A DNA stretch of 64,000 bases from NCBI RefSeq assembly GCF_030296755.1, contig NZ_AP027741.1:1985475-2049474 (forward strand). Direction: 5' to 3'. A program made the translations under genes and the position numbers. This stretch comes from Methylophaga marina (GTDB lineage Bacteria > Pseudomonadota > Gammaproteobacteria > Nitrosococcales > Methylophagaceae). Below are positions 1-64,000 of the stretch, piece by piece (position 1 is the first letter of the stretch; every line of letters begins with the position of its first letter). Below the pieces are notes generated by a model. It saw only the letters and a program-made list of their open reading frames with translations, made no database searches and was not told where the DNA came from.

Positions 1-267
1 TCTTGCTGCCATACCCAGAGGTCCCTCAGTGGCGATATGGATGGCGTTGGTTTGATAGCTATCGAGTAACTTTTTGACTTTCCTGCCTGGTAATAAAGAG
101 AGAGGAATACTCGGATAGGTGGGACAAGGGATAGTCTTAAATTGTTGTGGCGTAATCAGATGGACATCATGCCCCAACTCGATTAAATATTGACGAGTCT
201 GTTTCAGGGTACGTACAACCCCGTTGACCTGAGGCTCCCAGGCATCGGTGATGATGACAATCTTCAT
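1..267 (-). CDS. Glycosyltransferase family 4, N-terminal part (runs off window)
   Basis: The first 89 codons of a gene that continues beyond the left edge. The translation starts MKIVIITDAWEPQVNGVVRT and continues with a GHDVHLITP strand. This is the typical N-terminal Rossmann half of GT-B, family 4 glycosyltransferases, in which the NGVV loop lies near the acceptor site. The ATG shares one base with the TAA of the upstream phosphoesterase gene (TAATG), so the two are translationally coupled. The pairing suggests a shared role in glycolipid or envelope glycan synthesis. The nucleotide-sugar-binding C-terminal half is not in the window, so the substrate cannot be inferred. Confidence 0.75.
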   Translation of the reverse strand, partial: MKIVIITDAWEPQVNGVVRTLKQTRQYLIELGHDVHLITPQQFKTIPCPTYPSIPLSLLPGRKVKKLLDSYQTNAIHIATEGPLGMAAR

Positions 268-1061
268 TAGGCTGCCTGAGCAATAGCGTGAGGCTGCTCG
301 ATAATATCGGCCCAGTATAAAATTTCCATTTTACCGTTAGGATGTTCAACAAGTGCGGTGCAGCTTTCTACCCAGTCACCGCAGTTGAAGTAATCGACAT
401 TGTTGATGCGGGTAATTTCAGCGCGGTGAATATGACCACAGACGACACCATCGACCCCTTGTTTCGCCGCTTCATGTGCTACGGCCTCTTCAAAATTACT
501 GATGTATTGCACCGCATTTTTCACTTTGTGTTTTAAGAATGCCGCCAGAGACCAGTATGAAAAACCCATCTTACGACGAACATAATTAACAAGTCGGTTT
601 GCTCTGAGTAAGTAGTCATAGAGCCGCCCACCAATTTTGGCAAGTAGTGGGGAAATTTTGACGACACTATCAAATTGATCGCCATGTAAGATTAATAATT
701 TTTTACCTTCAGCGGTGGTATGGACTATCTCGTTCTGAATTTCGATATTACCAAAAACGGCCCCATCGAAGTCACGGAGTAACTCATCATGATTGCCTGG
801 TACATAAATAACCTTGGTGTCGTGTTTAGCTTTACCAAGTAGGGTTCGGATTACATTATTATGTGCCTGAGGCCAAAACATGCGTTTTTTCATTTCCCAC
901 ACGTCAACAATGTCACCGACAAGATATAAATAATCGCATTCAACCTTATGCAAAAAATCGAGTAAAAAGTCAGCACTGCAGCCTCGAAACCCCAGGTGGA
1001 TATCAGAAATCCAGACGCTGCGAACTTTTAACTTCTCTTTGTGACTCACTTGTGTTTGCAT
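267..1061 (-). CDS. UDP-2,3-diacylglucosamine diphosphatase-like metallophosphoesterase (LpxH-related)
   Basis: A 264-residue calcineurin-like phosphoesterase. Metal-binding motifs appear in the expected order: SDIHLGFRG (residues about 19-27), VGDIVDVWE (about 48-56), GNHDELLRDF (about 89-98), HGDQFD (about 125-130) and CGHIHRAEI (about 208-216), followed by NCGDWVESC. The order and the GDxxD/GNHDE/GHxH set match the LpxH-related family that hydrolyses UDP-diacylglucosamine in lipid A synthesis. However, this subgroup (with W-E-M-K after GDIVDV) is often a second paralogue that travels with a family 4 glycosyltransferase, as here. I infer an envelope lipid or glycolipid phosphatase and would not call it LpxH itself. 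It is the first gene of a two-gene leftward operon. Confidence 0.75.
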   Translation of the reverse strand: MQTQVSHKEKLKVRSVWISDIHLGFRGCSADFLLDFLHKVECDYLYLVGDIVDVWEMKKRMFWPQAHNNVIRTLLGKAKHDTKVIYVPGNHDELLRDFDGAVFGNIEIQNEIVHTTAEGKKLLILHGDQFDSVVKISPLLAKIGGRLYDYLLRANRLVNYVRRKMGFSYWSLAAFLKHKVKNAVQYISNFEEAVAHEAAKQGVDGVVCGHIHRAEITRINNVDYFNCGDWVESCTALVEHPNGKMEILYWADIIEQPHAIAQAA

Positions 1062-1202
1062 AATGTGTCGTTTCCTTAGTATTTTGAGGGCACACTAACG
1101 AACTTATATTGCAGCATCATGAATATTTTGTTGCAGAATGATGACGATAACTTATTGAATTAATTGTCGTATCATTAAACAATAGCCAAAATGAGACGCC
1201 CA

Positions 1203-3240
1203 ATGAGCAATCCATTATTAGAAAATTACCCATTACCGCCTTTCTCTGAAATCAAACCTGAGCATGTAGAGCCTGCTGTAACACAAGCGATAAGTCAGGC
1301 TAGACAAGCAGTAGATAAATTACTGACACAGGTGAGCCATCCCACATGGGAAACCTTGGTTGAGCCAATGGAAGACATTGATGTGTCAATCGATCGTGTT
1401 TGGTCTCCAGTCAGTCATATGAACTCTGTAGTGAATTCGGATGAATTAAGAAAAGCTTATAACGCTTGTCTGCCGATGTTGAGTGAGTTCGGTACAGAGC
1501 TGGGACAAAATGAAGACTTGTACCGTGCTTATAAACAGCTGGCTGAGAGTGCGGTGTACCCGTCGCTGGATACTGCCCAGAAAAAGTCATTGATAATGCC
1601 GTCAGAGACTTCCGTTTATCCGGGGTAGAACTTAATCAGGCTGACCGTGATGAGTATAAAAACATCACGCAAAAACTGACCGAACTGAGTGCTAAGTTCG
1701 AAGAAAACCTGATGGATGCGACACACGGCTGGAAAAAGCATATTACGGATAAAGACATGTTATCTGGATTACCTGAGTCGACCATTGCCATGGCAGAGCA
1801 ATTTGCCAAACGTGACAATGTTGAGGGCTGGGTATTTACGCTGGATTTCCCCTCATATATGCCGGTCATGTCTTATGCAGATAATCGTGAATTTCGCGAA
1901 GAAATGTACACCGCCTTTGCGACTAAAGCTTCTGATCAGGGACCGAATGCCGGCCAGTGGGACAATACTCAGGTCATGGCCGATATTCTCAAGCTTCGTC
2001 ATCGTTTAGCTAACTTACTTGGCTTTGCTAACCACGCTGAACGCTCTTTAGCGACAAAAATGGCACAAAGCCCAGAACAGGTGATGGATTTCCTCAATGA
2101 TCTGGCTGAGCGTAGTAAACCGATAGCCATTAAAGAATTTGAAGAATTAAAAGCCTTCGCAAAAGAAACAGCAGGCATGGATGAATTACAAGCATGGGAT
2201 GTCACTTATTTTGCCGAGAAACTACGCCAGCAACGCTATAGTATCTCTCAGGAAGAGCTCAAACCATATTTCCCAGAAGATAAAGTCGTTAATGGTTTGT
2301 TTGCTGTGGTAAACCGCTTATACGGATTGGTTATCAGTGAACGGACGGATATCGATACCTGGCATAAAGACGTACGTTTTTTGAAATCCGCGAATCAAAC
2401 GGTAACTTACGTGGCCAGTTTTATCTGGACTTATATGCTCGCCAACACAAACGTGGCGGCGCATGGATGGATGAATGTCTGGTGCGCCGAAAAACAGCCA
2501 AAGGTCTGCAAACACCGGTGGCTTTCCTGACTTGTAATTTCTCTGAGCCTGTCGGTGATAAGCCGGCCTTATTCACTCATGATGAAGTCACGACCTTGTT
2601 CCATGAGTTTGGTCATGGTCTGCATCATATGCTGACAAAAATTGATTATGCCGGTGTGTCAGGAATTAACGGTGTTGCTTGGGATGCGGTCGAGTTACCC
2701 AGTCAGTTTATGGAAAACTGGTGCTGGGAAAGGGAAGCACTAGATCTGATTTCAGGTCATTATGAAACCGGTGAAAAACTACCTGATGACCTTTATGAAA
2801 AAATGATCGCGGCGCGTAACTTCCAGTCAGCGATGATGATGGTGCGTCAGTTGGAGTTTTCTATTTTCGATTTCCGTTTGCATTTGGAGTTTGATCCAGA
2901 AGGCGGCAATCAAGTGGATAAAATTCTGGCCGAAGTGCGTGATCAGGTAGCTGTCGTTAAACCGCCAAAATTTAATCGTTTCGCTCATAGCTTTGGTCAC
3001 ATCTTCGCTGGCGGTTATGCGGCTGGTTACTATAGTTATAAGTGGGCAGAAGTGTTATCAGCCGATGCGTTTTCTAAATTTGAAGAAAAAGGTATCTTTG
3101 ATCGTGAAACCGGGCTGGCGTTTTTGAATAATATTCTGGAGCAGGGTGGTTCAAAAGAACCGATGGAATTATTCATAGCCTTCCGTGGACGAGAGCCTGA
3201 AATTGATGCTCTGTTAAGACATTCAGGAATAGCCGCATAA
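1203..3240 (+). pseudogene. prlC: Oligopeptidase A (PrlC/OpdA, M3 metallopeptidase), broken by two single-base frameshifts
   Basis: The three reading-frame pieces together give about 680 residues, the normal length of oligopeptidase A, a cytosolic zinc oligopeptidase that degrades signal peptides. The N-terminus reads MSNPLLENYPLPPFSEIKPE. The zinc site FHEFGHGLHH lies in the last piece, encoded near 2600-2630. The first break is at the A5 run 1581-1585: one more A gives QKKVIDNAVRDFRLSG. The second is at the T6 run 2377-2382: one more T gives RFFEIRESNGNLRGQFYLDL. Everything else is well conserved with no internal stops. The damage is thus confined to one missing base in each of two homopolymers, which suggests sequencing error or very recent inactivation. 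I chose the start at 1203 because the protein family begins with MxNPLL; 1191 is an alternative. Confidence 0.85.
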
Positions 3241-3241
3241 C

Positions 3242-3268
3242 AAAAAAGGGCCGAAAGGCCCTTTTTTA
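3242..3268. terminator. Bidirectional intrinsic terminator
   Basis: A perfect GGGCC-GAAA-GGCCC hairpin lies between an A6 run and a T6 run just after the prlC stop. The tracts on both sides let it serve the rightward prlC gene and the leftward gene ending at 3288. Confidence 0.9.
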
Positions 3269-3287
3269 TTTGTGTGGTGTAGGTGAA

Positions 3288-3704
3288 TCAAGAATTCGCA
3301 CAGATTTGCACAGCTTGCTGTGCTGATTGAATAATGGTCATGACTTCATCTTTTGAAATTTTGCCGCCATCAATATCTTTTTTGAGTTCTTCATTCAAAG
3401 CTTGCGTCGCTTGAGCAACATCACCGCCTTGTGCGACAGGTAAAATGGCTTTTTCACGATACTGTTCTGGAAAAATCGCTAAGCCTTCGAGTTGGCAGCC
3501 CGCCATTTTTGCAACATAAGCATCCGCTTCTCTTTTAATGGCACCGGCAGTCAGATCGGGTCTATCCATGCCCAGTTTTTTCATCACCATTGGACGAAGC
3601 TGTTCACTGTAATTTTTTTTGTAAGCCTCTACGTCATTAGCGTCGATAGCAAAAGCGAGTTGTGCAAAGAGCGCTAAAGGTAGTAATAAAAACGTTTTTC
3701 TCAT
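3288..3704 (-). CDS. Small secreted protein of unknown function
   Basis: A 138-residue protein whose first 19 residues (MRKTFLLLPLALFAQLAFA) form a clear Sec signal peptide with an A-x-A type cleavage site, so the product is probably periplasmic. The mature part is mostly charged alpha-helix and has two cysteines, one in MAGCQLEG near residue 70 and one in the C-terminal VQICANS, which could form a disulfide. I do not recognise a family. An AGAGA motif lies just upstream of the ATG. It is a single gene, ending at the shared terminator with prlC. Confidence 0.6.
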   Translation of the reverse strand: MRKTFLLLPLALFAQLAFAIDANDVEAYKKNYSEQLRPMVMKKLGMDRPDLTAGAIKREADAYVAKMAGCQLEGLAIFPEQYREKAILPVAQGGDVAQATQALNEELKKDIDGGKISKDEVMTIIQSAQQAVQICANS

Positions 3705-3911
3705 TATATGTCTCTCTTAGATAACTTAATTTTTTGTTAATAGCTCTATCAGGCTGAACAATAGATGACTATCAGTCAACTTTATCTGTGTAAAGATAAG
3801 TAATCCAGAGTTAATAATGAAATTTGTCGCTGTCAGTCTTAGTACATAAAAGCCGCTGTGATTTACATCCTTTAGCTTTACATTCTTATGTTTTGGGGTA
3901 ATCGAAAAACC

Positions 3912-4349
3912 TTATTTCTTTGTTTTCTTTTTGTTTTTAGCTTTCTTTTTGTCTTTTTTAGCGGACTTTTCTTCCTTGGACTTTTTGTCTTTCTTGTTGC
4001 CCTTGTCAGCTTTGGTTTTTTTACGGTCTTTCTTTTTGACTTCTTTGGGCGTGTCTTCCACAACCGCTTTTTCTAGTGTTGATTTTTGTGAGGTGACTTC
4101 ACTTGCTGTTTGAGGAAAAGCCTTCATGCCCAATTGACGAAAACGTGCCGCCCAGTATCGTACTTGTCCGATACTTAATCCAGTTTGTGTCGCTGTTTCT
4201 TTTTGAGTCACACCATCATGAAGAGCAAGCAAAGCACTGGCGCGGGTACTAAACTCATTGTCAGAAGCGGCGATGGCTTTGCAGAGTTTAACTTGAGCTG
4301 GAGTGAGTAATTTCTTGCGAGGGCTGTTTACCTGTTCTTTGCTTGTCAT
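3912..4349 (-). CDS. Helix-turn-helix protein with histone H1-like lysine-rich tail
   Basis: A 145-residue protein. Residues about 10-75 form a homeodomain-like helix-turn-helix, with the segment VTQKETATQTGLSIGQVRYW as the likely recognition region. From about residue 95 to the end the chain is almost entirely Lys, Glu, Asp, Ala and Thr, with many KKDKK-type blocks and KKTKK at the terminus. The tail resembles bacterial H1-like or AlgP-like nucleoid proteins. The start at 4349 is chosen because GGAG lies six bases upstream; an in-frame ATG at 4361 lacks such a site. The likely role is DNA binding through the HTH with a non-specific polycationic tail. This is inference from composition; I know no named orthologue. 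Confidence 0.65.
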   Translation of the reverse strand: MTSKEQVNSPRKKLLTPAQVKLCKAIAASDNEFSTRASALLALHDGVTQKETATQTGLSIGQVRYWAARFRQLGMKAFPQTASEVTSQKSTLEKAVVEDTPKEVKKKDRKKTKADKGNKKDKKSKEEKSAKKDKKKAKNKKKTKK

Positions 4350-4477
4350 TGTCAACTCCATCAACGGGTATAGAAAGAATGTAATAATAATTACATTAAA
4401 CCTTTTGATTGTGTATGAGGAGTATGACGGTTTTGTGACACTGGCGTCAGAATAAAAACGGAATTGTACACACACAT

Positions 4478-4503
4478 AAAAAAAGGGCGGTTCGCCCTTT
4501 TTT
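4478..4503. terminator. Intrinsic terminator
   Basis: The hairpin AAAGGGCG-GTT-CGCCCTTT is preceded by an A-run and followed by a T-run (TTTTTTTG). It sits between two leftward genes and most plausibly ends the DksA-like gene at 4526. Confidence 0.85.
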
Positions 4504-4525
4504 GTTTAATAGTTTAAGCGTGGAT

Positions 4526-4792
4526 TTAGCGAAGCTGACTATCTTTGCTGCCCCGTCGATTAAACATACCAGCTGCTTTGTTTTCATTATCTATCTCTTC
4601 CTGACATTTCACACACAGGTAAACACCAGGAATGGCTTTACGTCGGCCTTCGGGAATTTCAGCATCACACTCTTCACAATGCGTCAGGCTTTCACCTTGA
4701 GGTAAACGTGAGCGTGCTTGCTGTATCGCGTCATCCACACTGGCGTCTATTTGATCTTGTACCGCCCCGTCACGGGACCATCCTCCAGCCAT
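4526..4792 (-). CDS. DksA/TraR-type C4 zinc-finger protein (YbiI-like)
   Basis: An 88-residue protein with the zinc finger CEECDAEIPEGRR...YLCVKCQEE (residues about 39-66), the CxxC-x(17)-CxxC pattern of the DksA/TraR family. It lacks the long coiled coil of true DksA and matches the short YbiI type. The N-terminus MAGGWSRDGAVQDQIDAS is typical of this subgroup. The ATG at 4792 is chosen because GGAGG lies five bases upstream; an upstream in-frame TTG overlaps the ribosome-binding site itself. It may modulate RNA polymerase, but no function is established for the short members. Confidence 0.85.
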   Translation of the reverse strand: MAGGWSRDGAVQDQIDASVDDAIQQARSRLPQGESLTHCEECDAEIPEGRRKAIPGVYLCVKCQEEIDNENKAAGMFNRRGSKDSQLR

Positions 4793-4866
4793 AACAACCT
4801 CCAACTGACTGTTTTAATACTATTTCATTATAGGCTTAAAGTCAGCTTGGACCCAATAGTCATGAT

Positions 4867-6030
4867 TTAAGGTAGCTTTTTACCTAACCGTTGTTTCCAG
4901 CGAACAATGGGGTACCAGGTCTGTCCCCAAATCTGTCGTGGTAGACGAACGGTTGTGTCATATTCGGCAGGCCAGTAATTTCCGGGCAGATGATAAGTAC
5001 CGAAGAGTCGATCAAACAAAACGGTGTGCGCCGAGTAGTTAGTATCAATGGCCGGCTTTTCTGAACTGTGATGCCAGTGATGAAACTGTGGCGTGACAAA
5101 AATAGTTTTGAGCGGGCCAAAGGGGATATCGACATTACAGTGAATCAGAATAGCCTGAAGCGCGGCAAAGGTGACATATATATTCAATGCAGACTCATCC
5201 GCACCTAATAAATAAAGTGGGATCATCACCATAGCGCGTTCAGAAAATACCTGTACAAAATGGCCACGGGAGCCAGCTAACCAGTCCAAATGTTCAACAG
5301 AATGATGAACGGCATGAATAGGCCATAGTGTTTTTACTTCATGATAGGCACGATGCTCCCAATACAACACAAAATCTGCTGCCAGAATAATCAGTATGAC
5401 TTGTAACCAAACTGGCATGGCTTGAACGGTGGATTGCACAGAGGGACTAACAGCCCAATCAAAATGGCTGGCATGATAATTTGCAAAAATAAGAATGGCG
5501 GATATCGCGAGGTGGTTAAAACAAAAGTAGAACATATCCACCGCCCACTCTGGACGAGTGATGACTTGGTCCCGATATTTGGGAAATAGCTTTTCCAGTG
5601 TCATGAAGATGACGACTGATCCTAGAAAGGCAAGAATTAACCAATCGACCCCCAACGATAATTCTCTGGGCTCTACCTGACCTATCGGAATGTTGTAACC
5701 ACCCAGAGCAAACCCAATCAAGGTCAATGAAATAGCGACAAGGCCATAAAGTTTGTACTTGCCTTTATTCAAACCAAACGTCAATGCAGCGAAGAATAAT
5801 GAAAAATACATGGCATATTTCAATAGCAATTGTAATTGCTCAGCATCATAAACTTGGCGCAGCTCAGCCGTCGTTAAATAGGCTGGGTAAAGGTAAGCTA
5901 GCACCGCTAGCAGGCTCAATATGCTGAGTGTAAGAGACAAATAACAACTTATTCTGCCCTCGCCAATACGAAATTCTTTTGCTGGATTCTTTTCAACATG
6001 TCGAGGCTGATATTGATAAGGTTCGGTCAT
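4867..6030 (-). CDS. Sterol desaturase/fatty acid hydroxylase family membrane protein
   Basis: A 387-residue multi-pass membrane protein. Three hydrophobic segments precede residue 120 and more follow at about 125-145 and 170-230. The diiron histidine clusters of the family are all present: HRAYHE (HxxxH), HAVHHSVEH (HxxHH) and the late HHWHHSSEK, with one more His in YSAHTVLFDRLFGTYHLP. This family hydroxylates or desaturates lipids with O2 at the membrane. The extra N-terminal membrane segments and the 387-residue length fit the long bacterial subgroup. The substrate is unknown. It is a single gene, separated by about 190 bases from the divergently transcribed ubiD. Confidence 0.85.
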   Translation of the reverse strand: MTEPYQYQPRHVEKNPAKEFRIGEGRISCYLSLTLSILSLLAVLAYLYPAYLTTAELRQVYDAEQLQLLLKYAMYFSLFFAALTFGLNKGKYKLYGLVAISLTLIGFALGGYNIPIGQVEPRELSLGVDWLILAFLGSVVIFMTLEKLFPKYRDQVITRPEWAVDMFYFCFNHLAISAILIFANYHASHFDWAVSPSVQSTVQAMPVWLQVILIILAADFVLYWEHRAYHEVKTLWPIHAVHHSVEHLDWLAGSRGHFVQVFSERAMVMIPLYLLGADESALNIYVTFAALQAILIHCNVDIPFGPLKTIFVTPQFHHWHHSSEKPAIDTNYSAHTVLFDRLFGTYHLPGNYWPAEYDTTVRLPRQIWGQTWYPIVRWKQRLGKKLP

Positions 6031-6220
6031 GATTGGTATCGATATAGTGAAACTTGGTCGACATAATGTCTGTGTTAAAGGGTTTCTTCAATAATAATAT
6101 CGACTCGATAAGACGGATGAGCTCAATATTCTTACCATCAGCCTTATGGATTATGGCTTTAGCCTGCCTTGCTTATCCAGTAATATTCAAACCTAAGTGA
6201 TGACATAACTGAGTGGTTGA

Positions 6221-7702
6221 ATGAAATATACCGATTTACGTGACTTTATCGAAGGTTTGGAAAAGCAGGGTGAATTAAAACGGATTAAAACTGAGGTCGA
6301 TCCAGCTCTGGAAATGACAGAAATTGCTGATCGCGTGTTACGTGCTGGTGGTCCGGCATTATTGTTTGAAAATCCTAAAGGGTCTGAAGTACCCGCTTTA
6401 TTGAATTTATTTGGAACGCCAAAACGTGTAGCAATGGGGATGGGCGAAGACTCTGTCGAAGCCTTGCGTGAAGTCGGTAAATTACTGGCTTTTTTGAAAG
6501 AGCCTGAGCCACCTAAGGGCATGAAGGATGCGTGGGAGAAGCTTCCCGTGTTTAAAAAAGTCCTGACGATGTCACCCAAGTTAGTTAAAAAAGCAGCCTG
6601 CCAAGAAGTGGTGCTGGAAGGCGATGACATTGATTTGAGCAATTATCCAATCCAGCTATGTTGGCCTGAAGATGCTGCCCCTTTAATCACTTGGGGACTG
6701 GTCGTCACAAAAGGTCCTCATAAAGAGCGACAAAACTTGGGCATTTATCGTCAGCAAGTCATCGGTAAGAATCGCGTCATCATGCGATGGTTATCGCATC
6801 GAGGTGGCGCACTTGATTTTAAGGAATGGCAACAGACTAATCCGGGAACTCCCTTTCCAATCAGTGTTGTACTAGGCTGTGATCCTGCCACGATACTGGG
6901 TGCCGTCACACCTGTACCGGATACGCTGTCAGAATATGCGTTTGCAGGCTTGTTGCGCGGTAGTAAAACAGAGCTGGTGAAATGTATAGGCAATGAGCTA
7001 CAGGTGCCCGCTAACGCAGAAATTGTACTCGAAGGTTTCATCTATCCTGATGATATGGCGTCGGAAGGACCATATGGCGATCATACCGGTTACTATAATG
7101 AAGTCGATAGCTTTCCTGTCTTTACTATCGAACGAATTACACAGCGACAGAATCCGATCTACCACAGCACCTATACCGGACGGCCGCCAGATGAACCTGC
7201 CATACTCGGTGTTGCCTTGAATGAAGTATTTGTACCGATATTACAAAAGCAATTTCCAGAAATTATCGATTTCTATTTGCCCCCTGAAGGGTGTTCGTAT
7301 CGGATGGCTGTGGTCAGTATGAAAAAACAGTACCCAGGTCATGCCAAGCGGGTGATGATGGGTGTCTGGTCATTCTTGCGTCAGTTTATGTACACCAAGT
7401 TTGTGATTGTGGTGGATGATGATGTCAATGTCAGGGACTGGAAAGATGTGATTTGGGCTATTACCACTCGAATGGATCCCGCACGGGATACCACGCTGGT
7501 GGAAAATACGCCGATTGATTATTTAGATTTTGCCTCACCTGTGTCTGGACTCGGTTCCAAGATGGGATTGGATGCAACCAATAAACTCCCAGGTGAAACT
7601 GACAGAGAGTGGGGAAGACCCATCGTCCGAGATGCGGATGTAGTTAAGCGTATTGATGCTATTTGGGATGAGCTGGGATTGGAGAGCAGGGAACCTAACT
7701 GA
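6221..7702 (+). CDS. ubiD: UbiD decarboxylase (4-hydroxy-3-polyprenylbenzoate)
   Basis: At 493 residues the protein has the normal length of UbiD, which decarboxylates 4-hydroxy-3-polyprenylbenzoate in ubiquinone synthesis using the prenylated FMN made by UbiX. Recognisable family segments include [20 protein letters not shown] at the N-terminus, [14 protein letters not shown] and [10 protein letters not shown] in the middle, and [17 protein letters not shown], which carries the conserved E-G-P-Y-G-D-H-T-G active-site stretch. The C-terminal part has [15 protein letters not shown]. The stop overlaps the 3' end of the opposing MAPEG gene by eight bases. No ubiX lies nearby. Confidence 0.95.
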
Positions 7703-8090
7703 CAGGCATTAAATATGCTAACGCAAAATAAACGATATTTAATATCGACAAAGCTATAATCAGATAAAGCGTGATTTTCATGCCGAGAACACGCTTTTTC
7801 AGATCATGGTTTTTGATACCTATGGCATGGATGAGCCTACCCGTGAGCAGGGTGATACCAGCGAGATGAATCATCCAGTTGTATACAATGATGTTTTCAA
7901 GAAGAAACATCAGAATCAAGGTGATAGGAATGTATTCAGTGGCATTACCTTGTGCTCGGATGGCTAACTGTAATTCTTCATTGCCACCATCACCCAATCC
8001 GATTTTATGTTGTCGGCGCACAGCAATAACACCCAGTGATAACTTGACGATAAATAAGGCGCAGAGGCTGGCATACAGAGCTGTAATCAT
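7695..8090 (-). CDS. MAPEG family inner-membrane protein
   Basis: A 131-residue protein with four hydrophobic segments. It carries the family signature [17 protein letters not shown] near residues 46-62. MAPEG proteins are membrane-associated proteins in eicosanoid and glutathione metabolism; the bacterial YecN-like members are of uncertain function and some bind glutathione. It lies 15 bases downstream of moaE in the same direction, so it may be cotranscribed, but no functional link to molybdopterin is known. The end overlaps the opposing ubiD by eight bases. Confidence 0.85.
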
Positions 8091-8105
8091 AATGACTATC
8101 CTCGT

Positions 8106-8543
8106 TTAATGTCCGTCGGTATTACCGCTTACCCAGTGTTGACCTTGTTCGGTGAATTCTTTTTTCCAAAATGGTGCTTTGTATTTTAATTCTTCAATTA
8201 AGCAGTCACAGGCATCGAGTGCGGCACGGCGATGGGCTGACCAGCAGGCGATAACGACTATGGCATCGCCGGGAAGCACTTCCCCCACACGATGAACGAT
8301 AAGGCAATCTAGTAATCGCCATTGAGCTTTTGCTTTGTCTTCCAGTTTTTGCAGGTAACGTGCAGTCATCGCCGGATAGTGTTCGAGCAGCATCTTGGTA
8401 ATATCCGGACGATCACTAAAGTCACGCATCGTACCGACAAAACTGGCCGTGGCGCCAAATTGACCTGCTATGTCCTGAGCACGTTGTTGCTTGGCTATGA
8501 TTTCCCAAGGCTCAATACGCTGTTCACTCACCCAGCTCGACAT
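8106..8543 (-). CDS. moaE: Molybdopterin synthase catalytic subunit MoaE
   Basis: A 145-residue protein with the MoaE landmarks: GATASFVGTMRDFSDR near the N-terminus, LEHYPAMT (the usual LEHYPGMT), IVHRVGEVLPGD, HRRAALDACDCLIEELK, and the lysine-rich active-site segment KYKAPFWKKEF. Together with MoaD thiocarboxylate it inserts two sulfurs into cyclic pyranopterin monophosphate to make molybdopterin. It begins one base after the moaD stop, as expected for subunits made in equal amounts. Confidence 0.95.
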   Translation of the reverse strand: MSSWVSEQRIEPWEIIAKQQRAQDIAGQFGATASFVGTMRDFSDRPDITKMLLEHYPAMTARYLQKLEDKAKAQWRLLDCLIVHRVGEVLPGDAIVVIACWSAHRRAALDACDCLIEELKYKAPFWKKEFTEQGQHWVSGNTDGH

Positions 8544-8544
8544 A

Positions 8545-8772
8545 TTAACCTCCGGTCACCGGTGGGAAAAAGGCCACTTCATCACCATCTTGGACGGGAG
8601 TGTCCAGCTTGGCATAGTCCAAGTTGATGGCGACAAGCAGATTATCTGGTACGGGTTTATTTTGAGTCGCTTGATTCCAGGCATCCAGAGCTGTGCTGGC
8701 GGCAGCAAGTTCTATATCAGATTGACCTAGCTTTTCACGAAGGCTGGCAAAAAATTTGACTTGAATACTCAT
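8545..8772 (-). CDS. moaD: Molybdopterin synthase sulfur carrier subunit MoaD
   Basis: A 75-residue ubiquitin-fold protein starting MSIQVKFFASLREKLG and ending AFFPPVTGG. The terminal Gly-Gly is the site of adenylation and thiocarboxylation. It is first in the leftward moaD-moaE pair and divergent from moaC across a 48-base gap that must hold both promoters. The activating enzyme MoeB and MoaA are not in the window. Confidence 0.95.
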   Translation of the reverse strand: MSIQVKFFASLREKLGQSDIELAAASTALDAWNQATQNKPVPDNLLVAINLDYAKLDTPVQDGDEVAFFPPVTGG

Positions 8773-8820
8773 CTGGTTGATCGTTTCAGCTAAATTTAAA
8801 GCTAGAGGATAACATTTGCG

Positions 8821-9297
8821 ATGTCAGATTTGACCCATTTTAATCAAGCTGGTGAAGCTCATATGGTTGATGTTGGTGGAAAAGCAACCACAGAGCGGCT
8901 TGCCATCGCAGAGGGGAAGATTTTGATGCTGCCTGACACATTTAAATTAGTGGAGCAAGGCGGACATAAAAAAGGCGATGTTTTGGGGATTGCTCGCATT
9001 GCCGGGATTATGGCGGCGAAAAAAACAGCTGATCTCGTACCGTTGTGTCATCCTCTGGCTTTAACAAAGGTTTCAGTAGAATTTGAACTAGATAATAAAA
9101 ATGCATCCATTCACTGCCGGGCAACGGTCGGGACCAGTGGTCAGACTGGCGTCGAAATGGAAGCTCTTACTGCAGTTCAGATCGCCTTGTTGACGATTTA
9201 TGATATGTGTAAAGCAGTGGATAAAGGCATGATCATGACCGACATTGGTTTGCTGGAAAAATCAGGTGGTAAAAGCGGTCATTGGCAACGTCTTTAG
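8821..9297 (+). CDS. moaC: Cyclic pyranopterin monophosphate synthase MoaC
   Basis: At 158 residues this is the normal length. Family motifs are [23 protein letters not shown] at the N-terminus, [10 protein letters not shown] (about residues 76-85), [17 protein letters not shown] and [12 protein letters not shown] with the catalytic Asp-Lys region. MoaC completes the rearrangement of the MoaA product to cPMP, the substrate of MoaD/MoaE encoded next door. Its stop overlaps by four bases the end of the converging regulatory gene. Confidence 0.95.
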
Positions 9298-10363
9298 GTA
9301 AATATTTCGTCAAAACTAACAAGCTCACCTGAGCGTGCGGTATCGTAGCCTTTGAAGTCTCTGACTTTTCGATGGAAAGCATCACTTTTTAATAAGCTGA
9401 TAATGGCTTGAACCCGAGGGTCATCCACTAATAACTGCGGTACGACCAAGCAGTAGTGTTCCCATACCAAAGGAATGAATTCCAGCTTAAACTTGTCGGC
9501 AATGGGAGCGATACCGAAACCGATATCTGCAGCACCACTGGCAACCATGGCTGCAACGGCCATGTGCGTAAACTCTTCATGCGAGTAACCTTTAATCTCG
9601 TCACTGGAGATATGATGAGCGGCAAGCAGTTGATCAAACAAGGTTCGAGTAGCAGACCCCATTTGACGGTTGATAAAAGTGACACCATCCATTGTTAGAG
9701 AGCGGATATCATTTATCTGTTTTGGGTTATCACGAGACACCATCAAGCCTTGGTTTCGTCTGACAACATAGATTAACTGATGCTGTTTTTCATCCAAAAG
9801 TTTGAGGTAGTCGATCATCAAATGACGTTTCAATTCACCGATAGGGAGGTGAAAGCCGGCAATGTGACAATCACCGGCTTTGAGTGCTTTCAGACTTTCC
9901 TGACTGCCATGAAAATGTAAATCCAATAAAAAATCAGATTGCTGATCAATTAATTCTTTAAGAGCCCCTACAGCTAAGCCATGACTGGTAAAAATCTTAA
10001 ACGTATCACGTGGACTATGATCGAGGATGGCTTCAAATTCTCGTTTTAGTTCTGTAGAGAAGTTATCCAGTTCAGGAGAAAAAGAGGCACTGAGGTGTCG
10101 GTTCGCATGCATCAGTTTCTCCCCGACAACCGCTAACCGAGCCCCCGGCCTCGCTCAAGAATAACTAATGGCTGGCCCAGTAGTGCTTCCCATTTATTTA
10201 ATAAACCCCAGGCAAAACGATATGAGACACCAAGTTTTTCGGTCGCTTGTTTTAAAGAACCTTCTTGCTGAATGGCTTCAAGCATCTGAAACAGAATGTC
10301 ATCAATATGATGCGGTTTTCCATTCTGGGTCAGTTGCCAGTGAAAGTCTATTTTAATTTCCAT
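9294..10363 (-). pseudogene. ModE-like HTH regulator fused to periplasmic-binding-protein-like domain, split by one frameshift
   Basis: Two frame pieces make one gene of about 355 codons. The upstream piece (10363 leftward, 76 residues) is a ModE/LysR-type winged HTH with SLKQATEKLGVSYRFAWGLL. The downstream piece (272 residues to 9294) is a ligand-binding domain of the PBP-like type, with VFINRQMGSATRTLFDQLL, the hallmark of molybdate/tungstate-linked regulators. Adding one C to the C5 run at 10142-10146 (a G on the coding strand) restores RGRGARLAVVGEKLMHANRH, exactly bridging the two. The gene converges on moaC and lies beside moaD/moaE, so I infer control of molybdenum metabolism. As for prlC, the break is one missing base in a homopolymer, so a sequencing error is likely. 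Confidence 0.75.
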
Positions 10364-10483
10364 GATTCACATCGGGTAAGTGTTGTAATAAAACTGTCAT
10401 GATAAGCGCCTTTTAACCGCTAACTAAGATTACAAGCTGTTTTGCAGCTACGTAGTGTTAAAAATTCAGACAAGGAGAACAAC

Positions 10484-11824
10484 ATGACGATAAAGAAAAG
10501 CTTGCTGGCTGCCGGTATTCTGACTGCATTATCGGGCCCTGCCTATGCGGGATCTGAAATTGAAACTCTGATTAATATGCTGCATGAAAACGGTATGGTC
10601 AATGATGATCAGTATGGCAGTTTGATGGCAGAGTTAAAACAAAATCAGGCTCAAGCACAACAAGAAAAACAACAAGTTGATGCTAAGCTTGCTGAAGCGA
10701 CAAAACCCTCCGATGTTGAAGTCACTGTCAAAGGTGGGATTGGGGTGAAAACTCGTGATGGCAAGTTTGAGAGTAAGTTAGGTGGTCGTTTACAAGCAGA
10801 TGCGGCAACATACAGCGGTCAGCCAGAAATGGGTGACGGTTCTGAGTTCAGACGTGCACGGGTTTCTTATGCAGGCACAATGTATAACGTTTGGGACTTT
10901 AAGCTCGAATATGACTTTGCCAGTACAGGAGCGAACGGCAAAGGTATCACCGATGCCTATCTGGCCTACACCGGATTTGAGCCATTAGATATCACAGTGG
11001 GTAATTTTAAAACACCATTCAGCTTAGATTATCTGACCAGTGCTAATAACACATTGTTTATGGAACGAGCCCTGCCTAATGCTTTTTCATCAGGAAGAAA
11101 GATGGGGATCATGGCCAGTAACGCAACCACCCATTGGTCATGGGCGACAGGTATCTTTGGTGATTCCATCAATAATAAAGGTGGTCAGAATGATGAAGGC
11201 TGGGGGGCAACGGCTCGTGGTACCTGGGCACCGATTAATGATGGTGTGCATTTTGTTCATTTAGGACTGGGTCTTGACTACCGTGATACCGGTGATAGTG
11301 GCGATGTGGGTTTTGATAGTGAAGCCGAGTCACATGTGTCCGGTGTGAGTATTATTGATACAGGCGACATCAGTTCCGTAGCAGACTATTACAATATCGG
11401 CGCTGAACTGGCTGCTGGTCACGGGCCATATTCTGTCCAAGGTGAATATATCACCACCCAGGTGAATCGTAATAACGGTAAAGATGCAGATTTTGATGGC
11501 TGGTATTTGCAGGCCGGTTATATTTTGACGGGTGAAACTCGCCAGTACAAAAATGGTGTTATGGGTGGTGTGAAACCCAGTTCCATTGTTGGTGACGGTG
11601 GTGTTGGCGCATGGGAGCTGGCATTGCGCTATAGCTCACTCGACTTGAGTGATGCCGGAATCGATGGTGGCGAGGCAGATGCCATGACCTACGGAGTAAA
11701 CTGGTATCCCACACCCACATTACGCTTTTCTGCAAACTATGTGGATGTACTGGACGTTGATGGTGGACCGAATGACAATGATGAGCTATCCGTATTTCAA
11801 GTGCGAAGCCAATGGGCTTTTTAA
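10484..11824 (+). CDS. Outer-membrane porin, OprP/OprO (phosphate-selective) type
   Basis: A 446-residue precursor. The signal peptide ends at GPAYA (residue about 22). A short coiled-coil segment rich in Gln/Lys follows (about residues 40-75), then the barrel. Barrel segments include GGRLQADAATYSG, EFRRARVSYAGTMYNVWDFK (conserved RRAR motif), GNFKTPFSLDYLTS and FMERALPNAF, and the chain ends in QVRSQWAF with the C-terminal Phe needed for outer-membrane assembly. All are typical of the porin O/P family. Substrate selectivity cannot be read. The start at 10484 follows AAGGAG. It is a single gene closed by a terminator at 11839. Confidence 0.85.
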   Translation: MTIKKSLLAAGILTALSGPAYAGSEIETLINMLHENGMVNDDQYGSLMAELKQNQAQAQQEKQQVDAKLAEATKPSDVEVTVKGGIGVKTRDGKFESKLGGRLQADAATYSGQPEMGDGSEFRRARVSYAGTMYNVWDFKLEYDFASTGANGKGITDAYLAYTGFEPLDITVGNFKTPFSLDYLTSANNTLFMERALPNAFSSGRKMGIMASNATTHWSWATGIFGDSINNKGGQNDEGWGATARGTWAPINDGVHFVHLGLGLDYRDTGDSGDVGFDSEAESHVSGVSIIDTGDISSVADYYNIGAELAAGHGPYSVQGEYITTQVNRNNGKDADFDGWYLQAGYILTGETRQYKNGVMGGVKPSSIVGDGGVGAWELALRYSSLDLSDAGIDGGEADAMTYGVNWYPTPTLRFSANYVDVLDVDGGPNDNDELSVFQVRSQWAF

Positions 11825-11838
11825 GCTAAGTTAACAAT

Positions 11839-11868
11839 GAGGGCTGCTTGGCAGCCCTCTACTTTTTT
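11839..11868 (+). terminator. Intrinsic terminator of the porin gene
   Basis: A perfect nine-pair stem GAGGGCTGC-TTG-GCAGCCCTC is followed by TACTTTTTT, 15 bases after the porin stop. Confidence 0.9.
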
Positions 11869-11895
11869 ATTGAGTATAAAGCTTATTTTTCTGGT

Positions 11896-12303
11896 TTATT
11901 TAGCTTTTTTGGGTTTTTCTTCACCAATTGCGCCATCAGCTCTGGCTTTGAGGTAGTTGTAAATATTTTCCCGACCTTTCATGACTTTCGGGTTCGATGC
12001 CCAAGCTGGCATACTACCAATCGTTCCAGTTTTTCCATGTTCAACGGTGTTAAAAAACTCTTCTTTAGAGATCACATTGAGACTTTCAGCTAAGTTAGGT
12101 CCGACCATACCTTGCCCGTATGTACCATGGCAGCGAGCACAGAAATTTCTATAAAGTTTGAAACCCGCGTAACTAGCGGAATCAAGCTCATTACCATTGG
12201 TTACGGTATAAGGTTTATCATCAGCAAAAGCGGATGTGGCAGACATAAGTAGTAGCGCCGCAGAAAGTGCAACTGGTTTAATTGATTTAAGTTGAAACAA
12301 CAT
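11896..12303 (-). CDS. Periplasmic mono-haem cytochrome c, XoxG/PedF-like
   Basis: A 135-residue precursor with a signal peptide ending at ATSAFA, then one haem site FCARCHG (CxxCH). The axial Met is probably in GSMPAWASNP. The C-terminal stretch NIYNYLKARADGAIGEEKP strongly recalls cytochromes cL/XoxG and PedF, the electron acceptors of PQQ-dependent alcohol dehydrogenases, where YLKARxDGALG is a hallmark. No xoxF, mxaF or other PQQ dehydrogenase lies in the window, so the partner is elsewhere. The ATG at 12303 follows GGAG at six bases; the in-frame ATG at 12315 overlaps that site. The family is clear; the specific role is inference. Confidence 0.7.
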   Translation of the reverse strand: MLFQLKSIKPVALSAALLLMSATSAFADDKPYTVTNGNELDSASYAGFKLYRNFCARCHGTYGQGMVGPNLAESLNVISKEEFFNTVEHGKTGTIGSMPAWASNPKVMKGRENIYNYLKARADGAIGEEKPKKAK

Positions 12304-12437
12304 TGATATCTCCATCAAATCTGAACAGCCAGCCCCAATTAGCGGGGCCGGATAGTTCGATCATAGGATGTTATTTTGCTGTCAGGTTGGGTGATTTGCC
12401 TTATTGTGCAGGTTAAATGCCCTGCTTTGAGAGGAGT

Positions 12438-13499
12438 TTATCCTCGATTCAATAAATCTCTCAAATCAATTAATGCGGCATTGGCCCGTGACACATAAGA
12501 AGCCATCACCAATGAGTGATTAGCAAATAGGCCAAAACCACTTCCATTCAGAATGACCGGACTCAATACCGGTTCCTGTGTGGCTTCCAGCTCTCGAATG
12601 ATCTGGCGTAGACTCACCAGCGCATTTTTCTTTCTTAATACGTCTGAAAAGTCATATTCCACTGCTTTCAGCAGATGGATTAGGGCATAGGTTGTGCCTC
12701 GTGCTTCGTAAAACACATCATCAATTTTATTCCAAGGTGTTTTTGTCACCACTTCATCCGCCAGTGGGGTTGACTGTAAGGCTTCTGCATCGCCTGCTAG
12801 ATCGGTATTGATACGCACCTGTCCTACACTGGCCGTGAGACGCTGTGACAAACTGCCCAAGCGTTTTTCAGCAACAGATAACCAAGAAACCAGGTTGTCT
12901 GCTCTGGCATAAAACTGAGCATCATCCTCATTACTACTCAATCTAGACAGATAGGACTTGAGAGATTTGATGCCGGCACGATATTCACGTTCTGTCGGTG
13001 GGAAAAGCCATGAGTTGGAATTAAAGTTGAACTGAGGTTCGGCAAGTGCCAGGTCCTCATCTTCTCTGGACTGAGATTGGGAACGGCTGATGTCGTTGCG
13101 CAATACGCGAGAAAAATCACGAATCTGTACCAGCACTCCGAACTCCCAACGAGGCATATTGTCCATCCAAACGGAGGGTGGCATGACATCATTTGTGAGG
13201 TAGCCGCCGGGTTTATCCAGAAGGTTTTCAGCGAGGGTGATTAGTGTAGCTGTTGATGTATAACCGGTGACGAGATGTTGTTGCTGTTGCGATGCCATGA
13301 TTCTGGCATTTTCAGTGGGTTCAAACTCACTTGGGGCGAAGTTCCACCATATCATTAAGGTCATCATAAAAATAGCAACAATACTAAGAATGATGCCGGC
13401 TGTCTTAATGATACGTTGACGGGTCGTGGTATCAGCGAAACTGTCGCTGACTGACCAACCTAAATCACGGATTTTATCTGTTAAGCGTTTCATTGACAT
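12438..13499 (-). CDS. DUF2333 family inner-membrane protein
   Basis: A 353-residue protein with one membrane anchor (IIKTAGIILSIVAIFMMTLM, about residues 29-48) and a large periplasmic part. Family features include WDNMP-type text (WMDNMPRWEFGVLVQIRDFS), FNFNSNSWLFPPTEREYRAG, ARADNLVSWLSVAEKRLGSL and TPWNKIDDVFYEARGTTYAL. These match DUF2333, a conserved gammaproteobacterial envelope protein of unknown function. It stands alone between the cytochrome and the ABC operon. The ATG at 13493 is an equally possible start. Confidence 0.8.
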   Translation of the reverse strand: MSMKRLTDKIRDLGWSVSDSFADTTTRQRIIKTAGIILSIVAIFMMTLMIWWNFAPSEFEPTENARIMASQQQQHLVTGYTSTATLITLAENLLDKPGGYLTNDVMPPSVWMDNMPRWEFGVLVQIRDFSRVLRNDISRSQSQSREDEDLALAEPQFNFNSNSWLFPPTEREYRAGIKSLKSYLSRLSSNEDDAQFYARADNLVSWLSVAEKRLGSLSQRLTASVGQVRINTDLAGDAEALQSTPLADEVVTKTPWNKIDDVFYEARGTTYALIHLLKAVEYDFSDVLRKKNALVSLRQIIRELEATQEPVLSPVILNGSGFGLFANHSLVMASYVSRANAALIDLRDLLNRG

Positions 13500-13661
13500 C
13501 TCATATCTGATTAAGTGGGAATGTTCTGTGACAGCTTATGCGCTATGAATCTTTAAGACAATGGGGTTAATGAAAGACAATTCAAGCTTGACTTAAATTG
13601 CTTCACCTCAGAATAATGACGGGTTTGCAAAAATGATTAGGAAGCGGGGGACGCTTTTGTT

Positions 13662-14609
13662 ATGACATTGAGAATTGAGATCGATGATCTGGCCAAATAC
13701 TTTGGTGCGATCAAAGCCGTTGATGGTGTGTCTTTTTCTGTCAGTAAAGGCGAAGTGCTCGGGTTTTTAGGCCCAAACGGCGCGGGTAAATCAACGACGA
13801 TGAAAATGATTACCGGCTTTTTAACACCGACTAAAGGCACGGTAAGAGTTTGTGGTTATGATGTACTTAATGACCCTATTTCGGTAAAAGCGCACTTGGG
13901 ATATCTTCCTGAGGGTGCACCAGCGTATGCTGATATGACGCCGGATAGTTTCCTGAAGTTCATTGCAGAAATTCGTGGAATCAAAGGGGCAGACAGACGG
14001 CGAGCTGTCGATAGTGCAGCAGAACGGGCACGTATCACCAATGTCATGTATCAACCCATCGAAACGCTCTCGAAAGGCTATAAACGTCGTGTAGGACTAG
14101 CGCAGTCTATTTTGCATAACCCGCCTGTGTTAATACTCGATGAACCTACCGATGGTTTGGACCCTAACCAGAAACACGAAGTCAGAACATTAATTAATGA
14201 AATGGCTGAAGAAAAAGCCATCATTATCTCTACCCACATCCTCGAAGAAGTACATGCGCTGTGTACCCGCAATGTGGTGATTGCCAACGGTAAAGTGAAG
14301 TTTGATGGCACACCACAGGAACTCGAGTCGAGATCACGTTATTACAATGCGGTGGTCGTCAATGTAGCGGATGTCGAGCAGAAAGCATTCGAAAGCTTCC
14401 TGAATTCATTAGCCTTTGTTGCTCGTGTTGAACCTTTGGAAAGCGCTGGATTTAGAGTGTATCCGAAACAAGGTCAACAAATTACTGCAGAATTATCAGA
14501 AAAGATTCGTGAGAATGGGTGGAGTATTGATGCCCTTCATGCGGAATCAGGGCGTTTGGACGAAGTCTTCCGCAGTATCACCATGCCAAATACGGGAGCC
14601 AAAAACTGA
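13662..14609 (+). CDS. ABC transporter ATP-binding protein, GldA-like
   Basis: A 315-residue ATPase. Walker A is GPNGAGKST (about residues 37-45), the signature is LSKGYKRRVGLAQ, Walker B is PVLILDEPTDGLDP and the switch His is in ISTHILEEV. A C-terminal extension of about 90 residues matches the GldA/NosF-type family. It is first of four tightly spaced rightward genes (ATPase, permease, GldG-like, DUF4340). Its TGA shares one base with the next ATG (TGATG). In Bacteroidetes this kind of transporter is tied to gliding; in proteobacteria its substrate is unknown. Confidence 0.9.
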   Translation: MTLRIEIDDLAKYFGAIKAVDGVSFSVSKGEVLGFLGPNGAGKSTTMKMITGFLTPTKGTVRVCGYDVLNDPISVKAHLGYLPEGAPAYADMTPDSFLKFIAEIRGIKGADRRRAVDSAAERARITNVMYQPIETLSKGYKRRVGLAQSILHNPPVLILDEPTDGLDPNQKHEVRTLINEMAEEKAIIISTHILEEVHALCTRNVVIANGKVKFDGTPQELESRSRYYNAVVVNVADVEQKAFESFLNSLAFVARVEPLESAGFRVYPKQGQQITAELSEKIRENGWSIDALHAESGRLDEVFRSITMPNTGAKN

Positions 14610-15349
14610 TGAATATTCGTAATATCTGGTTCATTATGAAACGTGAATTCAATGGCTACTTTGCTACACCAGTGGCTTACGTTTTCATCATCATATTCTT
14701 GCTGCTTACCGGTTTTTCAACGTTTTATGTCGGTAATTTTTTCCAACGCGGTGAAGCGGATCTTTACCCATTCTTTTCCATGCATCCGTGGCTGTATATT
14801 TTACTTATTCCTGCTATTTCCATGCGTTTATGGGCTGAAGAACGTAAGAGCGGGTCAATTGAACTATTAATGACCTTACCTGTTTCTGTGTTTGAAGCTG
14901 TTATCGGTAAGTTCCTCGCCGCATGGGCATTTACGGGCTTAGCCTTATTCTTGAATTTCCCTTTATGGATTACGGTGAATTATCTCGGTAACCCGGATAA
15001 CGGCGTCATTGTGGCAAGCTTCCTGGGAAGTTTGCTCATGGCTGGTGGTTTTTTGGCGATTGGTTCATGCATATCCGCGATTACCAAAAACCAAGTGATT
15101 GCCTTTGTCATCAGCTTGATTATCAGCTTGGTATTTGTACTAAGCGGCTATGGCATCGTCATTGACTTTTTCAGCGGCTGGGCACCAAAAACACTGGTAG
15201 AAACAGTGAGCTCGTTTAGTTTCTTGACCCATTTTGACGCTATCAGCAAAGGGGTCATCGATATGCGAGACATGATGTATTTCATTTCACTAATCGTTAT
15301 CTGGCTATTTGCGAATGCCCTTATCGTCAATGCTCGTAAGGCAGACTAG
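14609..15349 (+). CDS. ABC transporter permease, GldF-like (ABC-2 type)
   Basis: A 246-residue membrane protein with six hydrophobic segments. It opens MNIRNIWFIMKREFNGYFAT, the usual start of ABC-2 permeases with an interfacial helix, and has MRLWAEERKSGSIELLMTLP, a conserved cytoplasmic loop of the GldF/NosY group. It is translationally coupled to the ATPase and followed after 15 bases by the GldG-like gene. It forms the membrane channel of the transporter. Confidence 0.9.
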   Translation: MNIRNIWFIMKREFNGYFATPVAYVFIIIFLLLTGFSTFYVGNFFQRGEADLYPFFSMHPWLYILLIPAISMRLWAEERKSGSIELLMTLPVSVFEAVIGKFLAAWAFTGLALFLNFPLWITVNYLGNPDNGVIVASFLGSLLMAGGFLAIGSCISAITKNQVIAFVISLIISLVFVLSGYGIVIDFFSGWAPKTLVETVSSFSFLTHFDAISKGVIDMRDMMYFISLIVIWLFANALIVNARKAD

Positions 15350-15364
15350 GAGAGAATTGCGACG

Positions 15365-17278
15365 ATGAATAAACAACTTTTATCTGCAACCGGCCTGATT
15401 TTGGCCATTATTTTGTTTGTATCTTTCAATGTTGTCGTTAATGGCAATTTCAAATCTGCTCGTGTGGATTTGACAGAAGATAATCTTTATACCTTGTCCG
15501 ATGGCACCATCAATATCCTGCAGTCAATGGATGAGCCGATCAGTCTGCGTTTCTACTACACTGAAAAAGCAGCTCAGGCATTGCCCAGCTTAAAATCGTA
15601 TGCCCAGCGTGTACAAGAGTTATTGCTTGAGTATCAGCGTGCCTCAAACGGCAAGATTCGCCTGTTTATTATGAATCCTGAACCTTTTTCATCAGATGAA
15701 CAGCGTGCCGATCAATATGGCTTACAGTCTGTGCCTATTGATGGTGAGTCTGATCCTTTGTACTTCGGTCTGGCTGGTACCAATGAAATTGATGGTGTTG
15801 AAACCATACCTTTCTTTCAACCAGAGAAAGAAGACATACTTGAATACGACCTGACAAAACTGATCTACAAACTTTCAAACAACAACAGAAAAGCCGTAGG
15901 TGTTATCAGTTCGCTTGAGGTGGATGGTGAGCAGTATGACCCACTTAAAGGCGAAGTCGCTTCTCCTGATGGAGTCAAACCCTGGGCAGTGATGGCAGAA
16001 TTGCGTCAGATGTTTAATGTATCAATGTTGCCAACTGATATCCGACGTATTCCATCCAGCATGGATGCGTTAGTGGTGATTCACCCGAAAGAATTATCTG
16101 AAAGCACGTTGTATGCGATTGATCAGTATGTTTTAGCTGGAGGTAAATTAATTACCTATGTTGATCCTTATGCAGAAGTGGATAAACCGAAAAAAGATCC
16201 GGACAATCCGATGAGCGCCATGCTGGCACCACGTAGCTCAAATATGGAAGAACTGTTTACAGCATGGGGATTCAAACGTTCAAATACGGATGTCGTGGCT
16301 GATAGAAAAACAGCAACCAAGGTAGATTTTGGTGCTAAGACAGACTATCAGCCTATTGATTATGTTCTATGGCAAAAGTTAGTAAAAGATAACTTCAACA
16401 AAGATGAACGTATCACCTCAGCATTGCGTCAACTCAATGTCGCCACGCCAGGACGTTTTGAAATTCTGGATGAGCATACCACTAATATCACACCGCTTTT
16501 CTCTTCAAGCAATGAAGCCATGCTGGTTGATAAAAGGGTTGTTCAGTTTCGTAATGACCCTGTTGCATTATTGACCAAATATCAGGCGGGAACCATTAGT
16601 TACCCTATGGCAATACGTGCGCAGGGCGAAGTGAAAACAGCTTTCCCGGATGGAGCAAAAACTGTATCAGGAGACATCAAAAAAATGCCTGGGCATTTAG
16701 ATAATGCAAAACAAGCTATTGATGTCATTGCGATCGCAGATGTGGACATGCTTGATGACCGTTTCTGGGTGGAAACGCAGGATTTTTACGGTAAACAGTT
16801 GGCATTTAATACCTCTAACAATATCGATTTCTTGATTAATGCGATCGAGGATATGACTGGCAGTGAGGGTTTAATCAGCATTCGTTCTCGTGCTGGCTTC
16901 TCCAGACCGTTCCATAAAGTCATTGCACTCCAACGTGATGCAGAGAAGCGTTTCCGCACCAAAGAACGGGAATTGCAAAACAAATTAAAAGAAACGCAAC
17001 AACGCATAGCTCGTATGCAGGTTCAGCGAAGTGGTTCAGGGGAACAGATTTTGTCTCCTGAACAACAAAAAGAAATTGCTGAGTTCCGCCTGACAGCCAA
17101 TAAAACTCAACAACAATTACGAGATGTGCAAGCTAATTTACGTAAAGATATCGATAAACTGGATGCACAGTTGAAGTTTTTCAATATTGGATTAGTACCG
17201 ATATTAGTCGGGTTATTAGCGGTTTTCACTGGCTGGATGCGTATCCGTAAACGTAATAAAGCCCGTAGCCAACAATAA
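15365..17278 (+). CDS. GldG-like ABC transporter auxiliary protein
   Basis: A 637-residue protein with an N-terminal membrane helix (ATGLILAIILFVSFNVVV), a long periplasmic region and a C-terminal helix near NIGLVPILVGLLAVFTGW followed by a basic cytoplasmic end. The segment SARVDLTEDNLYTLSDGT is the classic start of the GldG/ABC_transp_aux domain, and ISLRFYYTEKA follows. Residues about 535-600 are a coiled coil rich in Arg, Gln and Glu. It is the third gene of the operon and likely the substrate-handling subunit. SD AGGAGAG lies before the ATG. Confidence 0.9.
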   Translation: MNKQLLSATGLILAIILFVSFNVVVNGNFKSARVDLTEDNLYTLSDGTINILQSMDEPISLRFYYTEKAAQALPSLKSYAQRVQELLLEYQRASNGKIRLFIMNPEPFSSDEQRADQYGLQSVPIDGESDPLYFGLAGTNEIDGVETIPFFQPEKEDILEYDLTKLIYKLSNNNRKAVGVISSLEVDGEQYDPLKGEVASPDGVKPWAVMAELRQMFNVSMLPTDIRRIPSSMDALVVIHPKELSESTLYAIDQYVLAGGKLITYVDPYAEVDKPKKDPDNPMSAMLAPRSSNMEELFTAWGFKRSNTDVVADRKTATKVDFGAKTDYQPIDYVLWQKLVKDNFNKDERITSALRQLNVATPGRFEILDEHTTNITPLFSSSNEAMLVDKRVVQFRNDPVALLTKYQAGTISYPMAIRAQGEVKTAFPDGAKTVSGDIKKMPGHLDNAKQAIDVIAIADVDMLDDRFWVETQDFYGKQLAFNTSNNIDFLINAIEDMTGSEGLISIRSRAGFSRPFHKVIALQRDAEKRFRTKERELQNKLKETQQRIARMQVQRSGSGEQILSPEQQKEIAEFRLTANKTQQQLRDVQANLRKDIDKLDAQLKFFNIGLVPILVGLLAVFTGWMRIRKRNKARSQQ

Positions 17279-17316
17279 CGATACTGTTTTAGTCGACTAG
17301 AAAATAGGTTTATAAA

Positions 17317-18450
17317 ATGACAAAAAAATTCAACAGTTTGACTATTCTTTTCATCGTCACAGTGTTGATGGTACTGCTGATGCTGGTAACCATTTATCGC
17401 ACTGATGATAATGATGATGACTATGGTTTATTGTTTCCAGACTTGTTCAGTGAATTAAGTCAGGTTGATACGATTGAGTTTAGTAGTGGTGAAGATCAGT
17501 TTGCTTTACAGCGACAAGGCGAAGATTGGTTTATTCCTCAGCACTATAACTATCCTGCTAACTTTGATGAAGTGAAGCGGATGTTAATCGATATGTCAGA
17601 AGCGAAACTGATGGAGAAGAAAACCAATAACCCCGAACAGTACCCGATTTTAGGTGTGGATGGCGCTAAACCTGAAACGCCAGATGGTGACTCGATCAAA
17701 GTCATATTAAAAGAGGGCGATGAAGCCATTGCCGGTTTACTGCTGGGTAAACAACGAGATGTGACCGTGGCCAGTGCCGGGCCCAAACAGTTTTACGTGA
17801 GACGGGTTGGTGATGAGCAGAGCTGGTTAGCAGAAGGTTATTTATTAATCAGTCCGGTCATGCTTAACTGGATCGATAGTCAGGTGATTAATCTTGCACG
17901 TGAACGAATTGCTCGTGTGGAAATTATCCAACCTAATGGTGATATGGCCACTTTGGTCAATTTAGGCAAAAAAGATAGATTTGGCACACCCGAATCAGGT
18001 GAGAAAACGGTCTTCAAATATCCTCAGCTAGGTTATGACATTGCTGGCTCTTTACATCAATTGCGCATGGAAGATGTTTTGCCTAAGAAAGAGTTTAATC
18101 GTGGTGATGCCGATGTGGTTATTGCCCGCTTTATCACTTTTGACGGTTTAGTTGTCACATCAAGAACGTCATTTATTGATGGTTTCTATTACACCACCTT
18201 ATCAGCAGATTATCAGTCAGACCTTATTTCTGAGGCGCCAGCTGATATTAAAGCGTTAGAGGTGTTGAAGTCTGATGAACAAGTGAAGGCTGAAGTTGAA
18301 CAGCTAAATGAGAAGCTATCTGATTGGGTCTACCGTGTCAGTGGCTTTACTGGCACCAATCTGATGAGAGCTAAGGCTGATATCGTTACGGAAAAAAATA
18401 ATGTGATTCCGATGCCCTCTGATTTAAATGGTTTTGGACCTTTAAACTAA
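17317..18450 (+). CDS. DUF4340 protein of the GldAFG-type operon
   Basis: A 377-residue protein with one N-terminal membrane helix (LTILFIVTVLMVLLMLVTIY) and a periplasmic body. Regions such as LSQVDTIEFSSGEDQFALQRQGEDWFIP and the NFDEVKRMLIDMSEAKLMEKKTN segment match DUF4340, which is regularly the last gene after GldG-like genes in proteobacteria. Function is unknown, but the constant neighbourhood implies it works with the transporter. The operon ends at the terminator just after it. Confidence 0.85.
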   Translation: MTKKFNSLTILFIVTVLMVLLMLVTIYRTDDNDDDYGLLFPDLFSELSQVDTIEFSSGEDQFALQRQGEDWFIPQHYNYPANFDEVKRMLIDMSEAKLMEKKTNNPEQYPILGVDGAKPETPDGDSIKVILKEGDEAIAGLLLGKQRDVTVASAGPKQFYVRRVGDEQSWLAEGYLLISPVMLNWIDSQVINLARERIARVEIIQPNGDMATLVNLGKKDRFGTPESGEKTVFKYPQLGYDIAGSLHQLRMEDVLPKKEFNRGDADVVIARFITFDGLVVTSRTSFIDGFYYTTLSADYQSDLISEAPADIKALEVLKSDEQVKAEVEQLNEKLSDWVYRVSGFTGTNLMRAKADIVTEKNNVIPMPSDLNGFGPLN

Positions 18451-18454
18451 ATTA

Positions 18455-18482
18455 AAAAAGGCTCCCTGAGGAGCCTTTTTTA
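18455..18482. terminator. Bidirectional intrinsic terminator
   Basis: The hairpin AAGGCTCC-CTGA-GGAGCC with A-rich and T-rich flanks lies between the converging DUF4340 and cheV genes; it overlaps the last codons of cheV. Confidence 0.9.
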
Positions 18483-19400
18483 TTTCAGCATAGATTGAAC
18501 CGCTGCTGCCAACTCATCTGCTGAGAACTTAGGTATAAATTTATCTGCACCGACTTTAGATACCAATGCCTGATTAAATGTGCCACTCATTGAGGTGTGC
18601 AATAAAATAGGCAAACTTTTCATTGCTGGATCCAGCCGAACTTCTGATGTCAGTGTGTAGCCATCCATTTCAGGCATTTCAATATCCGAGATCATTAATG
18701 CAATTTTCTCGTAGATATCTTCGCCCGCCGCTTCCCACGCCTTAAGCATGTCTAGCGCTTCTTTACCATTTTTAGCCAAAGTAATTTCTAGACCGATTTG
18801 TTCTAGTGTACGTTTTATCTGGTTTCTAGCCACACTGGAGTCATCTACAACCAATATGTGTTGGCGTATTTCTTGGTTATGCTCAGAGTAGTTATTCACT
18901 AACTCTGACGAGACATCTGCCTCAATACCCATGACTTCTGCTAATACTTGTTCGACATCAATAATCTGAACTAGCTTATCCTCGAATTTAGTAATGGCTG
19001 TCAGATAGTTACTTGCCCCTGACGCTGCCGGTGGTGGTAATACGTCTGACCAGCTGATATTGATGATGCGTTCTACAGAAGTGACTAAAAAGCCCTGAAC
19101 AGAGCGATTGTATTCGGTCAGAATAACAAAATTGTCAGCCAGATCCTCGAGAGAGCGTCGCCCTATACTCTGTGATAAATCGACGATGCTAACCGTCTGA
19201 CCACGAATGGATGCCATACCTTTTATATTAGGATGAGACTGTGGCAATTTCGTTAGATTAGGACAGGCTATCGCTTCACGTACTTTAAAGACATTAATCC
19301 CGTAAAGTTGAGCTGTGCCCAAACGAAACAACAATAATTCCAGCCGATTGGTCCCAGCAAGGTTCGTGCGTTGGTCTACACCATCAATAATACTGCTCAT
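18480..19400 (-). CDS. cheV: Chemotaxis protein CheV (CheW-REC)
   Basis: A 306-residue protein. Residues about 15-165 form a CheW-like coupling domain (ELLLFRLGTAQLYGINVFKV; IRGQTVSIVDLSQSIG). Residues about 180-305 form a receiver domain with HILVVDDSSVARN, the phospho-acceptor Asp in MISDIEMPEMDG, Thr in LLHTS and Lys in FIPKF. CheV links receptors to CheA and tunes it through phosphorylation. The length is normal. An AGGAG precedes the ATG, and a sigma-28 type promoter is visible upstream, matching the flagellar genes across the divergent gap. Confidence 0.93.
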   Translation of the reverse strand: MSSIIDGVDQRTNLAGTNRLELLLFRLGTAQLYGINVFKVREAIACPNLTKLPQSHPNIKGMASIRGQTVSIVDLSQSIGRRSLEDLADNFVILTEYNRSVQGFLVTSVERIINISWSDVLPPPAASGASNYLTAITKFEDKLVQIIDVEQVLAEVMGIEADVSSELVNNYSEHNQEIRQHILVVDDSSVARNQIKRTLEQIGLEITLAKNGKEALDMLKAWEAAGEDIYEKIALMISDIEMPEMDGYTLTSEVRLDPAMKSLPILLHTSMSGTFNQALVSKVGADKFIPKFSADELAAAVQSMLK

Positions 19401-19425
19401 ATTGACTCCTGTTTACTTAATGAGG

Positions 19426-19452
19426 CTATCGGCAAGGCTTGTTAAGTCTTGA
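19426..19452 (-). promoter_or_regulatory. Sigma-28 (FliA) promoter of cheV
   Basis: Reading leftward, TCAAGACT is followed by 11 bases and GCCGATAG. The FliA consensus is TAAAGTTT-N11-GCCGATAA. The -10 element matches 7 of 8, the spacing is exact, and the box lies about 25 bases from the cheV ATG. Confidence 0.75.
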
Positions 19453-19470
19453 GTTTTTAAAATCATGTCT

Positions 19471-19486
19471 AGGCATATAACTTGCA
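19471..19486 (+). promoter_or_regulatory. Sigma-54 (RpoN) promoter of flgA
   Basis: AGGCATATAACTTGCA fits the TGGCAC-N5-TTGCA consensus, with GG and GC exactly ten bases apart. It lies about 50 bases before the flgA ATG. In polar-flagellate gammaproteobacteria flgA is commonly RpoN/FleQ-dependent, which supports the call. Confidence 0.65.
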
Positions 19487-19534
19487 ACAAACTATTCAGA
19501 AAGTTTTTTGATCTTACTGTTCAGGTGAACTCTC

Positions 19535-20233
19535 ATGATTCGTAGATTACTTTTATCATGTTTAAGTGCCGTTTTATTGACACATTCTGTCTATGCAGAT
19601 TCTTTACAGTCTTTAGCGGGTATTGAACAAACGGCTTATGTTTTTGCAATGAATGATGCACAAGCTTATTATGACAATCCTCAAATTACTGTTGATGCTA
19701 TGGATAAACGTTTGCGACTGCAAGCGTGTGATGGCAAGCTGAGTGCATTTTCATCATCCAGTGCTGATACCACTGGAAATAGAACAATTGGAATACGTTG
19801 CAGCACACCAACAGAATGGACTGTTTACGTCTCTGTCAAAGTGAAAGTTTTGCGTCCTGTTGTCGTGGCAGCAAGAGCGCTCAGCGCCAACCAAGTTCTG
19901 AAAGCATCTGATGTCAAAACAGTGATGCAGGATATCAGCGATTTGCGACAAGGCTTTATCCTTTCGCCGGATAATGTTGTAGGGCAGCAGTTGAGATATT
20001 CACTCGCGATGGGAACAGCATTAACTCCACGTAGTCTCAAACAGCAGAAAATTGTACAGCGAGGCGAGCAAGTTATTCTTGTTGCACAAGCTGGCTCAAT
20101 GGAGGTCAGGATGAATGGTATGGCAATGGAAGATGCAATCTTGGGTGACAAAATTAAAGTGAAAAATAGTTCTTCGAACAGAGTGGTTGAGGGTGTCGTG
20201 CAAGCACCAGGGGTTGTTCAAGTAACAATGTAA
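19535..20233 (+). CDS. flgA: Flagellar P-ring assembly chaperone FlgA
   Basis: A 232-residue precursor with a signal peptide ending at HSVYA. The SAF domain is in the middle (RPVVVAARALSANQVLKASDV), and the C-terminal RGEQVILVAQAGSMEVRMNGMAMEDAILGDKIKVKN is characteristic of FlgA. It acts in the periplasm in assembly of FlgI into the P ring. It lies upstream of flgM and flgN in the usual order for this class. Confidence 0.92.
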   Translation: MIRRLLLSCLSAVLLTHSVYADSLQSLAGIEQTAYVFAMNDAQAYYDNPQITVDAMDKRLRLQACDGKLSAFSSSSADTTGNRTIGIRCSTPTEWTVYVSVKVKVLRPVVVAARALSANQVLKASDVKTVMQDISDLRQGFILSPDNVVGQQLRYSLAMGTALTPRSLKQQKIVQRGEQVILVAQAGSMEVRMNGMAMEDAILGDKIKVKNSSSNRVVEGVVQAPGVVQVTM

Positions 20234-20240
20234 AAAATTC

Positions 20241-20267
20241 TCAACTTTCATTATTTGCTGCCGATAC
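20241..20267 (+). promoter_or_regulatory. Sigma-28 (FliA) promoter of flgM-flgN
   Basis: TCAACTTT, 11 bases, then GCCGATAC: six of eight and seven of eight matches to the FliA consensus with exact spacing. It lies in the flgA-flgM gap about 32 bases before the flgM start, and fits the known autoregulation of flgM by FliA. Confidence 0.75.
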
Positions 20268-20298
20268 AACCAATATAAAGTAAATGGAGACACGTTAT

Positions 20299-20601
20299 AT
20301 GTCTGAAATTAATAACATTAAGCCACCATCGCAGGCTGAATACAGCTCGTTGCGAAACATTGGTGAGCGTAAAGAGACTGCAGAAACATCGCCGTCAACC
20401 ACAACATCGAGCCCAAACACGGAAAGCGATAAAGTGAGTTTAAGTGATACGCTGTCGCAAGTGGAAAAAAGCTTAGCTGATGTTCCCACTGTGAATCAGG
20501 CAAAAGTTGATTCTATTAAAGCGGCAATTGAGGATGGTAGTTATCAGGTAGACAGCCAGCAGTTGGCACGAAAAATGATTGATTTTGAGGGTAACTTTTA
20601 A
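20299..20601 (+). CDS. flgM: Anti-sigma-28 factor FlgM
   Basis: A 100-residue protein: disordered Ser/Thr-rich N-terminal half and a helical C-terminal half (DKVSLSDTLSQVEKSLADV; VDSIKAAIEDGSYQVDSQQL; ARKMIDFE), the usual FlgM sigma-binding pattern ending in the KMIDFE motif. FlgM holds FliA inactive until exported through the completed hook. The ATG at 20299 is used because GGAG lies nine bases upstream; the ATG at 20284 has no ribosome-binding site. Confidence 0.9.
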   Translation: MSEINNIKPPSQAEYSSLRNIGERKETAETSPSTTTSSPNTESDKVSLSDTLSQVEKSLADVPTVNQAKVDSIKAAIEDGSYQVDSQQLARKMIDFEGNF

Positions 20602-20615
20602 GAAAGGATAACCCC

Positions 20616-21104
20616 ATGTCTATGAATGCCATGCAACAGCTGAGTACTATTCTCCAATCTGAGATTAGCAGCAGTACAGCAATCGCAACGCTGCTAAAGC
20701 AAGAGCGTGAGGCATTGAAGGCTTCAGACGTGGATAAAGTGTCTGAAATAACTAAACAAAAACAGCCTTTTCTGTTAAAACTTGAGCAATTAGCAAGACA
20801 GCGTGAACAGTTGCTGACCGCTGTTGGCTTTCCATCAGGCAAGTCAGGTTTAGAAGCATTTATTGCGAATCAGGAAGAAACTGATGCCAGCCGCATGACT
20901 GCTCAAGTAGTGCGGCTTCGTGAGGTGGCAAAAACTTGCCGCGAATTTAACCAGATTAATGGCGGCATCATTAATGTAAACCGGCAATATTTGACCAGAG
21001 CATTATCTATACTGCGTGGACGCGATCCCGAAACAGGTGCTTATGGTCCTGGTGGCGAATATACAAGCCAAATTGTCAGACAACCTTTAATTGGCCGAGT
21101 TTAG
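20616..21104 (+). CDS. flgN: Flagellar export chaperone FlgN
   Basis: A 162-residue all-helical protein directly after flgM. LLKQEREALKASDVDKVSEI and the KQPFLLKLEQLARQREQLL helix, followed by a tail with INVNRQYLTRALSILRG, match FlgN, the export chaperone of hook-associated proteins FlgK and FlgL. The 3' end overlaps the converging hemH by four bases. Confidence 0.88.
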   Translation: MSMNAMQQLSTILQSEISSSTAIATLLKQEREALKASDVDKVSEITKQKQPFLLKLEQLARQREQLLTAVGFPSGKSGLEAFIANQEETDASRMTAQVVRLREVAKTCREFNQINGGIINVNRQYLTRALSILRGRDPETGAYGPGGEYTSQIVRQPLIGRV

Positions 21105-22111
21105 TGCTCGCACCAACCAGCTAAAACATTCACCCATGCTGGATGGTCATTCATGCATGGTATCAACGTCAATTTTTCGCCACCCGCTTCTTTAAAGACT
21201 TCTTCACCACGAATAGCGATTTCTTCCAGTGTTTCCAAGCAGTCAGTCACAAAAGCTGGACACAAAACCATGACATGTTTTGCGCCTTGTTCAGCTAACT
21301 CACGTAACGTGTCTTCTGTGTTAGGCCCAAGCCATTTTGCACGACCCAACCTTGACTGGAAGGCAACAGAATAGCGATCCGTAGCCAAGCCTGCTTGCAG
21401 TGCAAAGCATTGTGTTGTTCTCATTACCTGATGGCGATAGCAAGTTTGGTGAGCGGGATGACTGCCCTGACAGCAATTGTCTTGTTTCAGACAATGAGTA
21501 CCTGATGGATCCAGTTTCGTAATGTGGGACTCAGGTAAACCATGATAGCTGAATATGATGTGGTCATACTCTTGCTCTAAATAAGGTTGTGCGCTGGTCA
21601 CCAATGCTTTTATATACTCGGGCTGATCATAAAAAGGTGGAATAATCCTGAGCTTGATATCCAATTGATGCTTGCTAATCACGCGTCTGGCTTCTTCGAT
21701 AGATGTAGTGACTGTGCTGTCAGCATAGTGGGGATATAGAGGTATGTAGAGAACTTCTTCAATCGATTTATCAGCCGTGATTTTTAATAGTTGTTGTTCT
21801 ATGCTCGGATTGCCATACCGCATGGCCATTTCAACAGGATGCGTTACTTGTGTCTTAAGCGCATCTTTTAATTTTTCAGATAAAGCGATAAGTGGTGAGC
21901 CTTCTGCTGTCCACACGCTTTGATATGCCTCGGCAGAAGCTTTCGGCCTTGATGGCAACACAAACAGACTGACAATCATGCGTCGAAGTAACCACGGTAG
22001 TTGAATCACATAGGGATCCATTAAAAACTGGTTAAGGTATCGACGTACAGCGGGTGTGGTTGGGGCATCGGGAGAGCCCAGGTTGGCTAATAAAATGGCA
22101 CGTTTTGTCAT
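21101..22111 (-). CDS. hemH: Ferrochelatase HemH
   Basis: At 336 residues it has normal length. It begins MTKRAILLANLGSPDAPTTPAVRRYL. The catalytic His is in IIFSYHGLPE (residues about 190-199) and the conserved acidic region is in CPAFVTDCLETLEEIAIRGEE. It inserts Fe2+ into protoporphyrin IX as the last step of haem synthesis. The CYRHQ segment is also typical. It is followed upstream at six bases by the SDR epimerase gene, so the two form a leftward pair with the epimerase first. Confidence 0.95.
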   Translation of the reverse strand: MTKRAILLANLGSPDAPTTPAVRRYLNQFLMDPYVIQLPWLLRRMIVSLFVLPSRPKASAEAYQSVWTAEGSPLIALSEKLKDALKTQVTHPVEMAMRYGNPSIEQQLLKITADKSIEEVLYIPLYPHYADSTVTTSIEEARRVISKHQLDIKLRIIPPFYDQPEYIKALVTSAQPYLEQEYDHIIFSYHGLPESHITKLDPSGTHCLKQDNCCQGSHPAHQTCYRHQVMRTTQCFALQAGLATDRYSVAFQSRLGRAKWLGPNTEDTLRELAEQGAKHVMVLCPAFVTDCLETLEEIAIRGEEVFKEAGGEKLTLIPCMNDHPAWVNVLAGWCEH

Positions 22112-22116
22112 AAAAG

Positions 22117-23016
22117 TTACGATTTATTCAGAAGATTGTTAAAAGCATCATCGAGGTCAGTATATTGGAATTGATATCCAATTGCTGTGGCTTTTTCAGG
22201 GTATGCACGCTGTCCACCCAATAAAAGCTGAGACATTTCACCTAACACGCATTTTAATAACCATTCGGGTGCTTTGAAAATGGCTGGGCGATGCAGATGT
22301 TTTGCCAGTGTTGTTGTAAATGTGGCATTGGTCACAGGGTGAGGAGCTGTGCCATTAAAGACGCCTTTTGCTGAAGGTGTCTGACTGAGGTAAATAATGA
22401 GATTGACGATATCCGATATATGAATCCAAGGCATGTACTGATCCCCTTTTCCAAGTGTGCACCCACCACCAAGTTTGAAAGGTAGAAGCATACGTTGTAA
22501 AACGCCACCCTCGGTGCTTAGAACAAGGCCGGTGCGGATAATACACACTCTTACTTCATCGGCTGCTTCAAGAGCCGCTTTTTCCCATTTTTCACACAGT
22601 TCGTGGGCGTAATCATGCTGATAATCACTTAATTCCGTCAGCGGCTGCTGTTTTTGGTCGCCATACCATCCGACGGCAGAGCCACTGATGAGTGCATGAG
22701 GTTTGGCTTGCCGCATTTTTATCCAGTTGACTAGTGCTGCAGTTAGACCAATTCGACTTTGTTCCAATATGTTTTTTTGTTGCTTGCTCCATTTCTTATC
22801 AGCGATAGGTTCTCCGGCAAGATTGATAACAATATCGATTTTTTGATCGTCACTGATCTCATCCAATGATTGTATGGCTTTAACATTTCGGCCGCATTGC
22901 TTGTAGACCTTTGTCTTATCTCGACTGAGTACGGTAATGTCGTGTCCTGCTGTCAGCAGCGTTTGACACAAGGAGCGGCCAATAAGCCCAGTACCACCAG
23001 TAATTAAGTAATGCAT
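22117..23016 (-). CDS. TIGR01777-family NAD(P)-dependent epimerase (YfcH-like)
   Basis: A 299-residue extended SDR. The Rossmann motif is TGGTGLIGRSLCQTLL and the family segments are VINLAGEPIADKKWSKQQK, ISGSAVGWYGDQKQQPLTE (active-site Ser/Tyr region) and IIRTGLVLSTEGGVLQRML. The C-terminal DUF1731 end holds PEKATAIGYQFQYTDLDDAF. The reaction is unknown. The start at 23016 is selected because GAGG lies eight bases upstream. First gene in a pair with hemH. Confidence 0.88.
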   Translation of the reverse strand: MHYLITGGTGLIGRSLCQTLLTAGHDITVLSRDKTKVYKQCGRNVKAIQSLDEISDDQKIDIVINLAGEPIADKKWSKQQKNILEQSRIGLTAALVNWIKMRQAKPHALISGSAVGWYGDQKQQPLTELSDYQHDYAHELCEKWEKAALEAADEVRVCIIRTGLVLSTEGGVLQRMLLPFKLGGGCTLGKGDQYMPWIHISDIVNLIIYLSQTPSAKGVFNGTAPHPVTNATFTTTLAKHLHRPAIFKAPEWLLKCVLGEMSQLLLGGQRAYPEKATAIGYQFQYTDLDDAFNNLLNKS

Positions 23017-23108
23017 ATTGATATCCTCAATAAACTTCACCGACCTTCACATTTTTTAGTCAGTCAATTGTTAAGATAATAATTACAGCATGAGGCGGAT
23101 GTGAAGAT

Positions 23109-24053
23109 ATGAAAATAAAAGTGGGTATAAGTAGTTGTTTATTAGGGCACGAAGTACGTTACGATGGCACGCATAAACATTTACGACTGGCAACGGAGAG
23201 CTTATCTCGCTATTTTGACTTTGTAGCTGAGTGTCCTGAAGTGGGCATCGGAATGAGTATTCCAAGAAAACCTATCCGCTTAATCGGTAATCCTGAAAAA
23301 CCCGAGGCCGTTGCTGTGCACGATGAAAGTATCAACTACAGCAAAGCACTAACAGAGTATGGTGAAAACAAGGCAAAACAGTTTCACGACTTATCTGGTT
23401 ATATTTTTATGAAAAATTCGCCAAGTTGTGGATTATTTCGGGTAAAGGTTTATCAGGAAAATGGTTATCCATCCCATACCCCGGGGCGAGGCTTGTACGC
23501 CAAAGCATTAACAGATGCACATCCTTTGCTACCTGTTGAAGAATCAGGACGCTTGTGTGAACCTCTTTTGAGGGAAAATTTTGTTACTCGAGTTTTTGCC
23601 TATGCCAATTGGCAAGATATGCTGAAACAAGGGCTGAATACGAAAGCTATTTTAGACTTTCATGTCCGCTATAAATATACCTTGATGGCACATTCTCCAT
23701 CAAAATATGCTGAACTTGGGCGAATGCTAGCCGATGCGGGTAATCATGATGTTGATGCGCTGGCTGAGCGTTATTTCACGGAGTTAATGACTACACTGAA
23801 ATCATTAGCATCCAGAAAAACGCACACGAATGTATTAATGCATCTACAGGGATATCTGAAGAAAAAAATTTCCAGCCAAGAGAAACAAGAGTTAGCCGGC
23901 ATTATTGATCAATACAGAACAGCACAAATCCCACTTATTGTGCCTATCACTTTGCTGCGACACCATTTTAATAACCATCCAGACCCCTATATCCATAAGC
24001 AGGCTTATTTGCAGCCTTACCCCGATGACTTGAGTCTTAGAAATGCCATTTGA
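23109..24053 (+). CDS. DUF523-DUF1722 (YbgA) two-domain protein, TudS-like
   Basis: A 314-residue protein. The N-terminal DUF523 (residues 1 to about 155) has cysteines in SSCLLG, AECPE and NSPSCG, matching the three cysteines that hold the catalytic [4Fe-4S] cluster in the thiouracil desulfidase TudS. The C-terminal DUF1722 has DFHVRYKYTLMAHSPSKYAELG, the hallmark of YbgA. The fused form is widespread in gammaproteobacteria; its function is not established, though sulfur removal from thiolated bases is a reasonable guess for the first domain. It is a single gene, divergent from the epimerase. Confidence 0.85.
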   Translation: MKIKVGISSCLLGHEVRYDGTHKHLRLATESLSRYFDFVAECPEVGIGMSIPRKPIRLIGNPEKPEAVAVHDESINYSKALTEYGENKAKQFHDLSGYIFMKNSPSCGLFRVKVYQENGYPSHTPGRGLYAKALTDAHPLLPVEESGRLCEPLLRENFVTRVFAYANWQDMLKQGLNTKAILDFHVRYKYTLMAHSPSKYAELGRMLADAGNHDVDALAERYFTELMTTLKSLASRKTHTNVLMHLQGYLKKKISSQEKQELAGIIDQYRTAQIPLIVPITLLRHHFNNHPDPYIHKQAYLQPYPDDLSLRNAI

Positions 24054-24185
24054 ATGACATACCTTCCATGCTGGGGATTAACAGACAGCTCTTCTGATTG
24101 AGTGTGTAGGTTGTTGCTTATTATTGGAAAACTGACATACATAGGTGATATTCTCATCCAATTGTGAACTTATAGACAGATTAAG

Positions 24186-26588
24186 ATGAACATGGATGAT
24201 CAAGAGATATTAAGAAAACAAGCGGATCGCTTATTTGAGGAGGCCTTGTTTTCAAACCTGACGGTCATCGGTGTTGCGATATTAATCGTGACGGTTCTAT
24301 TTGATTATCTGCAATCACAATCGCTTCTGTTGGTCGGATGGAGTTCAGCCATCTGTTTATTATCAATCTGTCGTTTAGCCGTTTTATTCCTGTATAAAAA
24401 ACACAATGCTCTTTTTGGTCTGAGCGCTAAGGGCTGGATGATGCTTTATACCTTTTTGACGGGTTGTGTAGGCACTGTTTGGGGGCTTGCGAGCATTTTC
24501 TACATCGTGATTGATGATATTCAAATCAACACGCTTTTCTATATATTGATCAGTACCGTTGTTGCTGCGGCGGTACCTGTATTGAGTGCATGGTTTCCGA
24601 CGTTTCTGGCTTATACCATTCCACAGTTAGTGTTATTAACAAGTATGTCTTTGTATCAAATTCAGACGGTAAATGTGGATAAATTAGCTTACATACTCAC
24701 CGTGGGCTTTATTGCTTATTATTTATTAATGTTCTCTATGGCCAGACGAGCAAATCAGAATCTGATCAAGAGCTTGAAGTTGCAAGAGAGTAATCAATAC
24801 CTGCTAACAAAGCTAAATGATGAAATGTTGCAACGTGAAGAGATGATTAAAGAACGAACAAAAGAGCTAAGCTTGAGTAATGACAAGCTAAAAGCCAGTC
24901 AGGAACACATGCTCAAATTATCACGTGCAGTGGAGTCCAGTCCTAATCCTATTCTGATAACGGATGCAAATGGAACAATTGAGTACGTCAATAAACGTTG
25001 TGAAAAACTCTCTGGCTACACCGCTGTGGAAATGCACGGCCAAAGGCTGGAAACCTACAAATCTAATAAGATGCCATCGGCATTTTTTGATGAAATATGG
25101 CATCAGACGGCTTCTGAAGGACAGTGGTCCGGGGAAATTGAGAATTGTCGTAAGGATGGTAGTCACTATTGGGTCAAGCTCTATCTTGCTGCAGTATATG
25201 ATGATCAAAAAAATATTAATCACTATGTGGCTATCTATGAAGATATTACCGAGTCGAGAAAACTCGCTAAGAAACTCTCATTTCAGGCAACGCATGATAA
25301 TTTGACGGGATTGATTAATCGTACTGAGTTCGAGCGACGCTTATCAATGTTGGTGAATGATGCACAGCGAATAGGGACTGAGCATGCCTTATGCTTCCTC
25401 GATTTAGATCAGTTTAAGGTAATCAACGATACCTGCGGCCATATTGCTGGTGATGAGTTGCTTAGACAGTTAGGTAGTTTGCTTGGAGGTTCGACACGCA
25501 AGAGCGACACACTGGCCCGACTAGGAGGAGATGAGTTTGCCATATTAGTCGAAGACTGTGAGCTGGAAAAAGCGGAGTTTATTGCTAATGAGATAAAAGA
25601 GTTAGTTTCCCAGTTCCAATTTATCTGGGAGACGCAGGTCTTTACAGTGGGTGTCAGTATTGGGGTGACAACCATTACTTCTGCTACCAGAAATCGAACT
25701 GAGGCACTTAAACAAGCCGATAGCGCTTGTTATGCCGCCAAAAATTCTGGTCGAAATCGAGTTTATGTCTACCAGGAACAAGATCAGCAATTGACAGCTC
25801 AGAAAGGTGAATTTAAATGGGTCAACGAAATTAAAGAGGCCTTGATTGAAGACCGCTTTGAGCTATACGCACAGCCTATTGTCAGTACAGAGACTGAACA
25901 TCTGGCAATGTATGAAGTTTTAGTCAGGCTTAGAAGCAAAGCAGGGCAATTATTTCCACCAGGCGTATTTTTATCCTCTGCAGAGCGCTACAATTTATCA
26001 GACAGGATTGATAAATGGGTTGTCAGCCATGTCTTTGAATGGCTGGAGCAGCACTATCATTCTTTACCTCATTTAAACTATTTAGCTATCAACCTCTCTG
26101 GAGCAAGTATAGGGGATGAAAGCATGCTGGCTTATATCAGAACAAAGTTATCTGCAGCTTCCTTTAATCAGGAAATGATCAAGTTTGAAGTCACCGAAAC
26201 AGCAGCGATTGCTAATCTGAAGCAAGCACATCATTTCATCAATAGTGTGTTAGCTCTGGGTTGTCAGTTTTCTCTGGATGATTTTGGTAGTGGTTTGTCT
26301 TCATTTGCCTATCTCAAAAACTTGCCTGTTCAAAGTATCAAAATTGATGGCATGTTCGTGAAAGATATGCACGTCGACCCACTCGATTATGAAATGGTTA
26401 AATCGATTAACGATATTGGGCATGTCATGGGGTTGGAGACCATCGCTGAGTTTGTCGAGAATGAAGAGATATGGCAAAAACTCAAAGCGATAGGTGTGAA
26501 CTATGGACAGGGATATCATCTGGGTAAACCGGCGCCTATAGATCAAATCCTGCAGTATTCAGAGAATAGAGCGGCCAACGCAGAGTAA
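24186..26588 (+). CDS. Membrane PAS-GGDEF-EAL c-di-GMP turnover protein
   Basis: An 800-residue protein. Residues about 20-185 hold five or six membrane helices, then a short coiled coil, a PAS domain (about 235-360; TDANGTIEYVNKRCEKLSGY), a GGDEF domain with an intact LARLGGDEFAILVE active site (about 430-440), and an EAL domain. The EAL signature reads YEVLVRLRS, so it is EVL. The other key residues are kept (FEVTETAAI, DDFGSGLSSFAYL, QSIKIDGMFV). Both synthesis and hydrolysis are thus possible. It lies just upstream of the rpf genes and may tune the same pool of c-di-GMP. The second Met (codon 3) is an alternative start. Confidence 0.9.
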   Translation: MNMDDQEILRKQADRLFEEALFSNLTVIGVAILIVTVLFDYLQSQSLLLVGWSSAICLLSICRLAVLFLYKKHNALFGLSAKGWMMLYTFLTGCVGTVWGLASIFYIVIDDIQINTLFYILISTVVAAAVPVLSAWFPTFLAYTIPQLVLLTSMSLYQIQTVNVDKLAYILTVGFIAYYLLMFSMARRANQNLIKSLKLQESNQYLLTKLNDEMLQREEMIKERTKELSLSNDKLKASQEHMLKLSRAVESSPNPILITDANGTIEYVNKRCEKLSGYTAVEMHGQRLETYKSNKMPSAFFDEIWHQTASEGQWSGEIENCRKDGSHYWVKLYLAAVYDDQKNINHYVAIYEDITESRKLAKKLSFQATHDNLTGLINRTEFERRLSMLVNDAQRIGTEHALCFLDLDQFKVINDTCGHIAGDELLRQLGSLLGGSTRKSDTLARLGGDEFAILVEDCELEKAEFIANEIKELVSQFQFIWETQVFTVGVSIGVTTITSATRNRTEALKQADSACYAAKNSGRNRVYVYQEQDQQLTAQKGEFKWVNEIKEALIEDRFELYAQPIVSTETEHLAMYEVLVRLRSKAGQLFPPGVFLSSAERYNLSDRIDKWVVSHVFEWLEQHYHSLPHLNYLAINLSGASIGDESMLAYIRTKLSAASFNQEMIKFEVTETAAIANLKQAHHFINSVLALGCQFSLDDFGSGLSSFAYLKNLPVQSIKIDGMFVKDMHVDPLDYEMVKSINDIGHVMGLETIAEFVENEEIWQKLKAIGVNYGQGYHLGKPAPIDQILQYSENRAANAE

Positions 26589-26801
26589 AAGGTGATTTTC
26601 AGTGGTTTACTCGAGTCAACAGAGTCAGATAATTGACATCCTATTTTGATTGCTGATAGAGACTGAATTCATTCATCTTGTTGATTTAAAACAAATAAAA
26701 GTTTTTCTTGTTTTTCCGTATTTGGGCATATTTCCTGCAAAGACTTAGATATCAAGGTTAGTTTACTTTTTTGATGATTAAGTCTGTATAGGAGATGATT
26801 T

Positions 26802-27692
26802 ATGAATGCCCTGGCAAAAATGGATGATGCCGCTCGTTTACAACACGAGCAAAAGCAATTTTCACAACTATCAACCCACTACGACAGAAAATACCGTACA
26901 GGCTGGTTTCGTATGCATGGTGAACCGAGACCCTGTTTCACGCCAACATTGTTAAGTGAGATTGCGAGTTATTTTTCAAGTGTGAAACAAGACATGCGTC
27001 TGACTCAAGGACAGAAATATGACTACCTTGTATTAGCATCTGATGTTGAGGGTATCTTCAATTTAGGTGGAGACCTAGGTCTATTTTCTCAGCTTATAGA
27101 GCAACAAGATGCTGATGGTTTATTGGAATATGCTGTCAGTTGCATCAATGTTCTGCATGCCAATATGTCGCATCTTGATAGTGATTTGACGACTATTGCT
27201 TTAGTAAAAGGTGATGCGTTAGGAGGCGGGTTTGAATCTGCTTTATCAAGCAACGTGTTAATTGCTGAAAAGGGCGCGAAACTTGGTCTTCCAGAAGTGT
27301 TGTTTAATTTGTTTCCAGGTATGGGCGCTTTTTCATTGTTATCCAGAAAAATTGGCGCATCAAAAGCAGAAAAGATGATTCTGGAAGGAAAACTCTATTC
27401 TGCTGAAGAGCTTTATGAGATAGGCGTTGTCGATATTCTTGCTGAAAAAGGTCAAGGTGAGTTGGAGGTCTATCGCTATATTGATAAAGCCAACAAAAAT
27501 GCCAATAGTCGCCGAGCCATGAGACAAGTTAAGGATGCCTGTAATGCGGTGAGCTATGACGAATTATTGACGATCACTAAAATCTGGGTAGACGCCGCAT
27601 TGAAATTAGAGCCTCGCGATTTACGAATGATGCAGCGTCTGGTGCAGCGTCAAACAAGTAAAGTGGATCTTGGCGCTTCAGTTAATGCTTAG
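26802..27692 (+). CDS. rpfF: DSF synthase RpfF (crotonase-fold)
   Basis: A 296-residue crotonase-family protein. YLVLASDVEGIFNLGGDL is the family segment with the oxyanion-hole loop, and the two catalytic glutamates are in GDALGGGFESALSS and LGLPEVLFNLFPGMG, the positions known for RpfF. The N-terminal FRMHGEPRPCFTP is also typical of RpfF rather than of beta-oxidation hydratases. It makes cis-2-unsaturated fatty acid signals (DSF) from acyl-ACP. AGGAG precedes the ATG. It converges on rpfC with an 11-base overlap, as in Xanthomonas, which supports the identity. Confidence 0.9.
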   Translation: MNALAKMDDAARLQHEQKQFSQLSTHYDRKYRTGWFRMHGEPRPCFTPTLLSEIASYFSSVKQDMRLTQGQKYDYLVLASDVEGIFNLGGDLGLFSQLIEQQDADGLLEYAVSCINVLHANMSHLDSDLTTIALVKGDALGGGFESALSSNVLIAEKGAKLGLPEVLFNLFPGMGAFSLLSRKIGASKAEKMILEGKLYSAEELYEIGVVDILAEKGQGELEVYRYIDKANKNANSRRAMRQVKDACNAVSYDELLTITKIWVDAALKLEPRDLRMMQRLVQRQTSKVDLGASVNA

Positions 27693-30273
27693 TCTCATAG
27701 TGATGATCTGATAGGGTTTGTTTGAGTGCCGTTAATGCCTCATCAAATGCCTGTTTGATATCGCGCGCGACTTGCTTGATTTCAGGACTGTTGACGTGTT
27801 CTGGTTTGAGTTGTTCTGCCTGACGAGCTAATTCAGCTAGTTTGATAGCACCGATTTCTGTTGAAGAACCTTTTAATGCGTGGAGGCTTTCACGAAATTG
27901 ATAATAGTCATCAAAAACGGCATTGTTGATGATGTCAACATGTTTACGACCATCATATTCAAAGCCACTGACCAGACTTTTGATGAAGTCTTCTCCGCCC
28001 CCTAACTGTTCTAATTCATGAATGAGTTGGCGATCAAGTACTGGGTCCTCGTTAGTCTCGGCCTGAGAAACTGATTGTTGTAAATTGGTTGATGCACTAT
28101 CTGAAGAGTATTTCTCAATTTTAGCTACCTCGGACAGCAGCATTTTTGAATCGATGGGTTTAGTCAGAAAAACATCGGCCCCAGCATCAATACAGTTTTG
28201 TCGAGTTTCTGGAGTGGCATCTGCAGTGAGAATCATTGACGGTATTTTTCTTGATGTATCGATAAATTGCGCTGCTTTAATGATTTCAATGCCTGAGTAG
28301 CCAGGCATGTTCATATCCAACACCATTAAGTCTATGTCATCAAAGCGAGTACTAATCATATTCATCGCCTCTTCGCCTGTGTTGGCAATAATGAGTTTAT
28401 GTCCTAACTGCCCAAGCAGACCGGCTAATACACGCTGATTAACATTATTATCTTCCGCTATCAAAATGGTCAGTTTTGTCTCGCCACTGGCTTCAGCCTG
28501 ATAAAAATCATTAAGCTTGACGACTTTATCAGCGTTATAAACGACTGACTCAGCAGAGTGGATAGCGTTAAATAAGGTGCGTTTATCATTGATATCACTG
28601 ACCGCAGAGCGATAAAACTGATTCAAGTCATCATCTTGTAATACATTGGCTTGATGATTGATGAGCACAAGAGACAGGTGTTGAAGGCGTTCCTCCTGGC
28701 CTAACAATTTTGCATATTGGACAGGACTGATTCCGGCCAGGCATTCATTATCAATGATTAATGTTGAATAAGGGGTTTCTTGCTCGGCTGCGTTCATCAA
28801 GACCGACATTGCTTGTGCAGATGATTGGACGAAGTGATAATCAAGTTTCCATGTGTCAAGGCTTTGACGTAACGATGATGTCGTGGCCTCCGTGGCCAGA
28901 ATGAGTACTTTATGTTGGTTTAATTCCAAGTCATATTCAGAGTGGGTGTCAAAAGGCAATTCAAACCAGAATGTTGTTCCTCTGCCTAATTCACTTCTTA
29001 CACCTATCTCTCCTCCCATGAGTTCTACTAGTTGTTTTGAAATGGTTGTTCCAAGCCCTGTGCCCTGATACTTCGAGGTGTTCGACATATTGGCCTGAGT
29101 GAAGTTTTCAAAGATCTTATCGAGATATTCTTCTGCGATGCCAATGCCTGTGTCACGAACTTCAAAACGAATTCTTGTTTTTTTGCTTATTGTATCAGTG
29201 GTTTTTTGTTCTAACAGTAATTTTACAGAACCGGAATCAGTAAATTTAATGGCATTACCCAACAGATTAATCAGGACTTGTTGCAAATGCTGAGGATCGC
29301 CAATTAGGTGATAGTCGATACGTGAATCTATGTGATAACTCACTCGAAGCGCTTTTGACTCCCCCATAATAGCCTGCAGTTCAATGACATTGTTTATCAG
29401 CGAATGTAAATCAAAGCTCTCTCTGGCGATATGAATCTTACCCGCTTCAATTTTTGAAATATCCAGCACATTTTCAATCAGACCAGACAAAGTTTGTGCT
29501 GAGTTTCTCATGATGTTGACGAACTCATATTGCTGTGGACTGAGTTTGGTTTCTCCAAGTAGATCAGCAATGCCGATAACACCATTTAGTGGTGTACGGA
29601 GTTCATGAGACATATTTGCCAAAAAGCGGCTTTTTGCCTCATTCGCCAACTTTGCTGTTTTGATAGCAACGTGCAGTTTGTTGATTAAAAATGCAGAGTA
29701 TAAGGGGATAACGATCAGTAAGAGTAATAAGCTGTAACCGATAAGTTGATGTTGAGGTAGTTGCCAATAAGGGCCATAAACAACGGCAACGCTAAAACCA
29801 ATCAGACCGACGGATAACGAGAGATAAAGATATTGTGTGCCGTAGCGAAACCCATTTCCGAGAATCACCCACAAATAGAGAATAAAAAGAAATACACTCT
29901 CATCCCCTGAATAGAACATGAGTATCGACAATGAGCCTAAATCCAACAAGATGCCGGCAAACCGTCTGATAGGAGAGGGGCGTGGGTTACGTATGAGTGC
30001 TATGGCAATGGCCATGGCACCAGCATAATAGGCAAGCGTTACCAGTGTTGGATGAGACAGTAAGGTGTCTTGAAGGCGCTCACCATCACTCCATGGCAAG
30101 GCAAAATAAAAAAGGATACCCAAGCCGATTGTTAAGCGAACTTTAATAGCTTGTTCAGGCTCACTATCACCTGTTTTGCTCAATAGTATGCGCAAGCGTT
30201 CTAGGGTGGCTGAAAAGAACGTTTTATTTTGCAGTGTTGCCTTAGGTGATTCGTTCATAGGGGTCATCTGCAT
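27682..30273 (-). CDS. rpfC: DSF-sensing hybrid histidine kinase RpfC
   Basis: An 863-residue hybrid kinase. Five hydrophobic segments lie at about residues 45-200. They are followed by HisKA with [13 protein letters not shown], HATPase with [17 protein letters not shown] and GTGLGTTI, a degenerate receiver-like region (about 450-560), a true receiver with [10 protein letters not shown] and [10 protein letters not shown], and a C-terminal HPt with the acceptor His in [13 protein letters not shown]. This order equals RpfC. Its start overlaps the end of rpfG by 32 bases, so they form one leftward operon. It senses DSF made by RpfF and phosphorylates RpfG. Met codons within the first six residues are alternative starts. 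Confidence 0.88.
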
Positions 30274-31414
30274 ATTCAGCCTGAATCGTTTTTATCTTAT
30301 CAAGGCTTTTGATAAATGCATCAACGCAGTCGGGGTCAAAATGACTGCCAGCTTGGTTTTGTATGTAATCAATAGCCTCTTCAGTACTCCATGGAGCCTT
30401 ATACGGCCGGGCAGAAACTAATGCATCGAATACATCAGCTACGGCTACCACGCGTGCAATGAGGGGGATATCCTGTCCTTTCAGACCATTTGGGTAGCCT
30501 TTTCCATCAAAACGTTCATGGTGATTCAAGGCGATAACGGCACCTGTTTGCATATACCGGGATTGACTGTCAGAAAGGATGGCATGACCAATAGTTGTGT
30601 GAGTTTGCATGATCTCCCATTCAAACTCATTCAGTGGCCCTGCTTTGAGTAAGATACCGTCTGGAATCCCAATTTTGCCAATATCATGCATCGGAGCCGT
30701 GTATTCTAATTCCTCACACTCTTGTTGTGTAAACACATTCAATGCTGCGGCAATTTCACGTGCGTACTTTGCCATACGAATGACATGGTTGCCTGTTCCT
30801 TCATCGCGGTATTCACCGGCACGGGCTAATCTTAATAATGTTTCTTTTTCACGGTCGACGACTTTCTTCGTAGCGATTTCTACCTGTCTGGCCAACCAAT
30901 CAGCACGATCCTGAATGATCAGATGCTGTTCTTGCATTTGTAACAGGTTACGGCAGGTTGTTCGACACTCGATTTGGTCAATGGGTCTGGTGAGAAATGC
31001 GGTTGTACCGGCTTCAAGCGCCTCATAACGCACCGACTTCTCACTCACGACTGTAATCATGACAATGGGAACGGTCTGGCAGTGAGCTAAAGCACGAACC
31101 TTTTTGATAAACTCCACACCATTCATGTTTGGCATGCGGTAATCAGTAATAATCAGATCTGGTTCATGCTCGTTAAGCCAGCGCAGCCCCTCTTCTGGGC
31201 TACTCAATGACGTGATATCGATATTTTCTGCCACCTGCTGAATAACGCGCTCTAGAATGGTACGACCGGTTGATTGATCATCAATGATCAATATCTGCTT
31301 TGATTTTTTCAGAATGCTTTGCCTCCTTGCGTTTGCATATGAACTTTGAATGATGGATTTATCTTGCTGAATCAAGGTAACGGACCTGATTGTCTTTGCT
31401 TTTTTATAGTGCAT
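30242..31414 (-). CDS. rpfG: HD-GYP response regulator RpfG
   Basis: A 390-residue protein with receiver domain (about 40-160; ILIIDDQSTGR, phospho-Asp in LIITDYRMPNMNG, Lys in TRPID) and an HD-GYP domain (about 190-380). HD lies in TAPMHDIGKIGIPDGIL and GYP in FDGKGYPNGLKG; both are intact. HD-GYP enzymes hydrolyse c-di-GMP. The leading 35 residues before the receiver are basic and may not all be translated. It is first in the rpfG-rpfC operon, so the window holds the whole DSF pathway: synthase, sensor and effector. Confidence 0.9.
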   Translation of the reverse strand: MHYKKAKTIRSVTLIQQDKSIIQSSYANARRQSILKKSKQILIIDDQSTGRTILERVIQQVAENIDITSLSSPEEGLRWLNEHEPDLIITDYRMPNMNGVEFIKKVRALAHCQTVPIVMITVVSEKSVRYEALEAGTTAFLTRPIDQIECRTTCRNLLQMQEQHLIIQDRADWLARQVEIATKKVVDREKETLLRLARAGEYRDEGTGNHVIRMAKYAREIAAALNVFTQQECEELEYTAPMHDIGKIGIPDGILLKAGPLNEFEWEIMQTHTTIGHAILSDSQSRYMQTGAVIALNHHERFDGKGYPNGLKGQDIPLIARVVAVADVFDALVSARPYKAPWSTEEAIDYIQNQAGSHFDPDCVDAFIKSLDKIKTIQAEYADDPYERIT

Positions 31415-31542
31415 CCTGCAGTAAAGCCACTAAAAAAATAGCTCACGGAACCTGTAAGCTGACAGTTGGATAGCTATGGCTCATTGAAAACGTCAGTTTG
31501 ATACATAGCCTAGCCCATTATGCGTATAAGCCTATTGTTAGT

Positions 31543-32163
31543 CTAGTCGATAATGTTACCTGTATCACGAAACGTCAGGTTATATCGCGTTTGTCCAGTT
31601 TGTGGATGATGACCAAGTTTCAGTGGTTGTATACCATGAAATCGTAAGCGGTCAATTCCACCCCAGATAACCACATCGCCATGTTCGAGTAGATGATAGT
31701 TCACTTGGTCACTGCGTTTAAAACCACCAAACTGGAAAATTGCAGGCACGCCCAGTGATAATGAGACGATAGGTTGTGACAAGTCATGCTCATCCTTGTC
31801 CTGATGTAAGCCCATTCCGACTTTGGGTATGTATTGGTTAATCAGACACACATCTGGTTGAAAATGATCAAACCCAACGGATGAAGCCAGCTCCATTGCC
31901 AGAGCTTTAAACATCGTCGGCATTGCTGGCCAAGCTTGATTGGTTAATGGATCAAGACGGCTGTATCGATAACCTTTCTTATCACTTACCCAGCCCCATT
32001 CACCACAGTTGGTCATTTTAGCGCCGACATAGTGACCTCGTTTTGTCTGCATTTGTCTTAACGGAGATGAGCTGATGATGCGGTCGATTTCTGTTAATAG
32101 CTCGTCGGCTTGTGTTTTGATTGCTCCTTTCACAAGGTAGCTTTGATCAGAAATTTTAATCAT
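31543..32163 (-). CDS. alkB: AlkB-type 2-oxoglutarate/Fe(II) DNA repair dioxygenase
   Basis: A 206-residue protein with the AlkB pattern: MTNCGEWGWVSDKKGYRYS in the nucleotide-recognition region, NQYIPKVGMGLHQDKDE with the metal HxD, IVSLSLGVPAIFQFGG, the distal metal His in RLRFHGI, and RYNLTFR, whose arginine binds 2-oxoglutarate. It oxidatively removes methyl groups from 1-methyladenine and 3-methylcytosine. It is divergent from the Mn-exporter gene. No ada gene is near. Confidence 0.92.
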   Translation of the reverse strand: MIKISDQSYLVKGAIKTQADELLTEIDRIISSSPLRQMQTKRGHYVGAKMTNCGEWGWVSDKKGYRYSRLDPLTNQAWPAMPTMFKALAMELASSVGFDHFQPDVCLINQYIPKVGMGLHQDKDEHDLSQPIVSLSLGVPAIFQFGGFKRSDQVNYHLLEHGDVVIWGGIDRLRFHGIQPLKLGHHPQTGQTRYNLTFRDTGNIID

Positions 32164-32300
32164 AGAGAGATAATGGATTGTGTCGAGCTGTCAGCCTCGG
32201 GCATTTCACACCAATAATCAAACGGATGCGTTTATTTTACTTAATGAATCGGTAAGAAACCTAGTTAAATCATTCTATAAAAGATAGAATATGACAATCG

Positions 32301-32469
32301 TCTTGGGGGAGTAGTCTACTCACCTACCGGTGTTTGAAGCTGTCAACATAATTGAACCCTCAAGGTTCATGGCAGTTTCGTACCAGCTTGCTGGTATTGA
32401 CAAGACCTAAGACAAATAATGATCGCTCAGGCGGGAGGTCGTTGTTTGTCTTGGTATTGTTATCCCGCC
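32301..32469 (+). promoter_or_regulatory. yybP-ykoY manganese riboswitch with expression platform
   Basis: The leader contains GGGGGAGTAGTC at 32306-32317 and GTCAACATA at 32342-32350, the two conserved parts of proteobacterial yybP-ykoY aptamers. Helix P1 pairs GTCTTGG (32301-32307) with CTAAGAC (32407-32413). A second GTCTTGG at 32448-32454 can pair with the same CTAAGAC strand. GGCGGGA (32430-32436) pairs with TCCCGCC (32463-32469), just before the GGAG at 32470-32473. These alternatives are mutually exclusive. The downstream gene is a GDT1-family Mn exporter, a known target of this RNA. Confidence 0.85.
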
Positions 32470-32480
32470 GGAGTTATATC

Positions 32481-33035
32481 ATGGATGCTTTTCTTACCTC
32501 TACTTTGACTGTTTCACTTGCTGAAATAGGCGATAAAACCCAGCTTTTATCCTTAATGTTAGCTGCACGGTTTAGTCATAAATCAGCGATCGTTGCTGGT
32601 ATTCTAGTAGCTACATTATTGAACCATGCTGCATCAGCCTGGCTTGGCACGTGGCTGGGACAGTATATTCTTGGCCCTACAGGGCAGTGGATACTAGGCT
32701 TAAGTTTTATTGTGATGGCTGGTTGGTTACTGATTCCAGACAAAGAAGATGATGATGCCATCAAATATCAGAAATATGGCGCTTTTCTTGTTACGACTGG
32801 TTTATTTTTTATTGCTGAGATTGGTGACAAAACACAGGTGGCAACCATTGCTTTAGCGGCAAATTATCAAGATATTGTCATGGTAACGCTGGGAACCACC
32901 ATCGGGATGCTACTGGCAAATATACCCGTCGTTTATGCTGGCGAAGCGATGTTGAAGATTATCCCTCTCAAAGTGGGAAGGTGGGTAGCCAGTTTGGTGT
33001 TTATGATTATCGGCTTAAGTATCATGCCGTGGTAA
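32481..33035 (+). CDS. TMEM165/GDT1 (UPF0016) manganese exporter, MneA-like
   Basis: A 184-residue membrane protein with six hydrophobic segments in two homologous halves. Each half bears the family ion-binding motif: SLAEIGDKTQLLSLML near residue 13 and FIAEIGDKTQVATIAL near residue 110. Bacterial members (MneA of Vibrio) export Mn2+. The start at 32481 has GGAG seven bases upstream. Longer in-frame forms would begin inside the riboswitch and are rejected. The Mn riboswitch upstream strongly supports the substrate. Confidence 0.9.
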   Translation: MDAFLTSTLTVSLAEIGDKTQLLSLMLAARFSHKSAIVAGILVATLLNHAASAWLGTWLGQYILGPTGQWILGLSFIVMAGWLLIPDKEDDDAIKYQKYGAFLVTTGLFFIAEIGDKTQVATIALAANYQDIVMVTLGTTIGMLLANIPVVYAGEAMLKIIPLKVGRWVASLVFMIIGLSIMPW

Positions 33036-33062
33036 AAGCCTGAGATCGTATCAGCGAAATAA

Positions 33063-33088
33063 AGAGCCACATTAATGAATGTGGCTCT
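33063..33088. terminator. Hairpin between converging genes, probable weak terminator
   Basis: AGAGCCACATT-AATG-AATGTGGCTCT is an 11-pair perfect stem-loop between the ends of the Mn exporter and the chemoreceptor. The U-tract is poor on both strands, so efficiency is uncertain. Confidence 0.5.
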
Positions 33089-33104
33089 GATCATTGAGCT
33101 GTAA

Positions 33105-34421
33105 TTAGCGAAGATTTGAGAAGTTTTCTACCATTTCAACCACTCTCTGAGCACCACTTCTAATCTGACTTATCGTATTCCCAGCATTGTTAGCTAGCTC
33201 TACACCAGACTCTACGCCGGACATACTACCTGACATGCTTTTAATCACTGAATCACTCTTGGATTGAATTTTATTAATCATTGTTGCGATTTCAGCTGTC
33301 GACTGAGATGTTCTTGTAGCCAGTGAACGAACTTCATCTGCAACAACAGCAAATCCACGTCCACTGTCACCAGCTCTGGCTGCTTCAATGGCGGCATTCA
33401 GAGCAAGTAAATTTGTTTGTTCAGTGATATCACTGATCGTTTTGACGATAAATGATATTTGAGCTGTTTCAACACCTAATTGCTCCAATTCTGTTGAGGA
33501 GTGACTGAACTGTTGTTTCAGTTGCTCAAGCTTATCTATGGTTTTGAAAATAATTTCTTCACCTGTGGATGACAGTTTCTCTGTTTCCTGCGAAACCGTA
33601 TAAGCCGTGTTAGCTGCAGCTTTTTCTTGCTCAGAACGCCGAACTTTTTCCGTAATGTCAGTTGCAAACTTTATGACACGGTACGGCTTGCCATTACTGT
33701 CAAAGATGGAGTTGTAGGTCGCTTCAAGCCACACCTCTGATTGGTATTTGGTTATCCGTTTAAAGTTATCAGCAACAAAACGACCCTCATTTAAGCTTTC
33801 CCAGAATTTCGTGTATTCGGCGCTTTTGACATAGTCTGATTCGCAAAAAATCTTATGGTGTTGTCCTTTCACTTCATCAAGTGTATATCCCATAAGATTA
33901 AGAAAATTCTGATTCGCATGGGTGATGCGGCCTTTCATGTCAAACTCAATGATAGCCATTGACCGATCGATTGCGGACAGCAAACTATCATTACTACGAG
34001 CATGCTCTACACGCGCGGTGACATCATTCGCTATCTTAAAAATTTTAACGACGCGATCCTCACTGTCTTTTATTGGGAAATAATTCGCTTCCAGCCAAAT
34101 ATCATGACCATTTTTATGCTTGCGTAATACTTCTCCAGAAAAAGATTCACCATTGTTGAGATGTTTCCAAAAGTCTCTATATCTGGAAGATTCAACTTCG
34201 GATTTATCACATAGAAGTTGATGGTGCTGTCCTATCAACTCTGCTGAGGAATAACCTGTCACGCGTGAGAAATTATCGTTCACTTTGGTTATTACTCCCT
34301 CAGGAGTAAATTCAATGAATGCCAATGAAGATTGCATAGCTGTGAACATTTCTAGCAATGGCTGTAACTGTTTTTCCAATGCTGCGTTTTGATCTGCTAA
34401 TTGTTTTGACTTACCAAACAT
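33105..34421 (-). CDS. Soluble PAS-PAS methyl-accepting chemotaxis protein
   Basis: A 438-residue protein with no membrane segment. Two tandem PAS domains lie at about residues 30-140 and 150-265, each with the related text [20 protein letters not shown] and [20 protein letters not shown] plus [19 protein letters not shown] short MCP signalling domain follows, with the conserved hairpin tip [40 protein letters not shown]. The chain ends soon after, with no obvious CheR pentapeptide. This resembles cytoplasmic Aer-like energy sensors, often with haem or flavin in the PAS. The start at 34421 follows an AAGAGA site; a longer N-terminus from 34460 is less likely. Confidence 0.88.
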
Positions 34422-34677
34422 GATGATATCTCTTGTGTGTTGTTCGCAATGTTGTTGCAAACATCATATGTCGGCGGTGATGAAGAAAAGATGAATTCGT
34501 TACTCGATAAATATGAGCTGCATCACCTTTCTAAGGAATCAAATAAGTAAAAAGGGAAAATTTGCGAATGAGTCAAAATAATGGGGTGACATTGAAAAAA
34601 TGCTAGATGCTTCATGGTAGAAAAAGATACAGATAGAGGTGAAGCAAATTCGGCGCGCTTGAGCAGGTTATTTCAGC

Positions 34678-34741
34678 AGCTATTGATACCGTATGAGTAG
34701 CGCTGCTGAAGCTATTGATACCGTATGAGTAGCGCTGCTGA
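34678..34741. repeat. Perfect tandem duplication of a 32-bp palindromic unit
   Basis: Two identical 32-bp copies (34678-34709 and 34710-34741) lie in the 800-bp gene-free stretch between the chemoreceptor and the first CTERM gene. Each unit starts AGCTATTGATACC and ends GCGCTGCTGA. With the preceding TCAGC, the ends form TCAGCAGC...GCTGCTGA hairpins. Nothing else coding is visible here, apart from a relic at 34911-35009 and the riboswitch at 35132. Confidence 0.85.
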
Positions 34742-34910
34742 GATAGTTCTGTGTTATGTGCAAAGTCTCAAATATTGATATGCCGAGCCAATGAGCCCAT
34801 TGCTTAATAAACTTGTATCTTCATCTACTTTTTGGATGAGTCTGAGGACGCTATCTGCGATGCTTTGATGGATTCGATTTTAATAGCGTTTCTGTTTATC
34901 TAATTCACTC

Positions 34911-35009
34911 CTAGAGCACGCCTAACAGTGCCCACATAGTAGCAACAGTCAAGATAGCACTAACTTTGACTGGCTTACTACGCTCAGTAATCCCTTTGAA
35001 CAAAATCAT
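34911..35009 (-). pseudogene. Relic of the C-terminal end of the glycosidase/kinase-like gene
   Basis: Reading leftward from 35009 gives LFKGITERSKPVKVSAILTV followed by a hydrophobic stretch and a stop. This parallels the C-terminus of the 772-residue protein at 35984-38302, LFKKINEINNPVKAVVIFIF, also followed by a short hydrophobic end. No homologous reading frame is visible further upstream, so this looks like a decayed fragment of a duplicate gene. The similarity is short and was judged by eye. Confidence 0.4.
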
Positions 35010-35131
35010 ACTTTTGGACGATATCTTTATTAATTCCAGTCCAGTAATCTGTAAATAACAGCTTTTTATGAATATACATCTGTTTTGAGTGACCAGAAGC
35101 TAACTTCATTTATCGAATTTTTATTCAATAC

Positions 35132-35213
35132 ATTAACGCCAAACCTGATGTGAGTCAGGGACGGAAAACCGACAGCTGTACATTATTGGTATCAGGGCTG
35201 GGCTGCATAACAT
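35132..35213 (+). promoter_or_regulatory. c-di-GMP-I (GEMM) riboswitch-like leader, copy 1
   Basis: The leader reads GCCAAACC, a stem CCTGA/TCAGG closed by a GTGA (GNRA) tetraloop, then GGGACGGAAAACCGACAGC and later GGTATCAGGGCTGGGCTGC. This follows the GEMM order CAAACC, GNRA-capped stem, GGGACGCAAAGCC, and the tail GGTAGCCGGGTTGCC. Differences are ACGGAAAAC for ACGCAAAGC and a longer tail. It ends 12 bases before a VPxxP-CTERM gene. The same elements recur at 38997 before a second such gene. Confidence 0.65.
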
Positions 35214-35224
35214 GGACATTTCTT

Positions 35225-35719
35225 ATGAAAAAAATAGTGTGGATACTATTCAGTCTGCTTTTATTGACGCTATCACATAGCACATGGGCTGCGACTGTCG
35301 TTAAAGCTGAGTTTGTTGCTGGATGGCCAGAGTATGATGGTGGAGAGTTTCAGTTTTCTGGAAATTTTGTAGGTGAAGATCTGAATAATGACGGTCTCTT
35401 GTCTTTCGGAGAGTTTTCCGTATTTAATTGGCGCTCAACATACGAGTCTTTCACCATAGCAGACTTGTTTGATACAGGTGATATCATGATTAGTACGCAA
35501 GAATGGTTGAATAATGGCATAAGTTGGATTGGGGCCTCCGACTTGGCTTACATCACATGGGATGACAGAGGGCAATCAATAAATACTATTCTTAAGGGTG
35601 AATATCGCTTTACCTCTTTTGAGGTGTCGGCGGTGCCATTGCCACCAGCAGCCTTGCTATTTGCTCCTGCGCTACTTGGTTTCATGGGCTTACGTCGCAA
35701 AGTAAAGCTCGCTGTTTAA
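35225..35719 (+). CDS. VPxxP-CTERM (exosortase-type) sorted surface protein with EF-hand-like loop
   Basis: A 164-residue precursor with a signal peptide (MKKIVWILFSLLLLTLSHSTWA). The C-terminal sorting signal is VPLPPAALLFAPALLGFMGL, followed by RRK: a VPxxP motif, a hydrophobic helix and a basic end, as in PEP-CTERM-like exosortase substrates. Residues about 56-69 read EDLNNDGLLSFGEF, an EF-hand-like Ca2+ loop common in these proteins. The body is otherwise unrecognised. The riboswitch leader suggests c-di-GMP control, in keeping with a biofilm or surface role. I reject longer starts because they translate the riboswitch. The exosortase itself is not in the window. Confidence 0.8.
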   Translation: MKKIVWILFSLLLLTLSHSTWAATVVKAEFVAGWPEYDGGEFQFSGNFVGEDLNNDGLLSFGEFSVFNWRSTYESFTIADLFDTGDIMISTQEWLNNGISWIGASDLAYITWDDRGQSINTILKGEYRFTSFEVSAVPLPPAALLFAPALLGFMGLRRKVKLAV

Positions 35720-35740
35720 CGAGGTAATATTATTTGGAAT

Positions 35741-35773
35741 AATAAAGCCACCATCGCATGGTGGCTTTATTGT
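35741..35773 (+). terminator. Intrinsic terminator of the CTERM gene
   Basis: The stem AATAAAGCCACCAT-CGC-ATGGTGGCTTTATT is followed by GTTTATTT, about 20 bases after the stop. Confidence 0.85.
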
Positions 35774-35983
35774 TTATTTAGTGTTTGATAGTGGTTTTGG
35801 TGGCTATTGCTCAACAAAAAAACAGTTTAGTCTACGAGCTTCAGGCTTAGCTGTTGTGCTAATGTTTAACTATTGTCGTAATGGCTTGTCTGAATAGAGC
35901 GCCCCTCTCTTATAAGTCTCTTTCATAGCACCGCCTATCATGATACTTAGCTTATACAGAGTGATTTTATCAATCATTTCCAC

Positions 35984-38302
35984 CTATTCGAAGCCGATGC
36001 TCAGTGTCAATGCTGTTACAAATATAAAGATGACAACAGCTTTGACAGGGTTATTAATCTCATTAATCTTTTTGAATAGGCGTTTAATCGCTTTTCGCCC
36101 GAACTTACGTTTCATACTCACTTTGAAGTCATATAGATAAAACGGAACTTTATAGGTGAAAGTGAAGTTTTTACTTTTTCGCATACCGCTCAGATAAATC
36201 TCCACAAATCTGTCCCTGCCTTCCGGATGCAGCTTGTATGTAATTCGCGTTAAGTCTGATAGACGTTTAGGCATGCTAACTGGGTGGTTGTAGAAGCGTG
36301 CTCTATTGATATCAATTAATGTGAACGTCAAGTCAGGCTCTCTTTTCTTAACGAGTATATTGCCGCCAGCTAAATCTCGGAAAAATACGCCTCGAGCATG
36401 CATTTGTTGAAGAAATTCTGACAATGCACGATAGATTGTGTCCTCCGCTACCCCCTGATAACTGTTTGCTCCTTCACGAAGCGCATTGAACATGTCCCGA
36501 ATATTGAAATCATGATCAACTTTTTCACAAATAAACACATTTTCCAACATGCTTTTGTCACCACTTTTTTCAAAGTAAGCAATAGCTCGTGCCGTTGATA
36601 TATTTCTTCGCGATAATTCAGCTGCTGCATTCCAACTTCTACGGGCTTTACTTGGTTTGAAACGATCAACGATAAGCTTTTGAATTGCTACCTTAAGTGG
36701 TTTCTTTGCTACAACTTCTTCGTCATTAACGCCGGGAACTCTCCAAATGATATTTCGGGCTTTTCTGAAGGTATTTTCTTTTGTATAAGTGGGAAGTCGA
36801 TCGGGGTGAAGTTCTTTGATTATGGCCTCTGCATGTGTTTCATCATGGGCTGCTAGCATGCCAACCCAGCCATTTTCATTGATGGGGAAGTATTGCCCAT
36901 AACCAGTGTGAGCGAACAGAGAAGTTGTCGTTAAATTGTGGTCTACAGAAAGTGTCACTTCATCTACGCCTTCCCAGAGGAGGAACATCGGTGACTCGTT
37001 AACGAAATGTGCTGAGGTTCCTAAATCATGACCATCACGATTTTTAAACTCAGCTTTTTGCAAGTCTGACTCATCATAAAGGTTAGCCAGATCACAAGCT
37101 TTACCGTTAATGGTCCATGCGATGTGCACCACGGAGTCGTCTTTTTTAAAGGCATGTATTTCAATATTTTTTGTCGTTGCCAGTGCGCCTTTGTATTCAG
37201 CACTGGAAATAGCGGTAATGACTTGTTTTAATGCATAGAAAGATGGACGAGCACGGAAGCTTTCTAATGGACCAATCACGCTGGCGTAATGGGTGATACG
37301 TTCAAGCTTAGGATATTGTTCGCTACCATCATCAATTAGTCCCTCTCTTGCGCAGAGTAAAGGTCCCCAAAATGCTTTCTCTAGCGAACCTGATGCAGCC
37401 AGTAAAACAAAATATCGACTCAGATAATCAGCTTGTTTTTGTTCTTTCTCAACTAAAACTCGCTCGATTCTGGGTAGTGTCCAGAAGGCGGCGGGTGACA
37501 CAAATCTTGACACGCCATTTTCATCTCCCGCCTTTCTCATTAAACGAGCTTTTTTAACTAAATTATATTTAAGTAATTTTGCCCACTTGAAGCCCAATAC
37601 ACGATGATCATAGCGCTCCGGCTCACTAACACGTTCTGTAAATAGGTTATTAGTATGAATGTCAGGCAACATTGACATGCTACCTAATTCATCGAGGAGT
37701 CCAAATGAATAAAAGGGCTCAAAATCAGAAATATTAGGTCCGGCTATTGTGATACCTCTTGCTTTGAGTTCAGTGTAAGCGATTTTCCAGGCGGCAAAAA
37801 AGCCTGGCTTACTGTAGCCAGCCCATCTTCTACGGTTGATCGTCGTACCGATCTCTATTGCTGATACATCTGAACCAAAATGCTCACAGACTTCAATAAG
37901 AAATTGATGCCATGTGTCCTGTGCGTCCTTGGTCTCCATCTGATGCGCTTGATCAAATGGTTGAACGAGATGAAGAAGCACATCAAAATCTTCAGTGATG
38001 AGTTTTCTGAGTAATCTACCTGCATTACCAGTCACATCGCCGTAACTGAGATCAATACGTACTGACTTGATATTAAGTTCGTGTAGATGATTGATGATGT
38101 AATCATCGACGCGAGCATCATCAGATGCAGCGACACCAACGCCAAGAAAGTTTTCAGGCACGACATGACCCGCTTGAGGGATGTGACCTTTGCGAAGCAA
38201 AAGACCGCCTTTTAAAGTGTGCTTAATTGTTTTTAATAAGAACCTTCCATCCACCATAGAAGGTATGTTTGCCGCTTCGCTTTTTCTCGGTAAGCCAGTC
38301 AT
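35984..38302 (-). CDS. Glycosidase-like domain fused to Kdo/WaaP-type kinase-like domain, membrane-anchored
   Basis: A 772-residue protein. Residues about 45-350 look like a TIM-barrel glycoside hydrolase: NFLGVGVAASDD, VRIDLSYGDVTG, and AIEIGTTINRRRWAGYSKPG, where the Glu sits as the acid/base does in clan-A enzymes. A beta-rich middle (about 380-500) follows. The C-terminal part (about 520-720) is like the lipopolysaccharide (Kdo/WaaP) kinase family, with MHARGVFFRDLAGGNILV as catalytic loop and FTLIDINRAR as the DFG-equivalent. The end has basic residues and a hydrophobic segment (PVKAVVIFIFVTALTLSIGF). It sits between two CTERM genes. A role in surface polysaccharide handling is inference. 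Confidence 0.6.
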   Translation of the reverse strand: MTGLPRKSEAANIPSMVDGRFLLKTIKHTLKGGLLLRKGHIPQAGHVVPENFLGVGVAASDDARVDDYIINHLHELNIKSVRIDLSYGDVTGNAGRLLRKLITEDFDVLLHLVQPFDQAHQMETKDAQDTWHQFLIEVCEHFGSDVSAIEIGTTINRRRWAGYSKPGFFAAWKIAYTELKARGITIAGPNISDFEPFYSFGLLDELGSMSMLPDIHTNNLFTERVSEPERYDHRVLGFKWAKLLKYNLVKKARLMRKAGDENGVSRFVSPAAFWTLPRIERVLVEKEQKQADYLSRYFVLLAASGSLEKAFWGPLLCAREGLIDDGSEQYPKLERITHYASVIGPLESFRARPSFYALKQVITAISSAEYKGALATTKNIEIHAFKKDDSVVHIAWTINGKACDLANLYDESDLQKAEFKNRDGHDLGTSAHFVNESPMFLLWEGVDEVTLSVDHNLTTTSLFAHTGYGQYFPINENGWVGMLAAHDETHAEAIIKELHPDRLPTYTKENTFRKARNIIWRVPGVNDEEVVAKKPLKVAIQKLIVDRFKPSKARRSWNAAAELSRRNISTARAIAYFEKSGDKSMLENVFICEKVDHDFNIRDMFNALREGANSYQGVAEDTIYRALSEFLQQMHARGVFFRDLAGGNILVKKREPDLTFTLIDINRARFYNHPVSMPKRLSDLTRITYKLHPEGRDRFVEIYLSGMRKSKNFTFTYKVPFYLYDFKVSMKRKFGRKAIKRLFKKINEINNPVKAVVIFIFVTALTLSIGFE

Positions 38303-38546
38303 TTTCGCTCAATCTTGTTATAAATGTGACAGGAATGTTACACCAGATGGATGAGTGATAACTATGATGAATGAGGATGACGTTAAGCTATGCTAAATGG
38401 TCAACTACACTAACTGATTGAATTCATAAGAACTTAGACGAGGAGGTTGATTTCGTTATGCAGGGTTAAGGTTGACTAAATAGTTGTGACAGATTGGCGA
38501 ATTTTTTAGATTTTATTGTCAACAGCTTTAATTTTGGGTTGACTAA

Positions 38547-38710
38547 AAACACATATTACAGACTCACGCTACCAGTTGTGGAACGCATACTACCAACTGT
38601 TGCTTTGCTATCTTCTGCTGCATGACGTGGCTTCATGGGCTTAGCTAGCTGAACTAACAAGAAGCTAATTGACAAACAAGGTTTAAATATTAAAGCCGAG
38701 ATAATACGGC
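38547..38710. pseudogene. Mosaic of decayed autotransporter end and VPxxP-CTERM gene end
   Basis: On the minus strand, 38547-38576 decodes as SVSL-stop-YVF, matching the SFSLEYVF end of the autotransporter at 39959. On the plus strand, 38600-38660 decodes as ALLSSAA-stop-RGFMGLAS, matching ALLFAPALLGFMGLRR of the CTERM genes. A degraded copy of the CTERM terminator (ATTAAAGCCGAGATAATACG) follows at about 38690-38717, then TTTGTATTGC, as at the intact copy (39775). These are fossil pieces of both gene families. The 38303-38546 stretch before them shows nothing recognisable. Confidence 0.5.
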
Positions 38711-38811
38711 AGCTTTTTATTTGTATTGCAGATACTTCGTTACAGATTAGCAACCAAACAACATACAGTGTTCGAGCTTCAAACTTATCACTGTTATAAT
38801 GCCCGACCATT

Positions 38812-38842
38812 GTCCTCCATAGCTCAGCTGGATAGAGCATTG
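38812..38842 (+). repeat. tRNA 5'-half-like fragment 1
   Basis: GTCCTCCATAGCTCAGCTGG followed by ATAGAGCA is a tRNA acceptor strand, D-stem and D-loop. It departs from tRNA sequence soon after the D arm. A TATAAT box is at 38795-38800. Upstream sequence (from about 38705) is alike that before fragment 2 at 39875. Confidence 0.7.
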
Positions 38843-38996
38843 AATATTTATCTGTCCACAATGAGAAAGATAGGACGGGGAATCCATTATTGGCTCTGAT
38901 AATCAATATCAAAATTTATTATTAGTACCAAAGTACAATAGTTCTTAATAGAAATTTAGTGTGAAAATAAGTAGGTGATTAAATCACTCTCTTTTA

Positions 38997-39080
38997 TTAT
39001 GCCAAACTTGGCGTGAGCCTTGGACGGAAAACCACAGCTGTGCTTATAAGGACAGGTATCAGGGCTGGGTTGCATACCTT
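38997..39080 (+). promoter_or_regulatory. c-di-GMP-I (GEMM) riboswitch-like leader, copy 2
   Basis: GCCAAACTTGGCGTGAGCC holds a stem TTGGC/GCC capped by a GTGA tetraloop, then TTGGACGGAAAACCACAGC, and then GGTATCAGGGCTGGGTTGC closed by ATACC. Blocks and spacing match copy 1 at 35132, while linking bases differ and stems are kept, which supports a structured RNA. It ends about 15 bases before the next VPxxP-CTERM gene. Confidence 0.7.
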
Positions 39081-39094
39081 TAAGGAGTTCACCG

Positions 39095-39712
39095 ATGAAT
39101 AAGATGATCGCTACAATAATATTCTCATTTTTTTCTTTACCTATCTTTGCCGCTCCCGTCGACATTGATTTGAGTGGGACTACCTCTGCAAGCCTAATTG
39201 ATGCTGATGGGGCAAGTTTTTCACAAACTTTTACAGGTCAGACTGCATCTGGGTCAGGCATTTCAGGTTCCCCTACAGGTTCATTGTCACTAGCACCAAG
39301 TGGAACAATAAGTGTAGCCTCTTATAATTCTGCCAATTCACTTCTTTCACCCTCTAACAACCAAGGCCCATTGTCGATTTTGTTTGACTTTAATGCCGAT
39401 AGTTTTTCTTGGGTGATGGGAAGCTCTAATGCAGGATACAACGTTACTGTAGATTTGTTTTCAAATAATGGCAGTTTAATCAACACAGTATTAATCAGCA
39501 TGCTGGAAGGGTATAACAAATACTCTATTTCCGGCTTGGGTGCTTTTGCCGGACTTACTTTTAGAGACAATAATGACCCATATGGTGTTCGTTACATGGA
39601 CATGTCTTATAATAGCGTGTCTGAAGTTCCAATCCCTGCCGCCGCTTTTATGTTTGCACCTGCACTACTAGGGTTTATGGGCTTGCGTCGAAGAGCCAAG
39701 CCAGTTGTTTAG
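39095..39712 (+). CDS. VPxxP-CTERM (exosortase-type) sorted surface protein
   Basis: A 205-residue precursor with signal peptide MNKMIATIIFSFFSLPIFA and the C-terminal sorting signal VPIPAAAFMFAPALLGFMGL, followed by RRRAK, nearly identical to that of the 35225 protein. The body is Ser/Gly/Asn-rich and beta-like, without charged clusters, as in adhesin-like or matrix CTERM proteins. AAGGAG precedes the ATG. The upstream riboswitch and the downstream terminator make it a single-gene unit. The body is unlike the 35225 protein, so the shared parts are the leader and the sorting tail. Confidence 0.8.
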   Translation: MNKMIATIIFSFFSLPIFAAPVDIDLSGTTSASLIDADGASFSQTFTGQTASGSGISGSPTGSLSLAPSGTISVASYNSANSLLSPSNNQGPLSILFDFNADSFSWVMGSSNAGYNVTVDLFSNNGSLINTVLISMLEGYNKYSISGLGAFAGLTFRDNNDPYGVRYMDMSYNSVSEVPIPAAAFMFAPALLGFMGLRRRAKPVV

Positions 39713-39733
39713 CTCATTCCACAGCATTTAAAA

Positions 39734-39772
39734 ATTAAAGCCGTCACTCTTTGTCTTTGGCGGCTTTTTTTA
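39734..39772 (+). terminator. Intrinsic terminator of the second CTERM gene
   Basis: AAAGCCGTCA and TGGCGGCTTT form a stem with one mismatch, followed by TTTTTATTT. A degraded version occurs at 38690. Confidence 0.75.
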
Positions 39773-39874
39773 TTTGTATTGCTCACACTTCGTTGCAGAT
39801 TCGGTGGGAATTAAAAGCAAACAATATTCAGTTTTCGTGCTTAAGGCTAATCGCCGTTATAATACCAGCCCGAT

Positions 39875-39905
39875 GTCTTCGTAGCTCAGCTAGCTAGCGC
39901 GTTGA
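39875..39905 (+). repeat. tRNA 5'-half-like fragment 2 (degenerate)
   Basis: GTCTTCGTAGCTCAGCTAGC followed by TAGCGCG keeps the acceptor and D-arm pattern with several changes. CGTTATAATACCAGCCCGAT upstream equals the promoter region of the other copies. It runs directly into the autotransporter terminator. Confidence 0.65.
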
Positions 39906-39907
39906 TA

Positions 39908-39938
39908 TAAAAAAGCCCCAACATTTTGGGGCTTTTTT
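39908..39938 (-). terminator. Intrinsic terminator of the autotransporter
   Basis: AAAAAAGCCCCA-ACATT-TTGGGGCTTTTTT is a strong stem with A/T tracts on both sides, about 20 bases beyond the autotransporter stop. Confidence 0.9.
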
Positions 39939-39958
39939 ATTGAAAATATATGGTTAAG

Positions 39959-42082
39959 TTAAAACACATATTCCAGACTAAAACTGCCGGCGGCATAATT
40001 CTCATCACGGTCACCGCCAAACTCAATATCGGCCACCAGGCTAAGGTTGTTGTTATCCGCTACGCGTAATGTGGCACCGGCAAACCCGCCTGTGACACTT
40101 TCATCACCGGCAGTCGTAAACTTGAACTGACTACCGGCGATGCTGACTTTGGTATCGTCATCATCGGTATGACGTGAGTTCAGGCCTACTCGGAATTCAA
40201 ATTCACTAGCCTCATCAAACTGATAAGCAGCCGCTAATTGTGCTCTTGCAGTTAATGCCTTGGCTTTGCGGTCATCTACACTCAGATTAGAATTGGTGGT
40301 GCCCGATTCACGGTAACCATCCAGCCAGGCCATGCTGTAATTCACACTGACAGAAGGGCGCAGCTCAAGACGGTCATTAACGCTAAAGGCTGAACCAAGA
40401 GTGATGCCGGGGCTGATAAACCAGCTATCAAAATCAGACTTGGCTGTTTCAAAACCATTCAGGTTATCGACAACAAGCCTGTCATTTTCATGGTCGCCGT
40501 AACCGGCAATCAGTGAGCCTGTGATATTAAGACCATGGGTTTTACGGTTGGCATAAACGCCGATGTAATAATTATCTGCTTCTGTTTCAAACGACGCGGT
40601 CTGGGTATCTGTCTTACTTCGCACAACACCACCCATCAAGCCTGAACGGTGACCACTTATATCCCACTCATAACCGAAGTTCACGCCGACATGGTTATGG
40701 TCATAGCCAAGGGCGCTGCCTTCGGCATCACGATCAAAGCGACCGCCAAAGACTTGCGCCCAAGCCACCGGTTTATGCTCTTCAAAGTACATACCGGGAG
40801 ATAACTCAAGGGACGCCAGCTGTACCGGTTTCAGTAGTGTGGTCTGCGCCATACGCTGCCCAATCACATAGTGGATGGATGAGGTCATGCCGGCTAACTC
40901 CACCCCGCGGGTGGATTCAACTGTCGGGTCAACGGTGATAACGGTATTGCCTGATACCACACCGGTGCCAAACAGGTTAATATTCTCGGTGTTTTCAAAT
41001 GTCAGGTTGGTCGAGCCAATATCATAGACATTGACGGTATCATTATCACCACCAGCATCACCCAAATCAATCTCGCCAATAATTTGCGAGCCGGACAACA
41101 GGTTGAGGGTAATGTCATTGGAGTCACCCAAAATGGCATGTGAATTGGTTCCAGTTGCCGAAATCAGACCGCTATTATTGATGATGGCATCACTACCGCT
41201 AGACCAAATACCGTGTGCATAATCATCAGTAGTGATGATACTGCCGCTATTATTGATGGTGGTGTCACTGTCTCGAGACCAAATGCCGCGTGAAGCAAAG
41301 CCGCTGGTCGTAATAACCCCAGTATTCTCGATAGTGCTGCCTGCGGCATATGAATAAATGCCGTGAGAATATTCATTGTTGGTGCTGATATTGCCGCCAT
41401 TGGTAACCTGAGCGTTGTCCCCCACTGATGCAATACCGTGGCTATTGCCACCATAAGTCTCAATATTGCCGGTATTGTTGATGACCGCATTGGCACCAGT
41501 TGATTGGATACCCACTCCAGAAGTGCCACTGGTGGTTATCATGCCACTGTTGTTGATGATGGCGTTGCTGGCTATTGAGTAAATGCCATTTGCATTATTA
41601 CCGCTGGTGATTAGACCGTCGATGTTGTTGATATTAGCATTACTGCCAACTGAATAAATGCCATGTGCATTATAGCCGCTGGTGGTTATCATGCCGCTGT
41701 TGCTGATGGAGGCATTACTGCCTTGTGAGTTAATGCCACGCGCATAATTACCACTGGTTGTTATGCTGCCGCTATTATGGATAGTGGTATTTTCACTTGA
41801 TGAATATGAATAAATGGCCTCTTCATAATCACCACTAGTTGTGATGCTGCCATTGTTCTCGATAATAACATTGTTGCCGGGGACCAGAATAGGGATGATG
41901 CCCGATGTGTTGAGCTCACCACCAGTTTCAATAGTACCGGTTTCATTGTCGCTGAGGGTTTGCTGGGTTGTGACCTTCTCACCATCCTGAATCGTAAAAC
42001 TGGCTCCAAAACTTGTGGATGACAAGGCCAATAAGATAACAGCAGATAACGGGCGTAAAGCCATTGATGAGCAGGCCGACAT
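39959..42082 (-). CDS. Autotransporter with ten 25-residue passenger repeats
   Basis: A 707-residue type Va autotransporter. The signal peptide ends at STSFG (about residue 28). The passenger (about 85-335) is ten tandem repeats of 25 residues with consensus NSGxITTSGxxAxGIYSxGS, ending NAxIN, which implies a beta-solenoid. A linker follows, then the C-terminal beta-barrel (about 440-707), with WAQVFGGRFDRDAEGSALGY at its start and the terminal SFSLEYVF. The ATG at 42082 has AGGA upstream. The 75-bp DNA repeats could recombine and change passenger length. The likely role is adhesion. A truncated relative lies just upstream at 42249. Confidence 0.88.
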   Translation of the reverse strand: MSACSSMALRPLSAVILLALSSTSFGASFTIQDGEKVTTQQTLSDNETGTIETGGELNTSGIIPILVPGNNVIIENNGSITTSGDYEEAIYSYSSSENTTIHNSGSITTSGNYARGINSQGSNASISNSGMITTSGYNAHGIYSVGSNANINNIDGLITSGNNANGIYSIASNAIINNSGMITTSGTSGVGIQSTGANAVINNTGNIETYGGNSHGIASVGDNAQVTNGGNISTNNEYSHGIYSYAAGSTIENTGVITTSGFASRGIWSRDSDTTINNSGSIITTDDYAHGIWSSGSDAIINNSGLISATGTNSHAILGDSNDITLNLLSGSQIIGEIDLGDAGGDNDTVNVYDIGSTNLTFENTENINLFGTGVVSGNTVITVDPTVESTRGVELAGMTSSIHYVIGQRMAQTTLLKPVQLASLELSPGMYFEEHKPVAWAQVFGGRFDRDAEGSALGYDHNHVGVNFGYEWDISGHRSGLMGGVVRSKTDTQTASFETEADNYYIGVYANRKTHGLNITGSLIAGYGDHENDRLVVDNLNGFETAKSDFDSWFISPGITLGSAFSVNDRLELRPSVSVNYSMAWLDGYRESGTTNSNLSVDDRKAKALTARAQLAAAYQFDEASEFEFRVGLNSRHTDDDDTKVSIAGSQFKFTTAGDESVTGGFAGATLRVADNNNLSLVADIEFGGDRDENYAAGSFSLEYVF

Positions 42083-42182
42083 GTTCAAAGTCCTTATAAA
42101 AAGCGCAGTATTGGGATATATACAAGGATGTTACAAAGTTAGGCTGCAAGCCGATATACACTAATTAGAGACTAGACATTTC

Positions 42183-42215
42183 TGAAAAAAAGAAAGCCCC
42201 ATGGTATGGGGCTTT
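42183..42215 (-). terminator. Terminator left by the truncated autotransporter
   Basis: AAAGCCCC-ATGGTAT-GGGGCTTT with an A-rich left flank (a U-tract on the minus strand) lies just past the stop of the relic at 42249, in the same arrangement as for the intact autotransporter. Confidence 0.8.
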
Positions 42216-42248
42216 AGGTGTGCTTTATAGGTGCGATGTTTTTTTGAA

Positions 42249-42370
42249 ATTAAAACGCATACTGCAAGGTGAGACTCCTTGCTGCATAATCCTCATCACT
42301 ATATACCGTCGAACTCGACATCGGCAATCAATGCGAAATTGTTGTCATTCATCACCCGTAAGGCTGAGAT
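42249..42370 (-). pseudogene. 3' remnant of a second autotransporter
   Basis: Reading leftward the end decodes as SDEDYAARSLTLQYAF and a stop, parallel to DENYAAGSFSLEYVF of the intact neighbour. The preceding bases (about 42310-42370) match the region encoding DNNNLSLVADIEFGG, with indels. The homology stops near 42370, about 120 bases before the IS element, so the 5' part was lost earlier than the IS insertion or by a separate deletion. From 42371 to 42490 I see nothing. Confidence 0.7.
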
Positions 42371-42554
42371 AAATACCAAAAAAGCTATCTTTAACGAATC
42401 AAAATGATGTGCTGATGGTATTTGTCTGTTTTGAGTTATTGAAATGAGCGTTTTAGCGTCAGAGCATTGATAACTTGGTAAAGGTGTTTGTGTAGTGGTT
42501 TACTGATCCCGGACACCATTTTAGGAGGTACTATGACCTCCACAGAGGTGTTCA

Positions 42555-43717
<1,163 letters not shown>

Positions 43718-43835
43718 CCACTACATTTGTGGACAAAGATTGAGCAGTTTTTTTCCACTTAACTTTGATTTTAAGGTTGAGTTGATGCCGTTCAGTTGCC
43801 GGTCGCTCCGCTGGCTAGCTATAAGAGCATCCTGT

Positions 43836-43990
43836 TATAATGCCAGCCCGATGTCCCCGTAGCTCAGCTGGATAGAGCGTCCCCCTCCTAAATACTCCGG
43901 CACGAAATCGAAGGATGTCTGCACCGCAAGGCAATCCCTTGAATCTACTGGTTTTTTGGTTAAGTTTCCGGCTATCTTCCGGTTAATATT
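43836..43990 (+). repeat. Left direct repeat with tRNA-Arg(CCU) 5' half (fragment 3) and structured tail
   Basis: TATAAT at 43836-43841 precedes GTCCCCGTAGCTCAGCTGGA at 43853, then TAGAGCGTCCCCCTCCTAA to 43891: the complete acceptor strand, D arm, anticodon 5' strand and loop of a tRNA-Arg with anticodon CCT. It is cut exactly at the 3' edge of the anticodon loop. The next 60 bases contain the hairpin TGTCT/AGGCA around GCACCGCA, then GGTTTTTTGG, and then CCGGCTATCTTCCGG. The same order recurs at 50736-50889. It may be a fossil attachment site, a small RNA gene, or both. Confidence 0.75.
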
Positions 43991-44000
43991 AAGCTACAAA

Positions 44001-44345
44001 TTAACCTCGGATAAGATGAAGTGCGGTTACCATCAAAAAATAAGCAACAACGGTGAGCGCTATCGAAATACCCAGACTGAGGTAAAAGCCAAACTCGTGC
44101 TTGAGTAATATCGGTAAGGCGATAAACAGCACGAGTGAGGGTAAAACCAACCAGACAATATCTGATGCCAGTGAGATGACTTTGGCTGTATCACCACTTT
44201 CTTGATACAGCCAAATCATAGCGATAACAGAGACCAGTGGGACTGAAGCCAAAACCGCGCCCATTAAGGAGCTTCGCTTTGCTATTTCTGAAATAGCGAC
44301 GATGAGCAAAGCGTTAACAGTGATTTTAGTGATGAAGTACCACAT
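44001..44345 (-). CDS. DUF3147 family membrane protein
   Basis: A 114-residue protein with four hydrophobic segments (FITKITVNALLIVAISEIAK; GAVLASVPLVSVIAMIWLYQ; DIVWLVLPSLVLFIALPILL; FYLSLGISIALTVVAYFLMV), matching DUF3147 of unknown function. The start at 44345 follows AAGGAG. It lies 10 bases after czcA and is the last gene of the metal-efflux operon, an association known for this family, so it probably helps metal resistance. Confidence 0.75.
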   Translation of the reverse strand: MWYFITKITVNALLIVAISEIAKRSSLMGAVLASVPLVSVIAMIWLYQESGDTAKVISLASDIVWLVLPSLVLFIALPILLKHEFGFYLSLGISIALTVVAYFLMVTALHLIRG

Positions 44346-44355
44346 TGTTGTCTCC

Positions 44356-47300
44356 TTAGCTCTTGCGTTTTTCGCTTCGGCGATGAAGCAGCAGATACAG
44401 GGCTGGCAATACAACCAGCGTCAGTAATGTTGATGACACGATGCCACCAACCACAACTGTTGCCAGCGGTCTTTGGACTTCTGCGCCAGTGCCAGTATTC
44501 AGAGCCATAGGTATAAAGCCCAAACTGGCCACTAGCGCTGTCATCAATACTGGACGTAATCGCTGCATTGCTCCATTTCTGACCGCTATCAGTAATGTTT
44601 CATCTTTTTCGCGTAACTGTTTTATAAATGTAAGCATTACAATGCCATTAAGCACTGCTATACCAGACAATGCGATAAAGCCAACTGCGGCTGATATAGA
44701 TAAAGGCATATCTCTAAATAGCAGTGCTAATAATCCTCCGGTCAATGCCAAAGGTATGCCTGTAAAAATAAGTAAGGCATCTTTGATGGATCGGAATGCA
44801 CTAATCAACAATGCCAAAATCAGGACTAATGTTGCTGGTACTACAATTGATAGCCTTTTAGTTGCAGATTGAAGTTGTTCGAATGTACCACCATACTCAA
44901 CCCAGTATCCTGATGGCATGAGCAAACGTTGATTGACCGTATTTTGAATATCCGTGATAAAGGAACCTAAGTCTCGTCCTGTCACGTTTGCTGATACTAG
45001 TACATGACGTTTACCACTTTCCCGGTTGATCTGATTGGGTCCCACATACTTTTTGATTTCAGCAATTTCACCAAGTGGCACATACGAGAGGTCAGGATCT
45101 TCACTCTTAGTGAGAGCGACAGGTAATCTCGACAGATAATCAATGTTCTGTCTTTTTTCTTCCCCCAGTCTAACGACAAGTCTAAACCGTCTGTCACCTT
45201 CGTATATGAGACCCACAGTCTCACCACCAATGGCTGTTTGAATGGTTTGCTGCATATCACTGACGCTCAAGCCTAATAGAGCAAGATGGACGCGATCCGG
45301 CTCAATAGATAGCATAGGAAGCCCTGTGATTTCTTCCATTCGAACATCAGCCGCACCATCAACAGCAGAAATCAGTTCTATCGCTGACTGGCCCACTGAA
45401 TTGAGAGTTTCGAGATCATCCCCATATATCCTCACAGCAACGTCTGCCCTGACACCGGCGATCAATTCATTGAATCGCATCTCAATGGGTTGTGTAAATT
45501 CATATTTATTGCCCGGAACAGCTTCGACCGCTTTTCTAAGTTCAGCTAAAAAGTCGTCTTTGCTCTGTGTGGGATCTGACCATTCTGTGCGTGGTTTTAG
45601 AATCAAAAAGGTATCAGCCACACTTGGTGGCATGGGATCAGTGGCAATATCAGGTGTACCAATTTTGGCAAAAACACGCTCAACTTGGTCAAACTCTCTG
45701 ATGATAGCCTCCAGTTGATTCTGCATACCAACTGCTTGTTCAAGCCCTGTTCCACTGATTCTCAGCGCGTGCAAGGCAACATCACCTTCATCTAACTTGG
45801 GCAGGAATTCTGTGCCCATGCGAGTTGATAAGCTAGCGATTACCATGACAAAGAACAATGCAGTAATACTGATCAATACCGGTGTTTTGATCGCAATATT
45901 AAGAAGTGGACTATAAAGCTTTCTGGCACCGCGCATAAGGATGTTTTCTTTATGTTCAATATTACCTCGAACAAAGATAGCAATAGCTGCAGGCACAAAA
46001 GTCATCGCCAGTATCAATGCACCTGTCAGAGCAGCAACAACTGTAAAGGCCATCGGTTCAAACATCTTGGCTTCTACACCCCCAAGCGCAAATAAGGGAA
46101 GATACACAAGCATGATAATGAGTACACCAAATACAGCAGGGTTGAATACTTCACGCGTACTATTAGCTACCTCAGCTAATCTTTCTTCTAATGTTAGTAA
46201 ACGTCCCAGTCTGTCTTGAGCCATCCCAAGCCGGCGGAGTGCATTCTCGACAACGATGACAGCTCCATCGACAATTAAACCAAAATCTATTGCCCCTAAA
46301 CTCATCAGGTTGCCCGATACACGGTTGCTGACCATTCCAGTCACCGCAAATAACATGCTCAATGGGATAATTAGTGCTGTGATGAACGCTGCTCGGAAAT
46401 TACCGAGTAAGGCAAACAGAACAACGATAACCAGAATTGCACCTTCTAGTAGGTTTTTCTGAACAGTTGCAATAGTATCTTCGACGAGTGTTGTCCGTGT
46501 ATAAACAGCTTCTGCCTTGATACCTTTTGGCAGGCTTCGGTTCACCACAGTCAGTTTTTCTGCGACAGCTTTGGCTACGATCCGACTGTTTTCACCCATC
46601 AACATAAAGGCCGTACCCAGTACCGTTTCTTTTCCGTTTTGGGTGGCAGCACCGGTGCGTAACTGTTTACCAAGAAAGACCTCAGCAATGTCACCTATTG
46701 TGATGGGCATGTCATCACGTTTGCTTATAACGACATTTTCTATATCTTCGAGCGTTTGTAACTGGCCCGGAGAGCGCACCAGCCATTGCTCACCGTTGGG
46801 TTCGATATAACCTGCTCCGACATTTTGATTGTTATTTTTTAGGGCGTCAGCCACATCAGCCAATGTCAGCTTATAAGCAAGCAATTTTGCAGGATCAGGA
46901 GCGACCTGATACTCGCGTTCAAAACCGCCCACACTATTTATTTCAGTCACTCCCGGCACTTTGACTAACTGTGGACGGATAATCCAGTCTTGTATCGTTC
47001 TGAGATCTTCTGCTGTGTAGGGTTGACCATCTTCTTTAACGGCATCTTCTTCAGCGCTGATGGCGTAGGTGAATATTTCACCCAAACCACTAGCGACAGG
47101 ACCAAGCTGAGGTTCAGCACCCAGAGGTAACTCAGTCCGTATAGATAACAAACGTTCACTGATTTGCTGACGAGCAAGGTAAATGTCCTTGTCATCTTCA
47201 AATACGACGGTGACTTGAGATAGACCATAACGCGAAATTGACCGTGTGTATTTCAATTCCGGCAAGCCAGCCATAGCCGTTTCAACCAAGTAAGTGACTC

Positions 47301-47490
47301 GCTGTTCAGACTCAAGTGGTGAATATCCTGGGACTTCGGTATTGATTTGTACCTGCTTGTTGGTGATGTCAGGCACGGCATCAATAGGTAATTTGTAGGC
47401 GTTATATACTCCAAGCCCAGCAATAATCAGCGTCAGGAACATGACCAGCCAGCGCTGGTTTATTGCAAAGCGGATAATGCTATCAATCAT
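44356..47490 (-). CDS. czcA: HME-RND metal efflux pump, CzcA-type
   Basis: At 1044 residues it has normal RND length, with twelve membrane helices and two large periplasmic loops. The TM4 proton-relay segment is GAIDFGLIVDGAVIVVENAL, the DFG...D...EN pattern of the Co/Zn/Cd (CzcA) subgroup rather than the GAMVDAAIVMIEN of copper/silver CusA. It starts MIDSIIRFAINQRWLVMFLT, as CzcA/CusA do. It is the inner-membrane pump working with the adaptor and outer-membrane gene next to it. Zinc, cobalt or cadmium is inferred from the motif. Confidence 0.92.
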   Translation of the reverse strand: MIDSIIRFAINQRWLVMFLTLIIAGLGVYNAYKLPIDAVPDITNKQVQINTEVPGYSPLESEQRVTYLVETAMAGLPELKYTRSISRYGLSQVTVVFEDDKDIYLARQQISERLLSIRTELPLGAEPQLGPVASGLGEIFTYAISAEEDAVKEDGQPYTAEDLRTIQDWIIRPQLVKVPGVTEINSVGGFEREYQVAPDPAKLLAYKLTLADVADALKNNNQNVGAGYIEPNGEQWLVRSPGQLQTLEDIENVVISKRDDMPITIGDIAEVFLGKQLRTGAATQNGKETVLGTAFMLMGENSRIVAKAVAEKLTVVNRSLPKGIKAEAVYTRTTLVEDTIATVQKNLLEGAILVIVVLFALLGNFRAAFITALIIPLSMLFAVTGMVSNRVSGNLMSLGAIDFGLIVDGAVIVVENALRRLGMAQDRLGRLLTLEERLAEVANSTREVFNPAVFGVLIIMLVYLPLFALGGVEAKMFEPMAFTVVAALTGALILAMTFVPAAIAIFVRGNIEHKENILMRGARKLYSPLLNIAIKTPVLISITALFFVMVIASLSTRMGTEFLPKLDEGDVALHALRISGTGLEQAVGMQNQLEAIIREFDQVERVFAKIGTPDIATDPMPPSVADTFLILKPRTEWSDPTQSKDDFLAELRKAVEAVPGNKYEFTQPIEMRFNELIAGVRADVAVRIYGDDLETLNSVGQSAIELISAVDGAADVRMEEITGLPMLSIEPDRVHLALLGLSVSDMQQTIQTAIGGETVGLIYEGDRRFRLVVRLGEEKRQNIDYLSRLPVALTKSEDPDLSYVPLGEIAEIKKYVGPNQINRESGKRHVLVSANVTGRDLGSFITDIQNTVNQRLLMPSGYWVEYGGTFEQLQSATKRLSIVVPATLVLILALLISAFRSIKDALLIFTGIPLALTGGLLALLFRDMPLSISAAVGFIALSGIAVLNGIVMLTFIKQLREKDETLLIAVRNGAMQRLRPVLMTALVASLGFIPMALNTGTGAEVQRPLATVVVGGIVSSTLLTLVVLPALYLLLHRRSEKRKS

Positions 47491-47499
47491 GCTCTGCTC

Positions 47500-48726
47500 C
47501 TAGTGTTCGTGACTTGCGCCATCTTTTAAGACTTCCGCCTTGAGAAGATAGCTATTGTTAATGACGTAGTCCGTACCGGCTTCAAGTCCACCAGTCACTT
47601 CAACATAATTTTTGTCCTGACGACCTAATTGAACCATTCTGACTTCAAAGACATTCCCAAATCGGCCGAATACTACAGGCATGTCTCGGAATGTCTGTAA
47701 AGCCGAGCGATTGACTGCCAGCGGGACCTCAACTCGTTCCACGATAACGTCAGCCATCACATGCATGCCGGGACGCCATTTTCCATCAGGGTTTGTAATG
47801 TTAGCTCTGGCTCTCGCTATGTGGCCACCGGTCATCTGTGGTGAGAGGTAATCGAGTTTACTTTTGGCTGTGTGTTCACCATGCAGATCGCTAACGATAA
47901 CAGTCATACCTTTAGTGATTGCTTCAATGTCCTTGGGGAACATCGACATTTCAACCCAGACAGAAGACAAGTCACTGACTTCTACAAGCGTCCCAATATC
48001 TGTGTGATCGCCACGCTTAACTGGACGCAATGTCACTTCACCAGAGGCAGGACTAGTTACTGCATAGGTTTGCAAGGTTTGTTGATTACGAACGGTCAGT
48101 AGACGTTGGCCTTTTTTTACTTTGTCACCCGTTTGCACATCCACTTCTTGAACAATACCGGAGTATGGGGCATGAACATGGAAAACTTTATCTTCAGCTT
48201 TGCTGACAATCCCATACACGGTGTGAGTGACCGTAATCGTTTTTGCGCCTGCAGTTTCGGTTTCTACCTCAGACAATTCAAGTAAACGAGGTGGAATCTC
48301 GGCACGCCCCTCATAACTTTCAAAGTGCCAGTGATAATCATCACCTTTAAATCTAGCATTGACTTCAACCTCGAAAGAATGAGGTTCAACGATTTCAGCG
48401 TCACCCAGTAAATAATCGGACTCTGGACTGAAATCAATCAGATCTTGTTGTCCACCAGTACGATTAAGATGAACCGTTAGATTTACATCTTCTGGGTTAA
48501 CCGTATCACCATTTTTCCAGTATGGATAAATTCGCATTTCTGGTGGAATGCCAGACTCGAAAATAGTGATTTCCAGATTAAGTCCATTACTTTCTAACAG
48601 TCTGCCTCCATGAGGTCCTTCAGGAGGTGATTCATGCGCATCGTCATCATGACCATGGCCGTGACCACCGGCAGCAAAAACAGATGAGTTAAAAAACAAC
48701 GCCAGTATAAATAGATACAATTTCAT
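47500..48726 (-). CDS. czcB: Periplasmic adaptor of the metal efflux system, CzcB-type
   Basis: A 408-residue precursor with a signal peptide (MKLYLFILALFFNSSVFAAG) and then a His/Asp-rich metal-binding stretch (GGHGHGHDDDAHESPPEGPH). The body has a lipoyl/barrel-sandwich hybrid domain (VHAPYSGIVQEVDVQTGDKV; KKGQRLLTVRN) and membrane-fusion-protein beta-barrel segments (ITKGMTVIVSD). It bridges CzcA and CzcC. Spacing to both is about 10 bases. Confidence 0.9.
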   Translation of the reverse strand: MKLYLFILALFFNSSVFAAGGHGHGHDDDAHESPPEGPHGGRLLESNGLNLEITIFESGIPPEMRIYPYWKNGDTVNPEDVNLTVHLNRTGGQQDLIDFSPESDYLLGDAEIVEPHSFEVEVNARFKGDDYHWHFESYEGRAEIPPRLLELSEVETETAGAKTITVTHTVYGIVSKAEDKVFHVHAPYSGIVQEVDVQTGDKVKKGQRLLTVRNQQTLQTYAVTSPASGEVTLRPVKRGDHTDIGTLVEVSDLSSVWVEMSMFPKDIEAITKGMTVIVSDLHGEHTAKSKLDYLSPQMTGGHIARARANITNPDGKWRPGMHVMADVIVERVEVPLAVNRSALQTFRDMPVVFGRFGNVFEVRMVQLGRQDKNYVEVTGGLEAGTDYVINNSYLLKAEVLKDGASHEH

Positions 48727-48736
48727 AAGTTATTCC

Positions 48737-49990
48737 TTAATATGCCGAAAGTGAGGCTAGATCAGTCCCACTCAGACGTTCTAATTCAAGATATTGGAGA
48801 TGAAGGGCATGCTGAGCCTCGATACGCTCACGTTCAATATTGAATAGTTCATCTTGAGCATCGACCCACTGAAGTACGTTATAGAGACCGTGTTGATAGC
48901 CTCGCTCGACTTCATCAAGTAAAGAATTCGCCACTGGACGTATCTTATTTTCAACGAGTTCAAGTTGTTGAATATTATTCTCCATAGCGGAGGTGATGCG
49001 TTTCATCACAACTTCAAGCTGGGTTTTTAAGAGATCCTGATTAGCAAGTCTTGCTTGATGTGTTGAGTATGCGGCTGCAATGTTTCCTTGGTTTTGATTA
49101 TTCCATTGTAATGGCATGGAAAAGTTGAAAATAAAAGCATTGTCATTATTTGTTTCTAATCGTCTTATGCCTGCGCCCACAGTGATATTCGCCTGACTTT
49201 CAGCTTGCGCCAGAGCCAAGTGAGCTTCGCTGACACGCGTTTGTGCTTCAAGTAACAAGTAATCTGGGGTAGTTTGAACGGCAGTGAGTAATGCAGCCAT
49301 GTTTGGAGCTAATGGGGTTTGACTTAAATCACCGTCAACGTTTTCAAAGTCAGCGGTTCCAGACCAGTTAGAGGCCAGCATATTGAGTGCATTTGAGTGC
49401 TGGAATTCCAACTCAGATTTTTTTGCTTCTGACTTGGCTAGTCGTAATTGCATACGAATAACGTCAGCTTTACCAACGACGCCTGCATTAGCTCTACGCT
49501 TAATAACGTCTAAGGCCGCTTCTTCTATTTCTATTCTATGATTGTTCCAAATCAGCAAATGTTGAAGACGAAGAGCTTGATAGTAATCACGAAGCACATT
49601 TGCAGTGACGTCCAAGCGTTTGACTTTGTATTCTCGCTGAAGAGTAAGGCTGTTTCCTTTTGCAACGTTGATCCGTTTCTCACGTTTCTTACCAAGCTCG
49701 ATAACTTGGCTCAATGATAGAGTTAATTCATAACCAGATAAAAAGCGGGTGTGACCTGTACCAAACGCATTTTCAAGATCGACGTGTAAAGTCGGGTTGG
49801 GTTTTAGCCCTGCTTGGAGTTCGTTCCCTTCAAGAGCTCTAACATGGTAAGGGTAGAGTTGCAGTGTAGGGTTCGTAGCAAGTGTTTTACTCACCGCTGT
49901 TGATAAGTCAATAGCAGTAGCCAGACTTGGCGCAACCAATATCAATAGTGCCGAAAAATATCGTGCACGATAATTTAGTAATAATTTCAT
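48737..49990 (-). CDS. czcC: TolC-family outer-membrane factor, CzcC-type
   Basis: A 417-residue precursor with signal peptide ending at PSLATA. Two TolC-type repeats of long helices are seen: LDVTANVLRDYYQALRLQHL with DVIRMQLRLAKSEAKKSELE, and QGNIAAAYSTHQARLANQDL. The ALEGNELQAGLKPNPTLHVD segment is typical of CzcC. It forms the outer-membrane channel of the pump. It is the second gene in the operon after the His-rich protein. Confidence 0.9.
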   Translation of the reverse strand: MKLLLNYRARYFSALLILVAPSLATAIDLSTAVSKTLATNPTLQLYPYHVRALEGNELQAGLKPNPTLHVDLENAFGTGHTRFLSGYELTLSLSQVIELGKKREKRINVAKGNSLTLQREYKVKRLDVTANVLRDYYQALRLQHLLIWNNHRIEIEEAALDVIKRRANAGVVGKADVIRMQLRLAKSEAKKSELEFQHSNALNMLASNWSGTADFENVDGDLSQTPLAPNMAALLTAVQTTPDYLLLEAQTRVSEAHLALAQAESQANITVGAGIRRLETNNDNAFIFNFSMPLQWNNQNQGNIAAAYSTHQARLANQDLLKTQLEVVMKRITSAMENNIQQLELVENKIRPVANSLLDEVERGYQHGLYNVLQWVDAQDELFNIERERIEAQHALHLQYLELERLSGTDLASLSAY

Positions 49991-50016
49991 AATCCATTCC
50001 CATAACGAAACTTACG

Positions 50017-50370
50017 CTAGCGCGTAATAACGATAATTAGTAGAGATGGATTAAGCGTCGGGTGGCGGGATAGGGGAGAGTATTTTCTAGAAATTAGCTG
50101 AGATGAGTCATCGCCGCTAGCTATGCTGACAGACTTAATGAGTGAGACTGCCTTGTGTTCGACTAAATCACCAATCACGTGGAGGTTGTAGTGATGTGTA
50201 TGCTCTGTTTCGGAGTCGTGGTCGTCGTGATGATGTTCATCAATATCATGCTGATGAACAGTGTGAGTAAACCCATTGCTGTGTTCATCAATGTGCAGAA
50301 ATGCCGATGCACTGGTCGAGAAGACCATGCAGATAACTAGCATTAATGACCATAGGTGATGACGATTCAA
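50017..50370 (-). CDS. Small His-rich periplasmic protein heading the czc operon (CzcI-like)
   Basis: About 117 residues. A hydrophobic signal segment (LMLVICMVFSTSASA) is followed by a His/Asp cluster, HQHDIDEHHHDDHDSETEHT, able to bind Zn or Cu, and then a Ser-rich tail. Small secreted metal-binding proteins (CzcI) often precede czcC. Similarity beyond position and composition is not evident. The start is uncertain: a TTG at 50370 gives a good signal peptide (LNRHHLWSLML), an ATG 30 bases later gives a short one, and the frame remains open to 50538. No clear ribosome-binding site helps. Confidence 0.6.
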   Translation of the reverse strand: MNRHHLWSLMLVICMVFSTSASAFLHIDEHSNGFTHTVHQHDIDEHHHDDHDSETEHTHHYNLHVIGDLVEHKAVSLIKSVSIASGDDSSQLISRKYSPLSRHPTLNPSLLIIVITR

Positions 50371-50735
50371 TATTCTACACTCGCTGTTTGAATATTGAAT
50401 GCTAGTCGGCTGTAGCAAAATAATCAACTCTTGGATGAAGAATATGAGCGATTCATGACTATCTTTTGCCGATAATTGTGACCCTATTAGCGTTTGGCTG
50501 CGCAGTGATAGTGCATGGCATTGCTCTCGTATTGGCATCGGAAATATCTGGCCCTTTTAGAGATGTGACTAGCTTTGTCTCTGGCGCAGGGTATTGTCTT
50601 TGCCTTGGCTCTCTATCTAGAGGTCGGAGTGGTATCTGCAATTGCATGGGAAATATATTATCTTGTCACTTGATTGATCGCCGTTCAGTCGCCGTCTGAA
50701 AAGTCAGACAACTCGAACCATCTATCACTGCCTGT

Positions 50736-50889
50736 TATAATGCCAGCCCGATGTCCCCGTAGCTCAGATGGATAGAGCGTCCCCCTCCTAAATCCTCCAG
50801 AGCAATATCGAAGATGCCTTCTACCGTAAGGCAATCCCATGATTATTGGGAGTTTTTATTTTAACTGCCGGTTATCTTCCGGCTGCTAG
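50736..50889 (+). repeat. Right direct repeat with tRNA-Arg(CCU) 5' half (fragment 4), hairpin and terminator
   Basis: TATAAT (50736-50741) lies 12 bases before GTCCCCGTAGCTCAGATGGA, then TAGAGCGTCCCCCTCCTAA ending at 50791, again cut at the end of the anticodon loop. Downstream are the hairpin TGCCTT-CTACCGT-AAGGCA and the terminator TCCCA-TGATTAT-TGGGA with GTTTTTATTTT to about 50872. Compared with 43836-43990, the first hairpin stem stays paired although its 5' strand changes (TGTCT versus TGCCT). A transcript of roughly 120 nt would start with the tRNA half. The preceding gap 50371-50735 shows no gene. Confidence 0.75.
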
Positions 50890-50909
50890 GCGCGGACGCC
50901 GTGCAACCG

Positions 50910-53900
50910 TCAGTCTAATTTCGATGTTGACTGTGACCGATTGTAAACATCATCCAGCAGGGCGGCGATAATGAGGTTCCTCATATCACCATTCGCCATA
51001 AATTCATTGACGATCTTCTCGTTACGTCCCTGCCTATCCACGAATGCCTCAATGACTCTGGGTTCAAACACCACCTTGAATTTCTCTTTTGAACCCGCTC
51101 GTGCTTGCTCAGCCAGTTTGTCGTTGTTAAGCATATCGCCAGAGATTTGATCGAATAGCAGTTTATCTTCGTCAGTGAAGTCAGTCCCGAATCGTTCGTT
51201 GATAACCGTGATGACGGCAGACAGCGGCGATTTAGGATCTTCGTGTTTACCGCCAGTGCCTACTTCCGTTGCGCCATACACCGGCCGAGTCTCGTTCACT
51301 TGTAGTGATCCGCTGCCTTCAAATGTCTTCTCGTTACGATAGGCTGACAGCTCAACTTCTTCATCAAGGTCGATAGTGCCACCGCCATCTCGTCTTGGCA
51401 GTTTCGTCAGCAAATAACGGCCATATGCATATAATTTTTCGAGTTCAACATCCTGCCAGTCAATGATCTGACTGAGGAAGCTATATAGCCGCACAAAGCC
51501 TTGTAGACTGCTTTTAAACTCTTCCCCATCTTCTGTGTATCGCTCATCATAAACGCCTGCTGAAGACTCTCTGAACTCATCCTTGTAGCGTTGTACTGCT
51601 GGATCGATCCATTTGTTAAGCTGACCGTGATCTCGCTTAGTTTGGTCCGCCATCGGTTTGAAATACACCGCTGAAAACTCATCCACTTCTTGCGGGCGAA
51701 TGATATGAAAGCTGTCGATTTTTTGCTGAAGCGTGTAAAGCTGATTGGGGTCAGTCGGCTCATCGATTTCGGTTTCTTGGAAGTAGGGACGAAAGCTCTC
51801 CTTGATCTCTTCCATTTCATTGGCGAAATCGAGTACGAATGTGTCGGTCTTGCCGCTGGTCGAACGATTGAGTCGTGATAGTGTTTGTACCGCCTTCAAA
51901 TCCTTCAGTGGCTTGTCCACAAACATCGTATGCAGCAGTGGCTGATCGAAGCCAGTTTGATACTTCTCGGCGACAATCAGGATATGGTACTCACGGCTGG
52001 CAAACTTCTCTGGAAGCTCTTTCTCACCAAAGCCATTCATGCCTGCTTCTGTATATGCCACGGTATCGTCATTTGGATCATTGACTGTGCCTGAGAAGGC
52101 CACCAGCGTCTTCACATCGTTGTAGCCATTTTCTTTGATGTATTTATCGAATGCCTGCTTGTATCGAACGGCGTGAAGACGTGAGCGGGTCACGACCATC
52201 GCTTTGGCTTTACCGGCGATTTTCTTCGAGGTGAAGCGGCGATAGTGCTCGACCATGATTTCGGTCTTCTGGGCGAGGTTGTGCGGGTGCAAGCTCATGA
52301 AGCGAGCAATGGCGCGCTTGGCTTTCTTCTCGTCCACTTCCGGATCGTCATCGACCTTTTTTGATAGCTCGTAGTAGGTCTTGTAGGTGGTGTAGTGCTT
52401 GAGCACGTCCAGAATGAAGCGTTCCTCTATCGCTTGTCGCATGCTGTAGAGATGGAAGGGACGCGGTATGCCGCTGCCATCATCGACACCGAACATCTCC
52501 AGCGTCTTGGCCTTGGGCGTCGCTGTGAAAGCATAGAAGCTCAGGTTGGATTGCTTACCTTTCTTTTTGATTTCTTCCAGCACCAGGTCTTCGGTAGACT
52601 TCTCTTCCGGTAGTTTGTCGTCTTCCGCTTCTGCTGCGGCTAGCGCCTCTTCATCATCATGCTTGCCGAGCACAACACGAAGATTGGAGGCACTGCGGCC
52701 ACCCTGACTGCTGTGCGCCTCATCGATGATGACGGCAAAGCGACGGTCAGCGAAGTTCTCGACCTTGTCTAAGATGAAGGAGAACTTTTGCAGGGTGGTG
52801 ATAATGATTTTCGTACCGGCGTTGAGTGCATTTGCTAAGTCGCTAGATGACTTGTCCTCATCTATTTTCTCAACGACGCCCAGCTTGTGGTCAATTTGGT
52901 AGATGCTGTCCTGTAGCTGCTTGTCGAGGTTACGACGGTCGGAAATGACGACAACTGTGTTGAACACCGGCTTGTTGTCATCACCATGCAGGCTGGCAAG
53001 CTGATGGGCTGTCCATGAAATCGTGTTGGTTTTACCCGAACCGGCACTGTGTTGAATAAGGTAGTTCTGGCCGACGCTGTCCAGCTTGGTTTGTCGTAAC
53101 AATGCACGTGTAGCCGACAACTGGTGGTAGCGAGGGAAAATGAGTGTTTCCTTGCTGGTCTTTTTGCCCGTGTCCGGGTCGCGTTTCTCTTCCACCTGCA
53201 AGTGAATGAAACGGTGGAGGATGTCCAACCAACTATCACGCTGCCAGACTTCTTCCCACAGGTAGCCCGTTTTGTAGCCCGTGACGTGGTTGTGTTGGTC
53301 AGGGTTACCCTTGCCGCCGTTGTTACCCTTGTTGAAGGGAAGGAAGAACGTGTGCTCGCCCGCAAGGCGCGTGGTCATAAAGACTTCATCGGTATCCACG
53401 GCAAAGTGAACGAGCGCCCTCTTCTTGAACTGAATCAACGGCGTTTTGGCTGTCGGCTTGCGGTCTTTGATGTATTGCTTGATGGCATTGATGGACTTCT
53501 GCCCTGTGAAGGCATTCTTAAGCTCGACTGTGGCAATTGGCAGGCCGTTGAGTGACAGCAGCATATCGATGGAGTTGTTGCTGGCAAGGTCATAGTGCAC
53601 CTGCCGCATCACCGTCAGTTTGTTTTGCTGATAGCGCTTCTCGGTTTCGGGATTCAATGTGGAAGCGGGGCGAAAGAACGCAAGGCGAATCAACTGGCCG
53701 CGGTCTTTCACGCCGTTTCGAAGCACGTCCAACAGCCCTCGCTGGTCGCATTCGCTGGCGATACGTTTGACCAGTGCAGTGTCGATTTGGGCACCGTAGG
53801 AAGCTTTCAGGGCGTTGTAGACGTCTTCTTGAGTGCTTTTAATGAAGTCGAGCAGGGTGGTGGCGTCCAACGCCAGTTCGGCATCAAACTGCGTGTTCGG

Positions 53901-53990
53901 GGCGATGTCATAACCAGCGTTGCCAACAAGGTAAGCTTCAATCGCTTCTTCGAAGTCCAGTTCGGATGTAGTTTTACCGGTGACTGCCAT
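50910..53990 (-). CDS. hsdR: Type I restriction enzyme R subunit HsdR
   Basis: At 1026 residues it has normal length. The N-terminal nuclease has IATVELKNAFTGQ with the E-x-K metal site. The SF2 motor has HSAGSGKTNTISW (Walker A), VVISDRRNLDKQL, VIIDEAHSSQGG (DEAH), SFYAFTATPKAKT and the late helicase motif LKAVQTLSRLNR. It cleaves unmodified DNA after translocation. AAAGGAT precedes the ATG. It is the last gene of hsdM-hsdS-hsdR, 25 bases after hsdS. Confidence 0.93.
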   Translation of the reverse strand: MAVTGKTTSELDFEEAIEAYLVGNAGYDIAPNTQFDAELALDATTLLDFIKSTQEDVYNALKASYGAQIDTALVKRIASECDQRGLLDVLRNGVKDRGQLIRLAFFRPASTLNPETEKRYQQNKLTVMRQVHYDLASNNSIDMLLSLNGLPIATVELKNAFTGQKSINAIKQYIKDRKPTAKTPLIQFKKRALVHFAVDTDEVFMTTRLAGEHTFFLPFNKGNNGGKGNPDQHNHVTGYKTGYLWEEVWQRDSWLDILHRFIHLQVEEKRDPDTGKKTSKETLIFPRYHQLSATRALLRQTKLDSVGQNYLIQHSAGSGKTNTISWTAHQLASLHGDDNKPVFNTVVVISDRRNLDKQLQDSIYQIDHKLGVVEKIDEDKSSSDLANALNAGTKIIITTLQKFSFILDKVENFADRRFAVIIDEAHSSQGGRSASNLRVVLGKHDDEEALAAAEAEDDKLPEEKSTEDLVLEEIKKKGKQSNLSFYAFTATPKAKTLEMFGVDDGSGIPRPFHLYSMRQAIEERFILDVLKHYTTYKTYYELSKKVDDDPEVDEKKAKRAIARFMSLHPHNLAQKTEIMVEHYRRFTSKKIAGKAKAMVVTRSRLHAVRYKQAFDKYIKENGYNDVKTLVAFSGTVNDPNDDTVAYTEAGMNGFGEKELPEKFASREYHILIVAEKYQTGFDQPLLHTMFVDKPLKDLKAVQTLSRLNRSTSGKTDTFVLDFANEMEEIKESFRPYFQETEIDEPTDPNQLYTLQQKIDSFHIIRPQEVDEFSAVYFKPMADQTKRDHGQLNKWIDPAVQRYKDEFRESSAGVYDERYTEDGEEFKSSLQGFVRLYSFLSQIIDWQDVELEKLYAYGRYLLTKLPRRDGGGTIDLDEEVELSAYRNEKTFEGSGSLQVNETRPVYGATEVGTGGKHEDPKSPLSAVITVINERFGTDFTDEDKLLFDQISGDMLNNDKLAEQARAGSKEKFKVVFEPRVIEAFVDRQGRNEKIVNEFMANGDMRNLIIAALLDDVYNRSQSTSKLD

Positions 53991-54015
53991 TGTTCAATCC
54001 TTTCAACGCTGTTGG

Positions 54016-55347
54016 CTATGAGGCGACTGCTTCGTCGACATCCTGCGGAACTTGGTCACGCACGTCAATTTTGCCTGTGACGGCGGCTGAGATCAGTGTT
54101 ATCCGACGTTCCATAAGCAAATTAATACACTTTCTTGCCTTGGACTTAATTTCATCTATTTTATTGAGCTTATTCTGCGTATCCGAGATCACAGCTTGTT
54201 GCTGCTTTTCTGGCATGACTCTGAAGGGAAAATTCTTAATTTGCTCAGGGCTGATATGTGGAACACTTACACCAGTCAAGTCTGCTTCTATGTACGATTT
54301 AAACTCATTACTAGATAAGATGAGGTAAAGATAGGCTTGGCAAAGGCCTCCGAGTGCTCGTAATCGCGCGACTCGCTGAACAAGTAGAGATGGGAGGTCA
54401 TGTTTACTGACCATGGCCACTCTTGCCCCTGATGAAATCCAAGGTCTATCCATGCCAAATACAATGTCACCCGTTTGTAATATGTATTCACTAAATTCTC
54501 GTAGGCAGTCATGGGGCCAGTAAACAGTATCACGCCATTTAACATTCCCAACTCCAACATTTACTCCTCGAAGTAGACGTATGTCATCTTCATTATGGCT
54601 AAACTCGGAACTTGGGAAAGCAAAGCCAGTAGTCAAATTGACATAATGGCTCAATCGTGAACTTTGAGAGTCACTACTCAGCTTCACAGCATGTGAAATG
54701 ACAGCCTGACGCTTCTCTTCCAGTAGCTCAATCAGTCGCTGTTGCTTTTCAATCAGGCGGTCGATTTTGGCAGTTTCACGGTCGAGGAAGACGGCGATTT
54801 GGGTTTGTTCGTATCGAGGGGGAAAACAAAACTTCTCAGACAGGTATGCCTCTGAGTCGATATTCTGTATGCCCGTGTTTTGCTTAATCGAACAGGTGTT
54901 CAGCTTGGAGTCATAAATGCAAGCAAACATGTAGTTCAAGAACTTCGAGTTATGGCTTTCAAGCGGGGTCATCTTTGCGACGAAGTTAGATGTCACCGCA
55001 TCAAAATTCTTGTCGAAGAGTACAACTTGTCCGACAGGTGTCTTTTCACCACCACCAGACTTTTCCAGCAGGAGATCGCCATTTTTCAACAGACGATGCT
55101 CCCTATCTTTTTGCTCAATCTTTCTCAAAGTGTAACCGGATGACTTGATCGTTAGCTTGGCACGATCAAAATCGGCCACTCTCACTACAACAATGTCATT
55201 GTCGTCCATATCTGGGTCAGAACCCCAAAGTCCGTTCTTACAACCGTCAACCGCTCGTTTCAGTTGCATGAAGGTCCAGTGTGAAGGAGCAACTTCCCAG
55301 TTGGTATCGATACTCTTCAGGTCACTATATGCTCTGTACTTGCTCAC
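54016..55347 (-). CDS. hsdS: Type I restriction-modification specificity subunit HsdS
   Basis: A 443-residue protein with two target-recognition domains (about 15-165 and 225-385), separated by helical conserved regions. YEQTQIAVFLDRETAKIDRL followed by IEKQQRLIELLEEKRQAVIS is the central conserved coiled coil, and MPEKQQQAVISDTQNKLNKI starts the second. The TRDs define the bipartite DNA target, which cannot be read by eye. Its ATG overlaps the hsdM stop by four bases (ATGA). Confidence 0.92.
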   Translation of the reverse strand: MSKYRAYSDLKSIDTNWEVAPSHWTFMQLKRAVDGCKNGLWGSDPDMDDNDIVVVRVADFDRAKLTIKSSGYTLRKIEQKDREHRLLKNGDLLLEKSGGGEKTPVGQVVLFDKNFDAVTSNFVAKMTPLESHNSKFLNYMFACIYDSKLNTCSIKQNTGIQNIDSEAYLSEKFCFPPRYEQTQIAVFLDRETAKIDRLIEKQQRLIELLEEKRQAVISHAVKLSSDSQSSRLSHYVNLTTGFAFPSSEFSHNEDDIRLLRGVNVGVGNVKWRDTVYWPHDCLREFSEYILQTGDIVFGMDRPWISSGARVAMVSKHDLPSLLVQRVARLRALGGLCQAYLYLILSSNEFKSYIEADLTGVSVPHISPEQIKNFPFRVMPEKQQQAVISDTQNKLNKIDEIKSKARKCINLLMERRITLISAAVTGKIDVRDQVPQDVDEAVAS

Positions 55348-57305
55348 ACATGCACCTCTTGCAGTAGCTCCAGAATCTCTGCCGTCACTTGGTCAAGCTC
55401 AGCATCAATCTCTTCCAGTGGACGAGGCGGCACATACTTGTAGAAATGGCGGTTGAAGGGAATCTCGTAACCGACCTTGGTCTTGTCATAATCAATCCAC
55501 GCACCCGGCACGTGCGGGATTACCTCACGCTGGAAGTAGGTGTCGATGTCTTCTTTCAGCGGCACGTTCTCGTAATCGCGTAGCTCGCTGTCTGGCTCTG
55601 GATTGCCTTTGTTATCTGTACAAACTTCGGCATTTTCATCGCGTTCGCTGAAGGCCGATAGAATAGCTTTCTTGAGCGGTGCGCCTCCCTTAACCTGCGC
55701 CTGTTTGAGCGCTTTTTCCATGTCCTTGATGAATGTGTCGCGGTTTAGGTATAAACCACGCTCAGACAGCGGTTCAAGCGCTCTGGTGATTGCTTGTTGT
55801 TCTGTCTCTTTAAGCTTGGTAAATGCCTTGTTATCAGACAGCCTTTCAAGACGCTCCTCATCAACTAGGAAGTTGAGTTTGAGCGGGCGCTCGACGGTGA
55901 TTCGCTGATAGCCAAAGTCGCTGTTGTCGAAGATTTTGCTTTGCTCGTTTGCTTCGAAGTTGCCGAACAGTTCGGTGATGGTTTTGATTTGCTCTGGAGC
56001 AATCTGCTTACGTTTGCTGCCGAGGCTTTTGCGCATGGGGCTGTGGAACTCGGTGGCATTGATGAGTTGCACCTTGCCTTTGCGCTGAGGCTTCTTCTGG
56101 TTAGTGATGATCCAGATGTAGGTGGCGATGCCTGTGTTGTAAAACATGTCGGTCGGCAAAGCCACAATCGCTTCCAGCCAGTCGTTTTCAATGATCCAAC
56201 GACGGATTTCAGACTCACCACTCCCAGCACTGCCTGTGAACAGCGGAGAGCCGTTGAGTACGACAGCCAGCCGAGAGGGGTCACCATTTCGGTTGAACTT
56301 GCTAATCATGTGTTGCACAAACAGCAGCGAACCATCACTGACACGTGGCAGGCCAGCACCGAAGCGACCGTTGTAACCAAGCGAGTTAGCTTCTTCCTTG
56401 ATGGCTTTCTCGACCTTCTTCCACTCCACACCGAAGGGCGGATTGGACAGCATATAGTCGAACTGCTCGTCTTCCAGACCGTCCTGGCTGAAGCTGTTGC
56501 CGGGATGGATATTCTTTGCGTTCTGGCCTTTGATAATCATGTCCGACTTACAAATGCCGTAGGACTCGTCGTTAAGCTCCTGACCGTACACTTCAAGGTG
56601 GGCGTCTGGGTTGAGTTCTCGCAGATATTCTTCGGCGATACTGAGCATGCCGCCAGTACCACAGGCAGGGTCATACAGCTTGCGGATAACGCCACGCTTG
56701 GACAGTACGTCAGCGTCCTCATAGAACAGCAGGTCGACCATCAAGCGAATAACCTCACGCGGGGTGAAGTGCTCACCGGCCGTCTCGTTGCTTTGCTCAG
56801 AGAAGCGGCGGATGAGCTCCTCAAACATGTAACCCATTTGCAGGTTGCTGACAGCTTCTGGATGCAGGTCAGCTTGAGCGAACTTGCTCACGACCAGATA
56901 GAGCAGGTTGTCTTTGTCGAGCCGCGTGATTTGCTCTGGCAGCTTGAAGCGGTCGATGAAAATTTCGCGGGCATCATCACTGAAACTGTTGATGAATAGA
57001 TTTAGATTGGCGGCAATATTGTCAGGGTCGTCCAGCAGTTTCTTGAATGTATATGAGCTGGTATTGTGGAAGTTTTGCTTCGCCGCCATGTTCAGCATGG
57101 TCTCGCGCATCGTATGGTCGATGTTCTCAGGCAAAGACGCTTGTTTGGCTAGTACATCGTCTTTGGTGGCCTCCAATACACAGTCAAGGCGACGTAGAAC
57201 CGTGAAGGGTAGAATAACACGGCCGTATTCCGACTGTTTGAAGTTACCCCGTAAAATGTCGGCAATTGACCAAATGAAGCTGACGCTGGTACTGAAATTT
57301 TCCAA
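55344..57305 (-). CDS. hsdM: Type I restriction-modification DNA methyltransferase HsdM
   Basis: A 653-residue N6-adenine methyltransferase. The N-terminal HsdM domain begins ENFSTSVSFIWSIADILRG. AdoMet motif I is YDPACGTGGMLSIAEEYL (near residue 215) and motif IV is MLSNPPFGVEWKK. The start is TTG: AGGGA lies seven bases upstream, an in-frame stop lies 24 bases upstream, and no ATG or GTG lies between. It pairs with HsdS to protect host DNA and is first in the operon. Confidence 0.92.
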   Translation of the reverse strand: MENFSTSVSFIWSIADILRGNFKQSEYGRVILPFTVLRRLDCVLEATKDDVLAKQASLPENIDHTMRETMLNMAAKQNFHNTSSYTFKKLLDDPDNIAANLNLFINSFSDDAREIFIDRFKLPEQITRLDKDNLLYLVVSKFAQADLHPEAVSNLQMGYMFEELIRRFSEQSNETAGEHFTPREVIRLMVDLLFYEDADVLSKRGVIRKLYDPACGTGGMLSIAEEYLRELNPDAHLEVYGQELNDESYGICKSDMIIKGQNAKNIHPGNSFSQDGLEDEQFDYMLSNPPFGVEWKKVEKAIKEEANSLGYNGRFGAGLPRVSDGSLLFVQHMISKFNRNGDPSRLAVVLNGSPLFTGSAGSGESEIRRWIIENDWLEAIVALPTDMFYNTGIATYIWIITNQKKPQRKGKVQLINATEFHSPMRKSLGSKRKQIAPEQIKTITELFGNFEANEQSKIFDNSDFGYQRITVERPLKLNFLVDEERLERLSDNKAFTKLKETEQQAITRALEPLSERGLYLNRDTFIKDMEKALKQAQVKGGAPLKKAILSAFSERDENAEVCTDNKGNPEPDSELRDYENVPLKEDIDTYFQREVIPHVPGAWIDYDKTKVGYEIPFNRHFYKYVPPRPLEEIDAELDQVTAEILELLQEVHV

Positions 57306-58306
57306 GATGTTGTCCCTGATGGTGTTTCTCTAAGCACGTCAGGATAGCTGAACTATCGTGAGCTTGACTAGCAGTGATCCGTTTATCGATAGTAAAATTG
57401 CTATTTGAAATAACCATTCACGTCAGCAAGGACTTATTTGGTGTTGGAACAACAAGCCTTGTTCGTGATTGATGTAGATATTTACAGGTAGATCGAAAAA
57501 CTGCTTTTCTATTGATCTCACGTTGACCTCACGTTGATGTCAAAACGAAGTTCTTCTTTGATGTGGGTAGCAAGTCAGCTCATGTTAGAGACATGAAAAT
57601 TGTCTTAAAGTCAGTTCTGCTAACACTTTCATGAGTTGTCCAAAGGTAATATTGACCGAAGTTCTGTTGAAACACTGCCCTCTATAAGGCTGTTTTTTTG
57701 GGAGGCGGTTTTTATTGAAGGTATGGTCTTCAGCTATTTACATTATTTCTAGGACTCTGTTGTTTGTTGGGAGAATAATAGATTTTTGTGGGTTGTTTTT
57801 TTTCAACCATTTTCCTTGTTGTTACAAGTGCATATGAACACTTCAAAGCAATGGATTACTTATCTTTACTTCTCTCATAGAAGTATTTAACAAAGAGTCA
57901 GTACCAAGTTTATTTTTAATGGTACTTGGTAGTTGTCTGGATCTAACTTCGCTGATAGATTAATTTCTAAACCTCAATGTTTTATCGGTAGCTTGAACGT
58001 TCGGACATTGTTGTAAGTAATCAGCAGTATTTACTGTTGATAGTGCCTCAGAAGGGACCAGCAATAGGGCACACAGACGGAGTTGTCTCGAAAGAGATCA
58101 TCACAGTCGGGCTGGTGAGTTGATTCAGATACCTCATGACTAATCTGTTTCAGCAAGACTAAATGTGGTGAGGTCACGTCCCCTAACTGAACGGATGTCT
58201 GTCCGGTAGGGGTATGACTCAACTAACTCTGTATTGGATTATGGGGTTAGGGGAGTTATGCCTACTAACTACCGGATGTATTAATTAAACACTAAAATAT
58301 ACTTTA
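57306..58306. other. Gene-free stretch upstream of hsdM
   Basis: About 1 kb of AT-rich DNA with no supportable gene. The hsdM promoter must lie in its left part. Visible features are a short near-duplicate (CTCACGTTGA twice at about 57518-57538) and scattered T-runs. The only frame, at 58031-58222 on the minus strand, lacks a ribosome-binding site and family features. The integrase attachment site may lie here or in the adjacent 8-bp repeat, but I cannot identify it. Confidence 0.5.
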
Positions 58307-58434
58307 AGAACCATAGAACCATAGAACCATAGAACCATAGAACCATAGAACCATAGAACCATAGAACCATAGAACCATAGAACCATAGAACCATAGAACC
58401 ATAGAACCATAGAACCATAGAACCATAGAACCAT
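58307..58434. repeat. Sixteen perfect tandem copies of AGAACCAT
   Basis: The 8-bp unit is repeated 16 times without a mismatch over 128 bp, ending 27 bases before the integrase stop codon. It is not inside any gene. A perfect array of this type is prone to slippage and is probably of variable length between strains. Confidence 0.95.
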
Positions 58435-58461
58435 ACCTTCGAACTTATCTTGTGAAGTTAC

Positions 58462-59685
58462 TTAATTAAGTACTGCAACGGCCTCAGATAGATGGGCTGG
58501 AGCAAGGTGGGCATAGCGGAGTGTCATCTTAATATCGGTATGACCCAACAGCTCACGGACGCTATTCAAATCGATGCCAGCTGATACAAGCCGGCTTGCA
58601 AAGTGGTGACGTAAATCGTGGAGACGGAAGTCTTGGATTTGAGCATCACGGAGAAGCACCTTCCATGCTTTGTCGATGTTAGTGAAGCGTTCACCGTTTT
58701 TGCCGACGAATACACAACCGGATGACCGTTTGGTTTGTTTGTGCCAAACATCTAAAACGCGAAATGCTTCTTTGTTTAGAGGTATGTAACGTGTTTGACC
58801 CGTTTTAGACGTGTTGCCAACTACAGTAATGCGTTTGTTGATGAAGTCGACATCTTGCCAGCGAAGGTTGAACATTTCGCCTCGACGCATACCGGTATTT
58901 ATCAGCAATAACACCATAGGATGAACGTGATCCGGAAAACCGCCTAAGATCGCTTCTAAGCGTGTAAAACGACCGCCAGTATAGAATGGGTTAGATTCGG
59001 TCAAACGACGATCACGTGATCGCAGGGTGGCTCTCAGACGCTGTTCTTCATCACTTGTAAGGTATCGAATGATGGCACGGCTATCTGACTTTTGTTTCTT
59101 CACTTTGCTGATGGGATTTTGTTGAATAATCTCCCACTCAACAGCCCGATTGAACATGGCTTTAATCGTACCTATGTATCGGTTAGAAGTTGAAGCGCTT
59201 AGACCTTCTTTGTGACGCTTTGAACGCCAGCTTTCTATGTCCCATGCAGTCACTTTGTCTAGTTGTTTACCAAAGAGATGTTTGAACTGATTGAACGGTA
59301 GTTTAGCTTTTGGGGCTTTGTGGTGAGCAGTGAACCAAGGAAGGTATGTGTCGCAGATAAAATCACCGAGCTTTGGCACGGGTTTTATTTCTCGTGCAGC
59401 TTGTTTTTCGCGCTGGATGTCACGACCAAGTTTCACTTGTGCGTAGAGCTGCTCTGCTAGTTTACGAGCAGCTGGAACGGAGAGAGCAGGGTAACTACCC
59501 ATCGTATAACGCAAACGACGGCCATCTGGGGCGGTGTACATCAAACTGAAAGTCATTGTGCCGGAGATGTAGCGCTTCAATTTGAAGCCGGCAATAATGG
59601 TGTCTGTGACTTCAAAATGCTTGTCGGTTTGTTGTTGGCTTAGCTTGGTAGCAATGGCGGGTGTGAGTTTGTGTTTGTAGTCCAT
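58462..59685 (-). CDS. Tyrosine-type site-specific integrase
   Basis: A 407-residue phage/island-type integrase. The N-terminal arm-binding domain (DUF4102 type) includes YTMGSYPALSVPAARKLAEQ. A SAM-like core-binding domain follows (about 105-205). The catalytic domain has Arg in TGMRRGEMFNLR, Lys in GNTSKTGQTR, HDLRHHFASRL, LGHTDIKMT and the nucleophile Tyr in TLRYAHLAP, so all catalytic residues are present. It should move the restriction island. Most integrases of this type use a tRNA end, but no intact tRNA lies beside it. Confidence 0.92.
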   Translation of the reverse strand: MDYKHKLTPAIATKLSQQQTDKHFEVTDTIIAGFKLKRYISGTMTFSLMYTAPDGRRLRYTMGSYPALSVPAARKLAEQLYAQVKLGRDIQREKQAAREIKPVPKLGDFICDTYLPWFTAHHKAPKAKLPFNQFKHLFGKQLDKVTAWDIESWRSKRHKEGLSASTSNRYIGTIKAMFNRAVEWEIIQQNPISKVKKQKSDSRAIIRYLTSDEEQRLRATLRSRDRRLTESNPFYTGGRFTRLEAILGGFPDHVHPMVLLLINTGMRRGEMFNLRWQDVDFINKRITVVGNTSKTGQTRYIPLNKEAFRVLDVWHKQTKRSSGCVFVGKNGERFTNIDKAWKVLLRDAQIQDFRLHDLRHHFASRLVSAGIDLNSVRELLGHTDIKMTLRYAHLAPAHLSEAVAVLN

Positions 59686-59752
59686 ATAACGGCTCTGTGG
59701 CTTGTTTTAAGCCAGTTTAGCAAGCCGAGGTAGGTTGCCAAGGATAGGTAAT
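59658..59752. repeat. Integrase 5' end/upstream module, copy A (the intact gene)
   Basis: The first codons of the integrase plus about 65 bases upstream. This block recurs at 61893-61985 and 62745-62806. Shared blocks include TATAGTCCATATA-like text, CGGCTCTGTGGCTTGTTTT, AAGCCGAGGTAGGTTGCCAA and GGAT. In each case a rightward gene begins 50 to 90 bases further on. Confidence 0.8.
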
Positions 59753-59804
59753 GTGAAGGATACTTCGGAACATTAAAAAAAAGAGTCAATACAAGCTACT
59801 TAAT

Positions 59805-60122
59805 ATGGATATTGTAAAACTTAAGCTCAATGAGGCTAACATAAAAAACAGTCATTTCTACTTATCCTCTGTAATGGAATTGATCCCTGATGAGGCTATA
59901 GGAGGTTCTAATAAAAAAGCTTTAGCCGAGCGGCTTTTGGAAATTCATTATGGAGCAAAAGGTTCTCCAGTAAAGACTGACGTTGCGGGTGACAAAAAGA
60001 TTTTCAGAAGTCGTGGATGGGGTCGCACTTTCTTCAGGGCGCATCGACTTAATCCTGGAGACTACATTGTGATAGAGAAAACAGATGATTTTATTCTGCA
60101 TGTCTATCCCCAAAGAGACTAA
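59805..60122 (+). CDS. Small protein with B3-like C-terminal fold, partner of Mrr gene
   Basis: A 105-residue protein. The C-terminal half, RSRGWGRTFFRAHRLNPGDY followed by IVIEKTDDFILHVYP, resembles the pseudobarrel pattern of B3/EcoRII-N type DNA-binding domains (basic strand, turn, L-x-x-G-D, then V-I-E), but this is judged by eye. The N-terminal half is helical (EAIGGSNKKALAERLLEIHY). It lies 57 bases upstream of the Mrr gene in the same direction, so a joint role in restriction is plausible. I do not recognise a named family. Confidence 0.55.
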   Translation: MDIVKLKLNEANIKNSHFYLSSVMELIPDEAIGGSNKKALAERLLEIHYGAKGSPVKTDVAGDKKIFRSRGWGRTFFRAHRLNPGDYIVIEKTDDFILHVYPQRD

Positions 60123-60179
60123 TACTCAGAAGCCAAAGCGCCAAAAGCGTATGGTTATCTCACAGAACTGTATAGAAAT

Positions 60180-61100
60180 ATGACGATACCTACATTTGAA
60201 CAAATCATGCCCGTTATTCTCGACTTGGCGATAGAAGCTGACAGCATAGCTATTCGTAAGTGCATGGATGTGATTGCCGATCGTTTTCATCTGACTGAAG
60301 AAGAACGCGAACAAACGTTACCCAGCGGTAAGCAAAAGGTACTTTACAACCGTACTTACTGGGCATCTTTTGATTTGCTAAAAGCCGGACTCTTGAACAA
60401 GAGTCAGCGTGGCATATACGTAATTACTGAGCGTGGTCGGCAGGTTCATGCAACTGATAGAAACAAGCTCGGCAGACAGTACTTAAGTCGCTTCCCAGAA
60501 TACGCCGAGTACATCTCTCCTAACAAGTCGAACGATTCTGAAAGTCAATCAAGCGATATAGCTGAAACAGTGACGCTCACACCTCAAGAACGTATCGAAA
60601 AAGCCCATCGGGAATTGAATCAGATTCTCAAAGCTAACCTCATGGAACGTATTTTGTCTTGCTCACCAGAGTTCTTCGAGAAGTTGATTATCGATCTGAT
60701 GATCGGTATGGGATATGGCGGCAGTTTGAAAGAAGCTGCTGAGCATGTTGGGAAGGCAAATGACGGTGGTATTGATGGTGTTATCAACGAAGACCAACTT
60801 GGACTAGACCGTATCTACCTCCAAGCCAAACGCTATGCAAAAGGCAACACAGTAGGCCGTCAGGCGCTTCAGGGCTTTGCTGGTAGCCTTCTTGGGCGAG
60901 GGGCAAATAAAGGTGTATTTGTCATAACATCAAGCTTCACGCAGGGCGCTGTCGACTACGTTGAGAACTTGCCGCAACGGATTGTATTGATTGATGGTGA
61001 GCAATTAACAAGTTTGATGGTTAAGTATGGTGTTGGGGTTCGAATGGAGCAGCGTTTTGAGCTGATGAAGGCTGATGAAGACTACTACATTGAGGACTAA
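60180..61100 (+). CDS. Mrr-type restriction endonuclease (type IV)
   Basis: A 306-residue protein. The N-terminal winged-helix Mrr_N domain (about 1-105) holds VLYNRTYWASFDLLKAGLLN and RGIYVITERGRQV. The C-terminal Mrr_cat domain has FEKLIIDLMIGMGYGG, the nuclease residues in NDGGIDGVI and YLQAKRYAKG (D...QxK form of the PD-(D/E)xK fold), and GVFVITSSFTQGAVDY. Such enzymes cut modified DNA. It lies in the island with the type I system; a type IV enzyme must tolerate the host's HsdM methylation. Confidence 0.9.
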   Translation: MTIPTFEQIMPVILDLAIEADSIAIRKCMDVIADRFHLTEEEREQTLPSGKQKVLYNRTYWASFDLLKAGLLNKSQRGIYVITERGRQVHATDRNKLGRQYLSRFPEYAEYISPNKSNDSESQSSDIAETVTLTPQERIEKAHRELNQILKANLMERILSCSPEFFEKLIIDLMIGMGYGGSLKEAAEHVGKANDGGIDGVINEDQLGLDRIYLQAKRYAKGNTVGRQALQGFAGSLLGRGANKGVFVITSSFTQGAVDYVENLPQRIVLIDGEQLTSLMVKYGVGVRMEQRFELMKADEDYYIED

Positions 61101-61145
61101 GCTTGTGACAGTAAGGAAATTCATACTTGAGGATCGTGTTCACAA

Positions 61146-61826
61146 GTGGAAGCGTTAATATCAACTATAGTTGACTCTATATCTGACTTGTTCGGCTATT
61201 TTTCTAGCTGGCAATGGAGTGTTATAACTCAAAGCATTACAAGTATTGGAATGCTCTACATAGCATACAGAGCCCTCAACTCATGGAAACATCAGCAGAG
61301 TACACATCGAGTTATAGATTTTTTGGATCAACTTACGGATACAGTGCATGACTTTGTAAATTCAGTTTCGTTACCAGTTACGAGATTAAAATTCATAAAA
61401 ATAGGAATTGAGTAGACTAAGTGGGATATAAGTATTGATAAGAAGCTAAAGTATCCTGAGTTAGTGAAATATGTCGAAAAAAATGGTGTTGTGCAGGCAG
61501 AAAAACTAATTTCTGCTCTCGACAACTGCAATGCTTCAATCCATCGAATAAGATCATTACTGGTTAAGGGACAAGTCTTAGGAATAAGCAATTATGAGCA
61601 GTGTGTCACAGCTTGTGAAAAAGTTATTTGGCAGTTTGAAAGGTTACAGGTTGTTTATGCTGTTTTAAGTAGTCCAAATCTTAATCCGAACCATCCAGAA
61701 GTCGAGAAAATGATGGAAGTCATGCTTGAAATTACTCCAGAAAGTATCAATGACTACCTTGCGGAGAATCAACGCCAGTTTCTGACGTTTGTAAAAAATG
61801 TCTATGAAGAACAGTTCAAACTATAG
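61146..61826 (+). pseudogene. Membrane-anchored protein of unknown function interrupted by one in-frame TAG
   Basis: A 227-codon frame with a single amber codon at 61413-61415. The first 89 codons start at GTG and hold a hydrophobic segment (VITQSITSIGMLYIAYRAL) and a helical part. After the TAG the same frame goes on TKWDISIDKKLKYPELVKYV and 120 more codons of helical protein (ALDNCNASIHRIRSLLVKGQ; ACEKVIWQFERLQVVYAVLS). No frameshift is needed. It may be a nonsense mutant, a suppressed gene, or two separate genes; I see no ribosome-binding site for a restart at 61464. No family is recognised. Confidence 0.6.
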
Positions 61827-61892
61827 TCACTGAATTAAAAGCTACTGTTCAACTACTGAGTTACTGAGTCAATGCTCCCTTAGCTCTCTCAA

Positions 61893-61985
61893 GCTGGGGT
61901 GTTAGCTTGTGATTATAGTCCATATACGGCTATGTGGCTTGTTTTTAAGCTAGTTTATCAAGCCGACGTAGGTTGCCAAGGATGG
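61893..61985. repeat. Integrase 5' end/upstream module, copy B (remnant)
   Basis: Read leftward, it begins with ATGGACTATAATCACAAGCT (MDYNHKLTP, compare MDYKHKLTP of the intact integrase) and loses frame homology after about 10 codons. The upstream part keeps GGCTATGTGGCTTG, AAGCCGACGTAGGTTGCCAA and GGAT. Identity to copy A is about 85 percent by eye. Confidence 0.75.
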
Positions 61986-62060
61986 ATGGTCTGGGCCCAT
62001 ATTCGTTGCACTTTTTTGGGAGCTTTGTAGTTTTCACTGAACTACTTGAGAGTATTGAAA

Positions 62061-62483
62061 ATGAAAAAAAGAGTCACTGTTACCATCAAGAAGGCCGGAT
62101 TCAGAGCAACTAAAACAGAAGTAGGTGTCACAAAAAAAGGAAACAAAATAACTTCTGAAAGAAGTGCTGATATATCTCTCTCAGATGATAAATCTTCAGA
62201 AGCTGCAAATACTCAAGCTCATCTAGATCTATCAACAGTATCAAAAGAACAAAGATGTCCAATGTGCGGCGAGACTATAACGAAAAAGTACAGGAAACAC
62301 ACGAAAAGCTGTCAGCAAAGAATTGAGAAAGAGAGAAAAGAGAAACGAGCGATGTTCAATGCTCAGCTAAAAAAGCTGAGGAAAAGTCAGATAAGTTCGA
62401 CAGGATACAAACCTAAAACCAAGAGCATTACCAGCAAGAAAAAAAGCATGGAGACATTGTCCTCTATTCTCAAGTGGGAGTAA
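62061..62483 (+). CDS. Lysine-rich protein with a CxxC...HxxxxC zinc finger
   Basis: A 140-residue very basic protein. A zinc-finger-like motif CPMCGETITKKYRKHTKSCQ lies at about residues 72-91, flanked by Lys/Arg-rich segments; the N-terminal VTVTIKKAGFRATKTEVGVT looks like two beta-strands. It probably binds nucleic acid. The ATG at 62061 has a weak upstream site; an earlier TTG frame extends to 62046. It follows the second integrase-5' module by 75 bases and overlaps the next small gene. I do not recognise a family. Confidence 0.55.
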   Translation: MKKRVTVTIKKAGFRATKTEVGVTKKGNKITSERSADISLSDDKSSEAANTQAHLDLSTVSKEQRCPMCGETITKKYRKHTKSCQQRIEKERKEKRAMFNAQLKKLRKSQISSTGYKPKTKSITSKKKSMETLSSILKWE

Positions 62484-62683
62484 GGAATGATGAGGTGCTT
62501 TTTTGTTCATTATGCAAGAAAAAATCATCTACAACATGGCGTTACACTAAGAGCAATAAAGGCCCGGTTGACTTGTGTATAAATTGCAAAGCAGTGGCGC
62601 CCAGAATGAAACAGAAATCAAGACGGGAAGGTTTTTTGATAAGACTTCCTGGTTCGTTTGAGAATGGTAAATCTAGTAAATAG
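62474..62683 (+). CDS. Small zinc-ribbon-like protein
   Basis: A 69-residue protein with two CxxC pairs, FCSLCKKK and LCINCKAV, spaced 20 residues apart, and a basic C-terminus (KQKSRREGFLIRLPGS). The start is GTG at 62474, ten bases before the end of the preceding gene, preceded by no strong ribosome-binding site, so translational coupling is likely. The two adjacent small zinc proteins may form a complex. The family is unknown. Confidence 0.5.
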   Translation: MGVRNDEVLFCSLCKKKSSTTWRYTKSNKGPVDLCINCKAVAPRMKQKSRREGFLIRLPGSFENGKSSK

Positions 62684-62744
62684 ATATTGGAGTCGGTTAA
62701 CTTTGATATGGATGGTATCTCTCATTTTGCCTTAGCTTTTTGCC

Positions 62745-62806
62745 AAGGCGGCATTAGACTTGATTTATAGTCCACATAGTTAGTTTCTGATAGTTTGGCA
62801 AGCCAA
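62745..62806. repeat. Integrase 5' end/upstream module, copy C (decayed)
   Basis: Read leftward, it holds GTGGACTATAAATCAAGTCT (VDYKSSL, compare MDYKHKL), and its upstream side keeps a shortened TTTGGCAAGCCAAG. Divergence from copies A and B is greater, so this may be the oldest. Confidence 0.55.
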
Positions 62807-62891
62807 GTGAATACGCACAGTACAACGGCTGGACACATGTAATGTACTTGTGTAGTTTTCTCGGTTCTTAAAGTAATACGAAAAGGACTTC

Positions 62892-63890
62892 ATGATGGGA
62901 AAGTTGAAAAAAACAGCTGAACTTGGTGTGGGTGCGGGTGGAGCAATCTCAACTGTTTGTGGTCTGGTTGCTGATTTTTTTATGCCAGTTGCTCCGTATG
63001 GTATCTATTTAGGCTTCGCTGGCCTTCTACTACTCCTAATTTCGATAGTGTTATTTTTTACTCCGTTCACTAATAAAAGGCTGGCTGTAGCTATGAACGA
63101 TAGCTGGTATCTGCCTTCTTTTGTCTTATTATTAGTCTTTACTACTTCAATGTTCGGTTTTTACTACTTTGGTAAAAGTGTACAAGGTGGTAGCGGTTAT
63201 TTAGCTGGTAGTTTTGAAGAACTGAGCCATTTACAATCTCAAATTCTTGCAACTAATCTTCAGATAGAAGCAAACACAAGAGAGACTGCTTCGAATACAA
63301 AGCGTACTTCTGAAAATACTGATGCTTTGACTCGATTGGTCAAACGAGAAACTAGTGGCGATCCCCGTAAGGAGCTTGGAAATTTGGGATGGAGTTGGTC
63401 TCAGAACTCTTTTTACGATGCCGTATTAACCAATAACGATGTTGTAGTAGACCTCTTTTTGCAGGGTGGAATGAGTCTTAATTCAACAGACTATTACAGC
63501 AACAATTTAGTAGCTCTCATATCATCTCCAAGGTCACATACTCAGCTTATAAAGTTGCTCAGAGCAAACAGTATAGAAAAAAATACAATTAATTCCTTGT
63601 CTTCATCTGTAGCTGTAATCGAGAACACAGTCCTCAGCCGGCAGCTCGAATCTTACTATCCTTCAATGGATTATAACAACTTAAACAAACCTTTCGCGAA
63701 TCAAATGCAGATGACCCCATTGATAACTGCTATTTTCATGAATAATAGTGAATTAGCAGAACTGCTGATTCGAAAAGGAGCATCCACAGAGACTTATTGC
63801 AGTGCGTACGACGTAAATAATCCTAATTCATGTTTACTTCATACAAACCCTGTGCAGGAAGCTCGTAAAAAGGGGATTTTATTAAATTAA
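62892..63890 (+). CDS. Membrane-anchored ankyrin-like repeat protein
   Basis: A 332-residue protein. Two or three membrane helices occur at about residues 13-100 (APYGIYLGFAGLLLLLISIV; LPSFVLLLVFTTSMFGFYYF). A coiled coil follows (about 112-150; ILATNLQIEANTRETASNTK), then a C-terminal domain with ankyrin-like units: SFYDAVLTNNDVVVDLFLQG and PLITAIFMNNSELAELLIRK, followed by GAS. The start has AAAGGA seven bases before ATGATG. It follows the third integrase module. The layout of membrane, coiled coil and repeats fits a sensor or effector of a defence system, but this is inference. The remaining 110 bases to the window end show no gene. Confidence 0.6.
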   Translation: MMGKLKKTAELGVGAGGAISTVCGLVADFFMPVAPYGIYLGFAGLLLLLISIVLFFTPFTNKRLAVAMNDSWYLPSFVLLLVFTTSMFGFYYFGKSVQGGSGYLAGSFEELSHLQSQILATNLQIEANTRETASNTKRTSENTDALTRLVKRETSGDPRKELGNLGWSWSQNSFYDAVLTNNDVVVDLFLQGGMSLNSTDYYSNNLVALISSPRSHTQLIKLLRANSIEKNTINSLSSSVAVIENTVLSRQLESYYPSMDYNNLNKPFANQMQMTPLITAIFMNNSELAELLIRKGASTETYCSAYDVNNPNSCLLHTNPVQEARKKGILLN

Positions 63891-64000
63891 GTATATTCAA
63901 TGAAAGCTTCTATTCTATAACCTCTTCTCCGTGTGTTTTATAAGCAGCACTATTGCAATTTGTTCCAATAGTGCATGTTTCTTGGGCTTATGCTGCAATG

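Follow-up and report, generated by a model that had tools for sequence, protein, structure and literature searches.

A single gene of Methylophaga marina, a marine, methanol-eating bacterium whose genome is assembled as one contig of 3.1 Mb, encodes a TIM barrel of the GH39 glycosidase type, from which both catalytic glutamates have been lost throughout the aligned family, joined to a kinase of the WaaP/Kdo-kinase kind. On balance, though by little better than an even chance, we read the product as a cytoplasmic-side kinase of LPS-core (or nascent glycolipid) sugars in which the retired glycosidase barrel recognises the glycan. The gene lies within a stretch of 64,000 nucleotides (hereafter the window), in which a sequence-only reading had proposed that hydrolase-like and kinase-like domains occur in one protein. 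The open reading frame exists as that reading described it, running uninterrupted for 772 codons on the minus strand and occupying exactly positions 35984-38302. Its features, in window coordinates, are as follows.

35984..38302, minus strand: fusion gene of pseudo-GH39 barrel and WaaP-like kinase, an open reading frame of 772 aa
37199..38170, minus strand: TIM barrel, about residues 45-368, from AlphaFold2 and VIA-align to GH39 5jvk_A and PslG
36971..37198, minus strand: beta domain 3' of the barrel, about residues 369-444, within the same GH39/PslG match, from AlphaFold2 strands
37841..37843, minus strand: codon of Thr154, at the GH39 acid/base Glu position, by mapping (codon checked)
37490..37492, minus strand: codon of Ala271, at the GH39 nucleophile Glu position, by mapping (codon checked)
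36188..36895, minus strand: WaaP/Kdo-kinase-like domain, about residues 470-705, from Pfam PF06293, the kinase-only model and WaaP 6dfl_A
36374..36376, minus strand: codon of Asp643 in the catalytic loop FRDLAGGN, conserved in 76/76 relatives (codon checked)
36704..36706, minus strand: codon of Lys533, the presumed ATP-binding Lys, conserved in 76/76 (codon checked)
36059..36160, minus strand: basic C-terminal helices, about residues 715-748, a family feature (K731 in 76/76, Y724 in 75/76), from the kinase-only model
35996..36049, minus strand: C-terminal helix of hydrophobic character (residues 752-769), confined to the window's lineage, by hydropathy

Structure prediction recovered both of the folds that had been proposed, a TIM-barrel hydrolase-like part and a WaaP/Kdo kinase-like part. 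In an AlphaFold2 model of the full-length protein (20-row alignment, mean pLDDT 83.6), residues of about 40-444 form a GH39/PslG-like barrel with its beta domain, which matches 5jvk_A (Z 29.9, rmsd 3.1, 353 residues aligned) and, in structural alignment over about 350 residues, the PslG structures (Z 27.4-27.7). The kinase half modelled alone reached a pLDDT of 93.4; WaaP 6dfl_A ranks first among its fold matches (Z 15.8, rmsd 4.3, 233 aligned), tied by human PRPK 6wqx_C at 15.7, and is also the top match of a kinase-only profile among solved structures (E 2.5e-7). Pfam and NCBIfam scans recognised the kinase half alone, the Kdo/WaaP model PF06293 covering residues 547-671 (E 5.9e-10, 39.4 bits against a cut-off of 21.3) and residues 1-537 being without any listed model. 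The affiliation of the barrel with GH39 was drawn from structure comparison and from bridging GH39-like proteins: a profile of the fused family gave 210 matches to solved structures, of which the 60 listed were all kinase-type, with PslG and GH39 absent among them; a search of solved structures with a stand-alone barrel relative (L127) found nothing; and a profile of five such barrels gave two weak matches, at E 0.26 and 0.40. In the barrel loops that carry invariant residues the model has low pLDDT (block means of 53-67 over residues 151-160, 191-200, 221-240, 271-280 and 331-340), and pocket geometry is therefore unreadable from it. A PADLOC search returned a single weak match, PD-T4-6 (E 0.00039), spanning 47 kinase residues; we judged it generic and set that identity aside.

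The fusion is widespread but patchy. Among 58 near genomes, that of M. marina included, 27 have a match, two-domain in 24 and one-domain only in three. Within the genus the two-domain protein occurs in 18 of 22 genomes (as incomplete copies in G004 and G010) and is missing from the other four, of which three are rated 100% complete; the genus can thus do without it. A scan of one genome per species for the peptide patterns GPN[IV]SDFE or WGPxxCxR[ED]G gave 123 relatives, and the best 80 of these 123 comprise Methylophaga, Methylobacillus, other Methylophilaceae (including the small marine genomes KB13, LSUCC0665 and LSUCC0717), Rhodocyclaceae/Azonexaceae, Porticoccus, a Halieaceae bin and Desulfuromonadales. 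Of 369 genomes sampled across the class, 34 have a match at E <= 0.001, only five of these full-length, and none of 16 pattern matches in viral contigs was a relative. From a starting set of 82 loci, two without an open reading frame passing the cut (L087, L090) were removed to leave 80 for gene context, and four encoding proteins under 700 aa (L078, L085, L103, L120) to leave 76 aligned rows for the counting of columns; these rows are not independent, L053 and L101 being near-identical and many coming from Methylophaga. No literature-search result among the papers listed, with preprints and subscription papers outside its scope, names a barrel-kinase fusion; we have met no description of this architecture, and do not claim its absence from print.

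The loss of the glycosidase active site is apparent on comparison with catalytic GH39-like proteins of the same class (L150, which also matches Pfam GH39, and L156, L157, L158 and L161), whose profile aligns with that of the fused barrel at P 7.1e-12. Their motif EIWNEPN falls over EIGTTIN of the fused protein and their NTESGW over SPAAFW, and Thr154 therefore occupies the acid/base position and Ala271 that of the nucleophile. Position 154 is Thr in 75 of the 76 full-length relatives and Ala in the other, whereas position 271 is Ala in 39 rows, Tyr in 14, Ser in 13, Cys in 6, Val in 2 and Thr or Asn in one each. No acid is found at residues 152-156 in any of the 76, and those in the vicinity of strand 7 are confined to a variable position, 266 (19 rows), and to 273 (2 rows). 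The Pfam GH39 profile had no match to the window protein listed to E 10, in a search in which HMMER filtering discards most hits with E values higher than about 0.1. The "plausible acid/base Glu" of the sequence-only reading, by which E150 may have been meant, did not hold up: E150 is invariant, but precedes the catalytic position by four residues. The idea of cutting and phosphorylating a glycan in one chain likewise finds no support, both GH39 glutamates being gone in 76/76 relatives; lost catalytic residues across homologues, which the same reading had named as evidence against itself, are what the glycosidase half displays. Judged by these alignments, the fused barrel is not a GH39-type glycosidase.

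Judged by its conservation, neither is it a relic. The 76-row alignment has 56 invariant columns, 33 of which fall in the barrel, and 23 of these 33 lie in the top-face loops that follow strands 4-8, a region of 99 of the 321 barrel residues when strand ends are taken from the AlphaFold2 model. Among the invariant loop residues are R157, R224, R278, R281 and R319, and this recurrence of Arg would suit an anionic ligand. Since the relatives were found by peptide patterns (GPN[IV]SDFE is present in 46/76 rows and WGPxxCxR[ED]G in 72/76), invariance at such places as D193 F194 E195 and W312 G313 R319 was partly selected for; neither pattern covers T154 or A271, for which the counts are given above, or the residues N156-R157-W160, N219-D232 and R278/R281. 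A long end branch (0.63) had raised the suspicion that the window copy is decaying. Against this, it has no stop, and comparison with a 97% identical copy in Methylophaga sp. SAT92 (L041, which like L042 is outside the 82 loci) gave a dN/dS of 0.21 for the whole gene, of 0.14 for the barrel (on 12 changes) and of 0.16 for the kinase (on 16 changes).

Such conservation would also be expected of an active site, and together with the purifying selection on the barrel it can be taken in favour of a two-activity enzyme, in which the barrel would still act as a glycosidase (or transglycosidase or lyase) and the kinase would phosphorylate its product. Candidate residues exist in D193, E195, E223, E229 and D232 of the loops that follow strands 5 and 6, all five present in 76/76 relatives, with D193 and E195 inside a search pattern. 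We nevertheless consider this improbable, given the non-acidic residues at both catalytic positions and the sparse acids about strand 7 described above, and we know of no retaining clan-A enzyme whose mechanism uses acids that have moved to other positions. Also against it are five stand-alone TIM-barrel proteins (L127, L129, L143, L144 and L140; 348-545 aa) that have no kinase in the same protein. Their joint profile, in which two pairs of sequences are closely related, aligns with the fused barrel at an hhalign P of 7e-24 and with the profile of the catalytic GH39-like proteins at P 3.8e-12. They have the NRxxW and DFE motifs in common with the fused barrel and differ in keeping the strand-7 Glu (5/5) beside Ala at the acid/base position, where the fused family is non-acidic at both. 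This fits a two-step loss of the pair, of which five sequences do not prove the order. A bolder reading, possible if somewhat doubtful, takes the barrel to have been rebuilt into a new site, active or gripping. The acid/base would have been lost first, in the stand-alone form, and the nucleophile afterwards, in the fused one, with other residues (NRxxW, DFE, NLFxER...PE..D, R278/R281 and R319) becoming invariant meanwhile. These would serve a novel sugar chemistry or else a molecular gauge that lets LPS-core phosphorylation depend on completion of the glycan, and beta- and gammaproteobacteria would possess a new family of envelope-glycan kinases.

The kinase half, by its motifs, looks active. 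K533, D643, N648, D664 and R667 are present in 76/76 relatives, and the presumed partner of the Lys, E562, in 62/76 (missing in 14/76); the intact catalytic loop FRDLAGGN noted earlier is indeed in the sequence, Phe standing at the His position of the HRD motif in the window and in 61 of the 76 rows overall, with His in the other 15. The PF06293 cut-off is also passed by L080, L061 and L111. Against the equivalog models for WaaP/RfaP (NF011703, 25.7 of 170 bits) and Kdo kinase (NF002475, 24.8 of 142 bits) the window's fusion protein scores far below the cut-offs. Three other PF06293 proteins of M. marina, open frames of 266, 245 and 510 aa located together at 1.128-1.137 Mb, some 0.9 Mb away, probably include its WaaP, and the fusion would thus be an extra kinase and probably not the WaaP of the cell. 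Matches to PF06293 were found in 44 of the 58 near genomes, including every same-genus genome and hence also the four that lack the fusion. The residue corresponding to WaaP H168 is Asn, as is usual in protein kinases. With residue correspondence set by motif order, a mutational study of WaaP (PMC6147952) bears on what these residues do: substitutions of K51, H161, D163, D188, Y165, H168 and R191 allowed no growth, E78A produced a 128-fold EDTA shift and R162A a 2-fold shift only, and R191, listed there as substrate-binding, stands three residues past D188, just as R667 of the fusion stands three past the metal-binding-type D664.

These motifs resemble those of eukaryotic-type protein kinases as well, and pseudoglycosidases can be receptors, beta-Klotho (5van_A) being among the fold matches of the barrel. 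The fusion might then be a regulator, its barrel sensing a cytoplasmic sugar or glycolipid and its kinase phosphorylating a protein, for example in tuning envelope synthesis. We regard this as unlikely: the top neighbour in both sequence and fold is a sugar kinase (tied in fold with PRPK), the Asp-x-x-Arg of WaaP, whose Arg is given as substrate-binding in the same study (PMC6147952), is kept in 76/76 relatives, and LPS-core genes adjoin the fusion in several clades.

The preferred reading, a sugar kinase working at the inner face of the envelope, draws on the predicted location of the protein. With signal peptides and membrane helices judged by hydropathy only, an N-terminal stretch exceeding 1.6 (19-residue hydropathy) is absent from 75 of the 76 rows, L058 alone passing at 1.63. 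A kinase needs ATP, and the LPS core is built on the cytoplasmic side; the lack of an N-terminal signal and the need for ATP together place both halves, by prediction, on that side, which argues against action on an external matrix. The hydrophobic C-terminal end pointed out by the sequence-only reading is real in the window but is not a family feature, the window itself being the one row of 76 that exceeds 1.6 there; L041, outside the 76-row set, has its last 28 codons identical to those of the window.

The same reading had placed the gene between c-di-GMP-controlled surface genes and had suggested an enzyme that modifies an envelope or matrix glycan. In its matrix form the proposal becomes an exopolysaccharide or matrix enzyme under c-di-GMP, acting on the biofilm matrix with the flanking PEP-CTERM-like proteins. 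The two riboswitches are present, within 1 kb of the two ends of the gene:

35128..35210, plus strand: c-di-GMP-I riboswitch at the front end of flanking gene 35150-35719 (neighbour), Rfam RF01051, 46.5 bits
38991..39077, plus strand: c-di-GMP-I riboswitch before the flanking gene 39095-39712 (neighbour), Rfam RF01051, 46.7 bits

Both aptamers, however, lie on the strand opposite the fusion gene and read into the flanking genes; its own leader has none, Rfam giving no further gathering-level match over the window. Near the fusion they recur in one locus (L041) of the 15 others from the genus and in none of eight from other groups, within stretches of 11.6-19 kb each, and the connection with c-di-GMP seems to be a chance feature of this neighbourhood. 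That the flanking genes are PEP-CTERM-like was read from their C-termini, with one weak NCBIfam match below cut-off for one of the two, and exosortase exceeds its Pfam cut-off in 16 of 24 relatives with the fusion and in 18 of 34 without it, which reveals no clear link; an exosortase/PEP-CTERM partner was dropped. In favour of a matrix role are the nature of PslG, the closest characterised barrel, as an exopolysaccharide glycosidase (PMC6813494), and the four c-di-GMP riboswitches that front PEP-CTERM-type genes beside EPS genes in Methylophaga strain GP59 (PMC12530212). The matrix, though, is extracellular, and set against an ATP-dependent kinase that lacks an N-terminal signal by hydropathy, this proposal has in our estimation little chance of being right. 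What survives of the envelope or matrix glycan-modifying enzyme first suggested is the envelope: what family and context most favour is modification of an envelope glycan.

That context was sought in the neighbours of the fusion in other genomes, where it takes two forms. LPS-core-type genes, defined as BLAST clusters labelled MsbA, WaaP, a double kinase, a small kinase, a group-1 glycosyltransferase and a heptosyltransferase, adjoin it in 21 of 80 loci, 17 of which have at least two kinds, a raw count over loci that within a clade are not independent. Of the one or two representatives scanned per cluster, those of MsbA, WaaP (RfaP) and heptosyltransferase I exceed NCBIfam cut-offs, the double kinase passes PF06293 and the small kinase passes APH (with 21.1 against the 21.3 cut-off of PF06293), and neither of these two kinases passes any equivalog. 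Loci with such neighbours occur among those of Rhodocyclaceae type, in Methylobacillus flagellatus and, within the family to which M. marina belongs, in a second genus (L098, L104, L109); no Methylophaga locus examined is among the 21. A gene for a sulfatase-fold membrane protein lies just upstream in 13 of the 80 loci, none with the LPS-core-type set, the best NCBIfam matches of the one representative scanned being phosphoglycerol transferases, below cut-off. Neither kind of neighbour occurs in the other 46 loci, Methylophaga among them. Start-stop overlaps, computed with the first start codon of each frame, join the fusion in 10 loci to heptosyltransferase I (L061), to the small kinase (L068, L082, L110) or to the sulfatase-fold gene (L065, L106, L113, L116, L117, L118), and suggest translational coupling. 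The 13 sulfatase-fold loci could point instead to phosphorylation of a glycan different from the LPS core, either lipid-linked or periplasm-bound (an osmoregulated glucan, a capsule or the end of an O-chain), whose chain end the barrel reads, but LPS phosphoethanolamine transferases have the sulfatase fold too, so that these loci do not separate the two readings, and as the remaining 21 with informative context point to LPS core we give this idea very little weight.

Taken as a sugar kinase of the WaaP/Kdo-kinase kind, the fusion would be a peripheral enzyme of the cytoplasmic side. At the inner membrane its kinase would probably phosphorylate, with ATP as donor, a sugar of the LPS core under assembly or of a related glycan carried on a lipid. 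With both glycosidase glutamates gone, the conserved top-face loops of the barrel would most likely be a recognition site, by which the glycan is held and presented to the kinase. Against this reading stand the lack of LPS-core-type neighbours in the Methylophaga loci, the three other PF06293 proteins of M. marina, the 46 loci with neither kind of neighbour, the absence of the gene from four genomes of its genus and the loss in 14 rows of E562, at a position whose change in WaaP (E78A) has a marked effect. Phosphates on the LPS core are important to the integrity of the outer membrane, and P. aeruginosa depends on WaaP for growth (PMC6147952). If the reading is correct, a kinase of wide distribution that carries its own retired glycosidase would represent a new way of tying phosphorylation to glycan structure.

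Among known systems, WaaP (RfaP, the LPS core heptose(I) kinase; 6dfl) has the same fold as the kinase half and the same order of motifs, namely Lys, Glu, [H/F]RD, metal-binding Asp and Asp-x-x-Arg, the second metal position being Asn in the fusion and His168 in WaaP (PMC6147952); the fusion differs in that its kinase is joined to a barrel. PslG, the GH39-like endoglycosidase of P. aeruginosa (5bx9, 4zn2, 9g17), has barrel and beta domain as in the fusion, and the matched chains are without a kinase; its E165 and E276 are critical (PMC6813494), whereas the equivalent positions, as mapped through GH39, carry no acid in any of the 76 fused proteins. The GH39 glycosidases at large (5jvk, beta-xylosidases) have the fold in common, with Z up to 29.9, and a profile link by way of the catalytic GH39-like proteins, but possess the catalytic pair that is absent from the fusion, for which no Pfam GH39 match was listed. 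A parallel in use may be found in the Klotho proteins, animal receptors of GH1 type that are pseudoglycosidases and employ a glycosidase fold for recognition. Klotho has only the barrel fold in common with the fusion and is without the bacterial kinase; if our reading is correct, the fusion would add a bacterial case in which a glycosidase fold has been turned into the recognition part of another enzyme.

A protein of 740-767 aa that combines, in a single chain, one WaaP-like domain with additional stretches resembling kinases is encoded ~5-6 kb from the relatives' fused barrel-kinase gene at loci L036, L037, L038, L098, L102, L104, L108 and L109, of which the first three lie in the same genomes as L098, L104 and L109; the copy scanned was that of L104. 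This protein is a putative second unusual LPS-kinase architecture. The fused-gene copy of L101, in a record titled Pelagibacterium, lies on a near-zero branch with a Methylophaga copy (L053) in the tree, and L101 is probably a mis-binned contig. An O-antigen-ligase-like ORF, judged so by eye, adjoins one stand-alone barrel relative, here as at L145:

L140:103-1737, stand-alone barrel relative, 545 aa

The genome holding the window also contains an exosortase gene:

C1:2305084-2305841, exosortase (PF09721) gene

Stop codons fall within the first part of its PF09721 match and the remainder occupies a separate open frame, such that the gene looks broken close to its start; the exosortase of the near genome G011 has a similar pattern. 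PEP-CTERM-like ends, judged by eye, nevertheless persist in the window's genome on genes beside c-di-GMP riboswitches.

Repeated sequences also occur in the window:

58307-58434, tandem array, 16 perfect head-to-tail copies of the 8-base unit AGAACCAT
38820-38840, 43860-43880 and 50760-50780, tRNA-like 5' part, present three times

The array lies directly downstream of an ORF (58462-59685, minus strand) that, by eye, reads like an integrase. The tRNA-like part, with the pattern TAGCTCAG[C/A]TGGATAGAGC, is preceded by a TATAATGCC stretch; a search of the window for a complete tRNA found none, and an 83-nt copy pair is present at 43831 and 50731. The tRNA-like copies look like the footprints left by elements that insert at a tRNA gene.
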